Positions 1 through 45,634 of a stretch of DNA of 45,634 nucleotides are shown here, piece after piece. A program made the position numbers and the translations under genes. The notes under the pieces are model-generated. The model saw only the letters and a list, made by a program, of their open reading frames with translations, was not told where the DNA came from and searched no databases. Origin of the DNA: a virus; IMG/VR virus record IMGVR_UViG_3300005466_000042, positions 1-45,634 of that record, one strand, 5' to 3'. The stretch's first letter is position 1. Each line of letters starts with the position of its first letter.

Positions 1-55
<55 letters not shown>

Positions 56-134
56 ACCCGGCGGGGGAAAAGTCGGACCCGATCTGTTGTGTGTAGCTAC
101 CCCCCCTACAAAAATTCCCAGTTCCAGGGTGTGC

Positions 135-164
135 TTGACAGGACGTCCGGCTCCGGCCCATTCT
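135..164 (+). promoter_or_regulatory. candidate sigma70 promoter
   Basis: TTGACA at 135-140 and CATTCT at 159-164 with an 18-base spacer. The -35 is perfect and the -10 is weak. It faces the rightward gene chain that starts at 351. Confidence 0.4.
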
Positions 165-315
165 GCACTAGGGGACGCCGGGGAACGCCAGGTCACCTCT
201 CGGGGTGGCAGTCCGATGGACGCATCGGATGGGCTCCTGGCGCCGGGTTCCCAAGCTTCGAAACCGAAACCGTACATGCAGCTGAACAGCGCAACCAAGC
301 TGCCTCCCGGTGTAC

Positions 316-344
316 TTGACACGGCAGTGACCTTGACAGACACT
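316..344 (+). promoter_or_regulatory. candidate sigma70 promoter before the first gene
   Basis: TTGACA at 316-321 and GACACT at 339-344 with a 17-base spacer. A second TTGACA lies inside the spacer at 333-338, so the hexamer is repeated 17 bases apart. The -10 is poor. Transcription from here would start very close to the ATG at 351. Confidence 0.4.
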
Positions 345-350
345 GGGGGC

Positions 351-428
351 ATGGCTGAGGCACGGTGTCCCGAGTGCGAAATGCGGTTGCAGCGCGGGTG
401 GTGCGGGCGGTGCCGGGTGCGGCGATGA
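351..428 (+). CDS. 25-residue Cys-rich zinc-ribbon-like microprotein
   Basis: ATG follows a GGGGG Shine-Dalgarno. The short product has two Cys-x2-Cys pairs (CPEC and CGRC) about ten residues apart and a basic C-terminus, which is a minimal zinc-ribbon pattern. Its TGA overlaps the next ATG (ATGA at 425-428), suggesting translational coupling. No family is recognised; metal binding is inferred from the Cys spacing. Confidence 0.5.
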   Translation: MAEARCPECEMRLQRGWCGRCRVRR

Positions 429-532
429 TTGCGTCGGTACTGAGCTTCCTCTGGCTGTGCGCGGTGGCTCACTTTGTCATCGTGGCGTGCCGCTGGCTGG
501 CTCGGTCCGCGCTCTGGCTGGTGGTCAAGTGA
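425..532 (+). CDS. 35-residue single-TM microprotein
   Basis: Almost the whole product is one hydrophobic helix rich in Leu, Val, Ala and Trp, with Arg and Lys near the C-terminal end. It overlaps its upstream neighbour by ATGA and its downstream neighbour by GTGA. Small membrane proteins of this kind are common in phage accessory regions. A holin-like or superinfection role is possible, but nothing in the sequence decides it. Confidence 0.5.
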   Translation: MIASVLSFLWLCAVAHFVIVACRWLARSALWLVVK

Positions 533-609
533 CGACCGCCGTTGGGGTGGCGATGCTGGTGGTTGCGGTGATTCTGATTGCTCGGCTGGCTGGGGGTAGC
601 GACGAATGA
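529..609 (+). CDS. 26-residue single-TM microprotein
   Basis: GTG start within a GTGA overlap. The first 20 residues form a hydrophobic Val/Ile/Leu segment, followed by a short polar tail ending in Asp-Glu. The stop overlaps the next ATG at 606. Conserved overlap on both sides is the main argument that this very short frame is translated. Function unknown. Confidence 0.4.
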   Translation: MTTAVGVAMLVVAVILIARLAGGSDE

Positions 610-845
610 ACTCCCCGGAGGTTCGCGCAGTCTGCTGTTCCTGCGGTCAGGTTGGAATTTCCGAAGGGCATCAGTGTCTGCCGGATCGGATGGTCGCGGA
701 AATGCACAAGGCCTTCGGCCGTCGCTCGCCTGGACTTGGCGATGAGTGGCTCGCTGATGTCATTGCCCGCCTGCGGACCGTAGAACTGACTCACAAGCAG
801 GCGCTGGACTTGATCAGCGTCATCACGACCAGGACGCGCCCGTGA
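606..845 (+). CDS. small protein with N-terminal Cys cluster
   Basis: A 79-residue product with CCSCG near residues 10-14 and a further His and Cys around residues 22-24, a possible small zinc site, followed by a mostly helical region. It starts in the ATGA overlap with the membrane microprotein and ends overlapping the next GTG. No family recognised. Confidence 0.6.
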   Translation: MNSPEVRAVCCSCGQVGISEGHQCLPDRMVAEMHKAFGRRSPGLGDEWLADVIARLRTVELTHKQALDLISVITTRTRP

Positions 846-1039
846 CCCCCGCGTCCATCGAAGCCGCTGCCCGGGCTCTCCACCGCTTCAATGCTCCCCG
901 CGTCGCGAACGACGTCGAGCCGTGGGAGCAGGTGACGCCGGTGAATCAGGCGCGGTGGCTGAAGCAGGCGGAAATTGCGCTGCGGGCTGCGCGGGATTCG
1001 GCGGAGGCTGAGACTCCGGTCGTCGAGGTCCGGAAGTGA
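842..1039 (+). CDS. small helical phage protein
   Basis: GTG start in a GTGA overlap. The 65-residue product begins with an Ile-Glu-Ala-Ala-Ala-x-Ala-Leu-His pattern, then a Trp-rich middle and an Ala-rich helix. This arrangement recurs in short hypothetical proteins of many phages, where it has no known function. It ends overlapping the next start (GTGATGG). Confidence 0.6.
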   Translation: MTPASIEAAARALHRFNAPRVANDVEPWEQVTPVNQARWLKQAEIALRAARDSAEAETPVVEVRK

Positions 1040-1293
1040 TGGACGGCCAGATGTCTGAAGACATTCGGGTCGGCATCATGGTCGGCGTGAGAATTCGCCA
1101 CCTGATGCGCGAGGCAGAGGAGCGCGCCATTGCCGCAGACCCCGGGCAATTCCACGTCGCCGAGTGGAAGAAAAAAGGAAGCAGCGAGCCGGGGACTAAT
1201 TTTTCGTCGTACGTCCTCGAAGCGGCGGGCGGAATCGACCGTCTTTTCGCGGAATGGGAGCTGCGGGTTGTCCCAGTCGGGAAGCGTGGCTGA
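1036..1293 (+). CDS. small hypothetical protein
   Basis: An 85-residue product starting at GTG 1036, or ATG 1039 (the two codons are adjacent). It is charged and helical with no Cys cluster and no membrane segment. It overlaps both neighbours, so it belongs to the same co-translated chain. Function unknown. Confidence 0.55.
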   Translation: MMDGQMSEDIRVGIMVGVRIRHLMREAEERAIAADPGQFHVAEWKKKGSSEPGTNFSSYVLEAAGGIDRLFAEWELRVVPVGKRG

Positions 1294-1460
1294 TGTCAAC
1301 GGGGCGCAAGTACACACAGGAAGAGGCCGCGGAGGTCATGGCGGAAGCTGCTCGCGTCGCCGAGAAGTGGAACCTGTTCACCCCTGCCAAGTTGACGCCT
1401 GATTTCCTGGCGCATCTCTCGGGAGAGAGCGAAACGTCAGACGACGGCCGTGGGGAATGA
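1293..1460 (+). CDS. small acidic hypothetical protein
   Basis: ATG at 1293 lies in a TGATG overlap with the previous gene, which is why I choose it over the upstream in-frame ATG at 1254. The 55-residue product is rich in Glu and Ala with an acidic C-terminus and is probably one or two helices. It ends overlapping the next ATG at 1457. Function unknown. Confidence 0.55.
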   Translation: MSTGRKYTQEEAAEVMAEAARVAEKWNLFTPAKLTPDFLAHLSGESETSDDGRGE

Positions 1461-2038
1461 CGTTGTCAGCAGGCAGCGACGACACCAGCTTGCCAGGGTT
1501 GCCGCCGGTCTCTGTCCTCGGGAAGGATGTGGAGCGCAAACTGGCGGAACTCTCTGCGGGGACCACAAGCGCACGCATCGCGCGTACGAAAGAGCGCGAC
1601 GAAAAGCGCGCCGCGAAGAGAAAGCAGAAAAAGACGGCGGCGGAGCTGGTGGCGAACGCAACTAAGCAGCTGGCGAAGCTCACGCGGGACCAGGAGCTTG
1701 ACGAACAGGCCAAGATTGTCGACCGGATTGCGCTGCGCGGGCTTCAGACGGCCGAAGGGTTGTTTCTGGAGGCCGGGCAGGAGGGCTACAACGCTGACGC
1801 CAGCGTGCCGATGCCGGATGCGAGCACGCGAACGCACTTCGCGATGGCCGTCTACAAGCAGATGATGGCGAATCGGCGCGAAAACATGGCAACGGCGAGG
1901 GCGCTGGGGGTCGTGGTGCTGAAAGGCCGGATGGAAGAGTCGGAATGGAACACGGAGGCGCGCCGGGTGGACGAGGAGCAGCGCCGTGCGCACGCGATTG
2001 ACGTGGCTGCCGAGATGGTTGCGGAGGGCGACGAGTGA
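1457..2038 (+). CDS. possible terminase small subunit or packaging accessory protein
   Basis: The 193-residue product has a disordered N-terminus, a strongly basic Lys/Arg stretch around residues 45-60, then a long helical region and an acidic C-terminus. It has no recognised domain. Size, charge pattern and position shortly upstream of the large terminase would suit a DNA-recognition (small terminase) subunit, but this is positional inference; no family motif is visible. It overlaps both neighbours by ATGA/GTGA. Confidence 0.45.
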   Translation: MTLSAGSDDTSLPGLPPVSVLGKDVERKLAELSAGTTSARIARTKERDEKRAAKRKQKKTAAELVANATKQLAKLTRDQELDEQAKIVDRIALRGLQTAEGLFLEAGQEGYNADASVPMPDASTRTHFAMAVYKQMMANRRENMATARALGVVVLKGRMEESEWNTEARRVDEEQRRAHAIDVAAEMVAEGDE

Positions 2039-2289
2039 CGGACTACTCGACGCTCGTCAACGGGCAGCCCCCGCCATTCGTGATTCCGTTCTGCGCGAGC
2101 TGCGACGAGCCGGTGGAGTTGTTCACGGTCTACTTGTCGCCCGAGCCTGGGTATTTCGAGGCAGAGGCACAGTGCCACGGGAAGACGTCTGGCATTCGGC
2201 TGCCATCGGCTGACTGGGAAGCACGGCAGGCTGCCGGCGAGAAGCTGGTGCTGTTCCAGCGGCGGGAGGGCTTCGATAGTGTGCGCTGA
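2035..2289 (+). CDS. small Cys-pair protein
   Basis: GTG start in a GTGA overlap. The 84-residue product has a Cys-x2-Cys pair near residues 20-23 and a later Cys-His, a possible metal site in a beta-rich fold. It ends in EGFDSVR, the same seven residues that end the next gene; the shared tail overlays a GGAGGG Shine-Dalgarno-like sequence. Confidence 0.55.
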   Translation: MTDYSTLVNGQPPPFVIPFCASCDEPVELFTVYLSPEPGYFEAEAQCHGKTSGIRLPSADWEARQAAGEKLVLFQRREGFDSVR

Positions 2290-2290
2290 G

Positions 2291-2437
2291 ATGGACGTTG
2301 ACCGGCGCGTGGAGGAACTGCGCCGACTGCTGCGCGGATTCAGAGACCCCGTGACCGGGAAAATCACACCCCTGCGTATCACGGATGGGCTGGCGGACAA
2401 GGTCCTCCGAGAGGAGGGCTTCGATTCCGTTCGATGA
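2291..2437 (+). CDS. 48-residue basic helical protein
   Basis: ATG one base after the previous stop (TGAGATG). Arg-rich N-terminal helix, then a short extended region. Like its upstream neighbour it ends in EGFDSVR. It overlaps the longest version of the terminase frame (ATG 2385) but would end just before a GTG at 2439 that could be the true terminase start. Function unknown. Confidence 0.5.
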   Translation: MDVDRRVEELRRLLRGFRDPVTGKITPLRITDGLADKVLREEGFDSVR

Positions 2438-4835
2438 GGTGAGGTCGGTCGACGGAAAAGAGGTCGTCTGGGAGCCCCAGCCGAGGCAAGCGGTCGCGCT
2501 TTCGTGCCCGGCGCTGGAGCTTTGCTACGGCGGGACCAAGGGCGGCGGAAAAACGGACTTTCTGGTGATGGCCTGCATCGAGCAAATCACGCTTTGCCAC
2601 CAGCGGTTCGTCGAAACGAAGCGGAAGCAGCGCGGCCGGTACATCATCTTCCGAAAGAACGTCAAGAACCTCGCCGACATCATCCAGCGCGCCGAAGAGA
2701 TGTATCCGGTCATCGACCCGGGCGCGAAGTGGAACGTGATGGAGAAACGCTGGACGTTCACCAGCGGCTACAAGGTCGACTTCGCCCATCTCGACGGGCC
2801 GAACGACCACCTTGGCTACAACGGGCAGGAACTTTGCGTAGCCACCGGCACGCCGATTCTTCTTGGCGACGGGACGTATCGTCGCATCGAAGAAATCGCC
2901 GTCGGCGATACGGTCATGACACTGGAGGGGCCGAAGCGCGTGCGCGCGACTCACCACAACATGGTCAAGCCGTGCGTTCGCGCTGACGTCTTCGACGGAC
3001 AGACGATCACAAGCCAGATTCACCCCTTGCAACACCCTGTTTTGACGCCCACCGGCTGGGTCTCCTATGCGTCCCTAGCAGGTGGCCAAACCGGTACTGA
3101 AGAGTCCCGTACGAGCAACCCAGCAGCGCCGCTGCCTGACGGATTGTTCTTCCCTGTAGTGCTGCACTCACCTGCGCGTCGGTCAGTGGAATCTCGGTCT
3201 GATCAAGGACCCACTTCCAGCCATGGGCACGACAGATTGCCCGGGCGACATTCGGAGACATCGGGAGTTGGCCTAGCGTCACCTTCGGGTCGGCTGCCGC
3301 CTTCCGGACAAGTTCGATCGATTTCGGGTTGTACTGAATCGACGTCTCCCGCTTGTGGTGACGAATGTGATCCGCGCGCGTCGCGAATAGACCAAGGTTC
3401 TCGTCCCGATTGTCTGCCTTCTTCTCGTTCAGGTGATGAACCGTCTCCTGCCCGGACAGGTATCTGCCTAGGCGCCGTTCCATCACGAGGCGATGTTGAA
3501 GGACCATGCCTATTTTCGACGCCCCAGGATGCGTTGGACAGTACTCTTCGATATAGCCATCTGGCCGCAGTCTCGTATGTCCACCCCTATACGACGCAAA
3601 AGCGTCCTGTGTCCGAGGCCAATGTCTACGGGGCATGTTCGTTGACTCCTGTCGGTGAGATGAGCGTTTGTGATCTAACGGTAGAAGACGCGAATCACTA
3701 TATCAGTGACGCACGTTTGATCAACAAGAATACCGGCGTCGGGATTGACCAGGTCGAGGAAATCGCCGAGGAGGTTTACCTGTTCCTCGCGATGCAGCTG
3801 CGTTCGAAAAACGCGGAGATGCGGAAGCTGCTTTTTATGCGCGTGACAGCGAATCCTGGCGGGCTTCACGCGGCCTGGGTCAAGCGGTACTTCGTCGAAG
3901 GGTGCCGCCCGCACAACACGATCATCAAGACGCAGGTGACCCTACGAAACGGGAAGAAGCGCGACGTGACCAAGGCGTTCGTGCCCGCCACGCTCTACGA
4001 CAACAAGTATCTCTGCGAGGACGGCGCTTACGAGGCAACGTTGCTCAAGCTGCCCGAGCACTTGCGCCGGATGTACCTCGAAGGCGACTGGGACGTGGTC
4101 ATCGGCGCGTACTTTTCGCACGTCTGGAACCGCTCGGTGCACGTCATCCCGTCATTCTCGATACCGGGGCACTGGCCGATCAAGTTCGGCCTCGACTGGG
4201 GCACCACGGCGCCCGCGTGCACGCTCTGGGGCGCCCAGGACGGAGACGGGAACGTCTACATCATCGACGAGCTTTACGGTCCTGGCATCACCGGCCGGAC
4301 GTGGGGCGAGAAGATGCTGAAGAAGCTGGAGCTTCAGAAGTGGTCCCACGAGCGCAAATGGGGGGTCAAGGACATGTACGGGCTCATCGACCGCGAAGCC
4401 ATGGCGGCGCGCGGGTCGGACACCGGTGCAGGCGGCTCGGCGACTCCCGCGGCTGGCATTCAGTGGTGCGGGTGGCGCCTGTTCCCGGCGAACAAGGACC
4501 GCGCAGCGGGAAACGAACAGTGGCTTGAGCGCCTGCTGCTGAAACCGAACGGGAAACCCAGCGTGTTCATCTTCGGCGACCGGTGCCCGAACTTGGTCCG
4601 CACGATTCCGATGCTGATGTCCGACCCGCACAACCCGGAAGACGTCGATTCGAGCGGCGACGACCATGCATTCGATACTGGCAAGTATCTGCTGCTCGAC
4701 TGGCCCGTGAAGGGCTCACGGCCGAAGGACAAGACCGGCGACCAGGACGTCGAACGCTGGCTGGCGATGGCGAAACATCGCAAAGACATGGAGAATGCGC
4801 CAGGCGATACCATCACCACTGGCTACGGAGACTGA
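2385..4835 (+). CDS. terL: terminase large subunit precursor with intein
   Basis: This is the packaging motor ATPase and headful/cos nuclease that acts at the portal. Residues 49-57 form the Walker A loop (GGTKGGGKT). The segment GVGIDQVEE after the intein is the Walker B region, with DQ where DE is usual. The nuclease half starts at FGLDWG (catalytic Asp about residue 604) and has a late acidic motif DDHAFD (Asp about 764). Residues 151-449 are an intein inserted between Walker A and B; removing them leaves about 517 residues, normal for the family. The start is uncertain: ATG 2385 overlaps the 48-residue gene by 53 bases and lacks a good Shine-Dalgarno, while GTG 2439 lies one base after that gene's stop. 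Confidence 0.95.
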   Translation: MGWRTRSSERRASIPFDEVRSVDGKEVVWEPQPRQAVALSCPALELCYGGTKGGGKTDFLVMACIEQITLCHQRFVETKRKQRGRYIIFRKNVKNLADIIQRAEEMYPVIDPGAKWNVMEKRWTFTSGYKVDFAHLDGPNDHLGYNGQELCVATGTPILLGDGTYRRIEEIAVGDTVMTLEGPKRVRATHHNMVKPCVRADVFDGQTITSQIHPLQHPVLTPTGWVSYASLAGGQTGTEESRTSNPAAPLPDGLFFPVVLHSPARRSVESRSDQGPTSSHGHDRLPGRHSETSGVGLASPSGRLPPSGQVRSISGCTESTSPACGDECDPRASRIDQGSRPDCLPSSRSGDEPSPARTGICLGAVPSRGDVEGPCLFSTPQDALDSTLRYSHLAAVSYVHPYTTQKRPVSEANVYGACSLTPVGEMSVCDLTVEDANHYISDARLINKNTGVGIDQVEEIAEEVYLFLAMQLRSKNAEMRKLLFMRVTANPGGLHAAWVKRYFVEGCRPHNTIIKTQVTLRNGKKRDVTKAFVPATLYDNKYLCEDGAYEATLLKLPEHLRRMYLEGDWDVVIGAYFSHVWNRSVHVIPSFSIPGHWPIKFGLDWGTTAPACTLWGAQDGDGNVYIIDELYGPGITGRTWGEKMLKKLELQKWSHERKWGVKDMYGLIDREAMAARGSDTGAGGSATPAAGIQWCGWRLFPANKDRAAGNEQWLERLLLKPNGKPSVFIFGDRCPNLVRTIPMLMSDPHNPEDVDSSGDDHAFDTGKYLLLDWPVKGSRPKDKTGDQDVERWLAMAKHRKDMENAPGDTITTGYGD
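3007..3636 (-). CDS. HNH homing endonuclease nested antisense inside the TerL intein
   Basis: A 209-residue product with a full HNH signature: GYIEEY at 27-32, QHRLVMERRLGRYL at 47-60, the catalytic VHHLN at 66-70, DNRDENL at 75-81 and HIRHH at 90-94. This order matches the HNH_3-type phage endonucleases. A C-terminal helix-turn-helix (RTIRQAAALLGC and following) fits the DNA-recognition module of such enzymes. The ATG has an AGGAG Shine-Dalgarno 9 bases upstream. The gene lies opposite the terminase and fills the intein between its splicing blocks, so it would cut intein-less terL alleles to spread the element (inferred from the family). HNH codon position 3 falls on position 2 of the TerL frame. 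Confidence 0.9.
   Translation of the reverse strand: MPRRHWPRTQDAFASYRGGHTRLRPDGYIEEYCPTHPGASKIGMVLQHRLVMERRLGRYLSGQETVHHLNEKKADNRDENLGLFATRADHIRHHKRETSIQYNPKSIELVRKAAADPKVTLGQLPMSPNVARAICRAHGWKWVLDQTEIPLTDAQVSAALQGRTIRQAAALLGCSYGTLQYRFGHLLGTHRRPSRWASKQGVARGESGL
3697..3724 (-). promoter_or_regulatory. candidate promoter for the antisense HNH gene
   Basis: On the minus strand, TTGATC (3724-3719) and TATAGT (3702-3697) are separated by 16 bases. The implied start is near 3690, about 55 bases upstream of the HNH ATG. The sequence lies inside the part of the intein that encodes the C-terminal splicing block, so it is constrained by the protein as well. Confidence 0.5.
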
Positions 4836-4838
4836 CCC

Positions 4839-7205
4839 ATGGACGCATTCACCGAAATCGAAGCATCTTCGCAGCCTGAGCCCGACCTGTCCGTCATGCT
4901 CGCGCCCGAGCGCGCGGCGCCACCCGTGACCGAAGGTCCGTCCGAGAACGCGAATCTTGTCTCTGCACTGACCGAGGACGAACAGAAGAAAATCGTCGAA
5001 GCGGTGCTGCGCGACTACGACGCCGACGTGGACAGCCGGAAGCCTCGAATGATGCGCCTGAAGGAATACCAGGGGCTTTACGCGTCGGTCATGAAGGCGA
5101 AGTCATTCCCGTTCAAGAACGCCGCGAACGTGAATCTTCCGGTCCTGACGACGCCGTCCATGCAGCTTCAAGGACGCCTGTACGACATGGTCTGGCCGGC
5201 CAACGGAAAGATTTTCTACTCGTCGGCCACCAATCTGGAGGACATGGTCCGCGCGCACGTCACCGAGACCTTCGGCAACGCATACATCCGCCACCGAATG
5301 CCCGAGATGGAGCAGGGCCTAGACGACACGCTTCATCAGGTGGTCATCTACGGCTCCGCGTTTCGCCGCACGTACTGGAACGCCGACGAGGGACGCGTGT
5401 GCTCCGATTGGATTCCCATCGAGGACTTCGTCGTCGCGAACGACCAGCGCAGCCAGGACCCGTCGATGCGCGACACCGAGCGGTACACGCACGTTCACCG
5501 GTACTCGTATTTCACGCTGGAACGCCTCAGCGACAAGGGCATCTACGAGAACTTCGACAAGGTCAAGCTGACCGACCCGGACGACCCGAAGGAATCGGAG
5601 TTCTCCGACCAGCTGAAGAAAATCGACGGCAACGCGGCCTCGTCCGAAACCACCATCGAGACAAAAAAGCGAATGGTGCTGGACCAGTATCTCAAGTGGC
5701 GCATGCCGAACGCTCCCGATGTGAGCGCGTCGTTCGACGGCAAGCCCCACGCGGTCATCGCGACAATCGACGAACAGTCGCGCACGCTGCTTCGCTTCGT
5801 GGTCCGCGAGGAGCCTGACCCGGACGACTTCGCGCGCTTCTCGAAGGAGCAAGCCGCGTTCGACGGGTACTTGCAGGCGATGAGCGCGTACCTGCCAGAG
5901 GCCCAGGCCGCGCAGACGGTCTCGGAAGCCGCCGCCGCCATGGGCGCAGAGCTGCCGCCCGACTTCCAGCATCCCATGCCGCCGCCCGTGCCGCGCGGAC
6001 TGGTCATGGACGAGGCTACCGGCATGCCGTCCCCGCCCGAGCCTCAGCGGGTGCGTGATATCTCGTCGTTCACGCACTACCGCGCGTTTCCCAGCGAGGG
6101 TTTCTACGGCCTGGGCCTCGGCGACTTCATGGCCGGCCTCAACAAGGCCGTCAACACCATGGTCAACCAGACCATCGACCGCGGCACGCTCCAGCTGTCG
6201 TCGCCCGGCTTCATCTCGGCGCAGTTGAAGGGCCAGCGCGGGTCGGTGAATGTCCAGCCGGGCGAGATGATCGAAGTCGACGCGCCGATGGGGTCCATCA
6301 AGGACGGGTTCTACTTCCCGCAGTTCCCGCCGAATGACCCAAGCATCATGCGCATCGTCCAGATGCTCATGGAGGCGGCCGACAAGATGGTCGCCAGCTC
6401 CGACATGATGAGCGGCCAGACGTCGGGTGCAAATCGCACCGCGAAAGAGGCGCAGATTCTCAGCGAGCAGATGATGATGCAAATCACCGTGCTCGCTCGG
6501 CGAATCAAGGGCGCGTTCAAGCACGAACTCGACAAGATTTGGCGGTGCTGGGGCGTGTTCCTGCCCGAAGACGAACTCGTCGACATCGAAGGTCACGACG
6601 GCGCAGACCCGACGCAGCTGCGCATCGGGCGGGCGATGTTCACGCCCAATGCGCACGTCACGCCGGCAGCCGACCCGCGGACGAAGACACAGAAGCTGGA
6701 AGAGTCGCAGCAGGTCTATCAGGCGGTCGCGGGAAACCCGTACCTGATGAATCAGCCGCCGCCCGTGCGCGATGCCATCATGCGACAGGTCACCGAGGAC
6801 GTGTTGCAGGCCCTGGGGGCGGGCAAGCTGATCAAGCTGCTCCCACCGCCCGGGACGCCCAAGCCCCCGCCGCCTCCCCCGCCCGCGCCGTACTGGCAGG
6901 AAGATGCGGGATTCCTGCGCGGCCAGGACCACCAGGTCCACAAGGACGACAACGACCTGGAGCACATCAGCGGCCATCAACGGACGCTTCAGGGCCCTGC
7001 TGGCACGAAACTCGACAAGCAAGGGAGGGACATGCTGGAGCGGCACATCCGTTTCCATGTCGCCGCTGACATCGAGAAGGCCGGCATGCGACAGCAGCAG
7101 ATGGAGGCGCAGTTGGCCGGCGTACTTGGCCCGCAGCTGGGCGCGCCGCCGATGCAGGGTCCTCCGATGAACGGCACGCCGATGCCGATGGGGGGTCCGC
7201 AGTGA
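4839..7205 (+). CDS. portal protein
   Basis: A 788-residue protein directly after the terminase, with CGGAG upstream of the ATG. It has an acidic N-terminus, a long central region of portal character (NKAVNTMVNQTIDRGT around residues 430-445, then helices such as RIKGAFKHELDKIW near 550), and a Pro/Gly/Met-rich tail from about 665, including a run of Pro. The length is close to the P22-type podovirus portal. It would form the dodecameric DNA channel at the capsid vertex, docking site of the terminase. Identification rests on length, gene order and general similarity. Confidence 0.85.
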   Translation: MDAFTEIEASSQPEPDLSVMLAPERAAPPVTEGPSENANLVSALTEDEQKKIVEAVLRDYDADVDSRKPRMMRLKEYQGLYASVMKAKSFPFKNAANVNLPVLTTPSMQLQGRLYDMVWPANGKIFYSSATNLEDMVRAHVTETFGNAYIRHRMPEMEQGLDDTLHQVVIYGSAFRRTYWNADEGRVCSDWIPIEDFVVANDQRSQDPSMRDTERYTHVHRYSYFTLERLSDKGIYENFDKVKLTDPDDPKESEFSDQLKKIDGNAASSETTIETKKRMVLDQYLKWRMPNAPDVSASFDGKPHAVIATIDEQSRTLLRFVVREEPDPDDFARFSKEQAAFDGYLQAMSAYLPEAQAAQTVSEAAAAMGAELPPDFQHPMPPPVPRGLVMDEATGMPSPPEPQRVRDISSFTHYRAFPSEGFYGLGLGDFMAGLNKAVNTMVNQTIDRGTLQLSSPGFISAQLKGQRGSVNVQPGEMIEVDAPMGSIKDGFYFPQFPPNDPSIMRIVQMLMEAADKMVASSDMMSGQTSGANRTAKEAQILSEQMMMQITVLARRIKGAFKHELDKIWRCWGVFLPEDELVDIEGHDGADPTQLRIGRAMFTPNAHVTPAADPRTKTQKLEESQQVYQAVAGNPYLMNQPPPVRDAIMRQVTEDVLQALGAGKLIKLLPPPGTPKPPPPPPPAPYWQEDAGFLRGQDHQVHKDDNDLEHISGHQRTLQGPAGTKLDKQGRDMLERHIRFHVAADIEKAGMRQQQMEAQLAGVLGPQLGAPPMQGPPMNGTPMPMGGPQ

Positions 7206-7498
7206 AGCGCCCGCGGTGGCTTGACCTCGGCGGCCAGGAAATGTCCGAGTTGCGCGACCTGCCGGCGATTCAGATGCTGGTCGAGTGGCTGGAGTGGGAG
7301 CGAGCCGCCGCGCGGGACCTAGTGCTGGCCGCGGCGGTGACAGACGGAGACGTCAGGCTGCGCGCGGGCACGGCGCTGGCGTTCGATGCAATTCTACGCT
7401 CGCTCAATACGCCGGTGGCGATTGCGGACATGACCGATGAAGAGTTTGTTGACCCGGCCAGAAGGCCATCGCGAAAGGGACCAGATGCTGAAGTTTGA
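7202..7498 (+). CDS. small hypothetical protein between portal and GroES-like gene
   Basis: GTG start in a GTGA overlap with the portal gene. The 98-residue product is helical and acidic, rich in Leu and Ala, with no recognised motif. Its 3' end overlaps the GroES-like gene start (7485). It could assist the portal or capsid genes, but only its position suggests this. Confidence 0.6.
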   Translation: MKRPRWLDLGGQEMSELRDLPAIQMLVEWLEWERAAARDLVLAAAVTDGDVRLRAGTALAFDAILRSLNTPVAIADMTDEEFVDPARRPSRKGPDAEV

Positions 7499-8039
7499 TG
7501 AGCTGCCGAGTACGCCCGAGAACGACCGGATCATGGTGCGCCCGGATGAGCCGGAATCGCGCTCGAAGGGCGGCCTGTTCATCCCTGAGATTGCCCAGAA
7601 GCAAGCCATGTCGGCCACGCTCATCGACGCCGGCCTCCGCGCGCGGGACATCCTGTACGATAACGGCGCGAAGATGGGCGACAAGGTGCTGTTCGGCCAG
7701 TTCGCGGGCGTCTGGGAGGAATGGGACCACATCACCGCGGCGGGTAACGACCCGGCTTGCCTGCATGACTGGGCGCGCGACTCGGAGCGCGACGGATTCC
7801 GCCGCGAGGCGTGGCGGTGCGATGCATGCGGCGCCGAGCGATTGCAGGAGCCGGTGCTGGTGATGAACGTCGGCGACATCCTGGCCAACGTCAGCAAGGC
7901 CGAGCGCCTGCGCACGGGGGAGCTGAAGATGATCCGCTACGACAACCCTACGCTCCACAAATACGTGTGGCGCGACGAAGTGACCGCGCCGGCCCAAGAC
8001 TCAACCGCCCCCACCAACGGAGTGAACTATGCTGCTTGA
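7485..8039 (+). CDS. GroES-like co-chaperonin with inserted Cys/His segment
   Basis: I chose ATG 7485, preceded by AAAGGGA. The 184-residue product follows the Cpn10 plan: NDRIMVRPDEPE (13-24), a mobile-loop-like segment with GGLFIP (29-34), GDKVLFGQFAG (65-75) and a final VLVMNVGDILANV (124-136). Between the Phe-Ala-Gly-Val strand and the last strand there is an extra stretch of about 40 residues with Cys92, His94, Cys112 and Cys115, a possible zinc site absent from normal GroES (about 95 residues). A phage co-chaperonin would cap host GroEL during capsid protein folding, fitting its place next to the head genes. The C-terminal 45 residues are also extra. Confidence 0.85.
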   Translation: MLKFDELPSTPENDRIMVRPDEPESRSKGGLFIPEIAQKQAMSATLIDAGLRARDILYDNGAKMGDKVLFGQFAGVWEEWDHITAAGNDPACLHDWARDSERDGFRREAWRCDACGAERLQEPVLVMNVGDILANVSKAERLRTGELKMIRYDNPTLHKYVWRDEVTAPAQDSTAPTNGVNYAA

Positions 8040-8940
8040 TGGACAGACCGACACGGGCACCGATGACGCCGCGGACATCGCAGAGCTGAAAGAGGCGGCT
8101 GGCGGCGAGCCAGCGCCCGAGCGCGCGGAGGCCATCCCGCCAGCGCCCGAGCCGAACAAGCCGGTTGCGCTGACGCCAAAGCTGTCCCGCCGCGCCCAGG
8201 CCGAAGAGGACCGTAAGAAAGAACTGACGGCGCTGGCAGACACCGTGAAGGAACTGCGCGAGCGCGATTCCCAGCGCGACAGGCAGTTCGGCGAGCTGAC
8301 CGGTCACCTGTCGGCGCTCGCGCAGCAGCGCCAGGCGCCGCCGCAGTACCAGGCGCCAGCCCCGCAGGCGCAGATTCCCGACCCCGACGAGCTGATGGCA
8401 AAGGCGAACGCAGCGCTCGATGGGCGCGACATGGGCGCGTACCACCGCTACCTGATGCAGGCCAACCAGGCGGCCACGTTGCGCTCGATGGCTCCCATCC
8501 TGGAGCGTGTCCAGTCGATGCAGCAGGCGCCCCAGCAACAGCAGCAAATCCCCGCCGAGCTGATGGCCTACTTTGCCGCATACCCACAGGTGGCCACCCA
8601 CCCGGCCAAGATGCAGCTCCTGATGGCCAAGAACGCCGAGCTGGAGGCGCGAGGCTTTCGCCCGGGCCCGGAGCGCGTGCGAGCGGCCTTCGAGGAGGTG
8701 AACGCCATCGTCAGCAATGGCAAGCAGACCGAGCGCCCGGGCTTCGACCGCGGCACGGCTGCCGCGCTCTCTGGCACCCCCACCGCGCGCCCGGCGGGTG
8801 GCGGCGGACAAGGCAAGGGCGAGCCTCGCGTCGACCTGACGCCCGAAGAGCGGATGTACTGGAAGAAGGCCGGCTTCACGGACGAGGGCGAGTTGGCGCG
8901 AAGCATTGCGCAGTCTCGGCCCGACCGCGTCGTCCGGTAG
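8029..8940 (+). CDS. probable scaffolding protein
   Basis: The 303-residue product is highly charged and Gln/Ala/Pro-rich with a predicted coiled-coil (about residues 60-95), a disordered Pro/Gln region, and a short conserved-looking C-terminus ending in a basic stretch. Location between portal and capsid genes, high charge and helical content match phage scaffolding proteins, which line the inside of the procapsid. No sequence motif proves it. Confidence 0.5.
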   Translation: MLLDGQTDTGTDDAADIAELKEAAGGEPAPERAEAIPPAPEPNKPVALTPKLSRRAQAEEDRKKELTALADTVKELRERDSQRDRQFGELTGHLSALAQQRQAPPQYQAPAPQAQIPDPDELMAKANAALDGRDMGAYHRYLMQANQAATLRSMAPILERVQSMQQAPQQQQQIPAELMAYFAAYPQVATHPAKMQLLMAKNAELEARGFRPGPERVRAAFEEVNAIVSNGKQTERPGFDRGTAAALSGTPTARPAGGGGQGKGEPRVDLTPEERMYWKKAGFTDEGELARSIAQSRPDRVVR

Positions 8941-8944
8941 TCGC

Positions 8945-8974
8945 TTGACAGTTCCGGAAAAGTAGCAGTACCTT
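8945..8974 (+). promoter_or_regulatory. candidate promoter for the capsid gene block
   Basis: TTGACA at 8945-8950 and TACCTT at 8969-8974 with an 18-base spacer, in a locally AT-richer intergenic gap of 140 bases (8941-9080). An imperfect inverted repeat lies downstream (GTTGACC near 9032 and GGTCATCAAC near 9047). It would provide extra transcription of the major capsid genes. Confidence 0.45.
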
Positions 8975-9080
8975 TATCTAGTAGGGCGTAATTCCTCGCG
9001 CAGTTTGGCGAGTGTGCCGGCGACCAAGTCCGTGTTGACCAACCCGGGTCATCAACGTGAAGCAGGGTCAAAGGACACTC

Positions 9081-9581
9081 ATGAACGTTCCGAGTCGCAA
9101 TGACGCCCCTTCTGGACTGGACCTCCACGCCAAGTCGATGGCGCACGAAATCGCAGGGAAGGACCCCGCGTTCGTGTACGAGTACAAGTCGAAGGACCCG
9201 GCGCACCCGCAATACTTTGGGAACTACCTGAAGCGCCGCGAGGTCGGCAATCAGGTTGCCGGATTCACGTTCATCGAGCCATGGGAACTCGTCCACGAGG
9301 GCGACGTTGAACAGGGTCGCAAGCGCGCCGACGACACCAAGGGCGTCGACACGAAGGTCACCCACGGGTCGCTGGTGCTCATGCGGACGCCCAAGGCGAA
9401 CGCGGAGAAAGCGCACCTGATGAACGCTCGCATGGTCGAGTTGCAAAGCACGTCGCTGCACTCGAATGAGCGCGCTTCGATTCAGCAGACCCGATACGGA
9501 ACGCAGGTTTTCAGCGGAGACGCAACCAGCGGCGCTCATGCCGCCCCGGTGGTTTCCTCACAACTGACCGGAGGCAAGTAA
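9081..9581 (+). CDS. capsid-region structural protein
   Basis: ATG 9081 has AAAGGA at good spacing, so I prefer it to GTG 9057. The 166-residue product has no known domain. It is mixed alpha/beta with a segment RKRADDTKGVDTKVTHG of the type found in hypothetical proteins located just before capsid genes of other phages. It is probably a virion or head-assembly component, by position. Confidence 0.6.
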   Translation: MNVPSRNDAPSGLDLHAKSMAHEIAGKDPAFVYEYKSKDPAHPQYFGNYLKRREVGNQVAGFTFIEPWELVHEGDVEQGRKRADDTKGVDTKVTHGSLVLMRTPKANAEKAHLMNARMVELQSTSLHSNERASIQQTRYGTQVFSGDATSGAHAAPVVSSQLTGGK

Positions 9582-9582
9582 C

Positions 9583-10185
9583 ATGGCGAACTCGGCTCTG
9601 ACCGGATTTCGTCCCGTCTACGTGAAGGGCGGCGGGACCGTCACCTTCCGTCGCGGGCGAGTCCTCACCAACAACACCACGGCAATCTTCCTGTACGACG
9701 CGGTTGTCCGGGCGGCCACCGGCGACTACACCGTGACCGCTTCGACCAACAGCGCGACGGAAGGCAGCTCGCAGGGAGCGGTCTACACCGATGCGCAGGG
9801 AATCCGGCGCGAGGCGAAGTACCTGCCGGCGACCACGCTCTACACGTCGAGCGGCGTGGCCCCGGACAACGCATCTTACGTCTACCTGGTGGACAACCTG
9901 GTCAATACCGTGTTCACCGCGTCCATCGCGGTCGGCGCGGTGGCTCTGACCGACCTGAACCTGAACCTGATCATGGTGCTCGGGACCGGGTCGACGACCA
10001 CGGGCCTGTCGGGTCACACCCTGACCAACGCGAGCAAGAACACCACGGCGACATTCCCGTGGCGCTTCGAAAACTTCGTCATCGGGTCGCCCATCAACGA
10101 CCCGGACTTGGTGAACACGGCCGCCCTGGTCACCGCGAACTGCACCTTCGATGAACCGGCCCTGTCGGCCTCACTGGGAGCCTAG
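9583..10185 (+). CDS. probable head decoration/cement protein
   Basis: The ATG follows GGAGG. The 200-residue product is rich in Thr, Val, Ala and Gly, has hydrophobic beta-strand patterning, and lacks Cys in the first 190 residues. It directly precedes the major capsid gene. Size, beta-rich composition and location suggest a capsid decoration protein; no family motif is recognised. Confidence 0.55.
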   Translation: MANSALTGFRPVYVKGGGTVTFRRGRVLTNNTTAIFLYDAVVRAATGDYTVTASTNSATEGSSQGAVYTDAQGIRREAKYLPATTLYTSSGVAPDNASYVYLVDNLVNTVFTASIAVGAVALTDLNLNLIMVLGTGSTTTGLSGHTLTNASKNTTATFPWRFENFVIGSPINDPDLVNTAALVTANCTFDEPALSASLGA

Positions 10186-10190
10186 CCACC

Positions 10191-11087
10191 ATGTCAGCAC
10201 TCAACATCGCTCAGCTCTACGCCGCGGTCGAACCCGTCGCGCGCAAGTGGTTCAACTCCGGGATGGGGAAGGACCCGGCCCAGTTCTCCCAGATTGCCGA
10301 GGTCAACTCGGTCGACGTCCCCATCCGCGAATTCGCGGAGTGGGCCGGCCCGCAGCAGCTGGAACTGAAGGTCGAAAACGCGCCGATGACCGTTCGGACC
10401 GTCGCGCTCGGCACCCCGAAGCGCGTTCAGGTGGCGACCTTCGCGGGCGCCCTGGAGTACAGCCGCGAAGCCGTCACCGACGTGAAGATTCCGCAGCTGA
10501 AGACCCCCGCGCAGGCGCTGGGTCGCGCTGCGAGTAAGACGCCCGAATATCTGTTCGCGCAGCTCCTGGACCGGTCGCACAACAGCGCCTATCCGGTCAC
10601 CGCTGACAACGTCGAGCTTTGCTCGGCCAACCACTTGACTCCGTACGGAACCACGTACGCCAATACGCTGGCGACCCCCGCCGCGCTGTCGGAGACCTCG
10701 CTGGAGGACATCCGGACCGCGCTGCGCACCATGATCGGACCCGACGGCATGCTGGCCCCCGTCATGCCGAAGAAGCTCATCGTCCCGAGCGCCCTGGACG
10801 TCCTGTCCGAGAAGCTCGTCAAGTCCGAGAAGACGCTGGGCAGCGCGAACAACGACCCCAGCGTCATCCAGGGCATGAAGCGGATGGTGTTCGACTACCT
10901 GACAAACACCACGCGCTTCTTTGTCCAGACCGACGCCGACGACGGGTTCTACTGGGACTGGCGCGAAAAGCCCCAGTTCGAGCGGGACAACGTCGCCCTG
11001 ACGATGCAGGCGGTGTTCATCTGCTTCTTCCGCGCGATGTGGGGCGCCGAGAACGCCCGCTGCGTCTACGCCTCCAACGCCACGTAA
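10191..11087 (+). CDS. major capsid protein (HK97-fold, Mu gpT-like)
   Basis: A 298-residue product. The region around LCSANHLTPYGTTYANTL (about 143-160), the following LEDIRTALRTMIGPDGML helix-turn, and MPKKLIVPSALDVLSEKL match the pattern of Mu gpT/HK97-type capsid proteins (spine helix, P-domain). It sits after the scaffold and decoration candidates. It would form the icosahedral shell. It appears to lack a long N-terminal delta domain, consistent with a separate scaffold gene. Confidence 0.85.
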   Translation: MSALNIAQLYAAVEPVARKWFNSGMGKDPAQFSQIAEVNSVDVPIREFAEWAGPQQLELKVENAPMTVRTVALGTPKRVQVATFAGALEYSREAVTDVKIPQLKTPAQALGRAASKTPEYLFAQLLDRSHNSAYPVTADNVELCSANHLTPYGTTYANTLATPAALSETSLEDIRTALRTMIGPDGMLAPVMPKKLIVPSALDVLSEKLVKSEKTLGSANNDPSVIQGMKRMVFDYLTNTTRFFVQTDADDGFYWDWREKPQFERDNVALTMQAVFICFFRAMWGAENARCVYASNAT

Positions 11088-11099
11088 GGAGCCGTCACC

Positions 11100-12095
11100 A
11101 TGGCATTTCGTTCAAGCAAGACCATCACTGGATTTCCCGGCATGGTCGCCAGCTACGGCCAGCCGAATCCGTCCGGAATCGCCGGGGGACTGGCCCGCTA
11201 CTGGGGCGGCGGCGAGGTCATCTTCGTGGGCAATCGCTCCGGCCTGAAAGCCGGCGACGGCTCTTCGCCGAGCAACCCCATGTCTTCGCTCGTCGGCACC
11301 GGTGGCGCCCTCGCGGCGCTTCAGGGCACGACCGGGCGCGGGCATGTGATCTTCCTGCTCCCCGGCTCCTCCTATTCGGTCGATGCGGCCGATTGGGCGA
11401 GCGTCATGGGCGCGGCCAGTGACTTCGCAATCATCGGCCTCGGCACCGGGACGTCTCGGGCCTCGCTGACCTGGACGACCGCGACTTCAACCCTGCTGAT
11501 GGACACGGCGAACGTTGCCATCGACGGGTGCCGGCTGTTCCTGGCCGGCGCGAACGCGGCAGGCGCGGCGCTCACCGTAGCGGCGCCCATTACCATCAGC
11601 GGACCGGGCTGCGCGCTGCGGAACAATGACATCTTCTTCGGCTTCGACGCTGACCAGATTGTCACGGTCGGAATCACCACGACTGCGGCGGCCGACGGGC
11701 TCACCCTGGAAAACAACACGTGCATCGGGGCAACCGCCGCCGAGTGCACGACCTTCATGGACATCATCGGCGTGGACCAGCTGCGCATGCGGAGCAACTA
11801 CTTCGCGGGGGCGACCTCGTCCACCGGCGTCGGAATCGTCCGGTTCGCCACCACGGCGAGCCTCGACGTCTGCCTGGAGTACAACACCTACATCAACCGG
11901 AAGGCGGCCTCCGCGGCTGCCGTGACCGGACTGGCGGGCGTCTCCGGGGTTTCCCGCGACGAAATGTTCCACTACCTCGACAACGTCAGCACCACGCCCT
12001 GGGTTACCTCCCCGGGCATCATGTGCTTCTACAATCCGCGCGTTACCAACCTGGCGGGCGAAATCGGCATGATCCCGACCGTGGTCTCCGCGTAA
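11100..12095 (+). CDS. beta-helix-like structural protein
   Basis: A 331-residue product with a Gly/Ser-rich N-terminus and a repetitive pattern of short strands ending in Asn or Asp (for example NVAIDGCRLF, GCALRNNDIFF, LRMRSNYFAG), typical of right-handed beta-helix folds. It follows the capsid gene with a GGAG Shine-Dalgarno. It is probably a head fibre or surface protein; the exact role is unknown. Confidence 0.6.
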   Translation: MAFRSSKTITGFPGMVASYGQPNPSGIAGGLARYWGGGEVIFVGNRSGLKAGDGSSPSNPMSSLVGTGGALAALQGTTGRGHVIFLLPGSSYSVDAADWASVMGAASDFAIIGLGTGTSRASLTWTTATSTLLMDTANVAIDGCRLFLAGANAAGAALTVAAPITISGPGCALRNNDIFFGFDADQIVTVGITTTAAADGLTLENNTCIGATAAECTTFMDIIGVDQLRMRSNYFAGATSSTGVGIVRFATTASLDVCLEYNTYINRKAASAAAVTGLAGVSGVSRDEMFHYLDNVSTTPWVTSPGIMCFYNPRVTNLAGEIGMIPTVVSA

Positions 12096-12108
12096 GGAGC
12101 GATAGAAC

Positions 12109-12297
12109 ATGGCTCGCTTCAAGGTTGAAACCAAATCTCTCGGCACTCTGGCGGCGGCGTATTTCCACGACCCGGAGAACTTCAACACATCAATCGGGGA
12201 CTACATCGAAGACATGTTCTCCGAAGGATGGGAATTCGTCTCGTCGACTGACGACGGCAACGGGTATCGCTGGTTTTTCAAGGCGAACGCGCAGTAA
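12109..12297 (+). CDS. small hypothetical protein
   Basis: A 62-residue product with GGAG upstream. It has alternating strands and helices and an aromatic-rich C-terminal half (GWEFVSSTDDGNGYRWFF). It ends in a FKANAQ tail, similar in tone to the FKAV tail of the next gene, so the two may be related small domains of one fold. No family recognised. Confidence 0.6.
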   Translation: MARFKVETKSLGTLAAAYFHDPENFNTSIGDYIEDMFSEGWEFVSSTDDGNGYRWFFKANAQ

Positions 12298-12306
12298 GGG
12301 ACACAC

Positions 12307-12501
12307 ATGCACAAAGACAGCAAGAAGCGCGGGCACGTCGTCGAAGTCGTCTCGGTCGGCGCTCTGGAGCGGGACTTCCCCGCTGCGACCATCGCCGAAT
12401 CCGTGGCGATGTACCTGGACGCCAAGGCGAGCGACGGCCTGGCCCTCGTGTCGAATGGCTCGGCCCCGGCCGGCCTGATGTTCGTTTTCAAGGCGGTCTG
12501 A
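12307..12501 (+). CDS. small hypothetical protein
   Basis: A 64-residue product 9 bases after the previous stop. Like its neighbour it ends in a strand with an FVFKAV tail. It is basic at the N-terminus. Perhaps a paralogue of the upstream gene; function unknown. Confidence 0.6.
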   Translation: MHKDSKKRGHVVEVVSVGALERDFPAATIAESVAMYLDAKASDGLALVSNGSAPAGLMFVFKAV

Positions 12502-12519
12502 CCGCGAAAGGGGCCGCAG

Positions 12520-12786
12520 ATGAGCACCAGACCGACAGACTTCGTCAACGGCGAAGTCCTCACGGCCTGTTCCATCTGCGGTCGCCGCCGCCTCTTCCCG
12601 TCGCAGGTCGTTCGCTCGCCTGACCGCCTGTTCCGCTGCATGGACTGCAACGAGAAGACGGTCCTGGAGTTCAACCAGGAGATTGCAGCGGCCAGGAGAC
12701 GAAGACCCGAGCCGGATACCGCCATCGGCGTAGGTTCGCAGTTCAGCGCCTCGACACCAACCGACGATGATATGGGGTTCCCGTGA
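12520..12786 (+). CDS. small zinc-ribbon-like protein
   Basis: An 88-residue product with two Cys-x2-Cys pairs (CSIC at about 18-21 and CMDC at about 40-43), a classic spacing for a zinc ribbon, followed by a disordered acidic tail. AAAGGGG precedes the ATG. The stop overlaps the next GTG (GTGA). A structural or regulatory role cannot be decided. Confidence 0.6.
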   Translation: MSTRPTDFVNGEVLTACSICGRRRLFPSQVVRSPDRLFRCMDCNEKTVLEFNQEIAAARRRRPEPDTAIGVGSQFSASTPTDDDMGFP

Positions 12787-14213
12787 GCGTCAGATACGAA
12801 ACCGTCACCGCGATGAGAGCAGCCGCCACGAGCGGATTCTCTACGGTCACCGCGCAGACGGCCTTTGTCGTGTCGCTCAACGACTTCTTCAAGTTCGTGC
12901 GCGGGTCAGCGGCAACCCCGGTGGCGAACATCATCGTCCCATCGTCGGACGGCCTTGGGGCGTGGCACCGCATGGGAATTCCTCCCCAGGTGGGCGCGGG
13001 CGGGCTCCTGGTCTACGACGCGAATGGGAACGCATCGGCGTACACGCCTGGCGCGACGACGGGGCAGGTGTTCACGTCGAACGGGGCTGGCGTGCCAGGG
13101 ACGTGGCAGCCGATCGGATCAACGAAGTACCTCGGAAACGTCGGGCAGCGCACCTACGTCCCGTCGAGCGCAGGCGGCACGCTGCTGAACATGATGTCGC
13201 TGTCCATGCACAAGGTCACGGACGACGTGGCGGCCGTCCAATTTGCTATTCCCAACTGGCAGGGAACGAACGAGGCAGGCCCCGGCGCCGCGTCCGTCGT
13301 CAAGGTATCGATCCAGTTCCCAGACGGCACGCTCGTTCCAATCTTGGTCTCTGGCTCTACGTCAGTCTCGATTCCAGATGGTGGCATGATCTGGACCGAT
13401 CCATTCCCGTGGACCATCGCCCGCAATACGTGGTTCGGAATTCGAATCTACCGGACGAACGCGGTCGGATGCCCGTACACGGCCAACGTCCAGGACCACG
13501 CACTTGGCGAGCGCATCGAGTACAACGCGGGCGTTGACAAGACGCTGAGCGGGACGATCAGTGCCACGGAAACGGCGCCCTGGGCCGGCCCATGCGGCAT
13601 CCGCGGCCTGATGACTCGGCCATCGGTCACCCTGATCGGAGACTCTCGCGTCGCAGGCGAAGGAGACACCCCCAACGGAACCGGGGCCATCGGCGAATAC
13701 GCGCGCAGCCTGCAAGCAGCAGGGCTCGCTTGGCAGAACCTCGCCATCGGCGGCACCGGGGCAAACGGGTTTCTGTCTGGCTCGCACACGCACCGAATCG
13801 CCCTGGCGTCTCTCTGCTCGCACATGATCACGGAGTACGGAATCAACGACCTCCTTCTGGGCGATGCCCAGATGCGCGCTGACCTGAATTCCATCAACGC
13901 ACTTCTTCCCGCAGCACAAAAGAAGTACGTGGGAACGATGGCTCCGCGCACGACGTCCAGCGACGGGTGGGCAACCGTCGCGAATCAGACGGTCACCGCC
14001 CAGGAGTCGACGCTGCTCGCTAACAACAACTGGCGGAAGACAATTCCCACAGGGTTCATCGGCTGCTTCGACGTCAACGCCATCCTGCAAAGCGGGATAA
14101 CTGGCAAGTGGCTCGCCCCCGGCTACACCGCCGACGGCCTCCATGGCAGCGCCACGGCGTACGCGGCAATCCTCAACAGCGGCATCATCACCGCGGCGAA
14201 CTTCACGCTATGA
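12783..14213 (+). CDS. structural protein with SGNH-hydrolase/esterase domain
   Basis: A 476-residue product starting at GTG in a GTGA overlap. Residues 1-110 resemble the N-terminal domain of tail-fibre-type proteins. From about 280 an SGNH (GDSL) hydrolase is readable: block I GDSR with catalytic Ser288, block II GGTGANG near 325, block III YGIND with Asn355, and block V DGLH with Asp451 and His454. Such enzymes deacylate or deacetylate glycans. In a virion this would modify host surface polysaccharide during adsorption. It lies upstream of the neck and tailspike genes. Confidence 0.85.
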   Translation: MSVRYETVTAMRAAATSGFSTVTAQTAFVVSLNDFFKFVRGSAATPVANIIVPSSDGLGAWHRMGIPPQVGAGGLLVYDANGNASAYTPGATTGQVFTSNGAGVPGTWQPIGSTKYLGNVGQRTYVPSSAGGTLLNMMSLSMHKVTDDVAAVQFAIPNWQGTNEAGPGAASVVKVSIQFPDGTLVPILVSGSTSVSIPDGGMIWTDPFPWTIARNTWFGIRIYRTNAVGCPYTANVQDHALGERIEYNAGVDKTLSGTISATETAPWAGPCGIRGLMTRPSVTLIGDSRVAGEGDTPNGTGAIGEYARSLQAAGLAWQNLAIGGTGANGFLSGSHTHRIALASLCSHMITEYGINDLLLGDAQMRADLNSINALLPAAQKKYVGTMAPRTTSSDGWATVANQTVTAQESTLLANNNWRKTIPTGFIGCFDVNAILQSGITGKWLAPGYTADGLHGSATAYAAILNSGIITAANFTL

Positions 14214-14926
14214 CCATCGGCGCCACGACGAGTTTCGAGGAAAGCCGAGATGATCTGATCGGAGAGGCGCTCGAAAATCTTGGGGCAGTGGAACCCGCCG
14301 CGGTCCGCGACGCCACCAACTCCAACCTATTCACCATGGGCGAGCGCGCCCTCAACCGACTGGTCAAGCAAATCGGCGGCTCCACCGGCGTCAGCCTGTG
14401 GCACTTCCAGCGACGCACGTACACCACCGTCGCCGGCACCGACAACTTTGTCGCCGCATCCGACGTACTCAGCATAGACGGCCCGATTCGCTACACGCGC
14501 GCGGGCGCCACGTCGTCGCTCCAGGGCCTGCCGATGTCGCGGCACAACTACATGGAACTCGCCGACCGGACCACGCCGGGTCCTTCGACCACGTACTATG
14601 TCGAGCAGCTGCTGACGACAACGACCGTCTACCTGTGGCCGGTGCCCGACGCGAGCGGCGACACCATCGAGTACACCGTCTGCGTGCGCGGGGCTGATTT
14701 CACGTCGGGAAGCGACACGCCGGACTTCTGGGCCGAATGGACGACGTGCCTCGTGTACGGCCTGACCGCGGAGCTTGCGCCGAAGCTGTCGCAGACCGCG
14801 CTCATGGACCGATACAAGCCGCTGTTCGAGGCGGAACTGCGCAAACTGGCCGACGGTGACAACGAGCGCGGCCCGATGACTCTCGTGCCTTACGGGTCCT
14901 ACGGTTCAAGCGGGGGCGCCGGATGA
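14210..14926 (+). CDS. head-tail connector (P22 gp4-like neck protein)
   Basis: ATG in an ATGA overlap. The 238-residue product has an N-terminal helical part (DLIGEALENLGAV), a beta-rich centre, and a C-terminal helical bundle (LTAELAPKLSQTALMDRYKPLFEAELRK). This order is typical of the gp4/gp11-type neck proteins that attach under the portal and close the head in short-tailed phages. Position immediately before the tailspike and gp10-like genes agrees. Confidence 0.7.
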   Translation: MTIGATTSFEESRDDLIGEALENLGAVEPAAVRDATNSNLFTMGERALNRLVKQIGGSTGVSLWHFQRRTYTTVAGTDNFVAASDVLSIDGPIRYTRAGATSSLQGLPMSRHNYMELADRTTPGPSTTYYVEQLLTTTTVYLWPVPDASGDTIEYTVCVRGADFTSGSDTPDFWAEWTTCLVYGLTAELAPKLSQTALMDRYKPLFEAELRKLADGDNERGPMTLVPYGSYGSSGGAG

Positions 14927-14930
14927 TGAC

Positions 14931-14959
14931 TTGCACGTCACGCCACATGATGCTACATC
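14931..14959 (+). promoter_or_regulatory. candidate promoter placing a start at the HTH-tailspike ATG
   Basis: TTGCAC at 14931-14936 and TACATC at 14954-14959 with a 17-base spacer. The expected start is at or next to the ATG at 14966, so this transcript would be leaderless. Confidence 0.35.
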
Positions 14960-14965
14960 TTAGGG

Positions 14966-16708
14966 ATGACAAAACCATCTCGTTCGTCCAAGAAGCCAAT
15001 CGCACTAACCCAGGCCCAGGCGTACGCCGTGGCCGCCGCCGCGCAGGTCGACCCGCGCACGGTCAAGCGCGTGGCAGCCGGGCTGCCGACGCGGCAAATG
15101 GTCACCGACCGAGTCATGTCCGCGCTCAAGTCGCTGGGTATTCTGCTGGCGCTTCTCGTCGTCGGCTGCGGAATCCAGAAGCCTGGCGCATCGCCGGAGG
15201 AGGCAGCTAACGTGGCGTCTACTGTCTCGCTGGTTCAAATGCTCGCGGCCGGCATGACCACGTCCGCGGGGGCGGCCATCGCATCGGGGAGGGTGACATT
15301 CTTTTTGCCAGGCACATTGACCCCCGTGTCCGTCTACGCTGACGGCGCCGCCGCGACGCCCATCGCTCCGCCGCTGGTCCTGACTGCGGGCGGGACGGGA
15401 ATCGCGTACACGAAAGTCCCGACGCGGATGATCGTGAAGGACTCGACTTCCACGACCACATACTTCGACGGGCTGGTCAACATCGAACGGGCCGAACAGC
15501 AGTACATCCAGAGCACTTCGGTGAACGGCGGCACTGAAACGACGTTGCAGACCCTGCTTGACGCCATCGGGACGTCGCTGGGCGGCACGGCCGGCCTGTG
15601 GAAGTTCAAGGCGGCTGCGTCCGGAACAGAGCGGAACGTCAAGGACGTCATCAACGACCTAGGTATCAGTGTCAAGAGCTTCGGCGCGACCGGAGCCGGT
15701 GCCGTTGACGACCGAGCGCAGATTCAAGCGACCATCGACTACGTCGAGTCGATCGGCGGCGGCGCCGTGTTCGTGCCGCCCGGCATTTACCTCGTCGCTT
15801 CCGCGCTGACCCTTCCTGCAAGCGGGAAGGTGGAAATTCACGGCGCGGCGATGGCCGTGACGTTCATCAAGAATACGGGCGGCGCGACCGGCGTGTTCAC
15901 CACCGCCGACCTGACCACGTCCGTCTTCAAAGACCTTACGATCACCCATTCGTCGTCGTCCACAGGGACGGCAGTGGTAGCCGCTGGCGCGGGTTCCCTG
16001 CTGTTCGATCACGTCACCATCCAAGGGCACCTGGGAGTCGCGTCGGCAACAGGCGGCACCGTCTACTCGATCAATTCTGCATTCACCGCCACCGGCGCAG
16101 GGACGGCGGTATTGGCCTCCGGGCTCGTATCGTCCGCATCGTCGTACATCACGAGCACCGGTACCGCGGCGTCCATCACGGGCGCTGGGCGTCTCGCCGG
16201 CGACTTCTTCTTCGCCGGGACCGGCGTCGCGGTCGACGTGGGGGCCAACGCGACTCTGCTCGCCTCCGCGTGTCTGGCATCGGGCGGAACCGCTGGGCTT
16301 CGCCTGGCGACGACAACGGCCGGGGTGCTGACCTCTGGTTGCAACTGGGGAAGTGGCGGCGTGGTCGATAACCGCACGGGCAGCCCCGTGGCCTACACGT
16401 TCGCGGCCAACGGCAACTTCACTCCGCTCCCGCTTCAGACGGAGTCCATTCGGGTCATCGGAACGGCAGGCGGAATCACGATCACAATCAACGCCGCGGC
16501 GACTACGGGCTTCGGACGCAAGTTCTCGATCATGCAGATCAACAACACGGGCGGCGCGTGCACGTTCGTCTACAACGCCCAGTACAAGCTTCAGGGTGCG
16601 GCTGCGGCCAACCCCGCGACCGGGAACATGATCATCTCGACCTTCGAGTACGACCCGATTTCTGCGGTCTACAGGGAGACGGCGCGCTCGGCGTCGATGG
16701 CAATCTGA
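14966..16708 (+). CDS. tailspike with pectate-lyase fold, fused to an HTH and lipobox-like N-terminus
   Basis: The 580-residue frame has four parts. Residues 10-58 look like a small helix-turn-helix domain (AQVDPRTVKRVAAGL and flanks). Residues 51-69 resemble a lipoprotein signal (MSALKSLGILLALLVVGC). From about 83 follows a tail-fibre N-domain with the FFLPGTLTPVSVYADGAA motif. From about 235 comes the pectate-lyase beta-helix (VKSFGATGAGAVDDRAQIQ), known from phage depolymerase tailspikes. Three in-frame starts exist: ATG 14966, ATG 15116, and GTG 15212, which has the only strong Shine-Dalgarno (GGAGGAGG). The virion protein may start at 15212 (498 residues). The role is receptor polysaccharide binding or cleavage. 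Confidence 0.8.
   Translation: MTKPSRSSKKPIALTQAQAYAVAAAAQVDPRTVKRVAAGLPTRQMVTDRVMSALKSLGILLALLVVGCGIQKPGASPEEAANVASTVSLVQMLAAGMTTSAGAAIASGRVTFFLPGTLTPVSVYADGAAATPIAPPLVLTAGGTGIAYTKVPTRMIVKDSTSTTTYFDGLVNIERAEQQYIQSTSVNGGTETTLQTLLDAIGTSLGGTAGLWKFKAAASGTERNVKDVINDLGISVKSFGATGAGAVDDRAQIQATIDYVESIGGGAVFVPPGIYLVASALTLPASGKVEIHGAAMAVTFIKNTGGATGVFTTADLTTSVFKDLTITHSSSSTGTAVVAAGAGSLLFDHVTIQGHLGVASATGGTVYSINSAFTATGAGTAVLASGLVSSASSYITSTGTAASITGAGRLAGDFFFAGTGVAVDVGANATLLASACLASGGTAGLRLATTTAGVLTSGCNWGSGGVVDNRTGSPVAYTFAANGNFTPLPLQTESIRVIGTAGGITITINAAATTGFGRKFSIMQINNTGGACTFVYNAQYKLQGAAAANPATGNMIISTFEYDPISAVYRETARSASMAI
15195..15203 (+). promoter_or_regulatory. strong internal ribosome binding site
   Basis: CGGAGGAGG lies 8 bases before an in-frame GTG at 15212, exactly where the tail-fibre type domain begins. 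It argues that the tailspike is translated from GTG 15212 and not (only) from the distal starts. Confidence 0.6.
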
Positions 16709-18133
16709 GTGCTGGCAGCCGTCGACATCAGCGCGGGAGTCGTCTCAACGGCCGACGACGTCAGTTCCGCCCCCTCGCGCGTGGTCAACTTCATGCCCGA
16801 CGTCGCCGGGGTGCAGCGCCCGCGCCCGGGCCTCGTCGCATATGCCACCACCGGCCTTGGCGCCTCGCCGCTCATCGCGCTCTACCGCTGGAAGACGTGG
16901 CTCGTCGGCGTCACGGCTGACCGAAAAATCTGGGCGCTCACGGACGGCCTGCCGACCGTCTGGACCGCGCTCTCCGACGCTACGGCAGCCACGCAACTCG
17001 ACAACGTCCTGACGCCTGTATTCGCAGAGTCCCCGTCGTTCCTGTACATCGCGGGTGGCGGCCTGATTCAGAAATGGACCGGCGTCGGACTGACCGCGCG
17101 GCTGGGCGGCTCGTCACCGCCCACCAGCTTCATAATCAACATCGGGCAGCGCCTTGTCGCCATCGACCTGACGAATCCCGGTCGATTCCTGTACTCCGAC
17201 CTCGGCGAGGGAAACGACGCCACCTGGGGCTCGCTGAACTTCCAGACGGCCGAGTCTCGCCCTGACGGCCTGGTCGCCCTGTACGAGAACACCGCAGAGG
17301 CGGCCCTGTTCGGCACGTCGACCTTGGAAATCTATGGCCTCTCGACCGACCCGCTCATCCCGTACCAGCGGATCAACACGCTGAACATCGGCCTTCTCGC
17401 GGCGTACTCGGTCGTCCGCGTCGATTCGTTCTACTTCCTGCTCGACGACAAGCGCCGCATCATCAAGACCGACGGGCGGTCCTACGAGAACGCCAGCGAG
17501 GCGATACAGCGCGACTTGCAGCGCCTGATGACCGTGTCCGATTGCTACGGGTACCGCGAGCGCACCGACCGGAACGACTGCCTCGTCTTCGTCTTCCCGA
17601 CGGAGCGGCGCGCCTGGGCGATGGACATGGGGTCGAAGAAGTGGGCAGAGCGCGGCATCTACGACGGCGTCTCGGTGAACGGCACCTGGGACGTCGCCGC
17701 CGCTGCATACTGGGATGCGCTCAACCTGAACGTCTGCGCGCGGACGGCCACGCTCGGCCTGTCGTACGTCGACACGGACACGCGGACTGACTACGGCTCG
17801 ACGCTGCTCTCCGAACTGGTCACCGGCTGGCAGGACTTCGGGACGGCCAACCGGAAGCGCAGCGCGCGGCTGCGGGTCGTCATGCGCCGCGGGACGGCCA
17901 CGCTTGGCGCAACGGGCGGTCAGCTGGAAATCGCAACCCAGAACGACGGCCTCGGGTGGTCTGGCTTCAAGCAAATCGACGTCGGGCAGCCGTCGGACCT
18001 ACAGCAATCGAAGGACCTGCGCGTAGGCGGCGTGTTTCGGCGTCGTCGCTACTGGGTGCGCTACTCGGGCAGCGACGAGCTTTCGATCGCCGGGCTGTAC
18101 GATGACGTCGAAGACCTGGAGGCAACCGGATGA
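16709..18133 (+). CDS. P22 gp10-like packaged DNA stabilisation/tail protein
   Basis: A 474-residue product starting at GTG directly after the previous TGA. The central segment (TSTLEIYGLSTDPLIPYQRI, then YFLLDDKRRI, then GYRERTDRNDCLVFVFP) fits the P22 gp10 family (packaged DNA stabilisation protein), a beta-rich protein of the tail tube that plugs the head after packaging. Length is close to P22 gp10 (472). It follows the gp4-like gene, as expected for a P22-type neck cluster. Confidence 0.85.
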   Translation: MLAAVDISAGVVSTADDVSSAPSRVVNFMPDVAGVQRPRPGLVAYATTGLGASPLIALYRWKTWLVGVTADRKIWALTDGLPTVWTALSDATAATQLDNVLTPVFAESPSFLYIAGGGLIQKWTGVGLTARLGGSSPPTSFIINIGQRLVAIDLTNPGRFLYSDLGEGNDATWGSLNFQTAESRPDGLVALYENTAEAALFGTSTLEIYGLSTDPLIPYQRINTLNIGLLAAYSVVRVDSFYFLLDDKRRIIKTDGRSYENASEAIQRDLQRLMTVSDCYGYRERTDRNDCLVFVFPTERRAWAMDMGSKKWAERGIYDGVSVNGTWDVAAAAYWDALNLNVCARTATLGLSYVDTDTRTDYGSTLLSELVTGWQDFGTANRKRSARLRVVMRRGTATLGATGGQLEIATQNDGLGWSGFKQIDVGQPSDLQQSKDLRVGGVFRRRRYWVRYSGSDELSIAGLYDDVEDLEATG

Positions 18134-18336
18134 GGCCCGTCACCGAGAACATGTCCCAGAAAGAGCTTATCGCGGTCGTGCGCGAGCTGGCGACGCGGGC
18201 CGTTCCGCTCGACACCACGGGCGCCCCGGCTGCATCGGCGTCGTTCAAGGGCCAACTAGCCATCGACGAGGGCGTTGCGGCATACATCGCGGTCAGCGTC
18301 GGCCTTGGTGCGGCGGACTGGGTGTTGATCTCGTGA
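18130..18336 (+). CDS. small structural-region protein
   Basis: A 68-residue product in an ATGA overlap. Helical N-terminus, then a beta-hairpin ending in ADWVLIS, similar to the short adaptor-like domains that end in an aromatic strand in phage tail genes. Function unknown. Confidence 0.6.
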   Translation: MRPVTENMSQKELIAVVRELATRAVPLDTTGAPAASASFKGQLAIDEGVAAYIAVSVGLGAADWVLIS

Positions 18337-18366
18337 TGGTGTTACGATTCTGGAAAGGCGGGTGAA

Positions 18367-19107
18367 ATGGCGAATTCATTCTATTCGGTCATCAACGGAA
18401 CCGCGACGGCGGACCAAAACCCGACTGACCCGTTTGCGACGATAGGACGCGCCGGGACGAAGCTCGTCCAGACCGTAAAGGACCCGGCCGGTGCGCTAAA
18501 GTCGCCCGGCTACGACACTGCCGCCGAGGGCGCCAAGGAGGCCCAGGCGTACCTTCAGCAGCTCTCCCAGCTCGCCTGGGACCGTCAGATGCAGGGGCTG
18601 CAAGGCGCGCTCGGGTCGTTCGGGGCCTATGACGCCCTGTCGAATCAGCTCATCCCGCGCCACGGCGGGCCCGCGCCCGGGCAGGGCGGCGGAATGGCAG
18701 GCGGCATGCCTGGTGGCGCCGGCGCCGGCGCCGGTGGTCCGCCTCCGGGCGCCCCTCCCGCGCTGCCGCCACCGAGCGGGGCTCCCACGACCGGATACCG
18801 TCCACCGGTGGGCGCCACGCGCACACCTTTGACCCCGCCAGGTGCGCCCCCGGCCCTCCCTCCCCCTGGCACCCCGACGACCGGGTATGCACCGCCGACC
18901 GGCGCTACCCGTACGCCGCTCAACCCGCCCCCGGCTTTGCCGCCTCCCCCGTCGTATGCCCCGCCGGCATTGCCGCCTCCGGGGTCGCCCGTCGCGCTGC
19001 CTCCTCCGGGCGGAGGATCGTACGCGCCTCCTGCGCTGCCCCCGCCCGGGACCGACATCTTGCAGCAGCTGGCCTACATGGCCCGCAGCGGACAGGGGCA
19101 CTTCTGA
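18367..19107 (+). CDS. proline-rich virion-region protein
   Basis: A 246-residue product. Residues 1-95 are helical and Gln/Ala-rich. From about 97 on it is a Gly/Met then Pro-rich disordered tail with repeated motifs (PTTGY-PP-GATRTPL twice, PPALPPPG several times). AAAGGCGGG precedes the ATG. It starts a set of four large genes in the usual place of the ejection/internal proteins of P22-like phages; likely a virion component, role inferred from position. Confidence 0.6.
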   Translation: MANSFYSVINGTATADQNPTDPFATIGRAGTKLVQTVKDPAGALKSPGYDTAAEGAKEAQAYLQQLSQLAWDRQMQGLQGALGSFGAYDALSNQLIPRHGGPAPGQGGGMAGGMPGGAGAGAGGPPPGAPPALPPPSGAPTTGYRPPVGATRTPLTPPGAPPALPPPGTPTTGYAPPTGATRTPLNPPPALPPPPSYAPPALPPPGSPVALPPPGGGSYAPPALPPPGTDILQQLAYMARSGQGHF

Positions 19108-21188
19108 TGTCCAGCTATGACGACTGGCTGAAAGACTACAACTCCAAGATCGGAACTGGCACCGCGTCAGACCCCAGCGTCTGGCAGAGTGACCCGCGCT
19201 CGAACCCCAACAACATCATGGGGAACTTCTACAACCCCGAGACGAAACAGGGCTACTCGGATTTCCTGAACCCTGCGCTCCAAAAGTCCCCTGGCGGCAC
19301 TGCCATTGCGCCAGGCACGGCCGGCTACGCGGACCCGAACACGCCCGGATTCTACTCGGGCGCCACGGGCTCGGCCTACGGCGTGCAGCCTGGCAGCTAC
19401 GGCTACTCGGCGCCCTCGACGGGCAGCACCGGCAGCACCGGCAGCACCGGCTCGACCGCCGCTGACCAGGCTTACAGCCAGTCGGCGCCGAACTACTACA
19501 CGCAGCAGCTGAACTTCAGCGGTGGCACGTCGCAGTTCTCGCCCACCGGTACCACTGGGTCCGCCCAGCCGACCTACTACGGCGGAGCGGCCACCGCCTC
19601 CCAGTACCCGCAGACGAGCGGCGGCTACAACCCGACGGCGTCCAGTGGGCAGCCAGGGCAGCTGCAAAACAACACCTGGTGGGGCGACCCCGCGCAGGCG
19701 TCGCTCGAAAACGCGTTCGCACAGTACGGGCAGCAGCTGCTCAGCCCGACCAACACGGCGCAGTTAAATGCCTCGAATCCCTACGGCACCGCGCTCCAGG
19801 GCGAGATGCTGGGGCGAAATGCCTCGGCGCTGTACGGCAACACCACGAACAGCCTGAACAACCTGGCGAACGTCAACGCCAACGTGAACATGCCGTCGGA
19901 GCTGGCTCAGAACTCGGGCGCTCTGGCGGGCATCTACGGCAGCGCGAACAACGCCCAGGGATACCTCCCTGGCGCACTGTCCAACCTGGCGCAGCCGTCC
20001 GAACTGGCGCAGCAGGCGGGGAAGATTGGGGGCTACTACGGCCAGGCCGGCAACGCCGCTGGCTACCTCGGCGGGGCGTTGAACAGCCTCGGCCAGCCGA
20101 CCGCGCTCGACCAGGCGGCGCCGAACATCACCGGGAACTACAACAGCGCCCAGAACGCGCAGGGATGGCTCAGCCAGATTGGGGCCCAGCTTGGCGGACC
20201 CGGCGCGCTGGAGCAGTTCGCGGCGTCCGACCTGAACGGCACGAACCCCTACTATGACCGCGTCGGCCAGCAGGGGCGGGCTGCCATCGACCAATCCGTG
20301 GCGGCCCGCGGCGCGTACGGCTCGGGCGGCGCCCTCGCATCGCTGGGCAACTATCAGAGCGGCCTCGACGCGCAGAAGTACCAGCAGGAGGGCCAACTCC
20401 AGGGTTCCGCGCAGGCCGCCCAGCAGGCGCGGCTTGGACTGGGCGGCCAGCTGTCCTCGGCGGCGGACGCAAGCGCCCTGAGCCGCGGCAATGCGCTCCA
20501 GGGACTCGCGCAGAACCAGACCGCCAACCGGCTCCAGGGATTGCAACTCGGCGGGCAGCTATCCCAGGCCGCCGACACGGGCGCGCTGAACCAGGGCAAC
20601 GCCTATGCCAATCTGGCACAGAACATGTTCGGGAATCGGCTGGCCTCGACGCAGCTCGGGGGGCAACTCTCCAGCGCGGCAGATACCAGCGCGCTGAACC
20701 AGGCGAACGGCCTATCATCGCTCTATCAGGACATGTTCGGCGACCGCATGCAGGCCCAGAATCTGGGCATCACGGCGAACAGCGCGGCCGACGCCTCGAA
20801 CATCGCCCGTCTCGCCGGCATGACGAACATGGTCAACAACGGCGACCAAACGACGCTGGCTCGGCTGGCTGGTCAGGGCACGCTCGCCAACCAGGCAGAC
20901 ACGACCGGGCTCAACTACCTGAACTCGTACTTCAACCAGGCGGGCGCGGCCCAGCAGGCGGGCGGCCAGCGGGTCAACTCGCAGTTGGACCGGCAGCTCC
21001 AAGAGGCCATCGCGCAGGCCGGTCTCTACGGCGGGTTCTACGGCCAGGGCGGCCAGCAATCGGTGGAGGCTGGCGTTGGCTCTGCGAATGCGGGCGCGAA
21101 CGCCGCCCAACTCGCCGGCCAGGGGCAGAACAGCGGCTACTCCAACCTGCTCAACCTGTTCGGGTTGGGCACTTCGCTGGCGAAGTAA
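19107..21188 (+). CDS. large repetitive virion protein, likely internal/ejection protein
   Basis: A 693-residue product starting in a TGATG overlap. Ser/Thr/Gly/Gln/Asn/Ala-rich throughout with very few charges and no Cys. An N-terminal low-complexity region (Gly-Ser-Thr triplets near 105-118) is followed by three 34-residue repeats (residues 263-364) and four 36-residue helical repeats (445-588). The position between the gp10-like gene and two further large helical proteins matches the ejection proteins of podoviruses (P22 gp7/gp20/gp16 class), which form a conduit through the cell envelope. No direct motif. Confidence 0.65.
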   Translation: MSSYDDWLKDYNSKIGTGTASDPSVWQSDPRSNPNNIMGNFYNPETKQGYSDFLNPALQKSPGGTAIAPGTAGYADPNTPGFYSGATGSAYGVQPGSYGYSAPSTGSTGSTGSTGSTAADQAYSQSAPNYYTQQLNFSGGTSQFSPTGTTGSAQPTYYGGAATASQYPQTSGGYNPTASSGQPGQLQNNTWWGDPAQASLENAFAQYGQQLLSPTNTAQLNASNPYGTALQGEMLGRNASALYGNTTNSLNNLANVNANVNMPSELAQNSGALAGIYGSANNAQGYLPGALSNLAQPSELAQQAGKIGGYYGQAGNAAGYLGGALNSLGQPTALDQAAPNITGNYNSAQNAQGWLSQIGAQLGGPGALEQFAASDLNGTNPYYDRVGQQGRAAIDQSVAARGAYGSGGALASLGNYQSGLDAQKYQQEGQLQGSAQAAQQARLGLGGQLSSAADASALSRGNALQGLAQNQTANRLQGLQLGGQLSQAADTGALNQGNAYANLAQNMFGNRLASTQLGGQLSSAADTSALNQANGLSSLYQDMFGDRMQAQNLGITANSAADASNIARLAGMTNMVNNGDQTTLARLAGQGTLANQADTTGLNYLNSYFNQAGAAQQAGGQRVNSQLDRQLQEAIAQAGLYGGFYGQGGQQSVEAGVGSANAGANAAQLAGQGQNSGYSNLLNLFGLGTSLAK
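19893..20198 (+). repeat. three 34-residue protein repeats
   Basis: Three adjacent 102-base units (19893-19994, 19995-20096, 20097-20198). Each encodes a Pro-Ser/Thr-x-Leu-x-Gln start, a Gly/Tyr-rich centre (IYG, YYG, NYN) and a QGYL/AGYL/QGWL motif. They are diverged in DNA but aligned at protein level. Confidence 0.75.
20439..20870 (+). repeat. four 36-residue protein repeats
   Basis: Four adjacent 108-base units (20439, 20547, 20655 and 20763). The first three begin LGGQLS followed by AAD, and all carry an S/T-x-L-x-Q helix and an NR/DR near the end. The fourth is more diverged. The pattern suggests stacked helical hairpins. Confidence 0.75.
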
Positions 21189-22753
21189 TGGCAGCCTACC
21201 AGCCAATCCAGATGCCGGGCGGGTCCGGCGATTTCATGGGCGACGTGGTCGATCGGATCATGCGCGCGCGCGAAGCGTCCCGGAAGGCCGAACAGGACCG
21301 GGCGGAATTGCTCTTGAACCAACAGCGACAGGCGCAGCAAGGCCAGTTGCAGGCGGCCCAGATTCAGGACTACCAGTCGAAAGAGCAACAGCGGCTGGCG
21401 GCCGAAGCAGAACAAAAGCGTCTCGGGACTCGCCAGGAGCACCTCGATGTAGCCACGGCTATCCCGAAGATTCGCGACATGCTGACGCCCGGGCACGCGG
21501 GCTACGACCCGGAGGCCGGCATGTCACTGGCACGCGCGTACGGCATCAACCTGGCGGCGCAACAGCCGCAGATGCCGGAAGCCCCGACGTCGCGCCCTGT
21601 CGGCCCGACGCAGGTCGAATACGGCCCGCGCATCTCGCCCGAGGACGCGCAGCAGTCGGCAATCCTCGGCGCGAAGACGTCGCCTGACCAGCCCGAGGCC
21701 CGCGCCGATGAGGTCATGGACCTGGCAGGCAAAGCCGAGGCGGAACGCCAGCGGTTCGCCCAGGCGAACGACCCATCCGCCGTAGCGGCCAACGTCCAGG
21801 AGAAGGGCGCGCAGGACGCCGAACAGACCGACTATGCTGCGCGCCTGGCAGCCACCAAGAAACGCGTACCGACATACTCTGGGACGTCTCCCATTGGGCC
21901 GGTGAGCATCGACCCGAACGCCATCATCGCTGCGCGCGAAGAGGAACGGTTGCGGCAACAGAAGCAGCTTGCGCCGCTCACGGGCGCGGCCGACGAAGAC
22001 TTCGCGCCTGTCGTCAAGTCCATGGTCGACGCTGGAATGCCGCCGTCGGAGATTGCCAAGGCGCTGGCGGACTACCGACGGCAGGCGGCGACCGAAGAGA
22101 ACAAGGCGAAATACAGCCTCACGGCCGAGGATCAGAAGCGCCATCAGCGGGCCATGGAGGCGGCGGCGTTTGCGGCTGCGAACTCTCGACAGGAAGCCCA
22201 GGGGGCGCGAAACCAGGAAAAGGACGACACAACGACGGTCCGAGATGCGACCGGGACCCCCATCGGGCATGTTCCCAGCGGACGGGGTGGCGCGGTCGGG
22301 TTTTCCACGCGTGACGCCGACTACTCGAAGGCTGAAAATCAGCTGCAAGAACTGCTCGACCATGTCGAGAAGCATGGGAACCGCACTCTTGATCCGGCAA
22401 CGGCTCAGCGGCGCGATACCCTTTACAAAGGCGCGGTCATCGGCGTCGCTACGGTGTCCCCGCTGGGGAAGACGAACGAATCACAGAAGCTGGAGGCCGA
22501 GAACATCGGCCCGAGCGGCGCTCCCGACATGGAGCACAAAATGGGCGTTCTGATCGGCGCGAGCCCGGAGGCCATCAAGGCGAAGATTGAAGAGATTCGG
22601 AAACAGCGTGACGCCTACCGCGCGCAGACCCTAATCCCCTTGGACGAGAAGCCAGCCCCGGCGAAGAAGCAGGGCCGGACGGTCAAGGACAAGTTGACCG
22701 GCAAGCCCAGCAAGTCGATCGATGACCTCGTTCGCGAGGCAGGCGGCGGCTGA
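21188..22753 (+). CDS. coiled-coil virion protein, likely ejection protein
   Basis: A 521-residue product in a TAATG overlap. Long charged Glu/Gln/Arg/Ala helices (about residues 25-80 and 300-345) predict coiled coil; the middle is Pro-rich and extended. No signal peptide or membrane helix is obvious. Order and style fit the second ejection-type protein of the cluster. Confidence 0.6.
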   Translation: MAAYQPIQMPGGSGDFMGDVVDRIMRAREASRKAEQDRAELLLNQQRQAQQGQLQAAQIQDYQSKEQQRLAAEAEQKRLGTRQEHLDVATAIPKIRDMLTPGHAGYDPEAGMSLARAYGINLAAQQPQMPEAPTSRPVGPTQVEYGPRISPEDAQQSAILGAKTSPDQPEARADEVMDLAGKAEAERQRFAQANDPSAVAANVQEKGAQDAEQTDYAARLAATKKRVPTYSGTSPIGPVSIDPNAIIAAREEERLRQQKQLAPLTGAADEDFAPVVKSMVDAGMPPSEIAKALADYRRQAATEENKAKYSLTAEDQKRHQRAMEAAAFAAANSRQEAQGARNQEKDDTTTVRDATGTPIGHVPSGRGGAVGFSTRDADYSKAENQLQELLDHVEKHGNRTLDPATAQRRDTLYKGAVIGVATVSPLGKTNESQKLEAENIGPSGAPDMEHKMGVLIGASPEAIKAKIEEIRKQRDAYRAQTLIPLDEKPAPAKKQGRTVKDKLTGKPSKSIDDLVREAGGG

Positions 22754-24351
22754 TGCCTTTTGACGCGCGAAAGTTCGCTCAGTCGGCGCGCGACGCCGGC
22801 TACTCCGACGACGAAATCGTCGCGAAGATTCGCGAGCACCAGACGCCGTCGTACAAACTCACCGACTACGCGGGCGAGGCGGCCAAGTTGCCCGCGCCTG
22901 CGCCGTCAGGCCCTGAGCCCGTCGACGACTCGGGCGACAACGCCGTCTCGCGGTTCATCCACCGGGCGATTCCAGAGACCCGCATGTTCAAGGACGCGGC
23001 CGGCCGAACTGTGCCCGCGCCCGACGATCCGATTGCGCACGACCCGCTTGCTCAGATGGTCATCGCGAATCAGCTGGGGTGGGGCGCCGGGAAGCTTCTC
23101 GCGCCAGCCGGCCGAATCATCTCGGGCGGCGGAAACGCAGCGACTCAGACGGCCGCCATGGGCGGGACACCCGAGGACATCGTCAAGGGCGGCGTCATCG
23201 GCGCGGCAATCCCAGCGGCAGGCATGGCCATGGGCAAGGCCGCGCGGATGGTGCGCGAAGGCGCAGGCGGACAGGCGCGAGCCCTATGGGAGAAACACGG
23301 CGGCAACGTCGGGCCGCTCGACAGCGGGTCTGGCGTGTCCGAAATCGCCGGCATCGAGCCGTCCCGCGCAGGCGTGGGCGAAGCTGGGGCCATCGGAGCG
23401 AAGAACATCCGCGCCGGACTCAAGCAAGACTTCGAAGCGCAAACCGGGAAGCCCTATCGCGAGATGACCGAGAAGGTCGACTACAGCCCGGCCGCGCGTG
23501 AACTCGTCGACGTTTCGTCGCTACGCGGAACCATCGCTGACCGTCTGTATTCCGAGAAGACACCGCGGTCAGTGCGCGGCTGGCTTCGCACGGAACTCGA
23601 CAGCCTGGACGCCATGCGCTCGCCTGACGGGCGTGTGATGGTGCCGCAGTCGAGGCTCAATGAGATGCGCCAGCGGCTCAGCAAGGAAGCCGACTACGGC
23701 ATCAACACGGGCGCTGGCACCGCGAACATCAAAGACCAATCGATCAAGGACATCGCGAACGCTGCCAAGGTCCTGGTCGACGAGGGACCGTACGCTGAGC
23801 CGAACGCGCTCTACGCACGCGGCATGGAGCGCCAGGCCACCGACCGTGCGGCGCTGGGCCTCAAGGATACGCCAGCGCGGAAGATGTCGGGCCGCGCCGC
23901 AGAGGACGCGCGCGTGTCGCGGGTCCTGCGGAGCGCCGGGAACGACTCTGAGGCTGCCGGCGACCTCGCCGCGCGCACGGACATCCCAGGTCTCATCGAA
24001 CGCCATCCCGACCTCGCCCGACAGGTCGACCTGCCTGCCCTGGTGCGCGCCAAGGACAGGCTTTCGTTCGGTCTGGAAGGCGGCGCTACTGACAATCTAA
24101 TCCAAGCCGCGTCGAAGCACGGTATAGGCGGCAAGGCGGTGGAGCTCATCCGCCACAATCTGGACGCGGCTGCCGGGCGCCTGGCATATCGGCCAGCCGG
24201 GCTCGGCCTGGTCGGCGAGAACGTTCTCACGTCACCGGAGATGGCGCAGATTACCGCGAACTACGCCCGGCCCAACAACCCAATCATCCAGGCCTATCTC
24301 CAGGCCCAGCAGCGCGACAAAGAACGCGCGGCGGCCCTCAACGCCAAGTAA
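22753..24351 (+). CDS. large virion protein, likely ejection protein
   Basis: A 532-residue product in a TGATG overlap. The N-terminus has a short helical SARDAGYSDDEIVAKIREH motif of the kind found at the start of podovirus internal proteins. A Gly/Ala/Met-rich segment at about 110-165 could be membrane-active. The C-terminal half is a helical domain with SPDGRVMVPQSRLNEMRQRL (about 293-312), a pattern I associate with phage internal proteins. Role inferred as DNA ejection. Confidence 0.65.
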   Translation: MPFDARKFAQSARDAGYSDDEIVAKIREHQTPSYKLTDYAGEAAKLPAPAPSGPEPVDDSGDNAVSRFIHRAIPETRMFKDAAGRTVPAPDDPIAHDPLAQMVIANQLGWGAGKLLAPAGRIISGGGNAATQTAAMGGTPEDIVKGGVIGAAIPAAGMAMGKAARMVREGAGGQARALWEKHGGNVGPLDSGSGVSEIAGIEPSRAGVGEAGAIGAKNIRAGLKQDFEAQTGKPYREMTEKVDYSPAARELVDVSSLRGTIADRLYSEKTPRSVRGWLRTELDSLDAMRSPDGRVMVPQSRLNEMRQRLSKEADYGINTGAGTANIKDQSIKDIANAAKVLVDEGPYAEPNALYARGMERQATDRAALGLKDTPARKMSGRAAEDARVSRVLRSAGNDSEAAGDLAARTDIPGLIERHPDLARQVDLPALVRAKDRLSFGLEGGATDNLIQAASKHGIGGKAVELIRHNLDAAAGRLAYRPAGLGLVGENVLTSPEMAQITANYARPNNPIIQAYLQAQQRDKERAAALNAK

Positions 24352-24360
24352 AGGACGACC

Positions 24361-24762
24361 ATGTCAGCAATCAACGAAGGCGGTTACACGGTACTTGCCG
24401 AACTGGGCTTGGCCACCACAGGCAAGGTCGCAGCGCCGGGCAGCGGGGCGACCATTACCCTGTGGTCAAGCATCGGCAACAACCCCGCCGCAGGGAAGGG
24501 CTCCCGATACAAGATGCTCGTCATGAACATCTATTCGTCCCACGCCTCCGCGGCGAGCGGCTTGGTTATCTCCGAGTCGTCCGACAAGGGCGTGACGTGG
24601 GATTCGCTTGCCACCGCGTCCGTGAGCGCGACAACTTACACCAAGACATACACGAAGGTCTCCGCGCCTGACGTGAAGGTGGAGTATACCAACAGCGCGA
24701 ACGTCCTGACGACCTGGCGTGGCTCGGTCCTGGGCGACCCGATGGAGCGGAGCAACGGATAG
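24361..24762 (+). CDS. small beta-rich tail-region protein
   Basis: A 133-residue product with AAAGGA upstream of the ATG. Composition is Ser/Thr/Val/Ala-rich with regular strand patterning and no Cys, as in small virion proteins. Its TAG overlaps the next GTG by one base. Function unknown. Confidence 0.6.
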   Translation: MSAINEGGYTVLAELGLATTGKVAAPGSGATITLWSSIGNNPAAGKGSRYKMLVMNIYSSHASAASGLVISESSDKGVTWDSLATASVSATTYTKTYTKVSAPDVKVEYTNSANVLTTWRGSVLGDPMERSNG

Positions 24763-25022
24763 TGGGCGTCATCCAGGGACATACCGGCGTAGGCGCGGTG
24801 CTGTCGCTGTCGGTTAGCGGCGCCAGCGGCAAGACCTCGCACCTAGCCGAGGGTGCGCGGCAGGGAGACGCCGTAACCCTCTGCAAGGACGTCACGTATA
24901 TGCCGGCCGGCGACGCGTCGGCGTGCTTCGAGTCGCGCATCACAGTTGACGGCCACGTCGCCCAACTGAGCGGCGACCTGGCCGGACACACCATCGCCCT
25001 GATTCTCGTGAGGCCAACCTAG
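24762..25022 (+). CDS. small tail-region protein
   Basis: An 86-residue product starting at GTG. It opens with a Val-Ile-Gln-Gly motif that reappears at the start of the following fibre gene (VIQG), so the two may share an N-terminal attachment strand. Beta-rich. Function unknown. Confidence 0.55.
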   Translation: MGVIQGHTGVGAVLSLSVSGASGKTSHLAEGARQGDAVTLCKDVTYMPAGDASACFESRITVDGHVAQLSGDLAGHTIALILVRPT

Positions 25023-25023
25023 C

Positions 25024-26727
25024 ATGTCCGTAATCCAGGGAGACGTCGGCGGTGGTGGCACAGACGCCACCATCACGTTCAGCGACATCACGACCAACGA
25101 TGTCTCGTCGACCAAGCACGGCTTCATGCCGAAGCTCCCGAATACGGCGACCAAGTTTTGGCGTGACGACGGTACCTACCAGACCATCTCGGGCGGCGGC
25201 GACGCGCTGGTCGCGAACCCCCTGTCCCAGTTCGCCTCGACCACGTCGGCGCAGTTGCGCGGGGTCATCTCCGATGAGACTGGCTCGGGCGTTGCGGTGT
25301 TCGCGACGTCGCCAACACTGGTCACCCCTGTCCTCGGAGTCGCCACCGCCACGTCGCTGAACAAGGTCGCGGTGACTGCCCCGGCGACATCGTCCACCCT
25401 CACGATCCAGGACGGCTTCACGCTGACGGTGACCGGCAATGCCAGCGTCAGCGGGACGCACACCGGGACATCCAGCGGGACGAATACGGGCGACGTCGCG
25501 AACACGGCGCTGACCACGTCGTCCCTCGCGCAGTTCGCGTCAACGACGTCGGCCGAAATGCGGACCCTGCTCTCTGACGAGACCGGTACCGGCGTCGCGG
25601 TGTTTGCTACCAGCCCCACGCTGGTCACCCCGACACTTGGGGCTGCGACGGTCACCACGGTCAACAAGGTCACGGTCACCGCGCCCGCAACCGGCTCGAC
25701 ACTTACGATCGCTGACGGCAAGACGCTGACCGTGTCGAACGACGCGACGGTCTCTGGCACCAACACCGGCGACCAGACCATCAGCGACGCGACCATCAGC
25801 ACGTCGGATATCACCACCAACAACTTCACTACCGCGAAGCACGGCTTTGTCCCCAAGGGGACGAATATCGGCAACTTCCTGAAGGACGACGGGACTTGGG
25901 CGGCCCCCGCTGGAGGCGGCGACGCGCTCACGACCAACACGCTTGCGCAGTTCGCGTCAACGACATCGGCTCAGCTGGCCGGGGTCATCTCGAATGAGAC
26001 CGGCAGCGGTTCGCTGGTGTTCGCGACGAGCCCAACCCTCGTGACGCCTGCCTTGGGCGTCGCCAGCGCAACGACCATCAACAAGGTGACCGTCACGGCG
26101 CCTGCGACGGGCTCCACGCTGACCATTCAGGACGGCTTCACGCTGACCGTCTCGGCGAACGCCACCGTCAGCGGCACGAACACCGGGGACGTGGCGAATA
26201 CCGCCGTCACAACGGGCAAGCTTTCTCAGTTCGCAGCCACCAGTAGCTCGGAACTGGCTGGTGTCATCAGCGACGAAACCGGGTCCGGCGCGCTGGTGTT
26301 CGCCACCTCGCCGACGCTCGTTACCCCAACGCTTGGCGTGGCATCTGCCACCTCGCTGGCCCTTGGCAACGGCAACATCACTGCCGCCAAGCAGGTCTGT
26401 TTCAACGGCGTTGTCGCGGGCGGGAACAAGACCGGGGCAACGCAGAACCTTGCCGACTGGACGGCGGGCTCTGCCTGTACGATCACGTTGACTGGGAATT
26501 GCACCGGAACATCGACGATGACGTCGCCGACCGGCGTGTCGAGGCTGACTCTGATCATCCTCCAGGACGGCACCGGGTCGCGCACGATTTCGACCTGGCC
26601 GGCTACCGTGAAATGGGCCGGCGGAACCGTCCCAACGCTGTCAACTGCCGCGAGTGCGATCGATATCATCACGTTTTTGTGGAACGGCACGAACTACTTC
26701 GGGATGGCCGGGATAGGGTTCGCCTAA
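25024..26727 (+). CDS. repetitive tail fibre-like protein
   Basis: A 567-residue product, almost all beta-prone Thr/Ser/Val/Gly. It contains four diverged copies of a module: QFASTTSAQL, then VISDETGSG, then VFATSPTLVTP, then LTIQDGFTLTV and NTGD (about residues 68, 170, 305 and 400 onwards). A unique C-terminal domain follows from about 460, with two Cys. FATSPTLVTP modules occur in many environmental phage fibres. The likely role is host contact. Repeats could recombine to vary fibre length. Confidence 0.7.
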   Translation: MSVIQGDVGGGGTDATITFSDITTNDVSSTKHGFMPKLPNTATKFWRDDGTYQTISGGGDALVANPLSQFASTTSAQLRGVISDETGSGVAVFATSPTLVTPVLGVATATSLNKVAVTAPATSSTLTIQDGFTLTVTGNASVSGTHTGTSSGTNTGDVANTALTTSSLAQFASTTSAEMRTLLSDETGTGVAVFATSPTLVTPTLGAATVTTVNKVTVTAPATGSTLTIADGKTLTVSNDATVSGTNTGDQTISDATISTSDITTNNFTTAKHGFVPKGTNIGNFLKDDGTWAAPAGGGDALTTNTLAQFASTTSAQLAGVISNETGSGSLVFATSPTLVTPALGVASATTINKVTVTAPATGSTLTIQDGFTLTVSANATVSGTNTGDVANTAVTTGKLSQFAATSSSELAGVISDETGSGALVFATSPTLVTPTLGVASATSLALGNGNITAAKQVCFNGVVAGGNKTGATQNLADWTAGSACTITLTGNCTGTSTMTSPTGVSRLTLIILQDGTGSRTISTWPATVKWAGGTVPTLSTAASAIDIITFLWNGTNYFGMAGIGFA

Positions 26728-26730
26728 GCC

Positions 26731-27270
26731 GTGGCGACGAACCTCAAGAACACCTCGTCGACCCGCATCTCGGCCTATACGGCGACGGGCGGCGGCGCGG
26801 CCATCACCGTCATCAACGACGGCGACTATCCGCCAACGTCGAGCACCGACAGCGCGCGTTCCTGGGACTCGTACCACGGCGCCGTCCTGGAAACCGACGA
26901 CTGGGTGGGATACACGTTCCCGACCGACTACACCTGGTCCCAGGTCGTCTTCCAAGAGGGGAAGGAATACGCGGACGGGGGGTACTTCATCGGCGACCCT
27001 CATATCGAGGTGCGCGTATCTGGCGTGTGGACGACCGTGTCGGGCTCGTCGATCACGCCGTCCTATCCCGGCGCCCCGAACAGCGTGAATTTCGAGAGCT
27101 ATCAGTTCGACTTCACGCCCATCACCGGCGACGGCATCAGAATTCGCGGCGTCCCGGGGAACTTCGGCGGCGCGTCACCGTCGTTCATCTCCTGCGGCGA
27201 GCTTGATGTGTTCGGCGACGTCCCTGGTGCGGCTACCAATGATGCCTTGTTCTTCGGGATGGGAGTATGA
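26731..27270 (+). CDS. discoidin-like carbohydrate-binding tail protein (candidate)
   Basis: GTG start 3 bases after the fibre gene. The 179-residue product begins with a strand and loop motif (STRISAYTATGGG), then DSYHGAVLETDDWVGYTFPTDYTWSQVVFQEGKEY, and ends in a beta-sandwich strand (GISCGELDVFG-type). This resembles F5/8-type-C (discoidin) domains that bind glycans. Placed after the fibre gene, it may be a receptor-binding subunit. The match is by pattern only. Confidence 0.55.
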   Translation: MATNLKNTSSTRISAYTATGGGAAITVINDGDYPPTSSTDSARSWDSYHGAVLETDDWVGYTFPTDYTWSQVVFQEGKEYADGGYFIGDPHIEVRVSGVWTTVSGSSITPSYPGAPNSVNFESYQFDFTPITGDGIRIRGVPGNFGGASPSFISCGELDVFGDVPGAATNDALFFGMGV

Positions 27271-27277
27271 TCTGACC

Positions 27278-27472
27278 ATGTTTGACCGAATCATGTTGTT
27301 CCTGGGTGGATCGACCGCCGCCATCGGCATCTCCCTTCAGGGAATGTCGCTGCCCGATGGCGGACACGCGTTCGGCATCAAGCTCGCCGCTATCATCTGC
27401 GCGGGCGTGAGCGCCGGGTGTCTGGCCATCTCTCCGTCGGTGCGAGGTAGCGCCAAGGACAAGGCCCCGTAG
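27278..27472 (+). CDS. small two-helix membrane protein, holin candidate
   Basis: I chose ATG 27278, just after the previous stop. The 64-residue product has two hydrophobic segments (about 5-22 and 32-50) with a short loop and a basic tail (RGSAKDKAP). Size and topology are those of class II holins, which permeabilise the inner membrane to time lysis. It is followed by another membrane protein and a lipoprotein, supporting a lysis cluster, although the endolysin lies elsewhere (42998). Confidence 0.55.
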   Translation: MFDRIMLFLGGSTAAIGISLQGMSLPDGGHAFGIKLAAIICAGVSAGCLAISPSVRGSAKDKAP

Positions 27473-27475
27473 CAG

Positions 27476-27832
27476 ATGCGGACGCCGATGCGCATCGTCG
27501 ACCCGCGCGGCGCGCCCGAGCCCGTTCCGAAGGTCACGCCAGACCACTGGGTCACAGCCAAGAACACCATCCTGGCGGGAGTCATGTCGCTGCTGACGGC
27601 GGCGGCTGGCATCATCGGCTCCCACTTGGGCGGGGCGACCAAAGACGACATCCGCGGCCTGCGCCAGGACATGGCCGACCGCGCCCTGGACGATGCTACG
27701 GCTCACTCGGCCATCTGGGTCCAGATGAACGCGCTCCAGGCGCGGGCGAACACCGTCGACCCATCTCCGCCTACACGGGCGCCAAGAAAAACCAAACGCG
27801 CACCTGTTCAGGATACAGAGCAGACCCCATGA
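27476..27832 (+). CDS. single-TM protein, inner-membrane spanin or holin-like candidate
   Basis: A 118-residue product starting 3 bases after the previous gene. One TM segment near residues 30-50, then a periplasmic-type helical segment (DDIRGLRQDMADRALDDATAH) and a basic Pro-rich tail. This N-in TM plus coiled coil layout is that of i-spanins, and an o-spanin-like lipoprotein follows at 28597. Alternatively an anti-holin. Confidence 0.5.
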   Translation: MRTPMRIVDPRGAPEPVPKVTPDHWVTAKNTILAGVMSLLTAAAGIIGSHLGGATKDDIRGLRQDMADRALDDATAHSAIWVQMNALQARANTVDPSPPTRAPRKTKRAPVQDTEQTP

Positions 27833-27857
27833 TCAACCCGGACAACAGCGAGGACGC

Positions 27858-28217
27858 GTGAATGGCTCAAGCAACGGAACGGGTGGCAGGGGGCGTGATT
27901 CGGCGAGTGCGGCAGCTGATGAAGCGGCGCGAGCCGCATACTACGACCAGCTCGCGCGCACCTCGGACGCCCTCCGCACTCTCCTTGATACCTTCGGCGA
28001 AACTCTCCGCCGCTCGCGAGGAGTTGAGGCTATTGACCGACGACCTACGGACCGCGAAATCGCGCTACAACTGCGGCTGACGTCCTCGACGTTCCTGGAC
28101 ATCGCCCAGGTGCTCGACGAGGAGCCGGTGCGAGTCCGCTCGTCGGACGAAATCACGACCGCGACGAAGCGGATCAAGCGGCGCGCTGACTCCGAGCCAG
28201 GACGGAAGCGGTCGTGA
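27858..28217 (+). CDS. helical hypothetical protein
   Basis: GTG start. The 119-residue product has a disordered Gly/Ser N-terminus and a long helical body ending in a basic tail. It is preferred over an overlapping +1-frame ATG (27862) because its end overlaps the next GTG (GTGA at 28214-28217). A 10-codon frame (27829-27861) leads into it. Function unknown. Confidence 0.5.
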   Translation: MNGSSNGTGGRGRDSASAAADEAARAAYYDQLARTSDALRTLLDTFGETLRRSRGVEAIDRRPTDREIALQLRLTSSTFLDIAQVLDEEPVRVRSSDEITTATKRIKRRADSEPGRKRS

Positions 28218-28600
28218 CAAAGAAGCCGTACGAATTGTTTCCGCCGCCCGACCTCGATCCATTCGACGACGTGCTGACGGAGCCAGACGGCGAGCACATC
28301 CCGGGCGATGACCTCGTCGAGGTGATGCCAGGGGAGCCGACGCCAATCCAGCCCCCCGGGGATTGCTTCCGGGCGTGCGGGGTTAGCGCGGTTGAAATCG
28401 TTGCGCCAGCCCCGGCGACACTGTTCGAGGTGCTTCGACTACCGACCTGCATCAGCAGCAAGCGCCGGGACTGGGCATGGTGCGGCGCCAGCTTCTATCT
28501 GAAGCTCGGCAAGCACGAGATATACCTGGGTCCGGACCGCCGTAAGGAATCGCGCCCATACGAAAACGACCGCCGCCGCCCGCCAAAGGAACCCACATGA
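28214..28600 (+). CDS. hypothetical protein in the lysis region
   Basis: A 128-residue product, GTG start in a GTGA overlap. Pro- and Asp-rich, disordered first half; the second half has four Cys (CFRAC, LPTC, WCGASF) and short strands. No signal peptide. The end overlaps the lipoprotein start (ATGA). Function unknown. Confidence 0.55.
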   Translation: MTKKPYELFPPPDLDPFDDVLTEPDGEHIPGDDLVEVMPGEPTPIQPPGDCFRACGVSAVEIVAPAPATLFEVLRLPTCISSKRRDWAWCGASFYLKLGKHEIYLGPDRRKESRPYENDRRRPPKEPT

Positions 28601-28773
28601 TCAAGCCGCTACTCGCCCTTCTCGTCTTCGCCTCGTGCGCCACCGCAAGCCCCGAGCCGACGTCGTCCAGCCTGACCGCGCCCAGGTGTCAGCCGGCGTG
28701 CGTGGCGCCCAAGCGATGCATTCAGCTCACGTCACAGCCTGGCGGCCCATTGCTGCCGCCTATCTGCGTATGA
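28597..28773 (+). CDS. small lipoprotein, o-spanin candidate
   Basis: A 58-residue product starting in an ATGA overlap. The N-terminus is a lipoprotein signal: MIKPLLALLVFASC, with the lipobox Val-Phe-Ala-Ser before Cys14. The mature part is only 44 residues, Pro- and Cys-rich, which is typical of Rz1-type o-spanins that anchor in the outer membrane. Its TGA overlaps the next ATG (28770). If correct, the host has an outer membrane. Confidence 0.65.
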   Translation: MIKPLLALLVFASCATASPEPTSSSLTAPRCQPACVAPKRCIQLTSQPGGPLLPPICV

Positions 28774-29009
28774 CCAGCGAGCAACTGTCCACCGTTGAGG
28801 GCATCGTCGTCACGCTGGCGAACGGCGTGGCCTACTTCTACCCGCCCGCCGCGCCGCTGGTGACCGCCATTCGAGGCCTCGTCGAGGCGGCCGAGGAGCA
28901 CGGCATCATCCCGACGGAGGTCCCAGCGGCTCAACTGCGGGAGATTGCGGCTCACATGGCGGCTGCGCGGGCGAGCGCGATTACGAGCGACCGGGCACGG
29001 CGGAAGTAG
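28770..29009 (+). CDS. small helical protein at the end of the rightward block
   Basis: A 79-residue product starting in the overlap with the lipoprotein. It has a weakly hydrophobic N-terminal segment with Tyr-Pro-Pro-Ala, then an amphipathic helix and a basic tail. It converges with the leftward operon, overlapping its last gene by 29 bases; no terminator hairpin is visible. Function unknown. Confidence 0.55.
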   Translation: MTSEQLSTVEGIVVTLANGVAYFYPPAAPLVTAIRGLVEAAEEHGIIPTEVPAAQLREIAAHMAAARASAITSDRARRK

Positions 29010-29151
29010 GCCTCGGAAGGTCCCAGATGATGGCACCGCAGCGTTCGCACACGACCCGCGTGTAGTCGCGATACGGCGGCACCAGCAGCCGGTCGTGCAT
29101 CACCTCGAAGAACGGGCGGTGGCCGAACAGACGGCACAGCAGGAGAATCAT
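28981..29151 (-). CDS. 56-residue zinc-ribbon-like protein, last gene of the leftward operon
   Basis: ATG in a TGATG overlap with the upstream nuclease gene, preceded by GGAGGGG. The product has the form LLCRLFGHRPF at the start, then a Tyr-Arg segment and CERCG, as in the common small phage proteins with one Cys-x2-Cys pair and a leading Cys/His. Metal binding is inferred. Its 3' end runs into the convergent gene 28770-29009. Confidence 0.6.
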   Translation of the reverse strand: MILLLCRLFGHRPFFEVMHDRLLVPPYRDYTRVVCERCGAIIWDLPRPTSAVPGRS

Positions 29152-29507
29152 CAGCCCCTCCGTTTCGAGCGCTTCGCCAGGGATGACAGGGCAGCGTCAA
29201 GCTCGCCCGGCGCCCATTGCCGTATCCCCACGGCCTCCAGCGCCTCGTCTACGGTCATGACCTTGCGCCAGTAGCCGGGATAGTCAGCCGCCATTCGCCG
29301 CTCATTCTCTGACCTGTCGTGCGATGACGGCGCCTGTACCGGGTCCTTCACCTCGATGAAGACGGGCGCCTTGGTGACAACGTGCCTGGCCAGCAGGTCG
29401 AAGCCGATTGCGCCCAGCGCGTGCACGTCCGTCACGATGGTCACCTTGCGTAGCTCCCGGGCGATGGCTGTGTGATTGCCGTCCCGTTTGCGCCGGTAGA
29501 AGCTCAC
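29151..29507 (-). CDS. VRR-NUC-like PD-(D/E)XK nuclease
   Basis: I chose GTG 29507, which overlaps the previous stop (GTGA) and has GGGGAGGGG upstream. The 118-residue product reads RDGNHTAIARELRK, then VHALGAIGFDLLAR, then APVFIEVKD, matching the small VRR-NUC phage nucleases: Asp37, Glu52 and Lys54 are the expected catalytic residues. The C-terminal VMTVDEALEAVG helix is also typical. The canonical Pro-Asp of the motif is Gly-Phe-Asp here. Likely role: structure-selective DNA cleavage in replication or recombination. Confidence 0.75.
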   Translation of the reverse strand: MSFYRRKRDGNHTAIARELRKVTIVTDVHALGAIGFDLLARHVVTKAPVFIEVKDPVQAPSSHDRSENERRMAADYPGYWRKVMTVDEALEAVGIRQWAPGELDAALSSLAKRSKRRG

Positions 29508-31129
29508 TTCCCCTCCCCGATACGCGCAGCCACCACGGATAGCGCGCCCTGGTAGCTCCAATCTGCCGGGCATTCACGTCGGGGCTCGTAAGTCTCGACG
29601 ATTTCCAGGCACCGTTCGCGCTCAGCCAACCTCTCCCGCTGCCGAATCACCTTCTCATCATGCTCGGCCGCGATCGCCCGTGCGCCCAGGGCCGCTGCGC
29701 TGTCCTCCAGGTCTTTGATCCTGGCGTCCCTGGTGGCGATGTGATCGCGAAGCTTTCGAGACTCCTCCCATGCATTGTCCCGTTCCTTCTTGGCGGTCGC
29801 GAGTTTGGTTTCGAGGTCGCGCGCGCGAACCGTCCATGCCGTCTCTGATTCCAGCGCGGCGGCCCAACACTGTTCGGCGGTCGCGAGCCGCGTCTCGAGG
29901 TCGCGGGCTTGCTCGGCGAACTTGCGCCCGGACAGCGTCCCTCCATAGAGCGATCGCAGCAAGTCGCTCAGCGTCCCCTTCGCCGGTTCGGCCGGGGGAG
30001 GCGCGGGCGGTTCGACGATGGGCTCCAGGATGTCGTAGCAGCCGGCGTTCCATGCACCCCCGTCGCCTGGATATTCTGACGGGCAAACAGCTGCCGCCCA
30101 ACGTGCCGGCGCCTGCGCGCCGGACATCAGCCTGGCCTCTTTGACCATCTTCCCCTTTGCCGTTACTCTCGGCCCGCTTCGTCCGACCACCCGGAACCCC
30201 GGGGGCGCGCTCGGCTCGGCTGCCCTCTGCTCTGATCGCGCATTCAGCCGGGCCGCCATCTCTTCTGTTTCGCGTACTGCCTCCCGGAAGTCGGCTCGAA
30301 CCTCTGCGGCTATCTCGTTCACTTGTTCCTGCGTCAGCCGCGCGCTCGGCTCGGCTGGTTGCTCGGGCGGGACTTTCCGGCAGCGCGTGGTCGGAATCAT
30401 CCCAAGGCGCTGCGTGCCGATGTGGTCGACCCCGTCTTGCAACGGGAACCCGGTCTCGCACAGGTAGCAATCGGGCTCCCGCTCCCCGGGCGGATCGACT
30501 GGATGCTCCCTCGTGACGTGGCTTTCGGTGACGACGCTCCCTGGCTTTGCCAACCCCATCCCCGTGGCGATTCTGGCGGCGGCTTCGACCAGGGGGCCGC
30601 CATTCACGGGCGGCGGGGGCTGGGTGGTGGTAAGCGACGGCACAACCCGCCCCACGATGCAGTTGCAGGCGTTGTTTCTGTCAGTGCGCTTCAGCCCGGC
30701 GCATGTCGCGTCGTGAGCGCCTCGCGGTGGCTCCTCACCCTGCCGCACGGGGGGCGCGGCGGGCGGGGAGCCTGGGGCGACATGCGCGCACGTGTTGATC
30801 GGCCGTCCATGCCAGTCCTCGCGGCGCTGGATGGCCTTCTCGTAGACGCCGAGACACCCCATCAGTAACTCCGACAGGATGAAGTCCGGCGTCCCTGACA
30901 CGTTCTCGCGGGAATGGCGGTTCAGCGCATGTTCGATTTCCTCGGCGATTCGATCCTCGCGCGTCTCTGTCGTGGCGACGCCACCGGCGACCATCGTGCG
31001 CAGCGGAGGTGGCACGCGTGTCGCGACCGGCGCGCGCTTGCGGGCCAGGTCTTCCAGCGCCGCGAGTCGGCTGTTCATCTCGCCTAGCGTGCGGTTGCAG
31101 TCGGGACACAGCGGACACTTGTCGCTCAT
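29504..31129 (-). CDS. large early protein with coiled coil and common phage N-terminal domain
   Basis: A 541-residue product. The start CPLCPDC is a Cys-rich cap. Residues 60-115 contain a segment typical of many phage proteins (EEIEHALNRHSRENVSGTPDFILSELL, with CLGVYEKAIQRREDWHGRP). The middle is mosaic and disordered with several Cys pairs. Residues 390-500 are coiled coil with a doubled RDLETRLATA/RDLETKLATA motif. It looks assembled from leader-like pieces. Function unknown. Confidence 0.65.
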   Translation of the reverse strand: MSDKCPLCPDCNRTLGEMNSRLAALEDLARKRAPVATRVPPPLRTMVAGGVATTETREDRIAEEIEHALNRHSRENVSGTPDFILSELLMGCLGVYEKAIQRREDWHGRPINTCAHVAPGSPPAAPPVRQGEEPPRGAHDATCAGLKRTDRNNACNCIVGRVVPSLTTTQPPPPVNGGPLVEAAARIATGMGLAKPGSVVTESHVTREHPVDPPGEREPDCYLCETGFPLQDGVDHIGTQRLGMIPTTRCRKVPPEQPAEPSARLTQEQVNEIAAEVRADFREAVRETEEMAARLNARSEQRAAEPSAPPGFRVVGRSGPRVTAKGKMVKEARLMSGAQAPARWAAAVCPSEYPGDGGAWNAGCYDILEPIVEPPAPPPAEPAKGTLSDLLRSLYGGTLSGRKFAEQARDLETRLATAEQCWAAALESETAWTVRARDLETKLATAKKERDNAWEESRKLRDHIATRDARIKDLEDSAAALGARAIAAEHDEKVIRQRERLAERERCLEIVETYEPRRECPADWSYQGALSVVAARIGEGK

Positions 31130-31338
31130 CGTTCGAACTCCTCAGGACTGGCGTCGACCGTCATCAGGATCAGCTGGACCTGCCCCGGGTCCATTCGCAC
31201 CGTGTCGGCGATGTCGGTGTTCGTTCGGTGCATCTCGTCCCGCAGCCATCTGAGCGCGCGGGCGCGGTGGTGCAGGAAGTCTGCCCATGGAGACCCCTGG
31301 CCTGGGTACGCGGTGACCTTCGTGCGTGGCTCGCTCAT
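31126..31338 (-). CDS. small helical protein, possible HTH
   Basis: A 70-residue product starting at ATG 31338 and overlapping the next gene by ATGA. The helical segment LRDEMHRTNTDIADTVRMDPGQVQLIL has the spacing of a helix-turn-helix with a DNA-recognition helix near residues 48-58. It is a candidate regulator or accessory protein; no specific family. Confidence 0.55.
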   Translation of the reverse strand: MSEPRTKVTAYPGQGSPWADFLHHRARALRWLRDEMHRTNTDIADTVRMDPGQVQLILMTVDASPEEFER

Positions 31339-31484
31339 GGCTCGTCGTCCTCTCCGGTAGAAAGATTCGTGTCCAGAAAGTGGCAATCGCACTCGCATTC
31401 TTCGTCGCAACATCCGACGCAACACTTGCACGGCATTCCCATGCGCCGGTCGTGGTCTGACTTGTCGCAATGGCACTCGCTCAT
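31335..31484 (-). CDS. 49-residue Cys-rich metallothionein-like protein
   Basis: Ten Cys in the first 34 residues, mostly as Cys-x-Cys and Cys-Cys (CKCCVGCCDEECECDC), with four His. This density is that of metallothioneins or compact zinc-knuckle proteins. It overlaps both neighbours (ATGA). Metal binding is inferred from composition only. Confidence 0.6.
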   Translation of the reverse strand: MSECHCDKSDHDRRMGMPCKCCVGCCDEECECDCHFLDTNLSTGEDDEP

Positions 31485-31747
31485 GGTTTGTCGTCCTCGC
31501 TCTTCGGCTGTTCGTTGGCTGGCGGGTGCTGGGCGAGGAAGGTCTCCGTGTCGCGGAACGTCTCGACGCGATACGACCGGCCGGCCCATTCGTTTTTCCA
31601 GTGCCGCAGCAGCGCAATCGCGGCAGCCAGATCGTCGGCGACGGCGACGGCCACCCGCTCCGCTCCGCTCAGTCCGAACCCTTCTGACTGGAGCTTCCTT
31701 AGCCGGTCTGTCGTGCGCGCGGCCTCCTCGGCAGTCGGCCGGCTCAT
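31481..31747 (-). CDS. small helical hypothetical protein
   Basis: An 88-residue product starting at ATG 31747 in an overlap. Helical first half (EEAARTTDRLRKLQSEGFG), then an Ala-rich helix (VAVADDLAAAIALLRHWKNEW) and a Pro/acidic tail. No motif recognised. Confidence 0.55.
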   Translation of the reverse strand: MSRPTAEEAARTTDRLRKLQSEGFGLSGAERVAVAVADDLAAAIALLRHWKNEWAGRSYRVETFRDTETFLAQHPPANEQPKSEDDKP

Positions 31748-31941
31748 CGTCCGGCCTTTTCCAACGCCGTCTCCAGGTCGCCGCAGTGCTCGCAGCAACA
31801 ATCACAGTAATACGCCTGCTTCTGTGCGGCATCCACGACGTCCGCCAACTCCACCAGCGCCACGTCCAGGTAATCTCTGTCCTCGGACGCCTTGGCGCGG
31901 GCATTAGCTATCGCGGCGGCGGTCTTCTCGGCGGTGGTCAT
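31744..31941 (-). CDS. small protein with C-terminal Cys cluster
   Basis: A 65-residue product. ATG 31941 overlaps the upstream stop, so I prefer it to an earlier in-frame start. Ala/Lys-rich helices, then YYCDCCCEHCGD, five Cys and one His within eight residues, a likely metal site. Function unknown. Confidence 0.55.
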   Translation of the reverse strand: MTTAEKTAAAIANARAKASEDRDYLDVALVELADVVDAAQKQAYYCDCCCEHCGDLETALEKAGR

Positions 31942-32156
31942 CGGTCGAATCCCCACTTGCGTGCCTGTCGTCGAAGGATCAGGCGCCTTCCCTTTCGTGT
32001 CGTTTCAACGCCGGGAACGGACGACATGGCGGCGATGTAGCGGTCGGCGGCGGCTACGCGGACACCGTGACGGGCGGCCAAATCGTGACGGTCAAGCTCT
32101 CTGCCGGCAAGGACGTCGGCGAGGATTGCGCATGTCTTTCCGATTGTGCCGGTCAT
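31938..32156 (-). CDS. winged-HTH-like small protein
   Basis: A 72-residue product. The segment ELDRHDLAARHGVRVAAADRYIAAM followed by a Gly-rich beta-wing (VPGVETTRKGRRLILR) matches a small winged helix-turn-helix DNA-binding fold. It is a candidate transcriptional regulator or DNA-binding replication accessory. It overlaps both neighbours. Confidence 0.6.
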   Translation of the reverse strand: MTGTIGKTCAILADVLAGRELDRHDLAARHGVRVAAADRYIAAMSSVPGVETTRKGRRLILRRQARKWGFDR

Positions 32157-32419
32157 CGCGCGGCCCTCGCCTTGGCGAGCGACACAGACTCCGGGTGTCC
32201 TTTCTTGCGAGAACCGAAGAACACGCGGCGCTTGCGCATCGGCATCGCGGCCAATTCCTTGGCCACTTCTGGGTCTGAGATCGAAACCATGGCGCCGCCT
32301 ACCTGGCCGACCAACGGGCGCATCTTCGCGCGCAACTTGCCCTTGGCTTGTTCGGCAGCGTAGTCGTCGAGGGCCTTGGCCAAGGCGTCCGGGGCGTAGA
32401 TATGTCCGCCGGAGTTCAT
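32153..32419 (-). CDS. small basic hypothetical protein
   Basis: An 88-residue product. Helical N-terminus (ALAKALDDYAAEQAKGKLRAKMRP), a short strand, then a strongly basic C-terminus (RKRRVFFGSRKKG). Nucleic acid binding is plausible from charge. It overlaps its neighbours by ATGA. Confidence 0.55.
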   Translation of the reverse strand: MNSGGHIYAPDALAKALDDYAAEQAKGKLRAKMRPLVGQVGGAMVSISDPEVAKELAAMPMRKRRVFFGSRKKGHPESVSLAKARAAR

Positions 32420-33072
32420 CGCATCCCCCGACTTGCCCAGACCCCAACGAACGGGCCCACGATTTGCGCAACGACCCCAGGATGGGCGGCGGGGCGGGGC
32501 TTCGGGTCAGGCGCCTTGCTCCGTTTTGCCATCTCGGCCGCGATGTCCAGCTCGTACGCGAGCACGCATCCTTCGCAGAACAGGCCGCGCACGTCACACA
32601 TGACCCGCACCAAGACGTTCTCCGTGCCGCCACAGCGACCGTTCGAGCACGTCAGCGGCTGGGCCTTCTCGACGACGGGCGGGGGCGCGCACGTCGTCGG
32701 GCAGTCGCAGGAGTACCCGGGCCGCCTGTCGACGGTGGGACACTTCGTCGTCTCGGTCACCGGGGCGCCGGCGAAGGCACCGGCCTTTCCTGCGTGCTCC
32801 TCGCACATTCGCGAAAAGCCCTCAATGCTCTTGGCGTACCCGGCGTCTTTCGAGCAACCAATCTCCCAGCACTCCCGATAGTTAGGCCTCGGGGTGTACT
32901 TCATCCAACCAGCAGCAAGCTTCCGCTCTACCGGCGCGGGAGGTTCGACTGCGCGCCAGCCGAGTCCCTCCCAAAACTCTGGGGTTCCTGCCGCAGCGGT
33001 TTCGTCGCAGAATACCCCGTTACCGAACGTTGAGTGCACAAGCTTCTGCCCAATCACCCATTTCGTGCTCAT
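32416..33072 (-). CDS. hypothetical protein with several Cys pairs
   Basis: A 218-residue product starting at ATG 33072, with ATGA overlap. The N-terminus (KWVIGQKLVHSTFGNGVFC) resembles small beta-barrel modules of the type seen in helicase-associated and CarD-like folds. The rest carries Cys-x-Cys and Cys-x2-Cys pairs (CSNGRC, CDVRGLFCEGC) and ends in a Pro-rich tail. Function unknown. Confidence 0.55.
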   Translation of the reverse strand: MSTKWVIGQKLVHSTFGNGVFCDETAAAGTPEFWEGLGWRAVEPPAPVERKLAAGWMKYTPRPNYRECWEIGCSKDAGYAKSIEGFSRMCEEHAGKAGAFAGAPVTETTKCPTVDRRPGYSCDCPTTCAPPPVVEKAQPLTCSNGRCGGTENVLVRVMCDVRGLFCEGCVLAYELDIAAEMAKRSKAPDPKPRPAAHPGVVAQIVGPFVGVWASRGMR

Positions 33073-33428
33073 CGTGTCGCTCCTCCCTTGGATCGTGCCC
33101 TGTCCGGACAGTCTTGGTTGTGAGTGACCGGCTTCTCGTCGGTGCCGCCGCAGCACGGGAACCGCTGGGCCTGAGCCGCCGCCCTCGAAGGCCCCTCCTT
33201 GGCCCGCGCGGGGCGCGTTGGTTTTGTGGCCGCGTCGATGGCCTCGATTGCCATCCAACATTTATCGCAACGAGTTCGTTCGGCTGCGCGCGCCAGCTCG
33301 TGATTGCGCAACATTCGCAGCGCGGGAGCGATGGCGCGGCGGATTCGGGCGCGCTCCTCTTTTGCCCCGGCGAACTCGCCGACACTGACCGCCTCTCGTA
33401 TCGCTGGGTTCGGTTTCTTCGTCGCCAT
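33069..33428 (-). CDS. small protein with Cys motifs
   Basis: A 119-residue product. Helical Arg/Ala-rich N-terminal half, a CDKC pair, a disordered basic middle, and CCGGTDEKPVTHNQDC with two Cys, a His and a final Cys, which resembles a short zinc-binding tail common in phage zinc-ribbon fragments. The start lies in the duplicated intergenic cassette (33425-33444). Confidence 0.55.
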   Translation of the reverse strand: MATKKPNPAIREAVSVGEFAGAKEERARIRRAIAPALRMLRNHELARAAERTRCDKCWMAIEAIDAATKPTRPARAKEGPSRAAAQAQRFPCCGGTDEKPVTHNQDCPDRARSKGGATR

Positions 33429-33610
33429 CAGCCTTGCTCCTTGCGCTTTTTAGGCGCTCGCCATTTGCGATCGAGAACCTTTGTCAGTGCCGGCACGAGC
33501 TGCTCGAACTCGGCGACGATCGACAGCGCAACGTTGCGTTGTTCGCCCGTGTATTTGAAAATCGTGTAGGCGACGGCTTCTCGGTTGTCGATTGTAAGCT
33601 TGGGTCCCAT
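33428..33610 (-). CDS. small basic protein
   Basis: A 60-residue product starting TGATGG in the second copy of the duplicated cassette. Helical and basic at the C-terminus, ending KRKEQG. No family recognised. Confidence 0.55.
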   Translation of the reverse strand: MGPKLTIDNREAVAYTIFKYTGEQRNVALSIVAEFEQLVPALTKVLDRKWRAPKKRKEQG

Positions 33611-33777
33611 CAGCCTTGCTCCTTGCTCAACGGCAGCGCCTCAAAAGTCATCGCCCCGCAGGTGTCGCATCCGTGTTGCGTGGTCTTTCCCGTGTCCACT
33701 CCACGTGCGTGCTCGCGACAAAACCAGGCGTAGCTGGTCGTGTCATTCGGCAGCCGGATTTCGTAGACCCGGATCAT
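33610..33777 (-). CDS. small zinc-binding-type protein
   Basis: A 55-residue product from ATG 33777. Beta-rich start (MIRVYEIRLPNDTTSYAWFC), His-Ala, then HGCDTCG with a Cys-x2-Cys pair; four Cys/His in zinc-ribbon order. It ends LPLSKEQG, overlapping the Shine-Dalgarno of the next gene. The layout is that of small phage zinc-ribbon proteins. Confidence 0.6.
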   Translation of the reverse strand: MIRVYEIRLPNDTTSYAWFCREHARGVDTGKTTQHGCDTCGAMTFEALPLSKEQG

Positions 33778-34361
33778 GGCTGGCTCAACTTGTCCGCCAG
33801 CGCCCGGACGGTATCGGCCACCTCGCCACGCTTCGCAGGAAGCGCCAGGGGAGGCGTTACGCCTCCGATGGGCACTCGGACCGGGACGCCTCCGAAAGAC
33901 CCGCGCAAGGGCTCCCCTCGCAGCGTGGCGGTGTCCTTCTCGGCAAACGCCTCGTACAACCGGGCGAACTCCTTTCGCACCCAGACTAGGTCGGGAATCG
34001 ACTTGGCGCACAGTTCGACCCACCCGCCCGTCGACCGGACCACGGCGTTGACCAGCGGACCGAAGTCGACCGAGGTCGTGTAGTCGTGCTTGTCCATGGC
34101 GCCGCGGACGGCGTCCCAGGCGTCAGCGATGCGCGCCTCCATAACCTTGGCGCCCGTCTTGCCGGCGAATGCCAGCAACTCGGCGGGGCTCGGCATAAAC
34201 TTGGACTCCCGCAGCGCCCGCTTGCAGACCATGCCCACCTCGTCCACGGTCAGGTCTTCCAGCGCCAGGAGGTACCCCTGTGCTGCCGCGTCGCTCAACG
34301 GCTGGCGGAACGTCTCTGAGAGCATGGTCACGGCGGCGGCGATGGACTGAGTCTTGGTCAC
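33774..34361 (-). CDS. DUF6475-like replication accessory protein (helicase-loader candidate)
   Basis: GTG 34361 is in a GTGA overlap with the DUF1376 gene and has AAGGAAGG upstream. The 195-residue product reads FMPSPAELLAFAG, then AWDAVRGAMDKHDYTTSVDFGPLVNAVVRSTGGW and LCAKSIPDLVWVRKEF, a pattern I recognise from DUF6475 phage proteins that sit next to replication initiators. By analogy with lambda P this could load the host helicase; that role is inference from neighbourhood. Confidence 0.65.
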   Translation of the reverse strand: MTKTQSIAAAVTMLSETFRQPLSDAAAQGYLLALEDLTVDEVGMVCKRALRESKFMPSPAELLAFAGKTGAKVMEARIADAWDAVRGAMDKHDYTTSVDFGPLVNAVVRSTGGWVELCAKSIPDLVWVRKEFARLYEAFAEKDTATLRGEPLRGSFGGVPVRVPIGGVTPPLALPAKRGEVADTVRALADKLSQP

Positions 34362-35266
34362 TTGGCACCTTCCTTGGCGAGAATCGAGGCGAACGCGTTG
34401 CGGGTGGCTGTCGATGGCACGCCCTTGGCGCTGCCGTTTGAACCTGGCAGGCGAGCATATGAGGCCGGGTCGTCTTGCCATCGTTTGCCGTTGAGCCACG
34501 ACGCCGGATGCGGAATCTTGGTGTCGTCGACTGCCTTCTGGGCGGCCCAGAAGCGCTCTTGAGCTATCCACCCCGCCCAGACGGCTTCCCGGTTGTCGTC
34601 CGTCACGTTCTTGGCCCAGGCGCGCTCTGCCGCATCCCTGGCCACCTTGCGCGGATACCCGGCATACCAAACCCCAAACCCGTTCCCGAATGGCTGTGCC
34701 TCTGGCCCTGATTTCTGAACATGACTTTGGCTATGACTCTGACTGGCTTGGCGGTCGCTTAGCACTTGCTTAGCACTTGCTCGGCGCTTGCTTCTTGGCG
34801 CGCTGCCTCCGATGGCCCCGCGGGCACGCTGTTGGGCGGCGTACTCCGCTGCGCGCTGGTGCTCAGCGGCCAGGCGCTTCTGACTGATCATTCCGTTGCC
34901 GACGTCGAAGAAGAAACGCCCGATGGCCCCCCAGATGCTTTTCCATCTCTCTGCCGAGTCCACCCGCGCCAGGCGCCGAAGTCGATCTTGGTCAGCCTCA
35001 AGCTGCGCCCCGCGGCGCCACATATGAAACAGGAGCAGCAGAAGGGCGCCGTTCTCCTCCGTGCTCAGGTCGCCCGTGTCTGCGAGGTAGTCTCCTACGT
35101 AGAACTTCAGGTAGATATCGGAAGCGCCCAACGCGGGCCCCTCGTCTGCCTCAAACCCGGAACCTCCCCTGCTACCGGTCGGTGCGTGCCAGCCAGCGGG
35201 AGAGGAGATGCCGGGATTGAGACGGGCGAAGAGTTCATGACTGGCACGCAAGTCGATCTGTACCAC
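34358..35266 (-). CDS. DUF1376-containing replication initiator-like protein
   Basis: A 302-residue product. GTG 35266 has GGAGG 7 bases upstream. Residues about 50-115 are a DUF1376 domain (YLKFYVGDYLADTGDLSTEENGALLLLL, then W and a basic loop), which recurs in phage replication proteins of the lambda O type. The C-terminal half contains a helical domain with WLNGKRWQDDP, typical of the C-terminal part of such proteins. Between them lie Ser/Gln/His-rich residues encoded by short direct repeats at 34759-34791. It would bind the phage origin and recruit the helicase. Confidence 0.75.
   Translation of the reverse strand: MVQIDLRASHELFARLNPGISSPAGWHAPTGSRGGSGFEADEGPALGASDIYLKFYVGDYLADTGDLSTEENGALLLLLFHMWRRGAQLEADQDRLRRLARVDSAERWKSIWGAIGRFFFDVGNGMISQKRLAAEHQRAAEYAAQQRARGAIGGSAPRSKRRASAKQVLSDRQASQSHSQSHVQKSGPEAQPFGNGFGVWYAGYPRKVARDAAERAWAKNVTDDNREAVWAGWIAQERFWAAQKAVDDTKIPHPASWLNGKRWQDDPASYARLPGSNGSAKGVPSTATRNAFASILAKEGAK
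34759..34791. repeat. 11-base direct repeats in the replication gene, origin candidate
   Basis: TTAGCACTTGC occurs twice in tandem (34759-34769 and 34770-34780) and once in a weaker form (TCGGCGCTTGC, 34781-34791). Just to the left, 34711-34740 is unusually AT-rich for this genome and contains a repeated ATGACT. Short iterons beside AT-rich DNA inside the initiator gene is the layout of the lambda origin. Confidence 0.4.
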
Positions 35267-35352
35267 GGTTCGCCTCCATGTGTGAAAAGAAAATGCTCGT
35301 CTCTCCGAGCCGTCAAGCCTTCGCCTTTGACCCTCCGCGATGCTGCTCTCAG

Positions 35353-35499
35353 TTACGGTGGTTGGGGCGCCTCTTCTGGGGCTTTCTGCATCCCGCGATC
35401 GCCATGCGGGCAGTAGCGCAACAGGCGTTCGGTGGCCGACACGTCACCCAGAGACGCTCGGTCTTGCCGCTGGGCTGTCGCCCCCAGCTCCGAAATCAT
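35353..35499 (-). CDS. 48-residue hypothetical protein
   Basis: ATG 35499 overlaps the stop of the upstream membrane microprotein (ATGA). Polar, Gln/Arg-rich with one Cys and a Pro-rich end. No family. About 85 untranslated bases separate it from the DUF1376 gene; that gap shows TTGACG near its middle but no convincing -10. Confidence 0.4.
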   Translation of the reverse strand: MISELGATAQRQDRASLGDVSATERLLRYCPHGDRGMQKAPEEAPQPP

Positions 35500-35582
35500 T
35501 TGACCTCGCTCAGCAACCCAAACAGCCCCATGGCCACGATGAGCAGCCACCAGGCGAACTCGGGCACGGCGTAGCGGTTCAC
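35496..35582 (-). CDS. 28-residue single-TM microprotein
   Basis: GTG 35582 overlaps the upstream stop and GGAGG lies ahead. Nearly the whole peptide is one hydrophobic helix (FAWWLLIVAMGLFGLL) with short charged ends. The overlaps on both sides support translation. Function unknown. Confidence 0.45.
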   Translation of the reverse strand: MNRYAVPEFAWWLLIVAMGLFGLLSEVK

Positions 35583-35788
35583 TTGCCCTCCAGGTACGGG
35601 CCGACGTCGCCGACTCCAGGGTCGCCCTTCAGCTTCTGTAGCTTCTGCGCCTGGTCGGCGAGGTTGCCAATTTGCGCGAGGTCATCACAGGCGCCTTGGT
35701 GCGTATCCTCGGTGGACATACGCAAAATTGCCTTCAGGGCCTGTCGCAGATGCTGTGATTCGTCACATCCGCACTTTTCGATCTTCAT
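35579..35788 (-). CDS. small helical protein with N-terminal Cys pair
   Basis: A 69-residue product. CGC near the start, then a helix with His and Gln, one more Cys and a Lys/Gly-rich end. It overlaps the 16-residue mini-gene upstream and the membrane microprotein downstream. Function unknown. Confidence 0.5.
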   Translation of the reverse strand: MKIEKCGCDESQHLRQALKAILRMSTEDTHQGACDDLAQIGNLADQAQKLQKLKGDPGVGDVGPYLEGK

Positions 35789-35835
35789 GTCGTGGCCTCC
35801 TTGCTCAGCGGCAACAGTTCGATTTCTCTGGTCAC
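35785..35835 (-). CDS. 16-residue mini-ORF, possible translational coupler
   Basis: GTG 35835 overlaps the stop of the DnaA-like gene and the TGA overlaps the next ATG. It contains LPLSKE, also found at the end of the gene at 33610. Those codons form an AAGGAG Shine-Dalgarno for the next gene. It may be a remnant of a small gene kept as a reinitiation cassette. Confidence 0.35.
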   Translation of the reverse strand: MTREIELLPLSKEATT

Positions 35836-36197
35836 GGTTGCAGTCTCCCGGCGAGCGTCAGCAGCTTGCGCTCGATATTCATGACGTCGCGCCACAGCTT
35901 GTCGTCGCGGATGGACTTGGTATCTATCGTCTTCACGGCGTGAATCACCGTCGAATGGTCGCGCTCGAATGCCCGCCCGATGTCCGGGTAACTCATCGCG
36001 AGCAGCCGTCGACATAGGTACATCGCCACCATGCGAGGGCGGGCGACGGCCGGCCAGCGACGCGTGCTGCACATCCAGTCAAGGCGCACGTTGTAGTACG
36101 TTGCCACCTCCGCGCGGATGTTCTTCGCCGGCAGGTCGACTGCATCGACAACGGGAACGATAACCTCGGCGTCCGTCTCCAGGTCGGCGGGCTTCAT
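35832..36197 (-). CDS. stand-alone DnaA domain IV (DnaA-box-binding) protein
   Basis: A 121-residue product from ATG 36197. It matches the DnaA C-terminal domain: VATYYNVRLDWMCS (31-44), the conserved ARPRMVAMYLCRRLL (52-66), SYPDIGRAFERDHSTVIHAV (69-88) with the DHST recognition helix at 80-83. The AAA+ domain and the domain I helicase-contact region are absent. Such a protein could bind DnaA boxes at the phage or host origin, either aiding phage replication or competing with host DnaA. Confidence 0.85.
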   Translation of the reverse strand: MKPADLETDAEVIVPVVDAVDLPAKNIRAEVATYYNVRLDWMCSTRRWPAVARPRMVAMYLCRRLLAMSYPDIGRAFERDHSTVIHAVKTIDTKSIRDDKLWRDVMNIERKLLTLAGRLQP

Positions 36198-36517
36198 GGT
36201 GCGCCCTTGCCGAAGTCTTTCACGAGTCGCGCCGTCCGGTGAAGCGGGTTCCCGTCCAGGCACGCCTGGGCTCGCAGTCGTCGCTTAACCCGCTCCTCCG
36301 GCTCGTCGCACTTCTTCCCGTCCTTGTCCATGCCCGGCCACGGCTCGACGAGCTTCAGGTGGCGCGCCATCTGGACGAAGAACCGCCCGCATGCCTGACA
36401 CTTCTCGTTGTGCTTTCCGCATTTGGTGCAGACGCCGCCCCAGACGATGCCGCTCTCCGACTCGACGATAGTCAGCACGCCGTCGCAGCAGTCGCCGACG
36501 CATTCGACCTCGCTCAT
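36194..36517 (-). CDS. zinc-ribbon protein
   Basis: A 107-residue product with Cys pairs at CVGDCC, CTKCG and CQACG, the last two giving a treble-clef or zinc-ribbon spacing, then a helical, basic C-terminal half. It lies between the DnaA-like gene and further small early genes. DNA binding is plausible but not shown. Confidence 0.6.
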   Translation of the reverse strand: MSEVECVGDCCDGVLTIVESESGIVWGGVCTKCGKHNEKCQACGRFFVQMARHLKLVEPWPGMDKDGKKCDEPEERVKRRLRAQACLDGNPLHRTARLVKDFGKGAP

Positions 36518-36753
36518 GACAGGTCACCAAGTAGGCGCTCGACGACAGCAGTCTCCGCGGCGGTCAACTGACCGAGTCCCTTCGCGCGCGTCAGCCAGAC
36601 GTCAACCGCTTCCGCTGGCGACTGGTCGTCCTCTTCTTCTCGGCGGTCGCATTCGTGACAAACGCATTCGTGGTCATCGTAGAGCGCCTGAAGCGCGGAC
36701 AGCTTGGATTCCAGGGAGTCGATTTCCCGTTGCTTCTCGTCGCAATCGCTCAT
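36514..36753 (-). CDS. small acidic coiled-coil protein with Cys motif
   Basis: A 79-residue product from ATG 36753. Helix (KQREIDSLESKLSALQAL) followed by CVCHEC, an acidic stretch, and a Leu-rich C-terminal helix. Function unknown. ATGA overlaps on both sides. Confidence 0.55.
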   Translation of the reverse strand: MSDCDEKQREIDSLESKLSALQALYDDHECVCHECDRREEEDDQSPAEAVDVWLTRAKGLGQLTAAETAVVERLLGDLS

Positions 36754-36980
36754 CGCGCCACTCGCTCTCTCGCGGCGTTCCGCAGGGTGATACGGCCAAG
36801 CTTGCTGTCCAGCTTTGTGATCCAGTCTCGCGGCACCGCCCGGCGTTCGCCCGACTCCAGCTCGATGCCGATGGGCTGGCTGCCCACGTTGACCACGCCG
36901 GGGACGTTCTCCTGGCCAAGGACGACGCGGCAGCGGGCGCCGCGGTCGGGGCCGCTCCGGATGACGTACTCGCCGCTCAT
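36750..36980 (-). CDS. small hypothetical protein
   Basis: A 76-residue product from ATG 36980, overlapping the Sak4-like gene. Beta-rich (YVIRSGPDRGARCRVVLGQENVPGVVNVG), with an Arg-rich end. It has the look of a small beta-barrel. Function unknown. Confidence 0.5.
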   Translation of the reverse strand: MSGEYVIRSGPDRGARCRVVLGQENVPGVVNVGSQPIGIELESGERRAVPRDWITKLDSKLGRITLRNAARERVAR

Positions 36981-37954
36981 GCCGCCCTCTTTGCAAGCTC
37001 CGCCCGGATGGCCTCGCGTTGCTCCGTTGTCCACTTCAGTCGCTTGCCGTTTGCGGCGTCCTTCGCGTCGGCGTACGTCGGCGCGATGGCGATGGCGTCG
37101 AGCAGGTCTTGCAACGCCTCGGGCGTCGGGGCGTCCGTGGTCGGATCGGCAGCAGGCGGCGCGGCCTTCTGCGCAGGCACACCTCCGGCCTCCCATCGCG
37201 CGATCTTCTCGCCGATATCTTCGGTGAGTTGCGACCCTGGCTTGATGAAGTCACGGAAGTAGCTCGGCACGCGCACCCATCCCTTCTCGCCCTCTCTCTC
37301 GGGGACTTGCGGGCACCCGTCGGAGCCGGGATTCAACAGCAGGCGCAACGGGAATTCGTAGATGAACTCGGACCCTGTAATCGGCATGCTGCCGAGCTTC
37401 TCTGGGTCGTGGCCCTTTTCGAGCTTCAGCTTTTCCTTGGTACGGAAACATCCGATGATGCTGACACGCGCTTGCAGGAGCGTGTTGATCATCTGCCGCC
37501 GCGCCATCTTCGGCTTCTTCCAGGCCAGCATTTGCACGCGCTCTGCCTTCTTGTCGTCGCCCCCACTGAGCCGCTCTAATTCCTCTTCGAACTGTTCCAG
37601 CATGCCGCCGAGGCTTTCATGCTCATGGGAGAACGAGTCGACGATAATGACGCTCGCTCCTGCCTTCATGCACACCTGGCACGCTTCCAGGTAGCGCAGC
37701 GACGAGAACGGTGCGCCGAATGACAGGTGCTCAAAGTCAAACGTCTCTGGCGGCGCGGCCTTGCCGTTGGCCGGCGCGTAGACCAGGGCGCGGTCAGCCT
37801 CCGTGTCAATCACGGCAATCTTTCCGCCCGTGACGCGGACGATGCCGGTGGCCAGGCGAAGCGCACTTTTGGTCTTGCCACCACCCGATCCGCCACCCAG
37901 CGCGATCCAGGATGGAGCGGCAGAACGGACGGCCTTCTTCAGCTCGAAGGCCAT
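36977..37954 (-). CDS. Sak4-like RecA-fold ATPase (recombination)
   Basis: A 325-residue product. Walker A GGSGGGKTKS at 21-30, Walker B-like VIIVDS at 102-107, and a central domain with ARRQMINTLLQARVSIIGCFRTKEKLKLE. This is the AAA_24/Sak4 family: RecA-core proteins of phages that anneal or assist recombination of single-stranded DNA. The C-terminal tail is Ala/Pro-rich with a short helix. It lies next to the PD-(D/E)XK exonuclease, a typical pairing. Confidence 0.8.
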   Translation of the reverse strand: MAFELKKAVRSAAPSWIALGGGSGGGKTKSALRLATGIVRVTGGKIAVIDTEADRALVYAPANGKAAPPETFDFEHLSFGAPFSSLRYLEACQVCMKAGASVIIVDSFSHEHESLGGMLEQFEEELERLSGGDDKKAERVQMLAWKKPKMARRQMINTLLQARVSIIGCFRTKEKLKLEKGHDPEKLGSMPITGSEFIYEFPLRLLLNPGSDGCPQVPEREGEKGWVRVPSYFRDFIKPGSQLTEDIGEKIARWEAGGVPAQKAAPPAADPTTDAPTPEALQDLLDAIAIAPTYADAKDAANGKRLKWTTEQREAIRAELAKRAA

Positions 37955-37956
37955 GA

Positions 37957-38814
37957 CTAGAAATCCACTCCGGGATTCGTTCCCATATCCGTGTCCATCT
38001 CCTCAGCCAGCTTGAACGCCGACACCTTCACCGGGTTGCCACCCGCGTAGCCAGGGAACACGCCAGTCCGCAGGCACTCTCCCCAAAGCCTCTTGGCGCG
38101 TCGCCAGCGACGTTCTCCGTACTCTTTGGCTTCTCCACCAAGCGGACGAACGTTCACGTCGTACGGCGCGGACGTTTCGCAGAAGGCCAGCTTGAACTCG
38201 ACCCGTCCGGCCGCGTCTGGCCAGTTCGTTTCGATACCCTCGACATACGCGGCGACTTGCGTTGCATAGTCGTACGTGACCACCACGCGGTCGGTAGCGC
38301 CGTCGCTGGCCACGTCAACAGACTTCAGGTCGATGATGACAGCCGACGCCGCGTCAGGCGCGATGATCAAGTGATCGAGCTTCCCGCGGCATGGGACGCC
38401 GTCGGATTCCCAATCAACCTTGACTTGCGACTGACCTGACAGTTCGATGCCCTGCGCTTTCAGAGCCGTCTTCCATGCAGAAATGATCTTCTCGTACCCG
38501 GCGAGCTTCGCAGCCATGATCGGAATCTTCCCGTCCGCCGCAACTGCATCGCGGAACTCCTGCGCGGCCTTCGTCTTCCAATCCGTGGCCGGCTGGCCAT
38601 CTGCCTTGACAACGCGGCACACGACAATCTCCGGGCCGACGCCCAGAAGGAGGCGATCCATAATCCGCCCGCGCTCCTTCGCGTCGCTGTCCTCGCTTTC
38701 AGCTGCCCCACCCAAGCGGTGATATTCCCACGCGGCTTTCGCGCTGCGCTCTAGTAGTATTTTTGCGCACGTCGGCGATAGCCGCGGAACCTCGGCGCCC
38801 CACGGCGTGGTCAT
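37957..38814 (-). CDS. PD-(D/E)XK exonuclease (RecE/Cas4-like)
   Basis: A 285-residue product. Catalytic core visible: CRGKLDHLI (Asp147), AVIIDLKSV (Asp162 and Lys164), and YDYATQVAAYV (183-191), as in DUF3799/RecE-type phage exonucleases. The upstream gene order and the adjacent Sak4-like ATPase suggest a two-component recombination module that resects double-strand ends and anneals them. Located three bases upstream of the ATPase start. Confidence 0.85.
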   Translation of the reverse strand: MTTPWGAEVPRLSPTCAKILLERSAKAAWEYHRLGGAAESEDSDAKERGRIMDRLLLGVGPEIVVCRVVKADGQPATDWKTKAAQEFRDAVAADGKIPIMAAKLAGYEKIISAWKTALKAQGIELSGQSQVKVDWESDGVPCRGKLDHLIIAPDAASAVIIDLKSVDVASDGATDRVVVTYDYATQVAAYVEGIETNWPDAAGRVEFKLAFCETSAPYDVNVRPLGGEAKEYGERRWRRAKRLWGECLRTGVFPGYAGGNPVKVSAFKLAEEMDTDMGTNPGVDF

Positions 38815-39065
38815 TTGGCCGCCTCGCCTTCAAGGGCGATGTTCCCCGCCAACACGAACGCGCCCAGGATGTCGTATGCCTGGAACACGTCGAACGGCGT
38901 GTCCTTGGTGACGAGCTGTTCGATCTTCTTGTCACTCGACAGATCGCACCGCGTGCAGACGTTCATCCGCTTCCCGTCTCGCTCGATCACTAGCGCGGCC
39001 GGCCCTGCAAACGCCTCGCACCGGCATCCCCTGCGACACTCGCACTCTCCGAACGGGAAGCTCAC
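38811..39065 (-). CDS. small protein with Cys-rich N-terminus
   Basis: An 84-residue product. CECRRGCRC near the start and CTRC further on make a possible zinc site; the C-terminal half is a hydrophobic helix (DVFQAYDILGAFVLAGNI). It overlaps the exonuclease gene by ATGA. Function unknown. Confidence 0.55.
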   Translation of the reverse strand: MSFPFGECECRRGCRCEAFAGPAALVIERDGKRMNVCTRCDLSSDKKIEQLVTKDTPFDVFQAYDILGAFVLAGNIALEGEAAK

Positions 39066-39382
39066 TTGGCCGCCGCCTTCCGCGCCCGCGGCTTTTTGCC
39101 TGTGACCTCGAAAAACAGCCTGACGACCTCGGCCTTGCGCTCTTTGATCTCAGCCCGCCGTTCCTTCACGCCCGCCAGGTTCAACTCCAACGCCATCTCG
39201 GCAATCTTGAGCGCCCGTACGGCATCGGCGAGCGGGTCAGATGGGGCGGGCCCAGTGGAGGGCGTGGGCGTCCTGGCAGCCCGCTCCACGGCCATCTTTG
39301 CGACTTTGTCCTCAAGCGCGGCCGTCTCGTTGTCTCGCAGAATCAGGTCGCGGTTAAGCGTCGGGAAAGTTACGTCAGCCAT
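39062..39382 (-). CDS. small helical protein
   Basis: ATG 39382 has AAGGAGACC at good spacing. The 106-residue product has an early strand, a Pro-rich linker and a long C-terminal helix with Lys/Arg/Glu and a KPRARKAAAK tail. The same frame stays open further upstream to 39694, but its codon use there is poorer than that of the 51-residue gene in another frame. Confidence 0.6.
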   Translation of the reverse strand: MADVTFPTLNRDLILRDNETAALEDKVAKMAVERAARTPTPSTGPAPSDPLADAVRALKIAEMALELNLAGVKERRAEIKERKAEVVRLFFEVTGKKPRARKAAAK

Positions 39383-39405
39383 GGTCGTGGTCTCCTTCGT
39401 TTCGA

Positions 39406-39561
39406 CTACTTCGTTGCGCCGCTGATTCGGAGCAGCTTCGGACTCGCCAGCGCCCGATCCACCGGCGTTAGTCGCAAGTAAGCCCGCAGGGACATGGTCG
39501 TGCCAGTCGACTTGCGGTCTTGGCGAAACGATTTGCGGACGAACTTCATCATCGTGATCAT
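39406..39561 (-). CDS. 51-residue basic protein
   Basis: ATG 39561 has GAAGGAGACC upstream, the same Shine-Dalgarno context as the next two genes. Arg/Lys/Thr-rich with a helix (MSLRAYLRLTPVDRALA). Codon third positions are GC-rich here, unlike the competing frame, which supports this reading. Function unknown. Confidence 0.5.
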   Translation of the reverse strand: MITMMKFVRKSFRQDRKSTGTTMSLRAYLRLTPVDRALASPKLLRISGATK

Positions 39562-39626
39562 GTTGGGTCTCCTTCAATTGGAATCGCTCGCCGTCGGCAA
39601 GCAGGATGGTTATCGGCATTGTCGGA

Positions 39627-40313
39627 TCAGTAGTGGTAGTCGACCGTGACCACCAACCAGTCGGCGGTCGGGGTCGCCTTCTCGCGGAACTCATCTTGGT
39701 AGTCGCGGATCTTTTCGGCGTACTTCGCGAGGGCCGAGGTCACCGTCCCGTCCCAGTCGACTTTCATGAAATTGACGCCGTTCCATGCGTCGTCTTTGAG
39801 CATGAACTTTGCGTGAAGACCGGTGCCGTCGTATCGCGGTCCCGCGACGATGACGTGGCCACACTCCAACCCCGGCGGCAGATCACCCAGACGCATGACG
39901 TCGCCGTCGATAGCTCCGGCCAGCGGCCCGGCCTTCGCATACTGGTCGTTTGAGTGCGCAAACATCGGGCACGGTACGAACTTCTCTGAAGGGAACATCT
40001 CGTTCCACTTGTCGTCGACCTTTGCTCGCTGGGAATCCGGGGACAGCCGTTGCTTGCCTGCTCGCAGGCCGGACACCGTGAGCTTCTCGGCCGTCATCCA
40101 CGCTTCGAATTCTTCGATCTTGGCCTTGTCAAACTTCGCCATGGCCTTCGTCCCAGCCCAGCGCCCGCCGATGACGTAGAAATCCCAGAACGCGTGCGAG
40201 TTGCGCTCGCCGTCCTCGTCCTTTCCGTTCTCGTCGAATGCTGCCATGACGGACGCGACGGCGGACGCCACGTCGTCGGTAGGCGGAATCACAATCTCGC
40301 AGTGGTAATGCAT
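39627..40313 (-). CDS. phage protein of unknown function (HYHCEIVIPP type)
   Basis: A 228-residue product; GGAGACC precedes the ATG. It begins HYHCEIVIPP and contains FWDFYVIGGRWAG, then many Asp/Lys/Trp segments. This set of motifs occurs in conserved hypothetical proteins of many phages; I know of no experimentally defined role. It lies early in the leftward operon. Confidence 0.7.
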   Translation of the reverse strand: MHYHCEIVIPPTDDVASAVASVMAAFDENGKDEDGERNSHAFWDFYVIGGRWAGTKAMAKFDKAKIEEFEAWMTAEKLTVSGLRAGKQRLSPDSQRAKVDDKWNEMFPSEKFVPCPMFAHSNDQYAKAGPLAGAIDGDVMRLGDLPPGLECGHVIVAGPRYDGTGLHAKFMLKDDAWNGVNFMKVDWDGTVTSALAKYAEKIRDYQDEFREKATPTADWLVVTVDYHY

Positions 40314-40322
40314 GGTGGTCTC

Positions 40323-40505
40323 CTAGTTTCCGGTCGTTCGTTGCCGTTGAATCCGCCGCACCGTCGCGGCCATGCCTCGTTTGATCCTCCACCAGCGCCA
40401 CGCCCGAATGGCTCGCTGACAAGCCCATGCAGAGACATGGTGAGCGCCGACGCCGGCCAATAGGGCGAACGCGAAGAGAAAGACCATGTCGCCAGGCGCG
40501 TTCAT
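40323..40505 (-). CDS. 60-residue membrane protein
   Basis: ATG 40505. One hydrophobic helix (MVFLFAFALLAGVGAHHV) followed by a basic Trp/Arg-rich tail. The orientation is probably N-out/C-in by the positive-inside rule. A holin or superinfection-related role is possible; not determined. Confidence 0.55.
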   Translation of the reverse strand: MNAPGDMVFLFAFALLAGVGAHHVSAWACQRAIRAWRWWRIKRGMAATVRRIQRQRTTGN

Positions 40506-40687
40506 CGTTCCACCGTCGGAATCGCGCCCACCAACTCGGGATGAACGTGGTCGAACCCCAAGAGAGTGGGCTCGTCGCGCCACGCGTCTCCCTCCAGCTG
40601 CCGCAGGTACCTCGTAATCGAGAGCGTGATGCCTTCCAGCTTGCCGGCTGAGAGACGTGGCAGCGGTGGCCATGCCTTGGGGGTCAT
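40502..40687 (-). CDS. small hypothetical protein
   Basis: A 61-residue product. LSITRYLRQLEGDAWRDEPTLLGFDHVHPEL has mixed helix/strand character. Overlaps both neighbours by ATGA. Function unknown. Confidence 0.5.
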   Translation of the reverse strand: MTPKAWPPLPRLSAGKLEGITLSITRYLRQLEGDAWRDEPTLLGFDHVHPELVGAIPTVER

Positions 40688-40893
40688 TTCGCGCCATCGC
40701 GTTTATTGCTCGCCATGGCATCGGTGACACTCAGGTCCGCGGTTTCCATGGCACTGCTGACATCGACGCCTTTGATATCTCCGATGTCGATATCCGCGTA
40801 CTCTTCCAGCATCGCCAACAGCGCGTCGTAATCCTCTTGGGACATCTCAACATCTGCGTATCCGGACAGTTCTAGCTTCACTCGCATGGTCAT
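40684..40893 (-). CDS. small acidic protein
   Basis: A 69-residue product from ATG 40893 in an ATGA overlap. N-terminal strand (RVKLELSGYADVEMS), then very acidic helices with Asp/Ile alternation (YADIDIGDIKGVDV). Could be a DNA-mimic by charge, but this is speculation. Function unknown. Confidence 0.5.
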   Translation of the reverse strand: MTMRVKLELSGYADVEMSQEDYDALLAMLEEYADIDIGDIKGVDVSSAMETADLSVTDAMASNKRDGAK

Positions 40894-41086
40894 CCGCCGA
40901 CCTTCGTCTCGGCGTCCTCGGACAGCTCGCGCGCTCCGTCGTCGACGCGACGCCAGGCGGACGACAACGCTACCTCGCGGTCGAACGCCGCTTCCAACTC
41001 GCGGCACGCGTTCCACCGTCGCGTGATTGCCGCAGCGATGGCGCTGATCGACTCGGTCGCGGGCTCGGGGGTTAGCGGGGTGAGCT

Positions 41087-41090
<4 letters not shown>
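40890..41090 (-). CDS. small helical protein
   Basis: A 66-residue product from ATG 41090. Ala/Ile-rich helix, then Arg/Glu-rich amphipathic helices. The overlap pattern with neighbours is the main evidence that it is translated. Function unknown. Confidence 0.5.
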
Positions 41091-41685
<595 letters not shown>

Positions 41686-41689
<4 letters not shown>

Positions 41690-41889
41690 GTCATCTCCTT
41701 GTAGTCTCGGCCGTTGGCGCAACTGCAAGCGTCGCGCGGGAACTCGCACCCACCACACACGGGCGTGTCGGCATGCAGCCCGTCCGCGCGCTCGTCAGTG
41801 AACCGCATGCGCTTGCGTCGACGGTCTTCCCATTCCTGTTCGATGGCGGCGTCAATCTCGATGTCGCACATGTCTTCGATGGAGTGCAT
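41686..41889 (-). CDS. small protein with C-terminal Cys motif, first gene after the early promoter
   Basis: I chose ATG 41889 (AAAGG upstream) over TTG 41919, which lies too close to the predicted transcription start. The 67-residue product has an acidic helix, a basic helix and CGGCEFPRDACSC (two Cys pairs). Function unknown. Confidence 0.55.
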
Positions 41890-41931
41890 GTCGCCTTTCG
41901 TTGCGGGCCGTTCAACCAACCCGATGACCTG

Positions 41932-41960
41932 ACATTACGCGACCGCTCGCGTGTCGTCAA
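41932..41960 (-). promoter_or_regulatory. main leftward early promoter
   Basis: On the minus strand TTGACG (41960-41955), a 17-base spacer and TAATGT (41937-41932). The best promoter in the window. It would start RNA near 41925, about 35 bases before the ATG at 41889, and drive the whole leftward gene string. Confidence 0.75.
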
Positions 41961-41973
41961 CACCATAAAACAA

Positions 41974-42174
41974 CTATTTTCGAGGGGCGGTCGTTTTTTG
42001 TTTGGCGGCGCGTCCGGCCTGTAGCTTCGCCAGCTTGGCGGCGCGTTGACGCGGCGAGAGCTGCGCCCAGCCAGCGGCGGCGGCAGTCCGGGTGGCTTCG
42101 GTTCGCTCGGCTGGAGTCGAGCCGGCCCATCGGCGGCGACCGAGGGATACGGCGGCGGGGTTCTTGGTGGTCAT
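41974..42174 (-). CDS. small basic protein (Ala/Lys-rich, nucleic-acid-binding type)
   Basis: A 66-residue product from ATG 42174. The pattern VSLGRRRWAGSTPAERTEATRTAAAAGWAQ is found in small phage proteins thought to bind nucleic acid by charge. It is upstream of the main early promoter, so it is probably transcribed from its own promoter at 42181-42209. Confidence 0.6.
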   Translation of the reverse strand: MTTKNPAAVSLGRRRWAGSTPAERTEATRTAAAAGWAQLSPRQRAAKLAKLQAGRAAKQKTTAPRK

Positions 42175-42180
42175 CCCGAC

Positions 42181-42209
42181 AAATTGCCATGCGACCGGTT
42201 GCGTGTCAA
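42181..42209 (-). promoter_or_regulatory. candidate promoter for the 42174 gene, leaderless
   Basis: On the minus strand TTGACA (42209-42204) and CAATTT (42186-42181), 17-base spacer. The -35 is perfect and the -10 moderate. The predicted start coincides with the ATG at 42174 and there is no Shine-Dalgarno, so the mRNA may be leaderless. Confidence 0.45.
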
Positions 42210-42244
42210 TGGAAGACGTGGCAGAGTCGACGCGAGGTGAACGA

Positions 42245-42553
42245 ATGGAAAGAAAGCCTAGCGACATGAGCGCCGCATACCCGACGCCGATGGAAACGAT
42301 AGACGTCGGTGCGGAATCGCGTAAGTTATCCGCGAAGCTCTCCGCGTTTGTACGCGAAGACTCACTGACGCCATTTCAGGCAGCCCTCAAGGCGGACGCG
42401 GAGCGGCTGGCGGAACTGTGCCGGCAGCGAGACGGCATCACGGCATCGCTTCGGAAATCGGGGAAGCGGTACGAGCGCGGCCACCTCGACATCATCATCG
42501 TCGTCTACGAGGAGTGCGCCGCGCGTGGACGGACGTTCGGGGGTGGGTCGTGA
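42245..42553 (+). CDS. rightward small helical protein
   Basis: ATG 42245 has GAGGTG 7 bases upstream; longer in-frame starts overlap the divergent promoter region and are less likely. The 102-residue product is helical (LSAKLSAFVRED, FQAALKADAERLAELCRQRDG) with an ERGHLDIIIVVYEEC strand-helix end. It overlaps the next GTG (GTGA). Function unknown. Confidence 0.55.
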   Translation: MERKPSDMSAAYPTPMETIDVGAESRKLSAKLSAFVREDSLTPFQAALKADAERLAELCRQRDGITASLRKSGKRYERGHLDIIIVVYEECAARGRTFGGGS

Positions 42554-43017
42554 CCAACATGACCGATCGCGAGAAACAGATCGCAACCCGTCGCGCTGCC
42601 GGCGAGACCTGGGCGACCATCGGCGCTGCGCTCGGGCTCAGTGACACAGGCGCACGCAAGGCAGCTCGGCATCTCCAAGGCCTGCCAGGCAAGCGCCACC
42701 GTCCACAGCGCGCGGTCAGGAGCTTTGACCACACCCGCATCGAGACGCGAGCCCACGACCTCAAGGGCCGCTGCCCGAAGTGCCATCTGCTATACCCCGC
42801 AGACTGCGAGCCCGGCCGGTGCATGGCTAGGGTCCGGCCATGGGACCAGCTGGAAGCGATTCGCCGCCTGTTCGTTGCGATGAATCAGAACGAGGGGCGC
42901 CAGGACTACAACGACGGGCGACGGGAGACCGACAACCTGGCCCGACGGGCGCGGAACGAACGGCGCAAGCTGGATGCCGCGGTGGTATCGTCGAGCGATG
43001 AACCTGACGCCGGCTGA
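42550..43017 (+). CDS. HTH protein with zinc-type C-terminal region
   Basis: GTG 42550 in a GTGA overlap (ATG 42559 is also possible). The 155-residue product begins with a helix-turn-helix (TDREKQIATRRAAGETWATIGAALGL, then SDTGARKAARHL), then CPKCHLLYPADCEPGRC, four Cys and a His, and ends in charged helices. It is a candidate DNA-binding regulator of the regulatory/lysis island. Its end overlaps the endolysin start by 20 bases. Confidence 0.65.
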   Translation: MTNMTDREKQIATRRAAGETWATIGAALGLSDTGARKAARHLQGLPGKRHRPQRAVRSFDHTRIETRAHDLKGRCPKCHLLYPADCEPGRCMARVRPWDQLEAIRRLFVAMNQNEGRQDYNDGRRETDNLARRARNERRKLDAAVVSSSDEPDAG

Positions 43018-43462
43018 ACTGTCCCGCATGCAGCGCCTGACCGCCGAGACGCGCGAGCGTGTGTGGCGGGTAATCGAGGACATGGCCGCCTTGGGCTTCG
43101 ACGTCTTCGTGGGCAGCACCGCGCGCACTGCCGAAGAGACGGCCAAGGCGGTGGCGACCGGCCATTCGTCCAAGGACCAGAAGCATAGCTGGCACGAACT
43201 CGGGAGAGCGGCCGACCTTCGCCGGCGCAAGGCTGACGGTGGGATCAACTTCGACCAGGGTCCCGAGTCCGAGCCGTTCTGGCGTGCGCTGTACGAGGCC
43301 GCGACGAAGCATGGGGTCCGGTCGCTCGCATACCGTCCGGACGGCTCCAAGCTCATCCTGAACGGTTCCAAGGGGCCTATTTGGGACAGCGGGCACGTTG
43401 AGTATCGGCACCCATACAGCACGCTCGCCGAAGCGTGGGACGCTGAAGTGAGCGTGGACTAG
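42998..43462 (+). CDS. M15-family peptidase endolysin
   Basis: A 154-residue product from ATG 42998. The fold is that of L-Ala-D-Glu/D-Ala peptidases of the M15C group: GSTARTAEE (39-47) substrate strand, zinc ligands His66 and Asp73 in SWHELGRAADL (64-74), and His133 in DSGHVEY. It cuts peptidoglycan cross-bridges at the end of infection. No signal peptide or cell-wall-binding domain, so a holin would be required for release. It overlaps the HTH gene and shares its stop with the gene opposite. Confidence 0.85.
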   Translation: MNLTPAELSRMQRLTAETRERVWRVIEDMAALGFDVFVGSTARTAEETAKAVATGHSSKDQKHSWHELGRAADLRRRKADGGINFDQGPESEPFWRALYEAATKHGVRSLAYRPDGSKLILNGSKGPIWDSGHVEYRHPYSTLAEAWDAEVSVD

Positions 43463-43671
43463 TCTTCGACCTCAACCGACCCCGGCACCTCGACGTGCTG
43501 TATGACCTGCCACCCGCGGTCGGTCTGAGCGAACACGTACCCGCCGAACCTGGCGACCCGGTCCACTACCGCCGTGTCGGCGAAGATGGGCACGGGGTAG
43601 AGCGGTCGCGCTGATACCTCGCGGTGACGGTCGTTTCGCGGCTCGGACTTACGGCAATCGAACTGTGGCAT
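43459..43671 (-). CDS. small hypothetical protein
   Basis: A 70-residue product from ATG 43671. Early Cys and Arg-rich, then beta-rich (FADTAVVDRVARFGGYVFAQ) and an acidic end. It converges with the endolysin: both stops share CTAG at 43459-43462. Function unknown. Confidence 0.5.
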   Translation of the reverse strand: MPQFDCRKSEPRNDRHREVSARPLYPVPIFADTAVVDRVARFGGYVFAQTDRGWQVIQHVEVPGSVEVED

Positions 43672-43831
43672 GGCTGAACATCCAGACCGAGACGAAGAGC
43701 CCAGAGGCAAACATGAGCCTTCCCGCCTCTTTCACGACAGGATTGGACGCCAGGGCCCAGAGTAACAGGCCGATGACGAGCACCATGACGGGCAGGAGTG
43801 CGTAAAACATGCGCGGTTGGGCAGCAATCAT
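43649..43831 (-). CDS. 60-residue two-TM membrane protein, holin-like
   Basis: Two hydrophobic segments (MFYALLPVMVLVIGLLLWALA and LMFASGLFVSVWMFS) with a short loop. Size and topology fit a small holin or anti-holin, and the endolysin is adjacent though on the opposite strand. It overlaps the next gene by 23 bases. Confidence 0.55.
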   Translation of the reverse strand: MIAAQPRMFYALLPVMVLVIGLLLWALASNPVVKEAGRLMFASGLFVSVWMFSHATVRLP

Positions 43832-43836
43832 CGGGC

Positions 43837-43923
43837 CTAGAGCCAGCGGATTGACCGGATGGTCATCGGGCGCAGGATGAAGCGGCCGAGCCAGAACGTG
43901 ACGCGGGTGCGGTGCCAGGTCAT
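43837..43923 (-). CDS. 28-residue basic microprotein
   Basis: ATG 43923 overlaps the previous stop (TGATG). The product is Arg/Trp/Phe-rich (TWHRTRVTFWLGRFILRP) and could be membrane- or nucleic-acid-associated. Support is limited to the overlapping start and stop. Confidence 0.35.
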   Translation of the reverse strand: MTWHRTRVTFWLGRFILRPMTIRSIRWL

Positions 43924-44153
43924 CAGTTGCCCCTTCCGGCCGGCGCTTCCACCGGTTTGATCTGTGGCTTCTTGACCACGATGCTCAGAAACATGCTCAA
44001 TTCGAAGAAGTCGAACCCGTATTCCGCCGCCTTGAGGCTGACCCAGCCCGACACATCGGCGAGGACATGGGGTTCTGAGGCGAACCGTACCCAGTCGTCC
44101 CACAGGTCCTCGGGGATGCTCTCGATGGTGCCGTTGTCCCGTATGTCGTTCAT
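43923..44153 (-). CDS. small hypothetical protein
   Basis: A 76-residue product, acidic N-terminus with Trp-rich helices (DLWDDWVRF), then a Leu-rich helix and a basic tail. Overlaps both neighbours. Function unknown. Confidence 0.5.
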   Translation of the reverse strand: MNDIRDNGTIESIPEDLWDDWVRFASEPHVLADVSGWVSLKAAEYGFDFFELSMFLSIVVKKPQIKPVEAPAGRGN

Positions 44154-44719
44154 GGCTTGCCGCCCTTCGCCGCCTGTTCCATCAGGAACACGTTGTAAAG
44201 CGCGTCGTCAGCCTTGGTCCCGATGCGAGTTGGCGCAGGAAGCTTCTCGGTCGGCCGCGCCTTGACCCGCGGCGGCGCCTTGCGCTTCTCCATCTGGGCC
44301 TTTCGAGCTCTGTAACGCGCCTGGCGCTCTGCCCCGGTGTAGTCACGCTCCCGGTAGCGCATGAAGTTGAGCACGATGAATCCGCCCTCAACGCGCACCA
44401 TCCGACGACCCTCGAACTCCTGCGACCGGCTCCCCTTCTCGGGCTCGGCCATGCGCCTCAGCGCCTCCCAGGCCTTGTCCTCTGGCATCTTGGACAGGTG
44501 GACGATTCCAGCCCCTGCGGCAGCTGCCAAACCGTACCACCCGGGAGGCACAACCCACGGCACCGGCTCCCCTGTGTCGATGTCCATTGTTGGCGTCGGG
44601 ACGCGCAACTCCCTCGGCTCGGCCAGCAGCAACGCCGTCAAAAGCACGTTTCGCTGCACCACGTCTTGCCATGCCGTCGAGTTCAGCATCCCCGCGTCAA
44701 GCTTCACGAATCCTGCCAT
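44150..44719 (-). CDS. phage replication-type protein
   Basis: ATG 44719 has GGAGG 9 bases upstream; earlier in-frame starts lie in the promoter. The 189-residue product has the form FVKLDAGMLNSTAW, then a LAEPREL loop, WYGLAAAAGAGIV, and SRSQEFEGRRMVRVEGGFIVLNFMRYRERDYT. I recognise this pattern in many conserved phage proteins located near replication or regulatory genes. A Lys/Arg-rich linker and short C-terminal helix follow. The exact role is unknown. Confidence 0.7.
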   Translation of the reverse strand: MAGFVKLDAGMLNSTAWQDVVQRNVLLTALLLAEPRELRVPTPTMDIDTGEPVPWVVPPGWYGLAAAAGAGIVHLSKMPEDKAWEALRRMAEPEKGSRSQEFEGRRMVRVEGGFIVLNFMRYRERDYTGAERQARYRARKAQMEKRKAPPRVKARPTEKLPAPTRIGTKADDALYNVFLMEQAAKGGKP

Positions 44720-44740
44720 GTATCGAGCCCTCCGAAGGCC

Positions 44741-44769
44741 AGAATAACCCGTCACGCGTTACGTGACAA
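44741..44769 (-). promoter_or_regulatory. promoter for the 44719 gene
   Basis: On the minus strand TTGTCA (44769-44764) and TATTCT (44746-44741) with a 17-base spacer. The predicted start is about 10-20 bases before the gene. The spacer contains a perfect inverted repeat, suggesting repression. Confidence 0.6.
44751..44767. repeat. inverted repeat, putative operator
   Basis: GTCACG and CGTGAC arms of 6 bases flank a 5-base centre, lying between the -35 and -10 of the preceding promoter. A dimeric repressor could bind it and block transcription. Confidence 0.5.
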
Positions 44770-45202
44770 GAGATAACACATGCAGAAGCAGAAGCATATA
44801 CAGAGGCGACGGCTGTCTCAGGGTATCTGCCGGCCCGCTCGGCAACCCTCGCCCGAACGCCCTGGGCCGGCCTCACCTCGGCCAAGAGCGCCGAGGGAGT
44901 TGGTGATTCGGATTGGGGATGCCTGACCTGTCCCAGAAGCGGGTTGCTCCGGCTTTGCTGTTACCCGTTGGGGCTTGGCGGGACCGAAGGGAGCGCCAGA
45001 CGAGCATGTCGAGGAGGACGGGCGCCCTCGCCGTCGCGTGTTTGTCTGAGTCTGTCTCTGTCTGTAGCCGCGCAGCTGGCGTTCCGAGGGATTGCGACAT
45101 ACTGGCAGGACGTGACAGAATGGCACGGTGTCAACGCTCAATAGCCGCGATGTGGCTAGGATATTCGGGACTTCGCCGAGCAGGTTGACGGGATGGAAGA
45201 GC
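44770..45202. other. 430-base region without a convincing gene
   Basis: No frame has both a good start and plausible composition on either strand. It contains tandem GCAGAA repeats (44782-44793) and a TCTG-rich tract (45044-45064). A segment near 45157-45177 resembles the promoter and leader of the 44719 gene in the opposite orientation. Possibly a control region or part of the replication/packaging end. Confidence 0.4.
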
Positions 45203-45634
45203 GTGAGGGCACGCGCTCTGTCTGCTGGTTTATCTTCACCCGTTCCGTACCACGGCATCCAACCACTGCTTGGTACTACGGACATCGAACTGCTGGCCAC
45301 GATGCAGGTACCGCAGCGACTGGCACGCGTGGCTGCTCTGCGCATCGAGCGGCAGCGTGCGCGTGCAGCTGAGCGTGCGAGGCTTGCGCTTGACCTGCTG
45401 GAGGCTGGGAAACTGGCGTCACCAGGCAAGCGGTTCAGCATGCGTGACGCCGCATTGGCTCGCGCAGGAGCGACCAACGGGAGCGACATGGGGCCTGACA
45501 GCGAAAGCCCGGGAAACGCGAACCTGGCGCAAGCTGGTGAGCGAGGAGAGGTGCTGGACAAGAGGCGGCTGCGTGGGGCTGAGAGGGCGCGGGTGTTTGC
45601 TGAGCTGCGGGCGAGAAGGGAGGCGAGGGAGGTA
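45203..45634 (+). CDS. Arg/Ala-rich protein, 3' end cut by window
   Basis: GTG 45203 preceded by GGAAGAGC. The 144 codons visible contain no stop before the window ends. The product has an N-terminal strand with PVPYHGIQPLLGTTDIELLATMQ, then strongly basic Arg/Ala/Glu helices, suggesting coiled coil or nucleic acid binding. It is on the plus strand, away from the 44719 gene. No family recognised. Confidence 0.5.
   Translation, partial: MRARALSAGLSSPVPYHGIQPLLGTTDIELLATMQVPQRLARVAALRIERQRARAAERARLALDLLEAGKLASPGKRFSMRDAALARAGATNGSDMGPDSESPGNANLAQAGERGEVLDKRRLRGAERARVFAELRARREAREV

Follow-up and report, generated by a model that had tools for sequence, protein, structure and literature searches.

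Organization of the locus

The window, meaning the whole 45,634-nt stretch of DNA analyzed here, is a 45.6-kb phage record carrying terminase, portal, and major-head-type genes. The features around its tailspike gene are listed in Table 1. The adaptor stop codon (TGA, positions 14924 to 14926) forms the left edge of a 285-bp insert. Within the insert begins a frame that runs from ATG 14966 to position 16708 (580 codons) and passes without a stop through a helix-turn-helix (HTH) domain, a lipobox-like stretch, and the tailspike, as an earlier note on this DNA had described. The nearest upstream in-frame stop is TGA 14948. Counted along the fused frame, the HTH pattern falls in codons 1 to 58, the lipoprotein-signal-like stretch in codons 51 to 68, and GTG 15212 is codon 83. 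The note's observation that a perfect GGAGGAGG and GTG 15212 sit at the tailspike boundary holds as well: both sites are present, the former 8 nt upstream of the latter, and homology to other tailspikes begins at the GTG. As expected of pectate-lyase-type phage tailspikes, a beta-helix/pectate-lyase domain follows a conserved N-terminal domain (Pfam PF12708, 6.2e-11; PHROG tail spike, 4e-10).

Table 1. Features at the adaptor/tailspike junction of the window
Feature	Coordinates	Strand	Basis or remark
Adaptor gene	14210..14926	+	SU10-type head-tail adaptor, "gp4-like"; Pfam SU10_adaptor, E = 1.9e-12
Insert, 285 bp, at adaptor/tailspike junction	14927..15211	+	Comparison with related contigs
Overlapping +2-frame ORF	14926..15210	+	Begins TGATG; TAA one base 5' of GTG 15212
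HTH-lipobox frame, 82 codons, open into tailspike	14966..15211	+	In frame with tailspike
Predicted LacI-type HTH domain, residues 14-58	15005..15139	+	Profile match, homologues, AF2 helices
Lipoprotein-signal-like stretch, MSALKSLGILLALLVVGC	15116..15169	+	ATG 15116 to lipobox cysteine
Shine-Dalgarno site for GTG 15212, GGAGGAGG	15196..15203	+	-12.1 kcal/mol
Tailspike proper, 498 codons, GTG start, pectate-lyase-type beta-helix	15212..16708	+	PF12708, PHROG, homology
Head closure Hc3/packaged-DNA stabilization protein gene	16709..18133	+	PHROG 578, E = 9.2e-25

Related phages and the tailspike start

Relatives were collected through the downstream head-closure gene, which yielded 11 insert-free contigs (L005 to L015); some of these are close to each other, so that they represent fewer than eleven independent cases. 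In 10/11, the stop codon of the adaptor gene either adjoins the tailspike start or overlaps it. The one exception, L009, carries an HNH gene in this slot (3900 to 4484, minus strand). Neither an HTH nor a lipobox precedes the tailspike in any of the insert-free relatives (11/11). Tailspike homology to all 11 begins exactly at GTG 15212, with N termini that read M[AS]ATVSLIQML or close variants and line up with residue 83 of the fused frame in the window. Because homology starts at this codon and the adaptor lies directly upstream in ten of the relatives, the ancestral virion tailspike is the 498-residue product. Translation of the tailspike almost certainly still begins at an internal start of its own, GTG 15212. 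The earlier note had named homologous phages with a stop before the fiber domain and no HTH as the finding that would count against it, and such phages are what we found. The extension thus did not belong to the virion protein ancestrally; it is nonetheless real in one subgroup. Nor is the frame an assembly slip, since a second phage with only 51% identity over the tailspike part keeps the same fused frame.

In relatives (L007 to L015), the codons for the adaptor C terminus, SSGGGAG, double as the tailspike Shine-Dalgarno site.

Distribution and age of the insert

The insert occurs in the window, in L001 (identical to the window), and in L004/L002, and is absent from L005 to L015. L004/L002 is a distinct phage that shares the fused frame and the 285-bp insert, and its tailspike part is the one 51% identical to that of the window. 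A DNA search of related records retrieved no further copy. Sequence comparison establishes that the insert exists, that relatives have empty sites, where the tailspike starts, and that the frame is open. Between the window and L004, identity is 96% over the HTH-lipobox segment, 88% over the adaptor, and 74% over tailspike codons 1 to 35, and it falls further in the distal tailspike, with a near-identical block extending from the adaptor stop to about tailspike codon 13. Synonymous divergence (dS) is 0.11 in the insert versus 0.42 in the adaptor. We infer that exchange between lineages gave the insert a more recent shared ancestry than its flanks have. Because the two phages differ in the tailspike body but hardly in the insert and tailspike codons 1 to 13, the insert may mark a site of tailspike exchange.

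The possibility that the 3' end of the insert (GGAGGAGGCAGCTAAC) is left over from a former adaptor 3' end was considered; the match is limited to the ribosome site and stop, and the idea was kept only as a lead. Integrase matches in three relatives suggest that the family is temperate; the window and its nearest relative gave no such match.

Evidence for selection on the HTH frame

An 82-codon stretch of like composition is free of stops in about 22 to 26% of simulations, so the openness of the frame means little alone. Two further properties are informative. First, GC content by codon position in the HTH frame is 0.68/0.52/0.77, which is coding-like. Second, 7/10 of the changes between the window and L004 in this frame are silent, and at least 7 silent changes arise in 0.3% of random placements (P = 0.003), a test that compares the two distinct insert-bearing phages over ten changes. 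The corresponding dN/dS is 0.16 overall (0.07 in the HTH half and 0.38 in the lipobox half). Taken together, purifying selection and codon-position GC indicate that the HTH frame is more than a chance opening, and the HTH part is probably translated. As both copies are already fused, the constraint is most simply placed on the fused frame, although recombination with unfused donors is possible.

The overlapping +2-frame ORF shows no such constraint (3 silent versus 13 replacement changes) and is probably noncoding. It starts at the position of the old tailspike ATG, and the Shine-Dalgarno energy of a nearby in-frame ATG (14923) is -8.6 kcal/mol. This ORF may relay ribosomes from the adaptor to the tailspike.

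Start codons, lipobox, and promoter

Three nested starts had been proposed for the fused frame, and they fared differently. GTG 15212 has the strongest Shine-Dalgarno interaction among six window starts tested, compared with -3.0 kcal/mol at ATG 14966 and -2.7 kcal/mol (12-nt spacing) at ATG 15116. The constraint on its frame makes ATG 14966 a plausible start. No Shine-Dalgarno site precedes ATG 15116.

The stretch that begins at ATG 15116 fits the pattern of a bacterial lipoprotein, with a charged n-region, a hydrophobic core, and a lipobox-like LVVGC at 15155 to 15169 (pattern [LVI][ASTVI][GAS]C). By the criteria applied here, the window contains one lipoprotein-type signal where shuffles predict 0.13, so that it is unlikely to reflect mere composition. 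It differs from a bacterial lipoprotein in that the putative signal-peptide start is not preceded by a ribosome site.

The promoter proposed for ATG 14966 did not hold up. A sigma-70-type scan of positions 12500 to 18600 found none, including in 14931 to 14966, and by reading, TTGCAC and TACATC each match the consensus at only 3/6 bases; a promoter of another class is possible. A loose pattern modeled on this very site, TTGCAC-17-TACAT-7-ATG, gave 6 matches versus 0.94 expected; because the other five matches carry three mismatches, we did not take it as a promoter class.

Identity of the HTH domain

A four-sequence profile searched against the PDB retrieved LacI-type HTHs, the best being CcpA residues 6 to 52 (E = 0.007), over which the predicted three-helix pattern aligns. 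A low-confidence AlphaFold (AF2) model (pLDDT 66) places the helices at residues 16 to 26, 30 to 37, and 43 to 67. Pfam and NCBIfam searches gave no model above cutoff for the HTH, and Foldseek gave no match with the low-confidence model. The domain is therefore described here as LacI-like and not as a proven LacI member. Unlike LacI-type regulators, it has no effector-binding domain, and a hydrophobic stretch leads from it into the tailspike.

The earlier suggestion to search for the HTH as a separate gene was productive. Free-standing homologues with their own stops were found in two unrelated phages, one of 83 aa (L033; 49 to 51% identical) and one of 68 aa (L021/L034; 40 to 43% identical), with identities taken over the HTH. 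Where L033 has AQVDPKTVRRVLAGLPTR, the window has AQVDPRTVKRVAAGLPTR. In contrast to the window HTH, these small proteins end at their own stops, are encoded outside the tail region, and each adjoin an excisionase-like HTH gene (by reading of neighboring ORFs). With the window HTH sequence as the query, tblastn found no homologue in phage or plasmid records, and a single-sequence PDB search likewise found none. No HTH homologue was confirmed in GTDB contigs, where a DNA pattern was also without a match. Weak profile matches in two records (G004 and G012) lay in 17-codon, stop-containing frames, and we discarded them.

Insertions on the other side of the tailspike

Two relatives carry lipoprotein genes after the tailspike; HNH and lipoprotein labels in this neighborhood come from reading of the sequences rather than from a family search. 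In L005 (4330 to 5229, minus strand), a 299-aa ORF joins an HNH-HTH region, stop-free, to a lipoprotein (containing WRHVAMLLVAIVGLPLAGCDAATPEEAAR) whose ATG is immediately preceded by a ribosome site inside the upstream frame. In L006 (5573 to 5854, minus strand), a standalone 93-aa lipoprotein (beginning MNTKKLALVLLFFSAVGC) lies just after the tailspike with a TTGACA-like sequence upstream, and is a candidate moron. Together with the HNH gene of L009, these genes indicate that both sides of the tailspike take up insertions. Like the window frame, the L005 ORF belongs to this phage family and neighborhood and has a C-terminal HTH that continues in frame into a lipoprotein signal; it differs in strand, in the side of the tailspike, and in having an endonuclease as the upstream partner. 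This second HTH-lipoprotein junction makes an accidental in-frame fusion plausible in the region.

Interpretation of the fused frame

The reading that we consider reasonably likely is that a moron-like HTH insert became fused in frame by accident, that the tailspike is made from GTG 15212, and that the 580-residue form is a minor second product. Under this model, a 285-bp moron-like insert (a LacI-type HTH plus a lipobox-like tail) would have entered the adaptor/tailspike junction in one phage subgroup, a small group of soil phages. Having no stop of its own, it would have come to lie in frame with the tailspike by chance. The virion tailspike would then be made from GTG 15212 by means of the GGAGGAGG in the last bases of the insert, and ribosomes initiating at ATG 14966 would give a 580-residue HTH-hydrophobic-tailspike protein, with the HTH kept by selection. 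We infer both that this protein would be the lesser of the two products and that the HTH would have a regulatory role; that the long product is made at some level is probable. An accidental fusion was one of two possibilities raised in the earlier note, and it is the one to which the comparisons point: relatives without the HTH and lipobox start their tailspikes at the equivalent of GTG 15212, and HTH homologues stand alone.

As in phage morons, the insertion looks recent, lies between late genes that are adjacent in most relatives, is present or absent among relatives, and holds a regulator-like coding sequence. However, a self-contained moron should carry its own promoter, terminator, and stop, none of which was found here (sigma-70-type scan for the promoter), and the frame enters a virion gene. 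The insert could also be a broken gene fragment whose signature of selection predates the fusion, and the small number of insert-bearing phages and changes behind the constraint test weighs on the model as well.

Rather unlikely, in our estimate, is an inert insertion, in which a regulator fragment displaced the tailspike start, the frame stayed open by chance, and the 498-residue tailspike is the sole product. The frequency of open frames in simulations, the lack of a promoter in the scan, and the weak ribosome site at ATG 14966 all agree with this explanation, but it does not account for the excess of silent changes and low dN/dS in a frame that is fused in both phages, nor for the coding-like GC.

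The other possibility raised earlier was a dedicated alternate-start system, in which a regulated choice gives a long functional membrane or regulatory protein and a short virion protein. We consider this improbable. Of its elements, GTG 15212 is strong and ATG 14966 plausible; ATG 15116 has no ribosome site, and the scan found no promoter. Retention of the fused frame in two phages with divergent tailspikes, the amino acid constraint on the HTH frame, and the scarcity of lipobox-like signals in shuffles are consistent with it; however, the hydrophobic stretch is short for a membrane span, the lipobox half is less constrained than the HTH half, and eleven relatives manage without the segment. 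A real second protein, with the HTH-lipobox-tailspike chain acting as a membrane-tethered or virion-linked regulator and a nested start supplying the virion tailspike, is very improbable. Shigella VirF is described as having two in-frame starts from which a longer and a shorter protein arise, the short form from a leaderless mRNA (PMC5101355). The window gene resembles VirF, as described there, in its nested in-frame starts and possible long and short proteins, but differs in the strong ribosome site of the short form and in that no promoter was found for the long start. Among the papers covered by a literature search, there was no direct precedent for an HTH-tailspike fusion.

It is scarcely credible that the HTH-lipobox segment serves the tailspike as an N-terminal virion domain, a reading favored by the shared stop-free frame, since all eleven relatives have the tailspike N terminus at the 15212 equivalent and lack the segment. 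We give equally little credence to a sequencing or assembly artifact (a missed stop or frameshift): a +2-frame TAA at 15208 lies at the boundary, where one indel would part the genes, but L001 is identical and a different phage, L004, has the same frame and insert length.

On the accidental-fusion reading, a receptor-binding gene would keep its own virion start despite in-frame fusion to an inserted regulator coding sequence. Annotation software would probably call a single 580-residue "tailspike" with the wrong N terminus. A long form, if produced, would join a regulator and a virion protein in an unusual way.

Other features of the window

An Rfam search of the region found no family. Just 5' of the adaptor gene (12783 to 14213, plus strand) lies a gene for a GDSL-type esterase-like protein (PHROG 8480, E = 7.5e-37) with 98% DNA identity between the window and L004; its flanks diverge more. 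Elsewhere, positions 36977 to 38814 (minus strand) encode an AAA_24-type ATPase and DUF3799 exonuclease pair; DUF3799 was not found in four other relatives searched and is present in G001 too.
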